From assembly GCA_023662835.1 (NCBI GenBank), contig JAMPII010000020.1:1-39478 (forward strand): 39,478 nucleotides of DNA. Direction: 5' to 3'. The stretch is from Muribaculaceae bacterium (lineage in GTDB: Bacteria > Bacteroidota > Bacteroidia > Bacteroidales > Muribaculaceae). The notes beneath the pieces were generated by a model that was not told the origin of the DNA, searched no databases, and worked only from the letters and a program-made list of their open reading frames with translations. A program made the translations under genes and the position numbers. Shown here in pieces: positions 1 through 39,478 of this stretch. Positions within the stretch are counted from its first letter, which is position 1; each line of letters starts with the position of its first letter.

Positions 1-69
1 AATATTAACATTTCTAACCCCGCCATTGAGTAAAGGTTTTTCAGGACGGGACATTATTATAAAATAAAT

Positions 70-1719
70 TTATTTGGCAATCGGGCAGCTTGCGCAGCGA
101 GCTGCGATATCTGTGAAGAAATCGTTGCCTTTATCGTCAACTAAAATGAATGCAGGAAAATTCTCAACTTCGATTTTCCATATGGCTTCCATTCCGAGTT
201 CAGGGTATTCCAGACATTCAACTTTCTTAATGCTGTTATAGGCCAATATAGCTGCCGGACCTCCGATACTGCCAAGGTAGAAACCGCCATGTTTATGGCA
301 TGCGTCGGTAACCTGTTTGCTTCGGTTGCCTTTCGCAATCATTACCATTGAACCGCCTGCGGCTTGGAACTGGTCGACATAGGGATCCATTCGTCCGGCT
401 GTTGTAGGCCCGAACGAACCTGATGGCAATCCTTCCGGAGTTTTGGCCGGACCGGCATAATATATAGGATGATTTTTCATGTAGTCGGGCATAGGTTCGC
501 CAGCATCGAGACGTTCTTTTATCTTGGCGTGTGCTATGTCGCGGCCTACGATAATAGTGCCGTTGAGCGACAAACGTGTGCTGACGGGGTATTTTGTCAG
601 TTCGGCAAGAACCTCGTTCATTGGACGGTTCAAGTCGATTTTCACTGCATTTCCTTCGCCTTGTTTGCGCATATCTTCGGGGATGAGTTCGCCGGGGTTG
701 CTGTCGAGTTTCTCAATCCAAAGACCCTGTGCATTGATTTTTGCTTTCACGTTGCGGTCGGCCGAACAACTGACGCCCAGGCCTACGGGGCATGATGCGC
801 CGTGGCGTGGCAACCGTATAACGCGTATGTCATGAGCAAAATATTTGCCGCCGAATTGTGCTCCCAAACCGATGTTCTGTGCTTCTTTGAGAAGACGTTG
901 TTCTAATTCTATATCGCGAAATGCGCGACCGTATTCGTTGCCTGTGGTTGGCAGGTTGTCGTAATATTTAACGGATGCCTTTTTGACGGTTGCAAGGTTC
1001 ATTTCGGCCGATGTGCCGCCGATAACGAATGCGATATGATAGGGGGGACATGCTGCCGTTCCTAAGCTTTTCATTTTCTCAACCAGGAAGGGTATCAGTT
1101 TTTGCTCATTAAGAAGAGCCTTAGTTTCCTGATAGAGATATGTTTTGTTGGCTGAGCCTCCACCTTTTGCAACAAAAAGGAAATTGTATTCGTTGCCTCC
1201 TGTAGCGTATAAATCAATTTGGGCAGGAAGATTGCAGCCGGTGTTCACCTCGTTGTACATGTCCAGTGGCGCATTTTGCGAGTAGCGGAGATTACATTGA
1301 GTATATGTGTCGTAAACGCCATGTGAAAGATGTTCTTCGTCGGTTGAGCCTGTATAAACGTTCTGCCCTTTTTTACCAATGATAATTGCTGTTCCCGTGT
1401 CCTGACAGAAAGGAAGCTGCCCTTTTGAGGCAATTTCAGCATTGCGCAGCATTGTCAAAGCTACAAATTTATCGTTTTCGCTAGCCTCGGGGTCGGAGAG
1501 TATTTTCGCAACCATTTCGTTGTGTTTACGACGCAGCATGAAAGCATTATCGTGGGTTGCTTGACGTGCGAGTGTGCGAAGGGCCTCAGGCTCTACTACA
1601 AGCATTTCTTTGTCGCCCCATTTTTCGGTGTGAACATAGTCGGAAGTGAGCAAATAATACTCCGTGTCGTCATGTTCCATAGGGAACGGATTTTGGTAAA
1701 CAAAAGGTTTTGTTGCCAT
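70..1719 (-). CDS. fumA: Class I (iron-sulfur) fumarate hydratase
   Basis: Catalyses reversible hydration of fumarate to L-malate, in the cytoplasm, as part of the (often reductive) TCA branch of anaerobic Bacteroidales. The 549-aa product has the full length of single-chain FumA/FumB enzymes, with the alpha part ([42 protein letters not shown]) followed by the beta part ([23 protein letters not shown]). Cysteines in the PFCQDTG, CPVGLG and beta-part motifs fit a 4Fe-4S dehydratase. The start at ATG 1719 is preceded by its own promoter (1773-1804), so it is not simply read through from capA. No clear terminator is visible in the 69 bases after the stop. The family assignment is secure; fumA versus fumB naming is by convention. 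Confidence 0.95.
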
Positions 1720-1772
1720 ATCTTAGTTTGAATTTATTTGGTTATAGGGGATAATGTTGTCGATTACATATG

Positions 1773-1804
1773 CAAAAGTAGCAATTACTTGTTTTCGTTC
1801 CAAA
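1773..1804 (-). promoter_or_regulatory. Promoter of the fumarase gene
   Basis: On the minus strand there is TTTG (1801-1804), a 20-base spacer, then TACTTTTG (1773-1780), matching the Bacteroidetes sigma-ABfr consensus TTTG-N19/20-TAnnTTTG. The -33 element lies inside the 3' end of the capA coding region, whose stop codon is at 1785-1787. Confidence 0.7.
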
Positions 1805-2924
1805 TCGGTTTAGCTAAAGTCTGTTCAAGTGTGAGAAGAGGTGGTCGTCGTTTTGGCTCTAAAATGCTTTTGTCTTCTTTAACCGATTTATTGTGTTTGT
1901 TGAAAATTGATTTTGCCGAATTAACGAATTCTTTGCAATTTGTTTTCCATTGCGAAGGTATGGAGTCGAGGTTGGCCATGACTACCCTAAAATTTTTCTC
2001 AGTTCCGGCCGGGATGGTAAATACCAATGAATAAGCTGCATTTTCAATTTCGGCTTTACCTTCGCTGTTGCGTTTAATATGAACGCGTACTATAGCGCCG
2101 CCACGTGTGTCGCGGGTCTTCATGTTCGATATGAAGTTCCCCAATGAGTAAACAATAACAGCATTGTGCCCATTGGCGCATTTTACTATTTCCATAGGCT
2201 GTATCACGTGGGGGTGACAACCTATAATCATATCGGCTCCGCAGTCGAGAATATATTGTGCCAATTGCTTTTGCTGCGCGGATGGGAGTAGCTGATATTC
2301 ATTGCCCCAGTGAGGACAAATACAAACTAGTTCCGCACCCGACGCCCGGGCCGCGTCTATGTCGAGGCGTATCTTGTCGCGGTCGATATAGTCTACGACC
2401 GCATCGGTTGTGAGACGAATTCCGTTTGTGCCGTATGTATAGTTTAAAAATGCAACACTAAATCCTTTAATGTCGCGAACAAGAGGAACTTGACGGTTAC
2501 GTTCGGCTGTGTTTTCGAACGTACCTGTATGGCTGATTTTCAACGAATCGAGTGTACTCAAAGTTTCTATTAGTCCGCGGTCATGACGGTCAAGGCAATG
2601 ATTATTAGCAGTGAGCATCAGATCGAAGCCCGCATTTTTCAGGGCTTCAGGGTACGATGCCGGAGCGTTAAAACATGGATATCCTGAATAATAGCTTCGT
2701 GAGCACGGCGTTTCAAGGTTCACAACCGCGAAGTCGGCGCCCGAAATAATTGGTTTAAGCGACTCAAAACATTCCGAATAATTATATGTTCCGTCGGATC
2801 GGCGAGCCGCATTTATCTGAGCTTGGTGCATCATTGCATCACCGGCAAACAGAATATCTGCTTCCGGAGCGGCTCCGAACAAAGAGCCGAGCCAAACGGA
2901 GAGTATTAGCCCCAGGCAATGCAT
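1785..2924 (-). CDS. CapA-family metallophosphoesterase-like protein
   Basis: 379-aa protein of the CapA/PgsA family (PGA_cap, calcineurin-like phosphoesterase fold). Motifs in order: DILFAGDAMMH, FAVVNLETP, LTANNHCLDR, CPHWGNEY, GCHPHVIQP and YSLGNFISN, the metal-ligand blocks of this family. A short hydrophobic N-terminus (MHCLGLILSVWLGSLFGAAPE) looks like a signal peptide, placing it outside the cytoplasm. The name-giving members act in poly-gamma-glutamate capsule synthesis, but no capB/capC partners are here and most stand-alone Bacteroidetes members are uncharacterised. It sits 41 bases after folD on the same strand with no terminator visible between them, so the two probably form one transcript. 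Substrate unknown. Confidence 0.85.
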   Translation of the reverse strand: MHCLGLILSVWLGSLFGAAPEADILFAGDAMMHQAQINAARRSDGTYNYSECFESLKPIISGADFAVVNLETPCSRSYYSGYPCFNAPASYPEALKNAGFDLMLTANNHCLDRHDRGLIETLSTLDSLKISHTGTFENTAERNRQVPLVRDIKGFSVAFLNYTYGTNGIRLTTDAVVDYIDRDKIRLDIDAARASGAELVCICPHWGNEYQLLPSAQQKQLAQYILDCGADMIIGCHPHVIQPMEIVKCANGHNAVIVYSLGNFISNMKTRDTRGGAIVRVHIKRNSEGKAEIENAAYSLVFTIPAGTEKNFRVVMANLDSIPSQWKTNCKEFVNSAKSIFNKHNKSVKEDKSILEPKRRPPLLTLEQTLAKPIWNENK

Positions 2925-2965
2925 CGTCGATTGTGATTAGTGACACTTATATTTCGACCGCAACC

Positions 2966-3850
2966 TTATTTGGGGTAAATTTTCCCTTGTGCAGCCAGAA
3001 GGGTGTTCTTCATTAATGAGCATATTGTCATTGGCCCTACGCCACCCGGGACGGGTGTGATATAAGAACATAAGGGGGCAACATTCTCGAAATCCACATC
3101 GCCTCGCAGGCGGAATCCACTTTTGCGCGTAGCGTCAGGAACGCGTGTTGTGCCAACGTCGATAATTGTTACTCCCGGTTTAACCATGTCGGCAGTGACA
3201 AAACCGGGCTTACCGAGTGCTGCGATAATAATGTCGGCCTCGCGTGTGATCGATGCAATATTTTCTGTGGCACTATGGCATACGGTAACAGTGGCGTCGC
3301 CCGGCTGATGTTTCTGCATCATCAGTGTGGCTACTGGTTTGCCAACTATATTTGAACGACCCAAAACAACACAACGCTTTCCCTTTGTAGCGATTTTATA
3401 GCGATCCAGCAAATCGAGAATACCGGCAGGGGTGGCCGACAGGAAACATGGCAGACCAATCGACATGCGGCCAACATTCACCGGGTGGAAGCCGTCGACA
3501 TCCTTTCGATAGTCAATTGCTTCAATCACCTTCTGCTCCGAGATGTGTTTAGGTAAAGGCAGTTGCACTATGAAGCCGTCGATATCCTTATCAGCGTTAA
3601 GTGCTCCGATTGCTTTCAGTAGTTCTGCTTCTGTCACAGTATCCTCCATGCGGATTAAAGTCGATGTGAAACCACATTGTTCGCAGGCTCTAACCTTGTG
3701 GGCTACGTAAGTTTCGCTCCCACCGTCGTGACCAACAAGAATTGCTGCCAGATGCGGGCGTTTGCCTCCGTTTTTAACAATATTTTCAACCTCAGCTGCT
3801 ATTTCAGACTTTATTTGGTCGGCTGTTTGCTTACCGTCGATAAGTGTCAT
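2966..3850 (-). CDS. folD: Bifunctional methylene-tetrahydrofolate dehydrogenase / cyclohydrolase FolD
   Basis: Converts 5,10-methylene-THF to 10-formyl-THF by NADP-dependent oxidation and then hydrolysis; cytoplasmic one-carbon metabolism. The 294-aa length is normal. Family motifs visible: the [13 protein letters not shown] region with the catalytic lysine, the [12 protein letters not shown] block, [13 protein letters not shown], the Rossmann segment [14 protein letters not shown], and the C-terminal [10 protein letters not shown] signature. First gene of a likely folD-capA transcript, driven by the promoter at 3885-3916, and divergent from panC. Confidence 0.97.
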
Positions 3851-3884
3851 ATATACTTATTAAATTTATGTGTGATTACAGTTA

Positions 3885-3916
3885 CAAAGTTAAGCAAAAA
3901 CGATTGTAGTTACAAA
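3885..3916 (-). promoter_or_regulatory. Promoter of folD
   Basis: On the minus strand TTTG (3913-3916), an exact 20-base spacer, then TAACTTTG (3885-3892); a textbook Bacteroidetes promoter 35 bases before the folD ATG. Confidence 0.75.
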
Positions 3917-3992
3917 TTCATAACCCGTTCTACCGTTATGCTAATATTGTGTGAATTAAAAGTCGGTTGTTTAATAGGCAAGTTCGATTTTT

Positions 3993-4024
3993 TTTGGTTA
4001 TGCGCCAGCAATTGATTAATTTTG
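3993..4024 (+). promoter_or_regulatory. Promoter of the panC-panD-ffh operon
   Basis: TTTG (3993-3996), a 20-base spacer, then TAATTTTG (4017-4024), about 73 bases before the panC ATG. Spacer and flanks are nearly identical to the btuB riboswitch promoter at 17673-17704, including the shared spacer word ATGCGCCAGC and ATTGATTAA before the -7 box. A small hairpin (arms ACGTTG and CAACGT, about 4056-4072) lies in the leader. Confidence 0.75.
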
Positions 4025-4097
4025 CAGCCCGATACAATGCATTTGCCAATAACTTACGTTGTTGACCAACGTTTATAACATCAGAAAAATCGAAAAA

Positions 4098-4952
4098 ATG
4101 CAGATTATACGTACCGTTTCCGAGCTGCAGAATGCAGTTGAAACGGCAAAATTAAATCAAAAAAAGGTAGGACTTGTTCCTACTATGGGTGCTCTTCATC
4201 AAGGGCATCTATCGCTGGTGAAAGCGGCGCGAGAAGCTAACGACTTTGTGGTTGTAAGCGTATTCGTCAACCCTACTCAATTCAATAACGCAAACGATTT
4301 GAAAACATACCCCCGCACGGAGGAGGCTGATTGCCGTTTGTTGGAAGACGCCGGCGTTGACGTTGCGTTCGTTCCAACGGTTGACGAGGTATATCCTGAG
4401 CCGGACACTCGTCAGTTCGACCTTGGTGCTGTTGCCGAAGTTATGGAAGGTGCAATGCGTCCCGGTCATTTTAATGGTGTGGCTCAGGTAGTAAGCCGGC
4501 TATTTGATATCGTAAAGCCTCATAGGGCATACTTTGGCGAGAAAGATTTTCAGCAAATTGCCGTTATTCGCCGCATGGTTGAACTAGAGAAATTCAATCT
4601 TGAAATAGTTCCATGCCCGATTGTCCGTGCCGACGATGGTTTGGCTCTTAGCTCACGCAATGTCCGTTTATCGAAACATCAACGTGAAATAGCCCCCAAT
4701 ATTCATCGGATTTTGAATGAAAGCCTTGAATGGGCAAAAAAGCACAGCATTTCTGAAACTCAATCGATGGTGATTGATGCTATAAACCGCTATCCGGAAA
4801 TGGAAGTAGAGTATTATAGTATAGTCGATCGCAAAACTATGCAACCGGTCAATCACTGGCCTACCGACGGCGAAGGAACTGTAGGCTGTGTCACAGTATA
4901 TTTGGGCGATGTCCGTTTGATTGATAACATTAAATACCCGGTCTTAAAATAA
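4098..4952 (+). CDS. panC: Pantothenate synthetase PanC
   Basis: Joins pantoate and beta-alanine with ATP to make pantothenate, the vitamin B5 precursor of coenzyme A, in the cytoplasm. The 284-aa product carries [10 protein letters not shown] (residues 28-37, the HIGH-type nucleotide-binding block), [15 protein letters not shown] and [13 protein letters not shown], the adenylate-forming and substrate-binding motifs of the family. The reading frame is open back to a TTG at 4059, but homologs begin near the [10 protein letters not shown] segment and the length then matches the family's roughly 280 aa, so ATG 4098 is chosen. panD, which makes its beta-alanine substrate, follows after 4 bases. 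Confidence 0.96.
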
Positions 4953-4956
4953 AACC

Positions 4957-5310
4957 ATGATGCAAGTACAAATGGTGAAGTCGAAAATTCACCGCGTTAC
5001 AGTCACAGAGAGTAATATCGATTATATAGGAAGTATCACAATCGATCAGGATTTAATGGACGCGGCAGGCATTTTGCCGGGCGAACGAGTATACATTGTT
5101 GATAATAACAATGGTGAGCGATTCGACACATATGCCATTGCTGGCGAGCGCAATTCCGGAATGATTTGTCTTAATGGCGCAGCAGCCCGCAAGGTTCTAC
5201 CCGGCGACGTGGTCATTATAATGTCGTATGCGATAATGCCCTACGATGAAGCCCAGAATTTCAAGCCGAAAGTCATATTTCCCGATACAGCCACAAATCG
5301 ACTTGTTTAA
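4957..5310 (+). CDS. panD: Aspartate 1-decarboxylase PanD (pyruvoyl enzyme precursor)
   Basis: Makes beta-alanine from L-aspartate for pantothenate synthesis. The 117-aa proenzyme has the self-processing site Gly25-Ser26 (in YIGSITID); cleavage converts the serine to the pyruvoyl cofactor. [22 protein letters not shown] and the [20 protein letters not shown] block are family signatures. Two consecutive ATG codons open the gene (4957 and 4960); using the second gives the usual Ser25 numbering. It lies 4 bases after panC and 21 bases before ffh. Confidence 0.97.
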
Positions 5311-5331
5311 CAACACAGATAAACAACACTT

Positions 5332-6666
5332 ATGTTTGAGAACCTAAGCGACAGATTAGAAAGAAGTTTCAAATTGCTTAAAGGCCAAGGCAAGATTACT
5401 GAAATCAACGTGGCCGAAACCCTTAAGGACGTTCGTCGTGCGCTTCTTGATGCTGACGTTAACTATAAGGTAGCTAAGCAATTCACCGATACCGTCAAGG
5501 CAAAAGCTCTTGGTCAGAACGTTATTAATGCCATTAAGCCTGGCGAGTTAATGGTGAAGATTGTCCACGACGAGTTGGCTCAACTAATGGGCGGCGAAAC
5601 CGCGAACATCAACCTGTCGGGCAATCCTACTGTAATCCTTATGTCAGGTTTGCAGGGTTCAGGAAAGACAACAATGAGCGGTAAGCTGGCAAAAAAGTTG
5701 AAAAGCCAGAATGCAAAACGCCCGTTGCTTGTCGCTGCCGACGTTTACCGTCCGGCGGCTATAGAACAGTTGAAAGTGCTCGGAGAGCAAATCAGCGTCC
5801 CTGTATACACTGAACCAGGCAACAATAATCCAGTTGAAATTGCTGAAAATGCTATACGCTACGCGAAGACAAATAATCTGGATCTTGTTATTGTCGACAC
5901 AGCCGGGCGTCTTGCCGTCGACGAGGCGATGATGAAAGAAATTTCTGCGATAAAAAAAGCTATAAAACCGCAGGAGACTCTGTTTGTTGTCGACTCAATG
6001 ACCGGACAGGATGCTGTGAACACAGCGCGCGAATTCAACGAAACACTCGATTTCGACGGCGTTGTGCTGACAAAACTCGATGGTGACACCCGTGGCGGTG
6101 CAGCACTGTCGATTCGCACTGTCGTTGACAAACCAATCAAATTCGTTGGTACCGGAGAGAAACTCGATGCTCTTGATTATTTCCACCCGGCTCGTATGGC
6201 CGACCGTATTCTCGGCATGGGTGATATTGTGACACTTGTCGAAAAAGCCCAACAGCAATTCGACGAGAAACAGGCTCGCGAGCTTCAACGCAAAATCGCT
6301 AAAAACCAGTTCGATTTCAATGACTTTATAGCCCAGATTCAACAAATTAAGAAGATGGGTAATATCAAGGATCTGGCAGCGATGATTCCCGGTGTTGGCA
6401 AGGCATTAAAAGATGTCGACATCGACGACAACGCTTTCAAGAGCATAGAAGCCATAATCCAGTCAATGACTCCCAAAGAACGTTCGAATCCCGACATCAT
6501 AAACAGCAGTCGTCGTCAGCGCATTGCTAAAGGCTCGGGAACTTCAATACAGGAAGTGAACCGACTGCTTAAACAATTTGAGCAGACGCGGAAAATGATG
6601 AAAGCGGCAACATCCTTGAAAGCCAATCCCGCTAAGATGATGCGTGCCATGCGTGGTCGTCGATAA
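5332..6666 (+). CDS. ffh: Signal recognition particle GTPase Ffh
   Basis: Protein subunit of the bacterial signal recognition particle; binds 4.5S RNA and signal sequences and delivers ribosomes to FtsY at the inner membrane. At 444 aa it has the N domain (about 1-95), the G domain with P-loop GLQGSGKTT (about 105-113), VDTAGRL, TKLDGDTRGGAAL and GTGEKLDAL, and a C-terminal M domain ending in a basic methionine-rich stretch (GSGTSIQEVNRLLKQF, RKMMKAATSLKA, MMRAMRGRR). Third gene of the panC-panD-ffh transcript, with a strong terminator 27 bases after the stop. Confidence 0.97.
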   Translation: MFENLSDRLERSFKLLKGQGKITEINVAETLKDVRRALLDADVNYKVAKQFTDTVKAKALGQNVINAIKPGELMVKIVHDELAQLMGGETANINLSGNPTVILMSGLQGSGKTTMSGKLAKKLKSQNAKRPLLVAADVYRPAAIEQLKVLGEQISVPVYTEPGNNNPVEIAENAIRYAKTNNLDLVIVDTAGRLAVDEAMMKEISAIKKAIKPQETLFVVDSMTGQDAVNTAREFNETLDFDGVVLTKLDGDTRGGAALSIRTVVDKPIKFVGTGEKLDALDYFHPARMADRILGMGDIVTLVEKAQQQFDEKQARELQRKIAKNQFDFNDFIAQIQQIKKMGNIKDLAAMIPGVGKALKDVDIDDNAFKSIEAIIQSMTPKERSNPDIINSSRRQRIAKGSGTSIQEVNRLLKQFEQTRKMMKAATSLKANPAKMMRAMRGRR

Positions 6667-6692
6667 AGAGCTAATTGCCACAACATTTAGCA

Positions 6693-6752
6693 ATAATACA
6701 AACAAAGCGGCGATGTGTTGCAATTGACACATCGCCGCTTTGTTTGTATTAT
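6693..6752. terminator. Two-way hairpin terminator between ffh and the EamA gene
   Basis: Perfect 26-bp inverted repeat (6693-6718 with 6727-6752) around an 8-base loop. The core GCGGCGATGTGT and the AT-rich outer arms give U-runs on both strands, serving the convergent ffh and 6760-7689 genes. Confidence 0.9.
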
Positions 6753-6759
6753 ATTCGGA

Positions 6760-7689
6760 TTATCCGGGCTGTTGGTCGGGACGTTTCACCGACAGGCGGT
6801 CGCTTAGCCAAACGCCAATAAGAATGAGGGTACAGCCGATGTAGCCAACTATTGTTACCTTTTCATGTAATATTATGGCGGATGCCACAAGTGTTATCAA
6901 AGGCTGGAAATACAGGTAGTTATTTGCCTTTATAGCTCCGATATTCTTGATAACCCAGGCCCAGAGATAGAATGCAGCCATTGAACAAAACAGCCCGAGG
7001 AAGAGAAAGTTGCCCCATACCTTTGCGTTGAGGAACACTGAAAATGAAAATTGACTGTCCGTTTCGAACATAAGAAACGGCAGAGCTGTAAGTATACCAT
7101 AGAAGAATGTCTTGCGCGTAATGAACAACGCAGTATACATTGCGCTGAGTTTGCGGATAACAAGTGAGTAAACCGCCCACGATAATGCTGCCGACAAAGC
7201 GAGCAAATCGCCCAAAGGCTTAACACTAAGAACAAAACTACTGTTAAATATAACGAAGGCAACACCAAGCAATGCGACAAGCGAACCACCCACCATTCCT
7301 TTCGACGGACGTTCACTTTTGTAAAGCGCGCCAACGAGAAAAGTTGTGATTAGCGGTGCCAACGTAACAATGAGCGACACGTTGGAAACGAGAGTATATT
7401 CGAGTGCTGTGTTCTCAGCTATAAAATATAGCGAGCTACCGCATAAACCACTTGACAAGAACAAAAACTCGTCGCGAAACGAATTGGACAAAAGCCGTTT
7501 GTGACAAAACAATAGTAACACCAGATACGCAATGATTGTTCTGATAACATAAACTTCGGTTGGTGTCAGGTTGTTATCCAACAGAACTTTTGTTGACACA
7601 AACGATATACCCCATGCCGTCATAACCAAAATTGCTGCGACATGTGTCCATATGATAGGAATATTATTTGCTTTAAAATTCATACTCAT
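6760..7689 (-). CDS. EamA/DMT-family inner-membrane transporter
   Basis: Drug/metabolite transporter superfamily permease with two EamA repeats and about ten hydrophobic helices; the first is AAILVMTAWGISFVSTKVLL, and a second-repeat glycine/proline pattern begins near LGDLLALSAALSWAVYSLVIRKL. Members export amino acids, metabolites or drugs; the substrate cannot be told from sequence. The frame is open to 7716, but that codon lies in the promoter -7 box (7714-7721), so translation must begin at ATG 7689 or ATG 7683; 7689 is given here (309 aa). It stands alone and shares the 6693-6752 terminator with ffh. Confidence 0.88.
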   Translation of the reverse strand: MSMNFKANNIPIIWTHVAAILVMTAWGISFVSTKVLLDNNLTPTEVYVIRTIIAYLVLLLFCHKRLLSNSFRDEFLFLSSGLCGSSLYFIAENTALEYTLVSNVSLIVTLAPLITTFLVGALYKSERPSKGMVGGSLVALLGVAFVIFNSSFVLSVKPLGDLLALSAALSWAVYSLVIRKLSAMYTALFITRKTFFYGILTALPFLMFETDSQFSFSVFLNAKVWGNFLFLGLFCSMAAFYLWAWVIKNIGAIKANNYLYFQPLITLVASAIILHEKVTIVGYIGCTLILIGVWLSDRLSVKRPDQQPG

Positions 7690-7713
7690 CACGAATGGTA
7701 TCCAAAAACTATG

Positions 7714-7745
7714 CAAATATACAAAAAATTAACTTGTTGGCAACT
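7714..7745 (-). promoter_or_regulatory. Promoter of the EamA transporter gene
   Basis: Minus-strand TATATTTG (7714-7721) with a TTG (7741-7743) 19 bases upstream. It rules out the upstream ATG at 7716 as the start. Confidence 0.55.
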
Positions 7746-7811
7746 TGTGTAAAAACGCCTTTTTGCAGTTCTTCCTAATAACCGTTAATATTAAGCCAAT
7801 CTGTTTATTAC

Positions 7812-7852
7812 AACAAAGTCCCACATCGGACATCGCCGTTGTAGGACTTTGA
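7812..7852 (-). terminator. Terminator of the cobalamin-uptake operon
   Basis: Inverted repeat with arms CAAAGTCCCACA and TGTAGGACTTTG (one mismatch) directly after the last gene of the operon (stop at 7874), followed on the minus strand by a T-rich stretch (TTGTTGTAATAAA). Confidence 0.65.
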
Positions 7853-7873
7853 ACTAATACACTTCAGCTTATT

Positions 7874-9247
7874 CTATCGAACTGCTATCTTGCTGGTAGA
7901 GCCGCCTCTTTTACAGATATATAACCCTTTCGATAAAGTAGGACGAACGTCAGATTCAAAACTATTCATAGAACCGGTATATATAGTTAAACCGTTGACT
8001 GTAACAACCGTAACATTCTCGTCTGCTATGTCGTTGATAACATCGGTTATGCCTGATGTATCTCCCTGCGGGAACACCGGGATGGAGGGAAACCAATAAT
8101 TTTGAATCATTGAATATTCCCTTATCAGGTTGCCGGATGCGTCGTAGCGTCGTGTGATATACGTTTGGTCGTTGAATTCATGATACAGCGACATGTATAT
8201 TTCGTCTGTCACGGGATGAACACGCAGTGAACAGCCATATAACTTCCAATTAAGTCCTTCGTTGTCGAGATCGATAATTTGTGCCATTGTGTCTCTGTCG
8301 ATGTCATAGCAGAATACTTGCCTGTTTGAAAACCATGAGTTTTTTCCGCCGGCCCAATATAATACGTTGTTTTTGGATGAAGCGCAAAATGAGTCAGGTG
8401 TCCATGCATACCAGGAATTCGATGGTGGATATATACCGTCGGTAATTTCAACCACCTTTGTTTCAAGGGTCATAGGGTTTACCCGTACCAGATAAGGCGA
8501 TGTGTCGCCCATGCCGCTGGTGTTTTTAGTAACACTCAGCCAAAGGTTTCCATCCTTACTTAGAACAACAGATCCGATGCCATTCGACTGACCGACGCAC
8601 GTCATTGCAACGGTATCAACAACACAGTCGGTTGTCGTATCGATAACTAGCAGACCGAGCGATTGGTGGGCTACAAATACCCGATTCCCGGCCAACACCA
8701 TTGTGCCACATTGGCCTCGGTACAAATTGGCTGGTGTTGGGTTTGAAGTACCCTCAATTTGCCCGGTCACACGGTATGTGTCCAGATCCATAACCCAGAT
8801 TCCGTTCGTCGTTGATATGTAACCCTTATGAGCATCAACACCGCAAAAAGCCCGTCCGTCGCAAGTTTTACCGGATGGATCAATTAATGTGGATTGATGA
8901 AGCACTTTCATTGTCGTTGCGTCGGCCACCGTTATGCGACCACCGGGTATTGAAGCGCCGGGATCCTTATCTTGCTTTGCTATAAAATAGAACCGCCCGT
9001 TCCAGATTGTTCCAAACTGATTTGTGCAGCCAAGTTCAACGCCTGGATTCTCAGTTTGAATAACACGATAGTGCCAATAATTGCCGTCGGGGCTGTCGGG
9101 ATTCAGATAGTTGACAGTCGAATTCTGATGTCCGTACCAATCCTCATTTACAATGAATACACCGGTCGTATAATCAACATCATCGGCCGAAACGGAATGA
9201 ACCGTTCCGGCCAGGATGATAGATGCTATAATTTTTGATATCTTCAT
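7874..9247 (-). CDS. Secreted BtuG-like (DUF5074-type) beta-propeller protein with C-terminal sorting-like tail
   Basis: 457 aa. It starts with a signal peptide (MKISKIIASIILAGTVHSVSA) without a lipobox cysteine. Residues about 28-400 are a YncE/DUF5074-type propeller: repeated blades such as FIVNEDWYGHQNSTVNYLN, GRAFCGVDAHKGYISTTNGIWVMDLDT and VFVAHQSLGLLVIDTTTD, ending in QNYWFPSIPVFP. It aligns by eye with the propeller in the 914-aa neighbour (FLNEEWFTHTSGSLNYID, STTTGIRVMDLDN, YWWFPAMPIVPD) and more distantly with the BtuG-like lipoprotein at 14179-15339. The last 50 residues (VTVNGLTIYTG, LSKGLYICKRGGSTSKIAVR) look like a T9SS type A tail. BtuG propellers bind vitamin B12 at the Bacteroides surface, so corrinoid binding is inferred, not shown. 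Last gene of the riboswitch-controlled operon, 3 bases after the preceding stop. Confidence 0.8.
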   Translation of the reverse strand: MKISKIIASIILAGTVHSVSADDVDYTTGVFIVNEDWYGHQNSTVNYLNPDSPDGNYWHYRVIQTENPGVELGCTNQFGTIWNGRFYFIAKQDKDPGASIPGGRITVADATTMKVLHQSTLIDPSGKTCDGRAFCGVDAHKGYISTTNGIWVMDLDTYRVTGQIEGTSNPTPANLYRGQCGTMVLAGNRVFVAHQSLGLLVIDTTTDCVVDTVAMTCVGQSNGIGSVVLSKDGNLWLSVTKNTSGMGDTSPYLVRVNPMTLETKVVEITDGIYPPSNSWYAWTPDSFCASSKNNVLYWAGGKNSWFSNRQVFCYDIDRDTMAQIIDLDNEGLNWKLYGCSLRVHPVTDEIYMSLYHEFNDQTYITRRYDASGNLIREYSMIQNYWFPSIPVFPQGDTSGITDVINDIADENVTVVTVNGLTIYTGSMNSFESDVRPTLSKGLYICKRGGSTSKIAVR

Positions 9248-9250
9248 TTG

Positions 9251-11995
9251 CTATTTGATAACGGCTTTTACAGCTTTTGCACCTTTAGCTTTGAGCAGAT
9301 ATACACCCGGTGCCACACTGAGTTTGCTCTTCATGTCGCCAACTTTGCCAACGAAGCTGCCAATGTGTATGCCAGAAACATTGTAAACTTCGTACTGTTT
9401 AACATCGTTGTCGGTTATCTTGCTGATACCTGAAGTTTTGTCAACTTCGATTTTGATTTCTTTAGACGTTACGCGACCGTTCGATTCGGCATTGAGTGTG
9501 AAGTAACATGTACCAACTGCAACAGGAGCGACAGTGAGTACAGAACCTTCGAGAGTAACCTCTGCAACATCGCCATCGGAAGCAGCATTATCGAGCGAAA
9601 CGGTAATGTTCCGGTCGAGATTGTCGGCATCAGTTACCAATTTCGACAAATCGAAATCGACAGGTTCGTCGTTAATGTCGAGTGTAATGGTATTATCGAT
9701 TGCTATTTCAGCTGCATATTTATCAGGAACAATAGGCATAGCAGGGAACCACCAATATGACGACAATGCCATTGTTTGTTTTACTTCGCCGGTTGTAGCG
9801 TTGATGAAATGATACCAATTTTTGAGTGCAGAAGCTCCGAATCCGGCTGTGGTTGCAAAAATATATGTATCGGTTCGGTCGTCGTAGGCCGGCGAACCGT
9901 AGCCATAACCGTATGCCTTGTTGAATTCAGAGTCACGCACAAAAATTGGCTGCAATGTCGACGGATCGTCAACGTCATTGATGTTCCAGCGATAAAGGTC
10001 GCCATCGTTACCATTATAGGATGTCTTACCCCATAGCAATACGTTCGCTTTTGTGGATGCCATAAGGTTACCGCCGCGCCACGACGAAGATGAACACCCG
10101 ATTGAACCGGGGATAGTGTACTCTTGTCCAAGTTCAAGTGTCGTGGGGTCGATTGGTGTCAGTGTATTTGAGCAACCGATCCAAACACGGCCATCGTAAC
10201 CTTGTACTACCGTCTGGATTTTTGCGCTGGCTATTGATTTAACGAGTTTGTCTGTTTCTGTGTCGACGATTTCAAGACCTGTGCCTATATTCGCAGCAAA
10301 CACATATTTACCGGCTTTAATCATATTTCCGACTTGACCGGAGTTACGTTTTACCTCAATACCTTCGATATCTGCATCTGCTACAGTAATGTTGTCAAGA
10401 TCCATTACACGGATACCGGTAGTTGTGCTAAGATATACTTTTGATGGATTAACACCTACGCAGGCGCGGCCGTCGCCACCGATATTATCAATAGCACCTA
10501 TATGTTTGAATGTTTTTGCATCGAAAACAACCACGCGTCCACCGCTTTTAACAGGTCGGGTGTCGCCTCCATCCCATGGTTGTTTCGACATGATAATGTA
10601 TTTGCCGCCGTAAGTAATACCAAATTGGGAAGTTGCGCCGAAAGCCATATTATTGTTCTGGTTGCCATAGGCGCGGTAGTAGATTTTACCAGTTGCGTCG
10701 ATATAGTTCAACGATCCGCTAGTGTGGGTGAACCACTCTTCATTGAGGAAAACAAGCCCGTCCTGAAAATCATCGTCGGGCTTGTTTTGAGGATCAACAT
10801 CTTTTACACGAATTCTGTATTGGCCATAAGCATTACCCTGAAGGTCCTTGACAGTAAGAGTTGTTTCGCCGGCCGAATGTGCAACAACGGCATTTACACT
10901 TGCGTAGAATGTAGCGATGTCGGTATTTCCGAACTCAGGTGTATAGCCGACAAAGTCGGCATTTTCAGGAACGTAAACAGGCTTGAGGATATTAACCCCC
11001 ATATTTTCAATTTCAATTACATCGCCTGGGTTATATCCCTCCAGACGGATATCTGTCATTGGGTGAGCCACAATAGTTGTTACTTTTGAATCGACACCAC
11101 CATAGACGCGCTTAACGGTTTGTTTGCCGTCGCCCCAATCTTTACGTATATTCAGGAAGGGACGAACAAGGGCAGGAGCCGGCTTAGATATATTCACGCG
11201 GCACGACATGGCACCTTTTGTACCGTTTTGAACATAGGCGGAAACGGCGTTGGATGTTGTTTCTCCATCGATATCATAAACTTCAGTGGAAATGCCTGCG
11301 CCATAAAGATATGACACGTCGCCAAGAACGTTTGCTATCATCGGGAAATAGGCATTTTTGCCGTTTTCGGTGTTTACAACACATTCTTCCTGCATCCATA
11401 CGCCCTGCTCGGTTGCCGGACGCAGATAGAAAACATAGCTGTTTTCTACTGGCTCGGAAGCTGCCACATCAAGATATTGCAGCATGACAACGTCGCCATT
11501 TTTAACGGATTCGGTGTTGACTGATTTTTTACCGTTTACGAAAATTGCCCACTGATTATCACTGGTGTTAACTTTCCAGTGGTCGTATTCGCTTGATCCT
11601 GTTGCTGACGTAAGGTCGCCAGCGTCCGATTTTGCAACGCCGGCAACAACCGACAGTTTATTTCCGTCGAAATTCACTGCGGCCGAGTTGTCACCATTGG
11701 TGTCGAAACCATAAGCAACAGTTTCGCCAGCTGCGTTTTGCAGAGCATAGAAACGGGGGTCGGCCTCGAGCGCAACGTTAATAAGTTCGCCAACCGTTTT
11801 TGTACCGTCGAATTTAACCTCACTGACAAGGTTGTCGAGAGCGAGTTCGTCGCCCCATGTTGCCACAATTATGGCATTGTTTGAGCCTTCGCCCAACCTG
11901 TTCAAAACTTTTCCGGCATCGGGGCTCACAGCATAAGCCACCGACGAGGTTACGAGCATAATCAATGCTCCTAAAATAAGTTTAAGTTGTTTCAT
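9251..11995 (-). CDS. Large secreted protein: transcobalamin-like N-domain, Ig-like region, BtuG-like propeller, C-terminal tail
   Basis: 914 aa with signal peptide (cut near AYA-V, residue 22) and no lipobox. Residues about 35-176 open with GEGSNNAIIVATWGDE and close with NQWAIFVNGKKSVNTES and NGDVVMLQYLD, which resembles the DUF4430/transcobalamin-like C-terminal fold (W..FVNGK...GD.V...Y). Residues about 200-410 are beta-rich, probably Ig-like domains. Residues about 415-750 are a DUF5074-type propeller paralogous to the 457-aa protein. Another Ig-like segment follows (about 760-860), then a T9SS-like tail (YNVSGIHIGSF, APGVYLLKAKGAKAVKAVIK). Fifth gene of the operon, 20 bases after the 321-aa gene. 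A two-module corrinoid-binding protein is an inference from fold resemblance and riboswitch control. Confidence 0.75.
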   Translation of the reverse strand: MKQLKLILGALIMLVTSSVAYAVSPDAGKVLNRLGEGSNNAIIVATWGDELALDNLVSEVKFDGTKTVGELINVALEADPRFYALQNAAGETVAYGFDTNGDNSAAVNFDGNKLSVVAGVAKSDAGDLTSATGSSEYDHWKVNTSDNQWAIFVNGKKSVNTESVKNGDVVMLQYLDVAASEPVENSYVFYLRPATEQGVWMQEECVVNTENGKNAYFPMIANVLGDVSYLYGAGISTEVYDIDGETTSNAVSAYVQNGTKGAMSCRVNISKPAPALVRPFLNIRKDWGDGKQTVKRVYGGVDSKVTTIVAHPMTDIRLEGYNPGDVIEIENMGVNILKPVYVPENADFVGYTPEFGNTDIATFYASVNAVVAHSAGETTLTVKDLQGNAYGQYRIRVKDVDPQNKPDDDFQDGLVFLNEEWFTHTSGSLNYIDATGKIYYRAYGNQNNNMAFGATSQFGITYGGKYIIMSKQPWDGGDTRPVKSGGRVVVFDAKTFKHIGAIDNIGGDGRACVGVNPSKVYLSTTTGIRVMDLDNITVADADIEGIEVKRNSGQVGNMIKAGKYVFAANIGTGLEIVDTETDKLVKSIASAKIQTVVQGYDGRVWIGCSNTLTPIDPTTLELGQEYTIPGSIGCSSSSWRGGNLMASTKANVLLWGKTSYNGNDGDLYRWNINDVDDPSTLQPIFVRDSEFNKAYGYGYGSPAYDDRTDTYIFATTAGFGASALKNWYHFINATTGEVKQTMALSSYWWFPAMPIVPDKYAAEIAIDNTITLDINDEPVDFDLSKLVTDADNLDRNITVSLDNAASDGDVAEVTLEGSVLTVAPVAVGTCYFTLNAESNGRVTSKEIKIEVDKTSGISKITDNDVKQYEVYNVSGIHIGSFVGKVGDMKSKLSVAPGVYLLKAKGAKAVKAVIK

Positions 11996-12015
11996 AATTG
12001 ATATTGATTGGTTGT

Positions 12016-12981
12016 TTATCTGATATATTGCTTAGTCGTTTTTGCGTCTTGTTTAACGATATATAATCCGGATGTCGGATTTCCATTTACGCGGGTGCCG
12101 TCAAGACGATAATATTCTACCTCCGGTAACGATTCCTCTGTACTGATCTCATCAATAGCAGATGCTTGGGGTAGTTCGTGTTTGTAGTTTATAGGTAGCC
12201 ATGATGCGTTTGATTGGATATAAGCGTCGAAATCGTTGTTCATATCGTCTTCATTTACGACAACATATTTCCACCCCTGTACATCGCCGTCCGAAACAAC
12301 TACCGACGACATTCCCAAGCCGGAATATGACATATCGTTTAAATCTTCTCCACCGCACCAGTAGCTCCAGTACCCTTTATACCAGCCGGCATTCCAAAAC
12401 ATATTGGGGCTTTGAACTGAAAGTTGCCACCAATCGTAGTCGTAAGCCGGATAGCCATATTCATGCTGATTTAGTGGATGATCGATAATATGATTGGTAC
12501 GTGCGCCGGCAATGGCATCGGCAACGAGATTTATCGCCTCTGCACCCGGGGCAACGGTCTGTCCCATGGACACGGTCGGTTCGTAAAACCCAAATGTGAT
12601 TTTAGGATCGGAAGCAGCGTTCTCAAAATCGTACATAATGTTATCAAGCAACATGTCGCAATCTTTTGCAAAGCCAACACCGTTGAGCGTCCGGCCCATT
12701 GGTCCGGTGAATTGTGTCAATATTACGATGTCATTCGAATGCGTCGCAATTGCACGAACAAGGTCCTCGCCCGTAAAGGTTTCACCTTCATTCCAGCGAA
12801 ACCCCCAAACCAAAGTTCCGGGATTGGGCATACCCTTTGCTGTATGTAGTTGCACTACAAGCGCAGCTTTGTTGGAGCCTTCGCCACACCAGTACTCAAT
12901 TTTATTCCAATCTAGAACTTCGGAGCGAACTGTAGCACCACAAAAGCACAGAACAGCTAATATGAACAGAATTTTTTTCAT
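12016..12981 (-). CDS. Secreted protein of the cobalamin operon with GEGSN N-terminal domain and C-terminal tail
   Basis: 321 aa. N-terminal signal peptide (MKKILFILAVLCFCGATVRS). Residues 30-110 (YWCGEGSNKAALVVQ, LVWGFRWNEGETFTGEDLVRAI, RTLNGVGF) align by eye with the start of the 914-aa protein. Residues 175-240 are very aromatic (YPAYDYDWWQLSVQSPNMFW, NAGWYKGYWSYWCG, SGLGMSSVVVSDGDVQGWKY). The final 30 residues (YYRLDGTRVNGNPTSGLYIVKQ) resemble a short T9SS-type tail. I do not recognise a named family with certainty; proteins with this GEGSN/WSYW layout are, to my knowledge, common in Bacteroidetes surface loci. Position in the riboswitch operon suggests corrinoid binding or display. It lies 10 bases after the PKD-type lipoprotein gene. 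Confidence 0.75.
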   Translation of the reverse strand: MKKILFILAVLCFCGATVRSEVLDWNKIEYWCGEGSNKAALVVQLHTAKGMPNPGTLVWGFRWNEGETFTGEDLVRAIATHSNDIVILTQFTGPMGRTLNGVGFAKDCDMLLDNIMYDFENAASDPKITFGFYEPTVSMGQTVAPGAEAINLVADAIAGARTNHIIDHPLNQHEYGYPAYDYDWWQLSVQSPNMFWNAGWYKGYWSYWCGGEDLNDMSYSGLGMSSVVVSDGDVQGWKYVVVNEDDMNNDFDAYIQSNASWLPINYKHELPQASAIDEISTEESLPEVEYYRLDGTRVNGNPTSGLYIVKQDAKTTKQYIR

Positions 12982-12991
12982 TTAAAATAAG

Positions 12992-14182
12992 TTATTTAAT
13001 TGTTGGCAAATCTATATGCAGGTCGCGTGCTTTCGACAATTCTGTTGATGTTTCGCCGAGCCAACCGCAATACTGATTCAAACCTGTGTACACACGGATG
13101 AAGTCAGCCCCCTGAAGTTCGACTGGATTGCCATTCGAGTCGACGGCCCAACTGATATCAAAGCTGTTTAAATCCTCAAATTCATTAGGATGATTGTCGA
13201 CGTAGCCCCAATCGTAGGAATAAAGCACGAAGTAGCTTCCCGATCCTGAGGAATCTTTCCCGTTTGGAGCTAATAGCGAGCCGGTAAATGATAATGTACT
13301 TTCGTTCACCCACAATGGGAAGTACTCCTGAGGATGAAAAGAATTTCTCATTATGTATCCGGTTTGCCCTTCTGAATCCTCCCAGGGAATATATATAACG
13401 TCAGTTAAAAATCCCGTTTCGTCCTCTTGCGGAGTATGGTCGGAAGCTGGTCGATGATAAGTTATCCTATAGTTGTGTTTAGTAGCCGGTTTGTAATATT
13501 CGCTGCCGGCCAACTCGTACCATTGATCGTCGGGCAAACCATTATTATTAGAGTCGTAGCTGACCATAACTATGCCCGGCTCGGCGGATCCACCTTTTTC
13601 ACCCGGATTTAACTGTTCGTAAAACGCATTGCCCCAAATTTGGAAATCCTTTTGACCGCTTACATTCATCACAGTGTGGTCGAAGGCAAAGGTTACATAC
13701 CCGCCATAGCCTCCCAATGAAATCATAACATCATTAGTACCTGATATCGATTCCTCAACCTTTTGAAGAATGTCGTCGTAGGTGTCACCCGCCTCATATT
13801 TTGGCAATTCATTAATGAATTGGCCCGGCGCAGGACAATATTCAAGCACATGAGCTATGTAAGGACTATACTCAATCTCCTCGTGGAGCACGTTAACGAT
13901 GAAATTGAATTTATAAGGTGTTTTTTTGTCAATAATTTCAAAAGAAAGATTGAAAGTGCCTTCATTTGCCGATATAAAATCATAATCTCGGTTGTGAGAA
14001 ACCACTGAACCATCCACTTTCCACTCATACGCCTGGCCTGTAAGAGCAGGATCGAGTTTCAGTTTTTGCATACGGGCAATGTAGTACACATCATCCAAAC
14101 CGAGATTGACTGTTGGTACATCATCGGAACATCCTATCAGAGATAGTAGCGGAACTAATTTTAAAATTTTTGAAGCTTTCAT
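12992..14182 (-). CDS. Surface lipoprotein with PKD-like N-domain (cobalamin-operon cell surface protein)
   Basis: 396 aa from ATG 14182. The lipobox LSLIGC puts the lipidated cysteine at residue 18, followed by SDD, which fits the acidic export signal of Bacteroidetes surface lipoproteins. Residues about 30-115 form a PKD/Ig-like domain (GQAYEWKVDGSVV, NEGTFNLSFEIID). The rest is a beta-rich domain with GGYGGYVTFAFDHTVMN, IWGNAFYEQ, NGLPDDQWYELAGSEY, FDISWAVDSNGNPVEL and DFIRVYTGLNQYCGWLGE. This type recurs beside BtuB/BtuG genes in Bacteroidetes; a link to the reported BtuH cobalamin-binding lipoproteins is possible but unconfirmed. The ATG overlaps the BtuG-like stop codon (ATGA), so translation is probably coupled. 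The longer frame back to 14233 would remove the signal peptide from the N-terminus and is rejected. Confidence 0.82.
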   Translation of the reverse strand: MKASKILKLVPLLSLIGCSDDVPTVNLGLDDVYYIARMQKLKLDPALTGQAYEWKVDGSVVSHNRDYDFISANEGTFNLSFEIIDKKTPYKFNFIVNVLHEEIEYSPYIAHVLEYCPAPGQFINELPKYEAGDTYDDILQKVEESISGTNDVMISLGGYGGYVTFAFDHTVMNVSGQKDFQIWGNAFYEQLNPGEKGGSAEPGIVMVSYDSNNNGLPDDQWYELAGSEYYKPATKHNYRITYHRPASDHTPQEDETGFLTDVIYIPWEDSEGQTGYIMRNSFHPQEYFPLWVNESTLSFTGSLLAPNGKDSSGSGSYFVLYSYDWGYVDNHPNEFEDLNSFDISWAVDSNGNPVELQGADFIRVYTGLNQYCGWLGETSTELSKARDLHIDLPTIK

Positions 14183-15339
14183 TTTGGTAAAAATGCAATA
14201 TGAGCGGGAATATCGCCTGTGCGCACGCTCCATTTACGTTTCCCATCTTTTGAGTAGCAGTTGAGTGTGCCGCTACTAACATAATTTTTCGCATCGGTAA
14301 CGAATATATCGCCGGTTTCGGGGTGGATTGCAATACCATATGGTATCGTGATATCCTTTTCGGTACCGTCAGTTATAAAATTGTCGGATACGATGGATTT
14401 CGTGCGCACGTCAATTATTCCGTAAGATATACTGTTTGTCTGCGTGTAGTTGTTCCATTGCGTTGCATAATAGTACAGAGAGTCGCCATGTATTGCCATA
14501 TTGGAGCATGCTATGTCCAGAGTGTCTGTAACAATCATGTTGTTGTAGCCGGGCTTCTTCGACAGCACACACAGCTGCGAAGGACGGGTCTGATAATCGC
14601 CTCGTGAGCTGACCCAAAGTTTATTATACTTGTCTTTCTTAACCCGGTGCAAATTGATTGCAACGGGTATCTGTTGCACTTGTTTGTAATCAATCATCTG
14701 GATTACAGATATTGTATTATCATAGTTTGGCGCACGATATCCACCTGAATTTGCAACGTACATATAGTCGTCGACAATCTCCATTTCCTCGGGCTGGTAA
14801 CCTACCGTCACCTTGCGAGTGATTTCAAGACTTAATGTGTCAATTTCAAAAACGGCTCCCTTGGGCGCTTCCGGGTCGATAAGCACCGGACCTACGTAGG
14901 CACTGACATACGCTTTCCCACGATGAAAACGCACATATCGGCAGTTGGGAATGTCGACCTGACCAACTCTCACACCGGTTCGTGCATTCATAACCTCAAC
15001 TTTATGGGAGCAATTAACAACTACATATAGCTTCGAGCCATATACGCCGATGTCATTTCCGACATCGCCTAACTCCTTTATCACATTCGGATTACGCTCA
15101 GCATAAAGGTTGCGGGCGTATAAGCAAGTCATATAGTCGAAATAGTCGAGCGAACATTTATTCGAACCCATGTTGCCTTCGTTAACAAGGTAAAAACCAC
15201 GGATTTTACTATTGCTTGACGTAGTTTCGGGAATAATGTCATACTCCGTGGGAACCACGAGCTCGTCATCGCGACAGCTCGTGGCTACCAAAAGGAGTGG
15301 CAAAAAATATTGAAAAATTGTTCGTATGCTGATTTTCAT
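14179..15339 (-). CDS. btuG: BtuG-like cobalamin-binding surface lipoprotein (DUF5074/YncE-type propeller)
   Basis: 386 aa. Lipobox LLVATSC (Cys22) followed by RDDE suggests a surface-exposed lipoprotein. The remainder is a repeat propeller: IRGFYLVNEGNMGSNKCSLD, DIGVYGSKLYVVVNCSHKVE, VGYQPEEMEIVDDYMYVANS, PYGIAIHPETGDIFVTDAKN. This is the layout of BtuG, which caps BtuB in Bacteroides and binds B12 extremely tightly. Its gene lies directly after btuB with a 4-base ATGA overlap and under the same cobalamin riboswitch, which makes the role convincing. Gene symbol is by family and context; binding residues cannot be verified by eye. Confidence 0.88.
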   Translation of the reverse strand: MKISIRTIFQYFLPLLLVATSCRDDELVVPTEYDIIPETTSSNSKIRGFYLVNEGNMGSNKCSLDYFDYMTCLYARNLYAERNPNVIKELGDVGNDIGVYGSKLYVVVNCSHKVEVMNARTGVRVGQVDIPNCRYVRFHRGKAYVSAYVGPVLIDPEAPKGAVFEIDTLSLEITRKVTVGYQPEEMEIVDDYMYVANSGGYRAPNYDNTISVIQMIDYKQVQQIPVAINLHRVKKDKYNKLWVSSRGDYQTRPSQLCVLSKKPGYNNMIVTDTLDIACSNMAIHGDSLYYYATQWNNYTQTNSISYGIIDVRTKSIVSDNFITDGTEKDITIPYGIAIHPETGDIFVTDAKNYVSSGTLNCYSKDGKRKWSVRTGDIPAHIAFLPK

Positions 15340-17345
15340 ATTTCAATCGACAAGGAGATTCGAAAATTTCTTTTGGGCATAGGATAGTTCAGTATAACGT
15401 CGTAATCCTGACTCAACAGATTGTTAACTTCGGCCAATGCTCGCATTGAAGCATTTGCAACTCGGAAATCATAGCTAAAGGAAATGTCCGATGTGTACCA
15501 TGGCTGAGTATAGTTGTAGCGTATATTTTCCTGCTGGTTATAGCGTTCGCCTACATATATAAAACTGTAGTTGAAATTGAATTTACGCCATGTTGCATTA
15601 AAAATAGCAGCGCCTGAATGGTGAGGAATGTATGGTATTTGATCTCTATAATAGTTATCGGCTGGATTCGTTATGTCAATCGCACGCTGATATGTGTATT
15701 GTCCTCTGACAGTCAGGTAAAGATCTTTTTTGGGATGAACTGTCATTTGGGCCGTCACATCGATACCGCGGATATCAACCAAACCCAGATTGAGCATTGT
15801 CCAACGGAATTGCTGCCCCTTAGGATATGCAACAATCTTGTCCTTCACCTTATTATAATAAGCATCTACGCTAACCATTGCATTGGCGATTAGGCCATTT
15901 ATTGAATTGCGATCGTACATCAGTCCTAAATTATGCTGTGTAACGCGTTCTGGGCTCAATTTAGAGTTTCCCATGTCGGCATAGTACAAGTCGTTGAACG
16001 TAGGCATGCGGAAGGAGCGCTTGCAGAAGGCTCTTAGCGATAGTTCACGAAAATTTCTGAATGGCACAACGCTGGCGTATACGGCAGGTGTGAACACCCG
16101 CTTACCTTTTGGAGCTTCCTTACCTTCGAGCCGGTCGTTGATGAACGTACCTAAGGCACTTCCCTGCAGTTTTAATTGTCCGAAATCGAATGCCGTAGCA
16201 ACAGAAAGCAGATTTGAAATGCGGTCGGGCTTGGCAAAATCGTACATATCGGCCGATAATGTATTCCACATAAAATCATAGCTTGCCGAGATTCTCCACC
16301 ATTGGCATAATTCATACTCGTTAGCTGTTGAAAAGTACATTTCACGCTGGCGGTATAGATTGTCGATTTTAATTTGCTTATCGTCGTTGTTTACATAATG
16401 CGTACGATAAAACGCATATTTAGCTGTATTAAGCGTTGTGAAACTACCGAACGATTTCTCGAAATTACCTTGTATAAACGAGTTGGTGTCCCAGATTCGT
16501 TCGCCTCGTCGCCATACATTGTTTACAATAGCTCCTGGTACACCCCGCTCGGAATTGTAATTGTATACCTTTATATGCCATTCGCCCATGTTGAGCGAGC
16601 CGTTCAGATTGGCCTCGATGCGAGTCGCATTTATATCTCCATTCTGGCGTACGGCAGTTGTGTCATAAGCCAGCTCCCCAGCCGGATTCACACGTCTGTA
16701 ACGAAACTTATATTTACCCGATGAGTTCACCCATTCGGCGCTTACTGAGGCATTTACTCTTTCTGAAAGTTTAAGCTCAACCAGTGCCGAGGGATTTAAC
16801 AAGTCGAATGAGCCAAATCTCACGGCTGCGCGTGCGTGATAATATTCCCCTTCTTTAAAAATAGGCGTACGGGTGCGCATATATATAGTACCTGCCGAAC
16901 CGAAATCGCGTGCCGGCTGAAGTATCTGGCTTTTTTGACCGTTGTGGAGCGAAATCGTTTCAATATTGTCGAGCGAGAACTGTCCCAGGTCTATTTGTCC
17001 GTTCTGGGCGTTTCCTAGCTGAACGCCATCGTACACAACGCCTGTATGGTTGGTCCCCATGGAACGTACGTTCACGGTCTTTATACCTCCTACACCACCA
17101 TAATCCTTAACCTGAACTCCTGCAAAATAGCGTAAGGCATCTGCTACACTATTGCTGTTCAGTCGCTTTAGCTCATTGCCGGAAAGTGTTTGTACGGGTA
17201 TTACTTCAACTTTCCGGCGTACGGCTGTTACCACAACTTCATTCAAATGACGTGTGGCAAGAGTGTCGGCACTTTCCTTGCCGTACACATTATGCATTGA
17301 ACAACTTATTAACCCGATAAGTCCAAGCCTAACTACTTTATCCAT
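15336..17345 (-). CDS. btuB: TonB-dependent outer-membrane cobalamin receptor BtuB
   Basis: 669 aa from ATG 17345. Signal peptide (MDKVVRLGLIGLISCSMHNVYG), TonB-box-like LNEVVVTA, then the plug domain (SVADALRYFAGVQVKDYGGVGGIKTVNVRSMG, VVYDGVQLGNAQNGQIDL, DNIETISL) and a 22-strand-type barrel with alternating aromatic strands ending in a C-terminal aromatic-rich strand (RNFRISLSIEI). Transports corrinoids across the outer membrane using TonB energy. The frame is open to 17408, but ATG 17408 lies upstream of, and ATG 17378 inside, the riboswitch terminator hairpin (17364-17400), so ATG 17345, just after the U-run, is chosen. First gene of the operon; its stop overlaps the btuG ATG. Confidence 0.92.
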   Translation of the reverse strand: MDKVVRLGLIGLISCSMHNVYGKESADTLATRHLNEVVVTAVRRKVEVIPVQTLSGNELKRLNSNSVADALRYFAGVQVKDYGGVGGIKTVNVRSMGTNHTGVVYDGVQLGNAQNGQIDLGQFSLDNIETISLHNGQKSQILQPARDFGSAGTIYMRTRTPIFKEGEYYHARAAVRFGSFDLLNPSALVELKLSERVNASVSAEWVNSSGKYKFRYRRVNPAGELAYDTTAVRQNGDINATRIEANLNGSLNMGEWHIKVYNYNSERGVPGAIVNNVWRRGERIWDTNSFIQGNFEKSFGSFTTLNTAKYAFYRTHYVNNDDKQIKIDNLYRQREMYFSTANEYELCQWWRISASYDFMWNTLSADMYDFAKPDRISNLLSVATAFDFGQLKLQGSALGTFINDRLEGKEAPKGKRVFTPAVYASVVPFRNFRELSLRAFCKRSFRMPTFNDLYYADMGNSKLSPERVTQHNLGLMYDRNSINGLIANAMVSVDAYYNKVKDKIVAYPKGQQFRWTMLNLGLVDIRGIDVTAQMTVHPKKDLYLTVRGQYTYQRAIDITNPADNYYRDQIPYIPHHSGAAIFNATWRKFNFNYSFIYVGERYNQQENIRYNYTQPWYTSDISFSYDFRVANASMRALAEVNNLLSQDYDVILNYPMPKRNFRISLSIEI

Positions 17346-17358
17346 TATCACAGATATC

Positions 17359-17400
17359 AAAAAACTTCCATTTTGCATTGTTTGGATGCACAACGGAAGT
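17359..17400 (-). terminator. Intrinsic terminator of the cobalamin riboswitch (expression platform)
   Basis: On the minus strand a 15-bp stem (17386-17400 with 17364-17378; one mismatch, one G-U pair) with a 7-base loop, followed immediately by TTTTTTGATATC, 14-19 bases before the btuB ATG. Two smaller hairpins precede it (17402-17416 and 17420-17434), which could take part in the ligand-dependent switch. Confidence 0.75.
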
Positions 17401-17484
17401 GTTATCAATCTGATAAGTTCATAATGGAATTATGACAAAGCTATCGCCATATCAGAATCGAGCCCATATTCCCGCAGGCTAATC

Positions 17485-17672
17485 CAAAAATTCATTATGG
17501 CAGGTCTTCTGACTCGTTCCGGAAGCCGCGTCTTCTCAGAGCATTGCTCCAATGACTTATTGCGGTTTCTTTTAAGGAACTTACAGCAGCGGGTACTGTT
17601 CCGGATTTTCACCGGATTCCCTTTTGATGCATCAGGCAACGACTTTTCGTGTGCCATGCAACCATAACGACG
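17485..17672 (-). ncRNA. Cobalamin (B12) riboswitch
   Basis: The minus strand carries the defining elements in order: GGGAATCCGGTGAAAATCCG, then ACAGTACCCGCTGCTGTAAG (core of the aptamer, about 17583-17623), and the B12 box AGTCAGAAGACCTGCCAT (17497-17514). It starts just downstream of the promoter at 17673-17704 and ends before the terminator at 17359-17400. When adenosylcobalamin or a related corrinoid binds, such elements switch off downstream expression. It controls all six genes down to 7874. Exact aptamer ends are estimated. Confidence 0.95.
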
Positions 17673-17704
17673 CAAAGTTAATCAATAGCTGGCGCATTAC
17701 CAAA
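17673..17704 (-). promoter_or_regulatory. Promoter of the cobalamin-uptake operon
   Basis: Minus strand: TTTG (17701-17704), 20-base spacer, TAACTTTG (17673-17680), directly upstream of the riboswitch. Nearly identical to the panC promoter through the spacer. Confidence 0.8.
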
Positions 17705-17780
17705 AAAATCAAATTTATAAACAATCATTCATTGCAGTACCACATACTAATATGGCTTTTACATATTATGGGGCAGGCTC

Positions 17781-17834
17781 TAAAATATAACAGGGCGATA
17801 TGCAACTAGCAGCATATCGCCCTGTTATATTTTA
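17781..17834 (-). terminator. Terminator after the OmpA-like lipoprotein gene
   Basis: Perfect 23-bp inverted repeat (17781-17803 with 17812-17834), GC core CAGGGCGATATGC and AT outer arms that give a U-run on the minus strand, 22 bases after the stop. Confidence 0.9.
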
Positions 17835-17855
17835 TAAGGTAGTGTAAGCGGTTGG

Positions 17856-18554
17856 CTATTTCAGAGTTCCAGCTTCAGCCTCCTGAATCATTTCGGGGCT
17901 GGCTGTTATGTAAATTTCAACCCTTCGGTTTTGCGCACGCCCGGCTTCGGTATCGTTTGACGCAATATAATCGGCCATAGGGATCCCTTTTGCTGACAAA
18001 CGGGTAGGTGATACACCCGAATTCACAAGATAAGAAAGTACGGCATCGGCACGCTCTCCCGACAGGCGCTGGTTAACGGCAAAAGAACCTGTGTTGTCAG
18101 TGAATCCCAGAATCTGAACGTCGGTCAGTGGATTCTGCTTAAGTGAATTTGCAAATTGGCTGAGATCGGTTTGTGCCTGAGGATTCAGATTGTATTTACC
18201 AGTCTGGAACAGGATACCACCCGGGAACGTAACCTTTATTGCTTGCAAACCGTTCTGGTCTTTAGTTTCTTGAACTGTTGCCTGGGGCAATTGTTCGGCC
18301 AGCTGCTGTTGCTGTTTGTCCATTTTACGGCCAATCAGCGCACCTGCACCTGCACCTACACCTGCACCTATCGCCGCGCCGATTGCGGCACCCTTGCCGC
18401 CTCCGATAAGAGCGCCAAGTGCGGCTCCGCCTGCAGCGCCTGCGCCACCGCCAATTAGCGAATCCTTACCCATATTTGTCATAGAGCTACACCCTGATGA
18501 AGCCAATAGCGACAATGCCAGAAGTGTAGCGCAGGTTATTTTTACGATTCTCAT
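17856..18554 (-). CDS. OmpA-family lipoprotein with glycine-zipper segment
   Basis: 232 aa. Lipobox ASSGC (Cys22), then a glycine-zipper stretch (about residues 34-78: GGGAGAAGGAALGALIGGGK, GAAIGAAIGAGVGAGAGALIG), typical of membrane-inserted or oligomerising segments. It is followed by a short basic/glutamine-rich linker and an OmpA/Pal-like peptidoglycan-binding domain (about 110-220: LFQTGKYNLNPQAQTDLSQF, ILGFTDNTGSFAVNQRLSGERADAVLSYL, NRRVEIYI). Probably an outer-membrane lipoprotein tethered to peptidoglycan. Monocistronic, with its own -7 box at 18595-18602 and a strong terminator. Confidence 0.93.
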   Translation of the reverse strand: MRIVKITCATLLALSLLASSGCSSMTNMGKDSLIGGGAGAAGGAALGALIGGGKGAAIGAAIGAGVGAGAGALIGRKMDKQQQQLAEQLPQATVQETKDQNGLQAIKVTFPGGILFQTGKYNLNPQAQTDLSQFANSLKQNPLTDVQILGFTDNTGSFAVNQRLSGERADAVLSYLVNSGVSPTRLSAKGIPMADYIASNDTEAGRAQNRRVEIYITASPEMIQEAEAGTLK

Positions 18555-18930
18555 AATAAAGTATTTTAAGTTAAATTTATTAATTCAGAGATTGCAAATA
18601 TACAAACAATCAATTATCTCATAATATTAATTAATTTTAAAGATTATTGCAGTATCAAAATAGTATCAATAATCCTTATAATTAAAGACAATCAGGAGCT
18701 GAAATAGTTTTGATACAATGCATTTTTTACTTTTATTGCGATTTTAAATTCTGAAATGTGTATATTTGTGGTTAACAATGGTTATTGTCGTTGTGCATTG
18801 TTCAGGTTATGTTCGGTAGGTTTCGTCAAAAATATTGAGAGTTTCAACCAAGATGTTAAAAATTACTTGTTTTATGACCTGCCTTTAACTTAACTTTGCC
18901 TCAGAAACAAAAATTAAACCACTCAAAAAT
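18555..18930. other. 376-base divergent intergenic region with promoters and repeated GTATCAA words
   Basis: AT-rich, no gene seen. Minus-strand TATATTTG at 18595-18602 probably starts the OmpA-like gene. Plus-strand candidates are TATATTTG at 18761-18768 and TAACTTTG at 18891-18898 (with CTTG 21 bases upstream at 18866-18869), the latter 32 bases before the acidic-protein ATG. AGTATCAA occurs twice (18651-18658 and 18662-18669), and the inverted copy TTTTGATAC lies at 18708-18716, forming a 9-bp inverted repeat with GTATCAAAA at 18652-18660. Confidence 0.5.
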
Positions 18931-19449
18931 ATGGAAACAGAAAAAACTCCCGCTGGCAAAGCTACTACCTCGAAATCCAATTCAAAAGCTAAGAAAACGG
19001 CAGCAAAAGCAGCTCAGGTGCTTGGCGCTGCAGCTCTAGGTTCCGCATCGACTATGGCAGCTAATGCCGACTGGTCGGGCGAAGAAGAGGAAATTGTTGA
19101 AGACGTTAAGCAAGAACAGCATGCCTCAACCTCCTCATCGGAATCGAACAACGAGACAACTGTCCAGGACGAGCCGTTCGACCCCAACGATATCGTAATC
19201 GATGTTGACGATGTCATTGTCGACGTTGATTCAATCGAATTAGCAGATGTATCGAATGAAATTGAACCCGTTGGCGAAATCACAATCGACATTACTGACG
19301 ATGACCTTATTGTTTCGACTGATGATATCGTGGATTCAGAACCATTCAACCCAGATGAAATAATGATAGACGAACTCTACGTTGCTGAAAATGAACCGGA
19401 GGTTGACACCGATTGCACCGGCGACTTTCTTGATGATATCCTAGTATAA
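18931..19449 (+). CDS. Acidic low-complexity protein of unknown function
   Basis: 172 aa, not recognised. Three zones: a lysine/alanine/threonine-rich basic N-terminus (about 1-28), a short hydrophobic alanine-rich stretch (29-45, AQVLGAAALGSASTMAANA), and a strongly acidic remainder (from residue 51) with almost no basic residues. An imperfect repeat begins at residue 81 (EPFDPNDIVIDVDD) and again at 137 (EPFNPDEIMIDEL). No lipobox or clear signal peptide; the hydrophobic stretch is too weak to call a membrane helix. Coding bias and a promoter 32 bases upstream support a real gene. It precedes the Sel1 protein gene by 35 bases, so they are probably co-transcribed and may act together. Calcium or cation binding by the acidic part is conceivable but unsupported. 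Confidence 0.75.
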   Translation: METEKTPAGKATTSKSNSKAKKTAAKAAQVLGAAALGSASTMAANADWSGEEEEIVEDVKQEQHASTSSSESNNETTVQDEPFDPNDIVIDVDDVIVDVDSIELADVSNEIEPVGEITIDITDDDLIVSTDDIVDSEPFNPDEIMIDELYVAENEPEVDTDCTGDFLDDILV

Positions 19450-19484
19450 TTAACGATAATCAATCACCCCTTAATAAACCCAAA

Positions 19485-21020
19485 ATGAAAAAAATATTAG
19501 CTTGCGCCCTGTTAGGCAGCATGTCAATCATATCAAATCAGGCTGTTGCTCAGCAAACACTCGAAGAAGCAACCGATTCAATTAAACAGATACTTGTAAA
19601 CGCACGTGCCGGCAAGCCAAATGCGCAAAACGAAGTGGGCATGTGGTATTACAAAGGACGCCACGTGAAGCAAAATTATAATGAAGCGGCACAATGGTGG
19701 GCAAAAGCTGCTGCTCAAGGCTACGCGAAAGCAATCGGAAACCTCGGCCTCTGCTATCAGACAGGACATGGCGTTGAAGCCGACTCCTTGAAAGCCATGA
19801 AGCTATACACCAATTCAATAAAGAAAGGTAACGAAGCTTTGTTGAAACAGAATGCTGCCGCTGCCGAAAAGGGTAATGTTTTCTCTCAGGTTTACACCGC
19901 ATATTGCCTGCAGCACGGTATAGGCGCAAAAAAAGATCTTGCCAAGGCTGCCACATATTATGAAAAAGCAGCAAAAAAAGGTTCAGTCGATGCCCAGCGC
20001 GAACTCGCTATGTATCTGCTTAACGCCAACAAACCCGCCGAAGCCTATAAATGGTTCCAGAAAGCCGCCGATAAAGGTTCGCTTCCATGCATTTTCTATT
20101 GCGGCAAACTTCTTATGGAAGGTAAAGGCGTGAAAAAAGATCCCCAGCAAGGTATGATTTATATCCTTAAAGCTGCCGACGCAGGCTTTGGAAATGCCGA
20201 ATACACTGCAGCACAAGCATATTACGACGGCAACGGCGTTACCAAAAATGCTGCCCAAGGGTTCAACTGGCTTCTTAAAGCTGCTCAGTCGGGCATTCAT
20301 AACGCACAATACAAGCTTGCAAATTGCATGGTTGAGGGCGACGGATGTAGTGTTAATTACGATCGTGCAACTTACTGGTTTGGTAAAGCAATACAGGCCG
20401 GACATACGATCGCTTTCAAGAAAGAATTCGACAAAGAGGAAGGCAATCTGTATGGAAAAGCTTATCATGCTTATCTGAAGGGCCTTAAATACTATAACGA
20501 AAAAGACTTCGAACAAGCCCTCAAACAATTTAAAATTGTTCAGAAAGCCGGCGTTTCCGAAGGAAAAACAATGGAAGCTGTCATCTACGCCAACAAGGAT
20601 TATGCAAAATACAACCAGAAAAAAGGTATGAAAATGCTTAAAGAATCTGCCAAGAGCGATCCAATGGCAATGTATTTGCTTGGCGCGATGTGCGAAGCTG
20701 GTTCTGGCGTCGATCAGGATATGACGCTGGCTAAAGAATACTTGGTAAAAGGTGCCGAGGCCGGCAATCCTCTGGCAATGTGCTATCTTGGCAATATGTA
20801 CTATGAGGGTAGAGGCGTTGAAAAGAGCTACGATGAAGCTGTTAAATACTATCTCAAAGCCAAAGGTCAGCTGACTGTAAACGCAGCAAAACATCTCGCA
20901 GCATGTTACGAAAACGGCTATGGAAATCTTGAAAAAGACCCCGAAAAAGCAGAAGCTCTGCTGAAAGCCGACTACAAGAATCCGACAGATGCCGTTCTTA
21001 AACTCGTGCCTATGAACTAA
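19485..21020 (+). CDS. Secreted Sel1-repeat (SLR) protein
   Basis: 511 aa. Signal peptide MKKILACALLGSMSIISNQAVA cut before QQ, so periplasmic or exported. The rest is mostly Sel1-like helical repeats of about 36 residues, for example AQNEVGMWYYKGRHVKQNYN, AIGNLGLCYQTGHGVEADSL, AEYTAAQAYYDGNGVTKNAA and AMCYLGNMYYEGRGVEKSYD, with a non-repeat interval about residues 320-385. Sel1 proteins are adaptor scaffolds, so a protein-protein role is expected; the partner is unknown, with the co-transcribed acidic protein a candidate. Followed by a terminator. Confidence 0.92.
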   Translation: MKKILACALLGSMSIISNQAVAQQTLEEATDSIKQILVNARAGKPNAQNEVGMWYYKGRHVKQNYNEAAQWWAKAAAQGYAKAIGNLGLCYQTGHGVEADSLKAMKLYTNSIKKGNEALLKQNAAAAEKGNVFSQVYTAYCLQHGIGAKKDLAKAATYYEKAAKKGSVDAQRELAMYLLNANKPAEAYKWFQKAADKGSLPCIFYCGKLLMEGKGVKKDPQQGMIYILKAADAGFGNAEYTAAQAYYDGNGVTKNAAQGFNWLLKAAQSGIHNAQYKLANCMVEGDGCSVNYDRATYWFGKAIQAGHTIAFKKEFDKEEGNLYGKAYHAYLKGLKYYNEKDFEQALKQFKIVQKAGVSEGKTMEAVIYANKDYAKYNQKKGMKMLKESAKSDPMAMYLLGAMCEAGSGVDQDMTLAKEYLVKGAEAGNPLAMCYLGNMYYEGRGVEKSYDEAVKYYLKAKGQLTVNAAKHLAACYENGYGNLEKDPEKAEALLKADYKNPTDAVLKLVPMN

Positions 21021-21036
21021 TGAAATAACACACTCA

Positions 21037-21085
21037 AATAATACGCAGGTAAGGATCTCGAAACCCTTCCCTGCGTTATTTTTTT
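21037..21085 (+). terminator. Terminator after the Sel1-repeat gene
   Basis: Stem of AATACGCAGGTAAGG with CCCTTCCCTGCGTTATT (one bulge, one mismatch) followed by a run of seven T. Confidence 0.8.
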
Positions 21086-21096
21086 GTGCTTCACCG

Positions 21097-21254
21097 CACG
21101 GCTGACGCATCTTAGGACCCATATCATTAAGAATGCAAAAGTGTCTTCTATGGGTGTGAAGGGGCATCGTAAGAAAGCCGGATGGGACAATGATTACCTG
21201 CTCTATGCCTTAAAAAGTTTTGACGTTATTAAAAATTAAGATGCGTCAGCCGTG
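21097..21254. repeat. 158-bp cassette bounded by perfect 18-bp inverted repeats
   Basis: CACGGCTGACGCATCTTA at 21097-21114 recurs as its exact reverse complement at 21237-21254. An 11-base word GTTATTTTTTT occurs just outside on both sides (21075-21085 and 21255-21265). Inside is a 29-codon open frame (21150-21239) reading MGVKGHRKKAGWDNDYLLYA onward and a short end. Could be a transposon remnant or MITE-like element, or a long hairpin RNA with a T-run. No known family recognised. Confidence 0.5.
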
Positions 21255-21269
21255 GTTATTTTTTTTAAT

Positions 21270-21305
21270 TTTGCTATGTAGGCATAGCAAAAATTTGTAC
21301 CTTTG
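21270..21305 (+). promoter_or_regulatory. Palindrome and -7 box upstream of the AspT-type transporter
   Basis: Perfect 9-bp inverted repeat TTTGCTATG / CATAGCAAA (21270-21278 and 21283-21291, 4-base loop), followed by TACCTTTG (21298-21305), a good -7 element 85 bases before the ATG. The TTTG in the left arm is 24 bases from the -7 box, longer than usual, so the -33 assignment is weak. The palindrome could be an operator. Confidence 0.45.
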
Positions 21306-21389
21306 TCCTCTCAAAAAGCCGGCAGATTATTGTAATGACTACGGCTTTATTTTTTATGTTGCTATTAATCAAGCTCTAACGCTTATTTT

Positions 21390-23072
21390 ATGGATTGGTT
21401 TATTAATTTACTAGCACCCGGCAACACTGCTTTGGCAAGTACAATAGCGCTATATTCGTTTGTAATTGCGGTTGGCGTGTATCTTGGCAAAATCAAAGTA
21501 GGGGGAGTTTCGCTTGGTGTCACTTTCGTGCTTTTCGTCGGTATAATAATGGGTCATTTTGGCTATTTAGTCAACTCTGAAGTGCTCCATTTCATTCGCG
21601 AATTCGGCTTAATTCTATTCATTTTTTCTATTGGGTTGCAAGTCGGTCCCGGTTTTTTCTCATCGTTTAAACGCGGTGGTATGGTTCTCAACGGTTTGGC
21701 CGCCCTTATTATTCTGCTGAATGTGGTCATCGTGTTGGCTATTTTCTACATCGACGGAAACACACCCATTACCGCACTTGTAGGAGTAATGTCCGGAGCC
21801 GTAACCAACACGCCCGGTTTAGGCGCGGCTCAGCAAGCCATTATGCAGGTAAATCCAGGTGCCACCGGTGTATCCGAACAAATGGCTATGGGGTATGCTG
21901 CGGCTTATCCTCTTGGCGTGATTGGTATTATATTGTCGATGTTTGTTATCCGCTGGATTTTCCGTGTTAAAACCGACAATGAAATAAAGCAGATCGAAGA
22001 AGATATGGACAACTCCCAGCTTAAGCCGCATATTGTAACATTCAATGTTACAAACAAACTTATCGACGGTAAAAATTTGCTGGAACTTCACGATATTCTT
22101 GCCGCTAATTTCGTTGTTTCACGACTGAAGAACCATGACGGGCAAATAATTATTCCTAATTCGCACACAGTTATTCATACTGGCGACTATCTATACACCG
22201 TAATGTCGACGCAAGACGAAGAACGTTTCAAAAGCGTCATAGGCCCCGAAGTCGAAATGGACTGGGAGGCTGAGCCGAGCCCTGTTATTTCGCGTCGAAT
22301 CCTTATTACAAAAAGCAACTACAATGGTGTGCCGCTAGGACAGTTGCGTTTGCGCATGGGATATAAACTTAATGCCACGCGCGTAAACCGTGCCGGTGTC
22401 GACCTGCTGGCTTCCCCCGCATTGCGTCTACAGATGGGCGACCGCATAACCGTGGTTGGCCAGGAAGCCGATATTGCCCGTCTGGCCGATCGTCTTGGAA
22501 ACTCCGTGAAGCGTTTGAACGAGCCAAACATGATCACTCTCTTTGTCGGCATATTCCTAGGAATTGTGGTTGGCTCAATTCCAATAATGTTCCCGGGTAT
22601 GAGTGTGCCGATGAAGTTAGGCCTAGCCGGAGGACCATTGGTTGTAGCTATCCTTATCAGCCGATTCGGTTACAAAATTAAGCTGGTAACCTACACATCG
22701 TCGGCTGCTTCGCTGCTGATGCGAGAGATTGGTATCTGCCTCTTCCTTGCTTCGGTAGGTATTGCTTCCGGAGCTAACTTCGCCGAAACAGTGTTCAACT
22801 ACACCGGTATGTGGTGGGTTATCTGGGGCTTCATGATCACAGTGATTCCATTGCTGGTTGTCGGTTGCATAGCACGCGGCGTATATAAAATTAATATGTT
22901 GTCGATTATGGGTCTTTTTGGTGGTGGCATGACCGACCCGCCCGCTTTGGCCTACGCCAACAACTCAACAGGCAACGATGCTCCCGCGGTAGCCTACTCA
23001 ACTGTTTATCCATTGACAATGTTCCTGCGAGTAGTTTCAGCCCAGGCACTTGTGCTCTGCCTGGCATCATAA
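21390..23072 (+). CDS. AspT/YidE-type putative antiporter with two TrkA-C domains
   Basis: 560 aa integral membrane protein of the aspartate-alanine exchanger (AAE) family. N-terminal hydrophobic half (about 1-195) includes the family signature GVMSGAVTNTPGLGAAQQA. A cytoplasmic middle holds two RCK_C/TrkA-C domains (about 210-290 and 300-375: GKNLLELHDI, DYLYTVMS, and GVPLGQLRLRMGYKLNATRV, GDRITVVGQ). A C-terminal hydrophobic half follows (about 385-560), with the second copy GLFGGGMTDPPALAYAN. AspT exchanges aspartate for alanine; the substrate of this branch is not known. Monocistronic. Confidence 0.9.
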   Translation: MDWFINLLAPGNTALASTIALYSFVIAVGVYLGKIKVGGVSLGVTFVLFVGIIMGHFGYLVNSEVLHFIREFGLILFIFSIGLQVGPGFFSSFKRGGMVLNGLAALIILLNVVIVLAIFYIDGNTPITALVGVMSGAVTNTPGLGAAQQAIMQVNPGATGVSEQMAMGYAAAYPLGVIGIILSMFVIRWIFRVKTDNEIKQIEEDMDNSQLKPHIVTFNVTNKLIDGKNLLELHDILAANFVVSRLKNHDGQIIIPNSHTVIHTGDYLYTVMSTQDEERFKSVIGPEVEMDWEAEPSPVISRRILITKSNYNGVPLGQLRLRMGYKLNATRVNRAGVDLLASPALRLQMGDRITVVGQEADIARLADRLGNSVKRLNEPNMITLFVGIFLGIVVGSIPIMFPGMSVPMKLGLAGGPLVVAILISRFGYKIKLVTYTSSAASLLMREIGICLFLASVGIASGANFAETVFNYTGMWWVIWGFMITVIPLLVVGCIARGVYKINMLSIMGLFGGGMTDPPALAYANNSTGNDAPAVAYSTVYPLTMFLRVVSAQALVLCLAS

Positions 23073-23083
23073 ACGCTAACTAC

Positions 23084-23130
23084 AACAGAAAACAGGCTGC
23101 AATTCGAGAGGATGCAGCCTGTTTTCTGTT
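23084..23130. terminator. Two-way terminator between the AspT-type and GH106 genes
   Basis: Perfect 18-bp inverted repeat (AACAGAAAACAGGCTGCA with its complement at 23113-23130), 11-base loop, serving convergent genes. Confidence 0.88.
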
Positions 23131-23146
23131 TGGGGTAACTACCCGC

Positions 23147-26140
23147 TTACTTTTTATGGATGAGTTTCACCGGGCCGAGCAAACCGGATTTCTGTAACGG
23201 AGAGTCGGCGGTATAATGTTTGTATGTAGTGAATGTGTATCGTTTGCTGGGGCGAGATGATCCGTTAACCAGCCATTCGGGCCATTCGTTGTCCTTTATG
23301 CCGTCATCGGGAAGGTGTTCATCGCCGATCAACCTGTTAACCCACAGGTTTGTTACCTCTACAGTCAATTTGTTTTCACCTTGTTGCAATGCGTCGGTGA
23401 TGTCGATTTGCCATGGTTTGCACCATACTATACCAACATCTTTACCGTTTACAATAACTTTTGCCATATTTTTCACATTGCCAAGGCTCAGCACAACATT
23501 TCCATCCTCAGGTTTGTCGACGTTGAAAGTAGTGTTGTAAACAGCCGTGCCTGAATAGTAACGTATACCTTCGTCCTCCGATTTGCTCCAATCGAACAAG
23601 GTGTCGGCAACTACTGATTCCGGTCCGCCCCATTTAGTATCGAATGCTATTTGCCATTCTCCATCGATTGTTTGCATATCAACTTTTGTCGGGAAGTTGG
23701 GCGCACCTGTGTTGACGGGCTTGCCGGCAAACACAATGAAATAGCTCTCAAACGGTTCGAATTCCAGCGCGATTTCGGTTGTAGTTCCGTTGTCATTGAA
23801 CGATGTTAAGTTTCTGGTGCTTCCGTCCATAGGATTCCACAACTGGGGTTGTTTGCCGCTGACACGGAACGTGCATTTAGACGTTACAGATTCTTCGGTT
23901 CGGTTCGATACGAAGTAGAAGTCGATGTCGCCTTTGCGCTCATGAATGTAACGCATGTCGTCGGGCTGTGCGGCGAAGTCGGGAAGTATGCCCAGTTTGT
24001 TACACAAAATTTCGGATGTAACCGAGTAGTCGGCATACAGATTGTCCTCTTTTTCCAGAATCTCAGTGCCTGTGAACACGGTTCCCTTGCCGAATTTGCG
24101 TTCAGCCAGTCCGTCAGCAGACGCTTCGTCACCCCACACTTCGGCAACCATTGACTGAAGATTAACGTCCGATTCAGGATAGCCGCTGAGACCAGGCGTT
24201 TGTTCGGGCGGAAGACCAACCAATACCGCGCCTGCTTCGACAAGCGATTTTATCTTGGCCATCATTTCGGTTGTCATTGTCTTGAAATGGGGCAACACCA
24301 TAATGCGGTATGTGGCTCCCGATGGGAATACAATCTTGCCATCCTTCACTGTCGCATCACGTAGCAACGATGGCGGACATGCATCGAAGCTATAGCCGCG
24401 TTTGTCTATGAACCAGTCTCCTACAAGGGCCGATTTAGGTGCGCGAAAAACATAGGGCGCTTCTTCGGGGGTAAGGTAAAGCACATCGGCCACGGGTGTG
24501 CCCGTTTGAAGCATGTATTGGCAACGGGAAACATAAGTGTGATAAGCACCTACATAAGGCCACCATGTCTGATTTCTGTCCCAATGAACTCCGTACGGAC
24601 CCATGGTAACACCCGGACGCAGCGAGTCGGGAAGCGTTTGATGCTGATATGTATGATAAACCAGTCGGTTTATTCCGGCAGCGAATGTCCAGTCGTTCTG
24701 GTTTTTCATTGATGCCGGGTGCTGACGCCAGCCGTCGAGGTGGGCGGTGAACGATTCGGCCGGCACAATATGCTGGCCTTTTACGTGAGCCATTGATGCT
24801 GCTTCCACAGCACTGAACGATGTGTTGAACCCTTCGCCATAGCTCCAGAATTCTGCCATAGGAACATCGGCCGACGCTCCAAGTTCCAAATCCTGCATGG
24901 GATTCATGTCGTATGGCTCTATGGTCAGCTGCATCCCGTTTTTATTGGCATACTTGCGCACCAGCGACGAGTGGTTCTGAATCATCAGCTCCTGCATTGT
25001 CTGGCGAACGTCCCAAAGGAAGCGCTCCGTAATGTTCTTGTCGCCTACTATATAGCCTGCATAGGCAGGATAATATGGCTGCGGATCGTAGCCGCGACGC
25101 TTTGTAAATTCTTCGCGCCATTTAGGAGTCCAGTTCTGTGCGCCTACCTCCCAACTGTCTATGTGCAGATACTTAAGGCCTCCCTGGAGAGTAGTATCGC
25201 GGTTGCCGAGCATTGCCAGCAGTTCTTCAGTGAATATTTTAAGATGTGCGTTCAAGGCTGAAGAGTCAGCTTTGTCGCTCTCAAATCCAACGCCGGGAGT
25301 CGGCGCCGGACGTGTGACGGCTCCATTGTTCCTTGCGACAAAGCGCATTATTGTCCAATCTCCTTCGGGTACATCCCATATCAATGTGTCGCCATTCATT
25401 TTGTCCGTCAGGTCAATCACCTGAGCTACTTCGATGATATCTCCTTTATAAGCATCGGCAGATTCATTGTCACGGCCGTAAAATTGTTTTACATTTGGAG
25501 AGGAGCTGTATGGCTCGCGGTAGTAAAGCGACTTAAACTTATATTCGTCGACAAAAGTTTTTCCTTCTGTTCTGGGGAATGCGAGCACAGCGATGTCGGT
25601 GTAAAAACTATCGCGTCGCGCTTTCAATTCCGGTGTCAGAGCCCCTTCGCCGAAGTAGGGCATTACAGGCGCCGGAACATCCAGCTTTATCACCTGTTTG
25701 CTGCCTCCGGTTACATTGGTTTGGCCTGATGCTATATGCTGCATCGACTGTTCCCCTTTAACCCATGGGCCGCCGCTTCCGTTCCATCCCGGGCCTATAC
25801 CTAGAGTCATTCCTATGCCCAGACGCTCGCATTCACGCACAGCATGAACAAAACATTCTTTCCATTCGGGGCTGAAGAAATCGACATTACCGCGCGGGAC
25901 GCCAACGTTAACTTCCAGGAAGGTGACATAGCCTATGCCAGCTTCTTTCATCGCTTCCAAATCCTTTGTCAAACTCTCTTTTGAGATATTGCCGTCCATG
26001 AAATACCAGTACACTCCCGGACGTGCCGTCTCTGGCGGATTTACGAAATTCTCGCGCATAACCGCCAGTTCGTCGGTGCTGCTGCATGCTCCTAACGAAA
26101 GCGCTACACACAGCCCGGCTACAGTTTTGAAAATATTCAT
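23147..26140 (-). CDS. GH106-type alpha-L-rhamnosidase lipoprotein
   Basis: 997 aa. Lipobox LSLGAC (Cys19), so a lipoprotein. The N-terminal catalytic region has the family's features: PPETARPGVYWYFMDGNISK, GIGYVTFLEVNVGVPRGNVD, FFSPEWKECFVHAVRECERL, GPGWNGSGGPWV, LKYLHIDSWEVGAQNW and the long TIM-barrel-like body. The C-terminal part (from about 850) carries a galactose-binding-like beta domain (YYSGTAVYNTTFNV, VNGKDVGIVWCKPWQIDITD, NKLTVEVTNLWVNRLIGD). GH106 enzymes remove alpha-L-rhamnose from plant pectins and other glycans. It lies 36 bases after the isomerase-like gene with no terminator between them. Specificity is inferred from family; GH106-like proteins with other activities exist. 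Confidence 0.88.
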   Translation of the reverse strand: MNIFKTVAGLCVALSLGACSSTDELAVMRENFVNPPETARPGVYWYFMDGNISKESLTKDLEAMKEAGIGYVTFLEVNVGVPRGNVDFFSPEWKECFVHAVRECERLGIGMTLGIGPGWNGSGGPWVKGEQSMQHIASGQTNVTGGSKQVIKLDVPAPVMPYFGEGALTPELKARRDSFYTDIAVLAFPRTEGKTFVDEYKFKSLYYREPYSSSPNVKQFYGRDNESADAYKGDIIEVAQVIDLTDKMNGDTLIWDVPEGDWTIMRFVARNNGAVTRPAPTPGVGFESDKADSSALNAHLKIFTEELLAMLGNRDTTLQGGLKYLHIDSWEVGAQNWTPKWREEFTKRRGYDPQPYYPAYAGYIVGDKNITERFLWDVRQTMQELMIQNHSSLVRKYANKNGMQLTIEPYDMNPMQDLELGASADVPMAEFWSYGEGFNTSFSAVEAASMAHVKGQHIVPAESFTAHLDGWRQHPASMKNQNDWTFAAGINRLVYHTYQHQTLPDSLRPGVTMGPYGVHWDRNQTWWPYVGAYHTYVSRCQYMLQTGTPVADVLYLTPEEAPYVFRAPKSALVGDWFIDKRGYSFDACPPSLLRDATVKDGKIVFPSGATYRIMVLPHFKTMTTEMMAKIKSLVEAGAVLVGLPPEQTPGLSGYPESDVNLQSMVAEVWGDEASADGLAERKFGKGTVFTGTEILEKEDNLYADYSVTSEILCNKLGILPDFAAQPDDMRYIHERKGDIDFYFVSNRTEESVTSKCTFRVSGKQPQLWNPMDGSTRNLTSFNDNGTTTEIALEFEPFESYFIVFAGKPVNTGAPNFPTKVDMQTIDGEWQIAFDTKWGGPESVVADTLFDWSKSEDEGIRYYSGTAVYNTTFNVDKPEDGNVVLSLGNVKNMAKVIVNGKDVGIVWCKPWQIDITDALQQGENKLTVEVTNLWVNRLIGDEHLPDDGIKDNEWPEWLVNGSSRPSKRYTFTTYKHYTADSPLQKSGLLGPVKLIHKK

Positions 26141-26176
26141 AAAAGCTATTTTATTTAATTGGTTTTGTTCAACTTA

Positions 26177-27604
26177 TTAGCATACACGTACAACCGGCAG
26201 TCCGAGAAGTGAAGCAAATTTCTCAATCTTTCCGGCAACATGACCGGTACCAATAGCGCAATGGTGCGACGGTCCTGCCTTACACCAACGGTTCATAAAT
26301 TCTTTTGCTCCACAAGCAAACCGATAGCGGCTGTTGGTGTTACCTATCTGCAGGGTCGGACCGCTGACGGCCTCACCTTCGGCTACTAGAAGGAACACTC
26401 CATCGCGCCCCTCGCAAACCGACAGGAATGTGACGTCGCCAAGCCTTACCGACATTTGTATTGACAAGCCTTTACCTGGCTTGCCGTGATAAACGGGTAG
26501 GGGAACCAGTTTTACACGCCCTTCTGCTATGGCAAAATGTGCAGGCCCGTCATGACCCCACATTACAACATCGTCGGTGAAATCCATCGCGTACGGTTCG
26601 GAGAACGAACCTCCTGCGCCAAGCAACGACATTATTTTCATTGCCTGAACGTTTTTTACTTCACACTCGCCGGCTACCGGGATGTCGCGCCCGGTCAGAA
26701 GTGTGTTGCCGGCAATAACCGATGTCACGATATTTTCATAATCGTTGCCGTTAACGCCTTCATAATAATAGGCCATAGAGCCCAATTTGTGTTGTTCGAT
26801 GAGTTTATCTAAAGCTACCGATGTGCGGGCGGCTCGGTTGAGTTCATATTCATCGCAATCTGCGGCAACGTCGAATTTCTCGTTGAATTCATTTAGTTTG
26901 GCCTGCAACTCCGCATCGGTTACCTCGTCGCGCAACTTCTTGAGTTCGCACATCTCAAGCAGCTCGATATGTGTGCCGAACGCCACGGATTGCAGTGTGG
27001 TGTCGGTGTACACATCTAGCATACCTCCATAATAATGACCGAGGATTCCCATGCGGTTCTCACGCATCCCTTTTGCAGCACGCGCCGCGTCGATCCAATC
27101 CTCGATGTCGCGCCATGTAGGTGTGTCGTCCATATATCCGGTCACAATGTCGTAGTTTATGCCTGCCCTGTTGAAAACACAAGCAAATTCCGGAGCGGAA
27201 CATGCTTGGCAATTAGCAAGCCATTCACCTGTCATTTTGCCTCGATCACCAAGATTATTGATATAGTCATAATCAATAGCTGCAGTTGGTTGAATATTCA
27301 AAATAATAACCGGAACCTTCACCCGTTGGGCTATTGGAAGAATTGTCGACGACAACGCGTAGGTTGAAATGAAAATGAATAGCAATTCAATACCTTCGCT
27401 GTTAAGCATCTCGGCCGCCGTTGCCGACTTTTCGGGCGAATCGACCATTCCTGCATCGATAACGTCCGCGCCCAAACCCGACATACGTGTATTTATTCGT
27501 TGCTGATAATTTTTCAAGCGTTCAAGCAGTCCGTCGAACTGTGCCCAATATGTGTTAAGGCCAACGCCAATTAGCCCCACTTTCACTTTATCAATCTGTT
27601 CCAT
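26177..27604 (-). CDS. L-arabinose/L-fucose isomerase-family protein
   Basis: 475 aa, cytoplasmic. The N-terminal [21 protein letters not shown], the middle [13 protein letters not shown] and [16 protein letters not shown], and the C-terminal [22 protein letters not shown] and [20 protein letters not shown] follow the layout of the arabinose-isomerase-like superfamily, including a metal-ligand-type Glu and His. It differs from classical AraA, and the true substrate is unknown. Co-transcription with a GH106 rhamnosidase suggests a sugar released by that enzyme (rhamnose or a neighbouring pentose/deoxyhexose). ATG 27604 is chosen over the upstream 27631 because the promoter -7 box covers 27629-27636. 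Confidence 0.82.
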
Positions 27605-27628
27605 TGCGTTATAGTTTAAGAATGTCAA

Positions 27629-27660
27629 CAAATTTAAACAATTGCACCGATAGTTGCAAA
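27629..27660 (-). promoter_or_regulatory. Promoter of the isomerase-GH106 operon
   Basis: Minus-strand TTTG (27657-27660), exact 20-base spacer, TAAATTTG (27629-27636), 25 bases before the chosen ATG. Confidence 0.75.
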
Positions 27661-27753
27661 CCCCAGCAGCCCTTAAATTTTATGTGTCGGGGTCTATTAA
27701 TAGAGCGGCGGATATTTAAACTGCTATTTCTTTCGATTATCGTCCTCTTTCGT

Positions 27754-27761
27754 TAACTTTG
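27754..27761 (+). promoter_or_regulatory. -7 element of the ftsK-lolA-trxB operon
   Basis: TAACTTTG at 27754-27761, 44 bases before ATG 27806. The -33 position holds a T-rich CTTTC stretch rather than a clean TTTG, so this half of the promoter is weak. Confidence 0.5.
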
Positions 27762-27805
27762 TATTTCACATTACTCAAAACCGGTAAGTGATTAAAGATA
27801 TTGAA

Positions 27806-30367
27806 ATGAATTCAAACAGCATAAATACCGACATTTTCGATCCGGACAACATCGACGGTTCGTACGGTAGCGACGATGTCGCTCAACAATCAGCGGAAAA
27901 TACCGGACTAAAGAAAGGCTCCGTTTCAAAAAAACGAAAAAAATCAGAATCCAAGGAGGAACCGGATGAACCTAAACGTCCAGGGAAGATAATTTCATTT
28001 TTTACAAACCGACGCACACGGCTTTTCGCCGGACTAACGCTAATTTTCATTGGGTGCTATCTAACGCTCGCTGCTGTGTCATATTTCAGTCATGGCGAAG
28101 CCGACCAAAGTGCAGTCACTACATTGTCTGTCGATGAAATAGCCCAGCAAGGCGTTGAAATTGTGAATGAGGCAGGCCCGCTGGGCGCTCATTTGGGCAA
28201 TGAATTAATTTCATACGGTTTTGGCGTGGGTTCGCTACTGGTGATATACTATTTCTTTGCCTTAGGCTGGAAACTACTTCACATCCGTAAATTCAACTTT
28301 CTGGGCTTGACAATACGCTGCTTGATTTTGATGCTCACCCTCTCGATCGTGGTCGGATATGCAACGATGAATATTCATTCATGGTTATATTGGGGTGGAA
28401 TACATGGCTATGAGATTTGCAAATACCTTACTTCGGTGGCCGGACCGACAGGCCCACTCGTTGTTTGTGCTATTCTAATCTCTCTTCTTATTGCCATATA
28501 CCTTAACTATATTCGGTTGGCTATAGTCAAGTATCGCCGTATGCGTCTTGCCCAGCGACGTAAAGCCGAGGCAAAACGTGCGGCCAAACTTGCCGAAAAA
28601 CAACGAATGGAGGAGGCATTTCGATCGTCCGATAAAGAGATTGAACCGGAGCAGCCCGACGAATCAGAGCAACAACAGCCGGAATCGACAACATCATTAT
28701 CTTTTGCTTCCAATACCATAACATCGAGCGTAGAAACCGTGCCTGAACCAATCGAAAATTTAAGTGCTTCTGACGAAAGCGAAGAAAATGGCGAGAATAA
28801 CGGCAATGTAGGCCTTACAGTTAATGTTGGGGAAATTGAGGAAGCAGATGAAATCGATACCAACGTGTTCGATCCCACGGCCGAACTACCGAATTTCCAT
28901 GCACCGTCGGTCGACCTCCTTACCGATATACCCATGAAAGCCATAAGTGTCGATCAATCGGAAATGGAGGAAAATAAGGATCGTATTACAGAAACTCTTA
29001 AAAATTATAGTATACCCATTTCCCACATCGAAGCAACTGTTGGCCCGACGGTAACGCTCTACGAAATCATCCCCGCCGAAGGAGTGCGCATTGCGAAAAT
29101 TAAACGATTGGAAGATGATATAGCTCTCTCTCTGTCAGCCCTGGGTATTCGCATAATCGCACCTATTCCCGGCAAAGGCACTATCGGTATCGAAGTGCCT
29201 AACAAGGAACCACAGATGGTCCCTGTCCGCTCGGTGCTTTCATCGAAGCGCTTTCAGGAATGCAAAATGGATCTGCCGATAGCAATGGGCGCCACCATAT
29301 CGCGAGATATATTCATTGCCGATTTGGCCAAAATGCCTCACGTGCTTGTTGCCGGTGCCACCGGGCAAGGTAAGTCGGTGGGCCTTAATGTGATTATTGC
29401 TTCACTCCTATATAAAAAGCACCCGTCGGAACTTAAGTTTGTGCTTATCGACCCCAAAATGGTGGAATTCAGTCCATATGCCAAGTTGGAACGACATTAT
29501 CTTGCCAAACTCCCCGACGAGGAGGAGGCTATCATCACCGATCCGATGAAGGTAGTTGCGACGCTCAATTCTCTATGTATTGAAATGGATAATCGCTATA
29601 ATCTACTCAAGGATGCTAACGTTCGCACTATAAAAGAATATAACGCCAAGTTTATCCAGCGCCGCTTAAACCCAGAAAAGGGGCATCGCTATCTGCCGTA
29701 TATAGTTATTGTTGTCGACGAGTTCGGCGACCTTATCATGATGGCGGGTAAAGAAGTGGAAACTCCTATCGCCAGAATTGCCCAAAAAGCACGTGCCGTA
29801 GGCATGCACATGATTCTGGCTACGCAACGCCCATCGACAAATGTAATCACCGGTATCATAAAAGCCAACTTCCCGGGACGTATTGCTTTCCGTGTTGCTC
29901 AGATGGTCGACAGCCGAACAATTCTCGATCGTCCTGGCGCAAATCAGCTTATTGGTAAAGGTGACATGTTGTTCTCCCACAACGGCGAGGTTGATCGCGT
30001 TCAATGCGCATTCATCAGCACTGACGAAGTTGAATCGATTGTCAACGCTATCGACGAGCAAATGGGCTATGACGAAGCATATCCGTTGCCCGATTATCAG
30101 CCCGATGCTGAAGGCGGAAGCGCATCATTCGGGCCAATGAACGATCGCGATCCGCTGTTCGAAGAGGCTGCGCGATTTGTAGTGCAATCGAACACGGCAT
30201 CAACCTCGTCGCTGCAACGTCGCTATTCTATAGGGTATAATCGCGCAGGAAAAATTATGGACCAAATGGAGACGGCCGGAATTGTTGGCCCGGCACTTGG
30301 CGCTAAACCACGCGCAGTTCTGATGGACAGCCTTCAGCTTGAACGCCTACTCGAAAACACTATTTAG
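27806..30367 (+). CDS. ftsK: FtsK/SpoIIIE-family DNA translocase
   Basis: 853 aa. Inner-membrane motor that pumps chromosomal DNA through the division septum. N-terminal membrane helices near RLFAGLTLIFIGCYLTLAAV, GVGSLLVIYYFFALGW, IRCLILMLTLSIVVGYATM and LVVCAILISLLIAIYL, then an acidic Pro/Glu/Ser linker, the alpha/beta motor with Walker A GATGQGKSVG and Walker B YIVIVVDEFGDL, and the C-terminal winged-helix gamma domain (EEAARFVVQSNTASTSSLQR, GYNRAGKIMDQMETAGIVG) that reads KOPS-type sequences. A GTG start at 27788 in frame is possible; ATG 27806 is preferred. First gene of an operon with the lolA-like gene 11 bases later. Confidence 0.94.
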   Translation: MNSNSINTDIFDPDNIDGSYGSDDVAQQSAENTGLKKGSVSKKRKKSESKEEPDEPKRPGKIISFFTNRRTRLFAGLTLIFIGCYLTLAAVSYFSHGEADQSAVTTLSVDEIAQQGVEIVNEAGPLGAHLGNELISYGFGVGSLLVIYYFFALGWKLLHIRKFNFLGLTIRCLILMLTLSIVVGYATMNIHSWLYWGGIHGYEICKYLTSVAGPTGPLVVCAILISLLIAIYLNYIRLAIVKYRRMRLAQRRKAEAKRAAKLAEKQRMEEAFRSSDKEIEPEQPDESEQQQPESTTSLSFASNTITSSVETVPEPIENLSASDESEENGENNGNVGLTVNVGEIEEADEIDTNVFDPTAELPNFHAPSVDLLTDIPMKAISVDQSEMEENKDRITETLKNYSIPISHIEATVGPTVTLYEIIPAEGVRIAKIKRLEDDIALSLSALGIRIIAPIPGKGTIGIEVPNKEPQMVPVRSVLSSKRFQECKMDLPIAMGATISRDIFIADLAKMPHVLVAGATGQGKSVGLNVIIASLLYKKHPSELKFVLIDPKMVEFSPYAKLERHYLAKLPDEEEAIITDPMKVVATLNSLCIEMDNRYNLLKDANVRTIKEYNAKFIQRRLNPEKGHRYLPYIVIVVDEFGDLIMMAGKEVETPIARIAQKARAVGMHMILATQRPSTNVITGIIKANFPGRIAFRVAQMVDSRTILDRPGANQLIGKGDMLFSHNGEVDRVQCAFISTDEVESIVNAIDEQMGYDEAYPLPDYQPDAEGGSASFGPMNDRDPLFEEAARFVVQSNTASTSSLQRRYSIGYNRAGKIMDQMETAGIVGPALGAKPRAVLMDSLQLERLLENTI

Positions 30368-30378
30368 AAATTATAAGA

Positions 30379-31005
30379 ATGAAATTCAAGATATTAGCTC
30401 TTATTATCGTTATTTTATCAGCGACGTCAACTATATTTGCAGCTGAGTCGGCCAACAAAGCGGTAGAAAAAATTGCAGAATTTATCACCGGGCAGCGTTC
30501 TGCAACAATCCGTTTTGTCCCCGCTCCCGATGGCGAACAACAACAGCAGCAAATTATTTGCATTATGGGCGACAAGTTTAAAATCAATTCCAGACAACTT
30601 GCCGTGTGGTACGACGGACGTACCCAATGGACTTATCTGGCTCAGAACAAAGAGGTGTCAATCACCGAACCCTCGCCCGAAGAATTGGCTGAAATTAACC
30701 CCTTGCTAATTTTAGGCACGTTACAATCGCACTATAACGCACGTTATCTCTCCAACAAAGGCGACTATCCTATAATTGAACTGACGCCAAAAGCCGGCGC
30801 CGAATCTGTACTCCCGATATGTAAACTGATAATCAAATATAAGAAAAACGATTATTCACCTGTTAGTTTGCGTGTGGAATTTGATGCCGGCAATACGCTT
30901 GATGTCAATATCAACAGTATTACACGAGGCATAAACTATCCGCATTCAACATTTGTTTTCAACAAAGAGCAGTTTCCTTCAGCGGAAATTGTTGATTTAC
31001 GATAA
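30379..31005 (+). CDS. LolA-like outer-membrane lipoprotein carrier protein
   Basis: 208 aa with signal peptide (MKFKILALIIVILSATSTIFA). The mature part has the LolA/LolB half-barrel pattern (MGDKFKINSRQLAVWYDGRT, WTYLAQNKEVSITEPSPEEL, NPLLIL), including the W-YDG-T-W-Y segment typical of Bacteroidetes LolA-like proteins. Periplasmic chaperone for lipoproteins or a related hydrophobic-ligand carrier. A position directly downstream of ftsK is a widely conserved arrangement and supports the call. Confidence 0.85.
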   Translation: MKFKILALIIVILSATSTIFAAESANKAVEKIAEFITGQRSATIRFVPAPDGEQQQQQIICIMGDKFKINSRQLAVWYDGRTQWTYLAQNKEVSITEPSPEELAEINPLLILGTLQSHYNARYLSNKGDYPIIELTPKAGAESVLPICKLIIKYKKNDYSPVSLRVEFDAGNTLDVNINSITRGINYPHSTFVFNKEQFPSAEIVDLR

Positions 31006-31024
31006 CAATTCCTTATTCAGCCAT

Positions 31025-31966
31025 ATGTTTACAACAACTACAAAATGTCTTATAATAGGTTCCGGACCGGCCGGTTACACGGCTGCTGTTTATGCCTCAC
31101 GTGCCAATCTGGAACCGATTCTTTACGAAGGAATGCAACAGGGCGGCCAGTTGACAACCACCTCTGAGGTGGAGAATTTTCCGGGCTACCCCGACGGTGT
31201 AATGGGATCGCAGTTAATGGACGATTTGCGCCGACAGGCCGAACGCTTCGGCGCAAAGTTGCGTCATGGCTCTGTTGTCAATGTCGATTTCTCAAAGCGT
31301 CCATTCACAATAATTGACGATTCTGGCGATTGCGTAATGGCCGATACCGTAATAGTTGCAACCGGCGCCTCCGCCCGTTATCTTGGTTTGCCCGACGAAA
31401 CCAGATTTGCCGGAATGGGTGTATCGGCTTGCGCTACATGCGACGGATTTTTCTACCGCGGTCGTGTGGTTGCCGTTGTTGGTGGTGGCGACACTGCCTG
31501 TGAAGAGGCTCTTTATCTAGCTAATCTGGCAAAGAAAGTCTACCTTATCGTACGCAAAGATTATTTGCGCGCATCGAAAGTGATGCAGAAACGAGTTTTC
31601 GAAAAGGAAAATATTCAGGTTCTGTTTAATACTGTTACTAAAGGCCTGTCGGGTAAGGAATATCTTGAACGGGCAAATTTGGTACAATATCCCGGAACTG
31701 ATAAAGAACAGTTGCTCGATATCGATATCGACGGCTTCTTCCTGGCCATAGGTCACAAACCCAACACCGAAATTTTCGCCGGCAAACTAACGCTCGACGA
31801 ACAAGGCTATATTCTTCTGCCGGGAAGTACGCAGCAGACAAGTGTTCCAGGCGTGTTCGCCGCCGGCGATGTTGCTGATCCCCACTATCAACAAGCCGTC
31901 TGCGCTGCTGCATCTGGATGCCGAGCTGCTCTGGATGCCGAACGCTTCCTTATGGAACAATCGTAA
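31025..31966 (+). CDS. trxB: Thioredoxin reductase TrxB
   Basis: 313 aa, cytoplasmic NADPH-dependent flavoprotein that reduces thioredoxin. FAD-binding GSGPAG near the N-terminus (residues 12-17), redox-active CATC (136-139), NADPH-binding GGGDTACEEA, and the C-terminal FAD segment GVFAAGDV followed by YQQAVCAAASGCRAALDAE. The frame is open back to 30953 but that overlaps lolA, and homologs begin at the MFTTTTKCLIIGSGPAG segment, so ATG 31025 is used (19 bases after lolA). Confidence 0.96.
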   Translation: MFTTTTKCLIIGSGPAGYTAAVYASRANLEPILYEGMQQGGQLTTTSEVENFPGYPDGVMGSQLMDDLRRQAERFGAKLRHGSVVNVDFSKRPFTIIDDSGDCVMADTVIVATGASARYLGLPDETRFAGMGVSACATCDGFFYRGRVVAVVGGGDTACEEALYLANLAKKVYLIVRKDYLRASKVMQKRVFEKENIQVLFNTVTKGLSGKEYLERANLVQYPGTDKEQLLDIDIDGFFLAIGHKPNTEIFAGKLTLDEQGYILLPGSTQQTSVPGVFAAGDVADPHYQQAVCAAASGCRAALDAERFLMEQS

Positions 31967-32004
31967 ACCGCAACGCCGTAAAGCCTGTCCCGTAACATAT
32001 TGCA

Positions 32005-32052
32005 TAAAAATAAACCGATCTCCAAAAACTATCTGGGATCGGTTTATTTTTA
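32005..32052. terminator. Two-way terminator between trxB and the GH43-like gene
   Basis: Perfect 16-bp inverted repeat TAAAAATAAACCGATC with its complement at 32037-32052; AT-rich outer arms act as U-runs in both directions. Confidence 0.85.
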
Positions 32053-32071
32053 CATAGCAAGCTACAGGCTT

Positions 32072-32133
32072 AGGCTTCATTCCCCAAAAATTGTCAAAGC
32101 AGGGGTCGCAGTCTTTTGGGGGAATGGAGCCTT
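32072..32133 (-). repeat. Second long hairpin at the 3' end of the GH43-like gene
   Basis: Arms AGGCTTCATTCCCCAAAA and CTTTTGGGGGAATGGAGCCT pair almost fully (one mismatch, one extra base) and overlap the GH43-like stop codon. No T-run follows on the minus strand before the 32005-32052 terminator, so it may protect the mRNA 3' end rather than terminate. Confidence 0.5.
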
Positions 32134-33250
32134 ACTTTATTGGTTGACTGGCTTTCTCCAAGCCTTTGCGCACACTCCAGTTGAGCAGGCGTTCATATTC
32201 CTGTTTGGTGATTCGCATGAACGAACCGTGTTGCGGACGTTTTACCCCCTTTATGTTTTGTGGGTTGGAAAAGTTGCGCATAAACTTGTCGGCATCGCAC
32301 ACACGATAATTTTTGGGATTTGAGCTGTATTCAATGTAGCCGATTTTCCAGTTGTCGCTTCCCGGCAGTTGGAAAGCGGAAACCCCTTCGCATTTCTTGT
32401 TTCCCTCAAACGACACGTAATCGTTATCGACCGGCTCGCTCCACGGACCTGTCAATCGCGGACTGGTTGCTGTGAACAGTCCGGGCTTGCCTCCCTCTTT
32501 TTTAATCATCATATGCCATAGGTTATCGGCAGGCACCCAGTTGATATCGGCATCGATGGTTGCGTAACCCCAATCGAATAGCAACTTGGGTTGGGTGAGC
32601 TTGGTGAAGGTTTCGTCAGCATACGAATAATATACACGGTCGTATTTTTCTTCGTCGCGGTTCCACATTGAATAGTATATCATGTAGCCGCCTTTTTTGC
32701 CGTCGGGCCATTGATAGGTGGCATCCCACATGATTTGCGGTGCCCACACGCGGTTTATGGTCGACCAATTTTTATACGCGCTCTCGTCGTCGGGATTACA
32801 GAATATCTCTTTCCCCTTGCGATAGTCGAATGAGGTGCTTCTCCAATTTATAAGGTCGTCGCTAGTGAGAAGGCATATGCCATAATTGTCCCATGTTTGT
32901 TTTTTACCCAGGCGTTTACGTGCGCGGTCGGTAGCCTCCATATCGGTGCAAACCATAAGATAACCTTTGCCATCGTGCTTTCGGCAAATATACGCGTCGC
33001 GAGTACGGCCTTCAATCGGTGCCATTTCAAAATCGCTGAATATCGAGTCGCCATTTATTATATCTTGAAACTCAACGCCGTCCTTGCTAATAGCGTAGGC
33101 TGTCCAAGCCGGACCTGCATCGTTCATGTGGCAGTATAACAAATATTCTCCTTTTTGCAGGTTCCCAACTTCTTTTGGTTTTCCGGCATTTGCGCTGAGC
33201 GTAGATGCTGCAATTAACAAGCTGATTCCGGCAAATTTTAAGTTTTTCAT
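32132..33250 (-). CDS. Secreted GH43-like glycosidase
   Basis: 372 aa with signal peptide (MKNLKFAGISLLIAASTLSANA) and no lipobox. Five-bladed-propeller pattern of GH43-type enzymes: YAISKDGVEFQDI, GRTRDAYICRKHDGKGYLM (candidate catalytic Asp), LLTSDDLINWRSTSF, RVWAPQIMWDATYQW, YMIYYSMWNRDEEKY, TIDADINWVPADNLW (second Asp) and NKKCEGVSAFQL (candidate catalytic Glu). Such enzymes remove arabinose, xylose or galactose from plant and host glycans; the subfamily and substrate are not determinable by eye. An ATG two codons upstream (33256) is equally possible. Its promoter overlaps the upstream gene's terminator. Confidence 0.8.
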   Translation of the reverse strand: MKNLKFAGISLLIAASTLSANAGKPKEVGNLQKGEYLLYCHMNDAGPAWTAYAISKDGVEFQDIINGDSIFSDFEMAPIEGRTRDAYICRKHDGKGYLMVCTDMEATDRARKRLGKKQTWDNYGICLLTSDDLINWRSTSFDYRKGKEIFCNPDDESAYKNWSTINRVWAPQIMWDATYQWPDGKKGGYMIYYSMWNRDEEKYDRVYYSYADETFTKLTQPKLLFDWGYATIDADINWVPADNLWHMMIKKEGGKPGLFTATSPRLTGPWSEPVDNDYVSFEGNKKCEGVSAFQLPGSDNWKIGYIEYSSNPKNYRVCDADKFMRNFSNPQNIKGVKRPQHGSFMRITKQEYERLLNWSVRKGLEKASQPIK

Positions 33251-33289
33251 GTCCATTTGTTTGATTGGTTACTAAATAAGTTCTCGTAG

Positions 33290-33321
33290 CAAATTTAATC
33301 AAAAATCTATAATACAACAAA
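33290..33321 (-). promoter_or_regulatory. Promoter of the GH43-like gene
   Basis: Minus-strand TTTG (33318-33321), exact 20-base spacer, TAAATTTG (33290-33297). The -33 box lies inside the terminator hairpin of the preceding gene (33317-33353). Confidence 0.7.
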
Positions 33322-33353
33322 GCGATGTACCCGTTTACAGTACATCGCTTTGT
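33317..33353 (-). terminator. Terminator after the small lipoprotein gene
   Basis: Perfect 14-bp stem ACAAAGCGATGTAC with its complement at 33340-33353, 9-base loop, 21 bases after the stop. Confidence 0.85.
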
Positions 33354-33374
33354 CTACAGTTTATTTATTTTCCG

Positions 33375-33803
33375 TTATTCCCAAATAAAATTTGACACTT
33401 TTTTAAATTTATATATGTATCCTTCCGATGAAGATCCTTCGTCAAGTTCTTTTAAGATCAAAATTGAAGAGGATACCGACATTATTTTATATTTCTCAAC
33501 ATCTTCATCATATTTGTCGCCATAATCTTCGACATCTCTTATGGTTAGCGTCTTATTCTTTTCGGTCCATTTTATTTCCCACATGTCGTCAAGTCTTCCT
33601 CTGTATCCTTCCCAACCATATCCTGTTCCGTTGGCGTAAAAATCATAACCGTATTCTTCTTCTTCAGATTGCCATTTGCCAACGAGCAACGATTTGTTAG
33701 TAGCGGGTTCATCGTTGTTATCGTCTTTGTCGTTGTCGCCACCGCATGATGTGAACGTGAATGATGAGACGAGGATAAATGTCAAAAATAATAACTTTTT
33801 CAT
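33375..33803 (-). CDS. Small lipocalin-like lipoprotein of unknown function
   Basis: 142 aa from ATG 33803. Signal peptide with lipobox FTSC, then an Asp/Asn-rich linker (GGDNDKDDNNDEP) that suits surface export in this phylum. The rest (LLVGKWQSEEEEYGYDFYAN, GTGYGW, WEIKWTEKNKTLTIRD, YKIMSVSSSILILKEL) looks like the lipocalin-like W-E-F-...-G-G-W pattern common in Bacteroidetes small lipoproteins. No partner evident. A candidate -7 box TACTTTTG is at 33842-33849. The longer frame to 33854 would bury the signal peptide and is rejected. Confidence 0.8.
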   Translation of the reverse strand: MKKLLFLTFILVSSFTFTSCGGDNDKDDNNDEPATNKSLLVGKWQSEEEEYGYDFYANGTGYGWEGYRGRLDDMWEIKWTEKNKTLTIRDVEDYGDKYDEDVEKYKIMSVSSSILILKELDEGSSSEGYIYKFKKVSNFIWE

Positions 33804-33920
33804 CTTTTGTTTTAATAATTGAAATTTAGTGAATATTAAAACAAAAGTACTCAAATGCCTGCAATTACCCCCCTCCCTAAGTGTTAATGTGTGTTAATAT
33901 TGGAGGCGGACTGATAATTT

Positions 33921-34667
33921 CTATCGTTTAACGTCGAAGCCTCTGCGACGCATTGCATCCAGCGTATGATACAGCATTGCTTCATGATAGTAGTCAACAA
34001 TATGTTCACACCAGTCATTGTTGCTAGTCTGGCCGGAACGCACCTTATTGTAGTGCGTCACGACTGCGTCATATTCTTGAAGGTCAGGCAAAAGCCCCTC
34101 CTGACGATATTCGTTATTAAATATTACAAGTTGCTTAGGTTGCTTAGGTTTTAAATCTGGCAATTCGCGGGGAACACCAATTGCAAGTCCGCACACAACA
34201 AAAACCTGTTGGGGTAACTTCATCAGCATTGCCATCTCCTCAGGAGCAGCTGTTCGTGCGTAACCGATAGGACATGTTCCCAATCCGAGCGATTCGGCAG
34301 CTACTACAGCGCTCATCATTGCCAGTGTTGCATCGACAACGCCAACTATTACACCGTCGGCCGTTTTTGCAAATTCAGGCATGTCAACGCCTTTATCTTC
34401 GGCTAGAATTGATATTTTATTGTAATCGGCGCAAAACAGCATGAAGTGGGAGCATGTTTTTATCTGCTTTTGACCGGTTATTTCATACAGTTTTTCTTTT
34501 AAGGTCTGATCCGTGACGTCAATAACTGAGAATTGCTGTCCGTTGTAGCTGGTTGGTGTGTTACGAATGGCTTCGTAAATGAAGTTCATGTTATCGGATG
34601 ATATCGCTTCGCGTTCATAACGGCGAATGCTACGTCGGTCGAGCAAGGTTGATTTAACGTCTTTCAT
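33921..34667 (-). CDS. Nitroreductase-family NAD(P)H flavin oxidoreductase
   Basis: 248 aa, cytoplasmic FMN enzyme. LLDRRSIRRYEREAISSDNM at the N-terminus (FMN phosphate-binding RRSxRxY motif), NTPTSYNGQQFSVIDVTD, the middle AVVAAESLGLGTCPIGYART, and VCGLAIGVPRE before an extended C-terminal arm place it in the NfsA/FRP-like branch. Reduces quinones, flavins or nitro compounds; physiological substrate unknown. Stands alone between a small lipoprotein and the TPR gene. No clear consensus promoter was found in the 180 bases upstream. Confidence 0.9.
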   Translation of the reverse strand: MKDVKSTLLDRRSIRRYEREAISSDNMNFIYEAIRNTPTSYNGQQFSVIDVTDQTLKEKLYEITGQKQIKTCSHFMLFCADYNKISILAEDKGVDMPEFAKTADGVIVGVVDATLAMMSAVVAAESLGLGTCPIGYARTAAPEEMAMLMKLPQQVFVVCGLAIGVPRELPDLKPKQPKQLVIFNNEYRQEGLLPDLQEYDAVVTHYNKVRSGQTSNNDWCEHIVDYYHEAMLYHTLDAMRRRGFDVKR

Positions 34668-34798
34668 TGTTTCTTTTTCGTTTGGTTATTATTTGCGATA
34701 AACAGACCGGTCCCTAAAGGGATTCCATTGTTTGCCTACAGAATCATAACACACGACGCAGCTTTTTGTTCATGCACTTTTGAAATGGACACTAAAAA

Positions 34799-34831
34799 AA
34801 GTGGGCATATCGTTGGTCGATATGCCCACTT
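34799..34831 (-). terminator. Terminator after the TPR gene
   Basis: Perfect 14-bp stem (34799-34812 with 34818-34831), 5-base loop, followed on the minus strand by a T-run (34794-34800). Confidence 0.9.
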
Positions 34832-34848
34832 ATAATGATTGATGTCGA

Positions 34849-36462
34849 TTATTTCATCTTGTCGATGTATTCGCGCAGAGCCGTGTTCGTGGGGTCGAGC
34901 TCGTAAACTTTCTCGTAGTAGATTTTTGCGTTTGGAATGTCGCGCTGCGAAATATAGTAGGAGGCAATCATTGAATATGCTTCTTTGTAGTCCTCAACGC
35001 GTTTTTCCTTGTTGGCGGGATCCTTGTCGAGAAGTTCGAGAGCATTGTTGTATGTATCAAGCATTTCCTGTGAGGGCTGATTGTCGTATTTTACGAGATA
35101 CATACGGGCTTTGTTACGAACAGGTATTGGGTTTTCCGGAACTGTAGCTATAACTTTGTCAATAGTTGCGAGAGCTGAGTCTATAGCAGCCAGTTTCTTT
35201 TCGCTTCCGGGTTCAGAAGTTGCGGCTACGTTCTGATAACGTTGCGACAGGGTTACGATGTCGTTAATGTTCGATGGGTCTTTTTCTACGAAAATTTTGA
35301 ACACCTCGAGCGATTTATCGTAGTTTTTCATCGAGTTGTAGGCTGAGCTGAGTGCTTTGTAAAGGTCAGCTTTCTCAGGGTTCACTTCGATAGCTTTCTC
35401 GTATTCGAGAACGGCCAGCGAGTCTTTATCGAGTTCCTGAAGTACTTCGGCATATTTGGTGTAGTCGTTTGCCGAGTATTTGGCTTTCGGGTCGTTAAGA
35501 GCGAAGAATTTCTGAGCGGCTTTCTCAGCCTCGGGATATTTTTCCAGATCTACAAGATTCAGGAATTCAATACGGCGCAACTGGAAGTTGTTCGGGTCGT
35601 TAGCAAGAATCTTGCGAGCCAGATCGAGACTTTCGTTGTAGTGCTTACCGTAGTAGAGAAGCACTGAGTAGCGAACCTCGTCCGATTTGAAGTGGTTGGG
35701 ATTGTTGATGTATTCGCCGTATGCTTGTGCAGCTTTGGCCCATTGGTCGTTTTGATAGTATTTTTCGGCCAGTTCGCGTTGCCCAAGAGCCGATGTGGGG
35801 TTAACGCTGAGCAACTGCTCGAGCTTTTCAATAGCTGTAGCGGGATTTACGGGGAAGATAACGTCGGCATATTTTACGTATGCTTCAGGAAGAGTTTTCG
35901 AGTACAGTATTGCGTTATCGTAGTTGGCGTTCACTTCACCCCATTCTTTTTTCAAGGCTGCGCGGTCGCCGCGGAGCATGAAGATATCGGGCGATTTTGC
36001 GTTAGCTTTGTAGGCTTGAGCGTCGTATTTGTCGATCATCGATTCGTATTTAACGGGATCGGCATTGAAATAGGCGCGGCCGATCGATGTCAATACGGTA
36101 GCATCTTTTTTATTTATTTTTTTTGCTTCATCGAAATATGATTCTGCAGCTTTGGCGTTGCCTTGCAGCAGCTCCAATTCGCCCAAACCAACTTTGTTTA
36201 GAGCCGATGTTGGGTTTGCGGCCAAACCCTTTTCGAAATCAGCCTTTGCTGTTGCGTAATCTTTGTCATGAAGAGCAATTGCTCCAAGGTAGTAGTAAGC
36301 TGTTGCTTTGTCGGTAGATGCGTCGTTCATATTTCTTTCGAGCAGTTCCTTAGCGTTTTCGTACTGGCCAGCTTTGAAATACTCTACGCCATCCTTGTAG
36401 CCTTGCGCCGACGCGCTTAAAACGGCTGCCAAGCAGAATGAAAGAAAAAATTTAAGTTTCAT
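34849..36462 (-). CDS. Secreted tetratricopeptide-repeat protein
   Basis: 537 aa with signal peptide (MKLKFFLSFCLAAVLSASAQ). At least eight TPR-type helical repeats, for example KAGQYENAKELLERNMNDAS, ATAYYYLGAIALHDKDYATA, LAVLEYEKAIEVNPEKADLY, KALSSAYNSMKNYDKSLEVF and IPNAKIYYEKVYELDPTNTA. Probably a periplasmic or outer-membrane scaffold. In Bacteroidetes this gene commonly follows exbB/exbD/tonB and a PstS-like gene; here only the PstS-like gene and a small membrane protein precede it. It has its own -7 box (TATATTTG, 36511-36518). Confidence 0.92.
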   Translation of the reverse strand: MKLKFFLSFCLAAVLSASAQGYKDGVEYFKAGQYENAKELLERNMNDASTDKATAYYYLGAIALHDKDYATAKADFEKGLAANPTSALNKVGLGELELLQGNAKAAESYFDEAKKINKKDATVLTSIGRAYFNADPVKYESMIDKYDAQAYKANAKSPDIFMLRGDRAALKKEWGEVNANYDNAILYSKTLPEAYVKYADVIFPVNPATAIEKLEQLLSVNPTSALGQRELAEKYYQNDQWAKAAQAYGEYINNPNHFKSDEVRYSVLLYYGKHYNESLDLARKILANDPNNFQLRRIEFLNLVDLEKYPEAEKAAQKFFALNDPKAKYSANDYTKYAEVLQELDKDSLAVLEYEKAIEVNPEKADLYKALSSAYNSMKNYDKSLEVFKIFVEKDPSNINDIVTLSQRYQNVAATSEPGSEKKLAAIDSALATIDKVIATVPENPIPVRNKARMYLVKYDNQPSQEMLDTYNNALELLDKDPANKEKRVEDYKEAYSMIASYYISQRDIPNAKIYYEKVYELDPTNTALREYIDKMK

Positions 36463-36510
36463 TTTCCTTTTGGTTAAATCTGTTTTGTATGGATTGTTTT
36501 TAATTTGTCA

Positions 36511-36518
36511 CAAATATA
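36511..36518 (-). promoter_or_regulatory. -7 element upstream of the TPR gene
   Basis: Minus-strand TATATTTG, 49 bases before the ATG. No convincing TTTG at -33. Confidence 0.45.
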
Positions 36519-36579
36519 CGCAATTTATCGTTAATATTGATGTCACAACTCTTAATAAATATTTTTTTAAGCATGTTTA

Positions 36580-37554
36580 CTAGTATAGGTTCACCATCCT
36601 GGGCTGCATTCTGGCCGGTAAAATGCCGGTGCGCTGTATGATTTTCTGCCCTATTGTTCCGGTTACAAACGAATAGAATCCGTGGCCCAAACTGCCGTTA
36701 ACTGCCGTTGTAATCATGTAGATTGAGCGTGTTAGTGGGTAAGAGCCATCGTAAATGTAGGCCTGATAGGGTTTGTATGCACGCAAACTGTCGTCGCGGC
36801 GCACTTTAAGCACTTTCACTGCCGTGTCGAAATCGGCAACTGTGGTGTCCTGCTGCTGCAGCGACTGTATGCGCTCTTCGCGAGGCAGATCGCGGGTACG
36901 CATGTCGGCGCTGATCCAGCTGACACCGATGATTCCTATTGCACTTTTTCGTAGTTTCACTTGCTCAAACACTTCCATAATTGAATTTTGGGCAAATACA
37001 TTTTTTCCGAATTCGGCTCCGCCCATTATCGAATCGCGCATGTAGGAAACCGTGCTGGAACCTTCCGAGTCGAAAACCACCTGGATTTCGCCCATTTTCG
37101 AAGGCTCTAGTTCATCCCATCGGGTTACCCGCCCGCTGAGTATATCAGCAATCTCGCTCATCGATAGTATCTCGATTGGATTTTCTGGATTGACAATCAA
37201 AGCTATTGCATCGACCGCAATCTTATTCGACCGCGGGTTCTTTTTTTGCCCTTTAAGGTAATCGATCTCTTTCTGATTCAACTCGCGGGCTACTACTATT
37301 GTCTTTGTTTTCAAATCAAGCAGGGAATCGAAACATGCCTTTTCGTTTGTGTAGTAGGGGATGATGTTGGCGTTGCCGTGGGTGTTGTACTCAAACACGT
37401 CAATCTCCTGGTTCATTATATTCTCGAATGAGGCGTCGCAAACTATTGTTCCCAAACCGGATGTACTGGTGTTAGTCGTTTTTTTATCGCACGACGTCAG
37501 CCCCGGCAGCAATGCCGTCAGGGCTAACATTATTGAAATGTGTAAGTTTTTCAC
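36580..37554 (-). CDS. PstS-like phosphate-binding lipoprotein
   Basis: 324 aa, lipobox GLTSC (Cys22) followed by DKK, which fits periplasmic rather than surface location. Substrate-binding-protein fold: GTIVCDASFENIMNQEI, IVVARELNQKEIDYL, IAVDAIALIVNPENPIE, ILSMSEIADILSGRVTRWDE, VVFDSEGSSTVSYMRDS, SAIGIIGVSWIS and YPLTRSIYMITTA are the typical PBP-like/PstS blocks. No pstCAB transporter genes lie alongside, so it is likely the Bacteroidetes form associated with TonB/ExbBD-TPR clusters rather than a classical Pst system. It is 68 bases downstream of the small membrane protein gene. Confidence 0.88.
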   Translation of the reverse strand: MKNLHISIMLALTALLPGLTSCDKKTTNTSTSGLGTIVCDASFENIMNQEIDVFEYNTHGNANIIPYYTNEKACFDSLLDLKTKTIVVARELNQKEIDYLKGQKKNPRSNKIAVDAIALIVNPENPIEILSMSEIADILSGRVTRWDELEPSKMGEIQVVFDSEGSSTVSYMRDSIMGGAEFGKNVFAQNSIMEVFEQVKLRKSAIGIIGVSWISADMRTRDLPREERIQSLQQQDTTVADFDTAVKVLKVRRDDSLRAYKPYQAYIYDGSYPLTRSIYMITTAVNGSLGHGFYSFVTGTIGQKIIQRTGILPARMQPRMVNLY

Positions 37555-37621
37555 TTTTAATCAGTTTGAATTTTAAAACTATTTAATCGTTCAACTTTAT
37601 GCTTCGAAAGGTTGAATTATA

Positions 37622-37867
37622 TCATTCACCTATACTGCGGTCGATACCGGAGAATTGTCTGTAGCCTCGCCAGAAACCGTACACAACAAGTAATACGCCA
37701 GCTACCCAGCGGAGCCATGTCCACGACCCTACGATAGAGTTGAAGAAACCACATAGGAACAGTATGCCCATTCCAACATACACAATAATCATAATAACGC
37801 CAAAAATGTTGCGCATCACTGCCGGAGTTGCGGGGCGTTTGTCGGACTTGTTACCTTCGTTACTCAT
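37622..37867 (-). CDS. Small two-helix membrane protein
   Basis: 81 aa from ATG 37867. A hydrophilic, Lys/Pro-containing N-terminus (1-17), two membrane helices (about 19-42 and 49-66, IFGVIMIIVYVGMGILFLCG and SWTWLRWVAGVLLVVYGFWR) and a short charged tail. Small proteins of this shape are typical neighbours of exbD and pstS-like genes in Bacteroidetes; the function is unknown. The longer frame to 37939 lacks homology-like features and starts before any promoter I can support, so the ATG just before MSNEGNKSDK is chosen. Confidence 0.78.
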   Translation of the reverse strand: MSNEGNKSDKRPATPAVMRNIFGVIMIIVYVGMGILFLCGFFNSIVGSWTWLRWVAGVLLVVYGFWRGYRQFSGIDRSIGE

Positions 37868-38030
37868 AATATAAAAAGTTAAGTTGTTAGTCAAATGTGT
37901 TTGCTGATACTTTCGGTATATAAAATCAACACATTTCAACTCTAATAGTTCTTAATCTATAGGTTTTGCTCGTAAAGATAGTTAATTTTATTGAATTTTA
38001 GAGTTTGTTTATCGCTTTATGCACGTGTGA

Positions 38031-38060
38031 TTGTTCTTTTTGAGAAAAGTAGTAAATTTG
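38031..38060 (+). promoter_or_regulatory. Promoter of rarA
   Basis: TTG (38031-38033), 19-base spacer, TAAATTTG (38053-38060), 18 bases before ATG 38079. The TTG that could be read as an upstream start codon is probably the -33 element. Confidence 0.65.
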
Positions 38061-38078
38061 AACAGAAAACTCCTTCAT

Positions 38079-39362
38079 ATGACAATTAATCCACCGCTGG
38101 CCGAGCGATTGCGTCCGAAAACGCTCGACGATTATATAGGACAGGAACATCTTGTTGGTAATGGCTCGGTTTTGAGAACTATGATCGAAACCGGACGAGT
38201 AGCATCTTTTATTCTCTGGGGTCCTCCGGGCGTGGGTAAAACAACGTTGGCCAGCATCATAGCCAAGACAACAAACTCTCCGTTCTACACGCTCAGTGCC
38301 GTCACTGCCGGCGTGAAGGATGTGCGCGAAGTGCTCGACAAGTGTAAGGCCGACAGCCGAAGCATGTTTGTCGAAGGCCGGCCCATTCTGTTTATAGATG
38401 AAATTCACCGTTTTAACAAGGCTCAGCAGGATAGCTTGCTTGGCGCTGTTGAAAACGGAACGGTTACTTTAATAGGAGCTACAACGGAAAATCCATCATT
38501 TGAGGTCATACGTCCTTTGCTGTCGCGTGCTCAAGTTTATGTGCTTAATCCCCTTGCCGAGGAGCAGTTGCAGAATCTGCTTAATCGAGCGCTGACAAAC
38601 GACGAGATTCTGAAAAACCGGCAAGTTGAGGTTCGCAGTACAAAAGCTCTGTTTCGTTTTGCTGGGGGCGACGCCCGCAAGTTGTTGAATATCCTCGACT
38701 TGCTCGAGCAATCGACCACGCCCGACAAGCCAATCGTTATCGACGACGAGGTTGTGACCAGCCATCTGCAACAGAATCCATCGGCTTATGATAAAAATGG
38801 CGAAATGCACTACGACATAATTTCCGCATTTATAAAAAGCATAAGAGGTAGCGATCCTAACGCAGCGGTTTACTGGCTGGCACGCATGATTGCCGGGGGC
38901 GAGGATCCTAAGTTTATCGCGCGCCGTATGGCTATTCTTGCCGCCGAAGATATCGGTCTGGCAAATCCCAACGCATTATTGCTGGCCAACGCAACTTTCG
39001 ATATTATTCATAAAATCGGATGGCCAGAGGGACGTATACCGCTGTCGGAATGTGCAATATATTTAGCTAATTCAGCGAAAAGCAATACTGCCTATCTCGC
39101 TATCGATGCTGCCTTGACCGAAGTTGAGCATAGCGGCAACTTGCCGGTGCCGTTGCATCTGCGTAATGCGCCTACAAAACTGATGAAAGAGCTGGATTAC
39201 GGGAAAAGCTACAAATATGCCCACGATTTCCCGGGTAATTTTGTTAAGCAGCAGTTCCTGCCCGATACCCTCGATGGCGAGCAGTTCTGGCATGCCGGTT
39301 CTAACCCATCGGAGGAAAAAATGAGACAGATATTCAAATCACGTTGGAAAAAAGATTGTTAA
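38079..39362 (+). CDS. rarA: Replication-associated recombination protein RarA (MgsA), AAA+ ATPase
   Basis: 427 aa, cytoplasmic, acts at stalled replication forks together with SSB. NPPLAERLRPKTLDDYIGQE, Walker A GPPGVGKTT, Walker B LFIDEIHRFNKAQQD, sensor-1 ATTENPSF, and the C-terminal tetramerisation region (SAFIKSIRGSDPNAAVYWLA, ARRMAILAAEDIGLANPNAL, GWPEGRIPLSECAIYLA) are diagnostic. Start at ATG 38079 follows from family alignment (MTINPPLAERLRP) and from the promoter position. No terminator is seen before the window ends. Confidence 0.95.
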   Translation: MTINPPLAERLRPKTLDDYIGQEHLVGNGSVLRTMIETGRVASFILWGPPGVGKTTLASIIAKTTNSPFYTLSAVTAGVKDVREVLDKCKADSRSMFVEGRPILFIDEIHRFNKAQQDSLLGAVENGTVTLIGATTENPSFEVIRPLLSRAQVYVLNPLAEEQLQNLLNRALTNDEILKNRQVEVRSTKALFRFAGGDARKLLNILDLLEQSTTPDKPIVIDDEVVTSHLQQNPSAYDKNGEMHYDIISAFIKSIRGSDPNAAVYWLARMIAGGEDPKFIARRMAILAAEDIGLANPNALLLANATFDIIHKIGWPEGRIPLSECAIYLANSAKSNTAYLAIDAALTEVEHSGNLPVPLHLRNAPTKLMKELDYGKSYKYAHDFPGNFVKQQFLPDTLDGEQFWHAGSNPSEEKMRQIFKSRWKKDC

Positions 39363-39478
39363 ACTGTGTCAAATAGCTAACTCCGTTGTCTCAAAACAGC
39401 AATTCCCCGGTCATAATAATCTAAGGGCCCATATCATAAAATTTCAGGGTCGCTGGGGTCGCTGGCTTGGAGGGATTT
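39363..39478. other. Window edge, no gene recognised
   Basis: 116 bases without a supported gene. It contains a tandem-like GGGTCGCTGGGGTCGCTGG near 39448-39466 and the word CCCATATCAT (39428-39437), which also occurs inside the inverted-repeat cassette at about 21118. Too short to interpret. Confidence 0.3.

Follow-up and report, generated by a model that had tools for sequence, protein, structure and literature searches.

Single proteins with two B12-binding domains have already been described from Bacteroides thetaiotaomicron, where both halves of BtuG1 and BtuGH bind cobalamin (PMC10404256, PMC12751083). The related BtuG2 takes up its ligand in a cavity that includes W194, W272 and Y316, with the upper ligand directed into the protein and the lower base left exposed (PMC10404256), and it is able to take B12 from intrinsic factor, with which gut bacteria compete (PMC6143338). 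Among the animal carriers, the beta-domain is said to bind first (PMC11107200), and the isolated beta-domain of transcobalamin binds both CNCbl and cobinamide in crystals (PMC5599065). A transcobalamin-like clade of SLBB domains has been defined by the hairpin that follows the helix and in which a hydrophobic residue stacks against the base (PMC1796856), a residue given as a conserved aromatic in a later survey by Burroughs et al. (PMC1949818); one fusion of an SLBB domain to a propeller is on record from Clostridium (PMC1796856).

Here we describe a chain that joins both kinds of domain. In the window, by which we mean the whole stretch of 39,478 nucleotides of Muribaculaceae DNA that was analysed (GenBank assembly GCA_023662835.1, contig JAMPII010000020.1), a 914-aa open reading frame on the minus strand was confirmed as real. 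It stands fifth in a series of six co-directional genes whose intergenic gaps range from -55 to +20 nt, and the first listed start codon of the operon lies 73 nt past a cobalamin riboswitch. From the operon, the riboswitch, the family of the propeller, the predicted fold of the N-terminal domain and the conserved linkage to B12 loci, all of them computational observations, we consider it rather likely that this Bacteroidales B12 locus encodes a riboswitch-controlled, probably exported, putative corrinoid-capture protein composed of a transcobalamin-like N-terminal domain and a BtuG-like propeller. In order of transcription, the features are:

17482..17681, minus strand: cobalamin riboswitch upstream of the operon (RF00174, 114.5 bits, E 3.6e-28)
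15336..17408, minus strand: BtuB-like TonB-dependent receptor with a Plug domain (TonB-B12 model TIGR01779, E 7e-28, 97.5 bits, far under the equivalog cut-off of 599.7)
14179..15339, minus strand: BtuG-like propeller (8blw_B, E 1.6e-38; DUF5074, 51.7 bits)
12992..14233, minus strand: BtuH-like protein with a PKD-like domain and a BtuH domain (PDB sequence and Pfam matches)
12016..12981, minus strand: 321-aa protein, a stand-alone transcobalamin beta-domain-like ('GEGSN') domain (predicted fold)
9251..11995, minus strand, stop included: focal fusion protein, 914 aa (open reading frame and translation)
11462..11926, minus strand: residues 24-178 of the fusion protein, transcobalamin beta-domain-like domain (predicted fold)
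9731..10762, minus strand: residues 412-755 of the fusion protein, BtuG-like DUF5074 beta-propeller (PF16819, 292.7 bits)
9260..9427, minus strand: residues 857-912 of the fusion protein, candidate type IX secretion sorting tail (TIGR04183)
7874..9247, minus strand: 457-aa protein, second DUF5074 propeller (DUF5074, 409 bits; 9s6c, E 1.4e-15)

The BtuH-like protein matches the C-terminal half of 8blw_B, a 663-aa sequence that we take to be BtuG1 (E 3.9e-72), as well as 7biz_A (BtuH2; E 2.8e-45), and its PKD_3 match scores 25.5 bits, under the cut-off of 26.3. The original prediction had set the fusion under a B12 riboswitch, and the RF00174 match bears this out. Three cobalamin riboswitches are present in the whole genome, the other two at positions 20102-20284 and 7025-7256 of contigs C16 and C24 (G000:C16:20102-20284 and G000:C24:7025-7256); about 2.3 kb after the former begins a stretch of a 377-aa frame that matches DUF5074. 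Elsewhere in the window, a GH106 alpha-L-rhamnosidase with a C-terminal GH2-type sugar-binding domain is encoded at 23147-26140 on the minus strand.

The AF2 model of the N-terminal domain (pLDDT 93) runs strand-strand-helix-hairpin, a beta-grasp fold in which a beta-hairpin is inserted after the helix. When this model was compared with known structures, haptocorrin, intrinsic factor and transcobalamin occupied ranks 1-14, and it aligns to 2bb5, 2pmv, 4kki and 5np4 over 94-101 residues at 1.9-2.5 A, the identity to the beta-domains of these carriers being 7-13%. An Ig-like or adhesin identity, which the original prediction had named as the outcome that would speak against it, was rejected on the predicted fold and on the lack of any Ig or adhesin title among 50 rows of the structure comparison. 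Residues invariant in the seven nearest sequences include R81, Y83, G96-F97-D98-T99, Y137-D138-H139-W140, V142-N143, W149, N154-G155 and G167, and aromatics occupy positions 82, 83, 95 and 97 in all seven (Y83 and F97 among them). Judged from sequence, these hairpin aromatics would fit the transcobalamin clade of SLBB domains, as candidate counterparts of its stacking residue. G155 and G167, both invariant, are candidates for the two conserved SLBB glycines.

Sequence-based routes from the N-terminal domain to transcobalamin, that is Pfam and a profile search of PDB sequences, gave no match, the latter yielding nothing but phage structural proteins, none better than E 3.5. The original prediction had likened the domain to DUF4430 and, through it, to transcobalamin: the transcobalamin fold held in the structure comparison, and DUF4430 (PF14478, cut-off 23.8 bits) gave no Pfam match at E 1 in the focal protein, in the genome or in 30 members of the domain, nor is it among the best 25 of the 29 families to which 53 members were matched at E 10. 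DUF4430 is above its cut-off in one of 296 Bacteroidota genomes, the same genome being the only one among 244 of its class, and a PDB-sequence search from that protein did not reach 3u7z, which is presumably a DUF4430 protein. No Pfam model was found for the GEGSN domain family.

The original prediction made no mention of the 321-aa neighbour, which has the same predicted fold as the focal domain. For both models transcobalamin, intrinsic factor and haptocorrin rank above the other rows, and for the 321-aa protein a gap of 3.7 Z units follows 3u7z, a clearer separation than for the focal domain. The 321-aa protein has no Pfam match at E 1, and BLASTP of the focal domain against it gives E 0.36; the two are joined solely by iterated profiles and by hhalign (probability 90.5, E 1.4e-6, 68 columns). 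Position 91 of the 321-aa type is Tyr or Phe in 16 of 21 sequences and His in one. In 19 of 21 domains of the long GEGSN type there is a weak match to the SCO2322 family (NF040672; best E 3.7e-5), far under its cut-off of 85 bits, which in the window falls on the YWSYW...DGDVQGW stretch encoded at 12244-12372 on the minus strand. On this sequence resemblance, the long-type GEGSN domains and SCO2322 may possibly form a wider family; a literature search found no paper on SCO2322.

With respect to the propeller, DUF5074 is the only Pfam family above its cut-off (27.2 bits) in the focal protein, and a profile built from 21 focal-type propellers recovers 9s6c (E 3.8e-19) and nine BtuG-type sequences, including 3dsm, 8bmx and 8bn0, at E 6.4e-10 to 3.7e-9, in agreement with the BtuG-like propeller that was originally predicted. 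In the PDB the nine are entered as YncE family, surface layer protein or uncharacterized protein; 8bn0 is BtuG2, since it carries BtuG2 residue numbers, and 3dsm is named BtuG2 in PMC6143338. The same profile also picks up streptogramin B lactonase, whose propeller is unrelated (E 1.6e-6). In hhalign the focal propeller aligns to the BtuG family of the window over 209 columns (probability 87.5, E 3.6e-6), as against 343 columns at probability 100 for the 457-aa family; because it is closer to the latter and to 9s6c than to BtuG, we call it BtuG-like and not a BtuG orthologue. BtuG2 W272 aligns, with a posterior of about 0.5, to focal W639, which is invariant in 21 of 21 propellers along with many further residues; W194 has no tryptophan counterpart and Y316 lies beyond the alignment. 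Between the two domains, at about residues 179-409, there is no recognised domain: residues 176-409 searched alone gave nothing over cut-off, a pilus-type match being sub-threshold, and neither that search nor Pfam on the focal chain recognised an alpha/alpha toroid.

Within its first 35 residues the focal protein has, by eye, no cysteine and hence no lipobox, and its C-terminus matches the T9SS type A model TIGR04183 at 16.0 bits, or 22.4 in the genome search, under the cut-off of 23; the 457-aa protein gives a similarly weak 16.8 bits against the same cut-off. PorV is present in the genome (219.7 bits). Given that the BtuG-like and BtuH-like proteins of the operon both have, by eye, a lipobox-like cysteine (the former in its signal region), the transcobalamin-like proteins probably leave the cell by a route other than that of the operon's lipoproteins. 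The combination of a transcobalamin-like and a BtuG-like domain in one secreted chain, as first proposed, is confirmed as a fusion, with export probable.

The fusion recurs among relatives. In 149 genomes of the same family (its own included), 71 match the focal protein, mostly through its propeller; 29 other loci were returned, six of them with a close N-terminal domain (E below 1e-49) and six with a remote one. A set of 100 loci (L031-L130) together with the window contained 140 distinct domain-bearing proteins, and in 71 of these the domain is fused to a propeller; removal of duplicates leaves 86 of the 101 loci, of which 71 have the fusion, counts that reflect recurrence and not frequency, since the loci were fetched by likeness to the focal protein or domain. 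Before de-duplication there are 85 fusion loci, in which BtuB accompanies the fusion in 65, BtuG in 72, a BtuH-like protein in 78 and the 457-aa protein in 81, numbers limited by contig ends. The distance between the two domains varies widely among fusion relatives. Relatives of about 2,100 aa (L039 7995-14285, L070 11476-17937, L096 3595-9897) have two distant GEGSN domains and one propeller, and two others (L048 10915-15558, L123 752-6487) have two DUF5074 propellers in one chain. Across the order, 29 of 295 genomes match the long-type GEGSN profile, its own and one same-family genome included.

Cobalamin riboswitches accompany the domain in these relatives. All 21 loci searched, hand-picked from the 100 (17 of the same family and four named GTDB records), have one. 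Sixteen regions of the same order were fetched, 15 from other families and one from the same family, of which 14 were searched for riboswitches; nine contain the domain, and among these other-family loci eight of nine have a riboswitch, L197 being the exception. At L050, L185, L189 and L190, the last two belonging to one genus, the fusion gene itself has a riboswitch about 140-230 nt upstream, a link between the fusion and B12 that does not depend on the btuB leader. A second cobalamin riboswitch within the B12 locus, directly before a GEGSN gene, was seen at L185 9615-9812, L191 6436-6624 and L050 7807-7987, and in a same-genus relative a SAM-II riboswitch is found just past the B12 operon (L046 14657-14715).

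In proposing a function, we infer corrinoid binding by each domain and a transfer of captured B12 to the BtuG/BtuB transporter, whose genes lie upstream. Under B12 scarcity, the riboswitch would permit expression of the operon; the focal protein would then scavenge extracellular corrinoids in the manner of BtuH, BtuJ and BtuGH of B. thetaiotaomicron, its T9SS-type tail perhaps bringing it to or beyond the cell surface, and the captured B12 would pass to BtuG/BtuB. By analogy with BtuGH, the simplest reading is that two putative corrinoid-binding modules are combined in one scavenger. That they share a single ligand, with the transcobalamin-type domain clamping the base side and the propeller taking the place of the animal alpha/alpha toroid on the upper-ligand side, seems to us unlikely, as does the corollary that bacteria re-invented the transcobalamin clamp with one shared site instead of two. 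In principle the two faces would complement each other, since BtuG2 leaves the lower base exposed and the SLBB hairpin stacks on the base; the wide variation of inter-domain distance among relatives nonetheless favours separate sites.

It is also conceivable, if somewhat improbable, that one module alone binds corrinoid and that the other is structural or serves in docking, for instance against BtuB/BtuG or a surface polymer. The missing counterpart of W194 and the greater closeness of the propeller to 9s6c and the 457-aa neighbour would agree with this, and domains fused to SLBB, such as propellers, have been suggested to be surface tethers (PMC1796856); however, the invariance of W639 and many other residues across 21 propellers and the conserved hairpin aromatics of the N-terminal domain argue against it. 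A beta-grasp domain devoted to something else, be it another tetrapyrrole, a glycan or a protein partner, is a poorer explanation that we hold to be quite improbable, given the precedence of the three animal carriers in both structure comparisons, the gap of 3.7 Z units in the second, and the linkage of the domain to B12 riboswitches. Pilin chains do turn up far down the Foldseek list (E no better than 0.49, probability at most 0.09), which together with the sub-threshold pilus-type match in the middle region could hint at an ordinary Ig-like or adhesin domain unrelated to transcobalamin; against a confidently modelled strand-strand-helix-hairpin order and 50 rows free of Ig or adhesin titles, we find this scarcely credible. 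The interpretation with which the analysis began is thus supported overall, corrinoid binding remaining putative for both domains.

Two-site B12 proteins, a proposed role for SLBB domains in B12 scavenging and the one Clostridium fusion are already in print (PMC10404256, PMC1796856). A search of titles and abstract openings, with most subscription journals outside its range, found no publication tying transcobalamin-like domains to Bacteroidota btu loci; the word transcobalamin is absent from the main text of PMC10404256, PMC8941943 and PMC12751083, and occurs twice in PMC6143338, both times in references. The presence of the GEGSN family in Bacteroidota btu loci, both fused to BtuG-like propellers and free-standing alongside them, therefore appears to be new, in that it was not found in print. 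If our reading is correct, a sizeable minority of Bacteroidales (29 of the 295 genomes sampled) produce proteins that have the ligand-binding fold of intrinsic factor, and some carry that type of fold and a BtuG-like propeller in one chain. The GEGSN family would gain a testable function, the B12 binders of Bacteroidota would extend beyond BtuG, BtuH, BtuJ and BtuK, and there would be bacterial proteins with which to probe the origin of the animal B12 carriers.

Compared with the beta-domains of transcobalamin, intrinsic factor and haptocorrin, the focal domain is predicted to share the hairpin, helix, hairpin insert and final strands, but it is bacterial and N-terminal, with no toroid recognised, whereas theirs is C-terminal. 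It resembles the transcobalamin-like SLBB clade in its hairpin insert with conserved aromatics, in its probable export and in that the operon often encodes a further SLBB paralogue; that clade was described mainly from Gram-positives, planctomycetes and archaea with CbiO/CbiQ genes and not from Bacteroidota btu loci (PMC1796856). From DUF4430 it differs in the absence of a profile match. DUF4465/BtuJ proteins are likewise B12 binders of btu loci, but they are augmented jelly-rolls and not beta-grasp domains (PMC12751083, PMC13398666). The propeller is of the same family as BtuG2 and other DUF5074 proteins, including 9s6c, yet the focal protein shows by eye no lipobox cysteine in its signal peptide, has a candidate T9SS-type tail and conserves the BtuG2 pocket only in part. 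Like BtuG1 and BtuGH, it sets a BtuG-type propeller beside a second domain in one chain; in BtuG1/BtuGH, however, that second domain is BtuH and is C-terminal, the protein is a lipoprotein complexed with BtuB, and no transcobalamin-like domain is described for it, while here a transcobalamin-like domain precedes the propeller.
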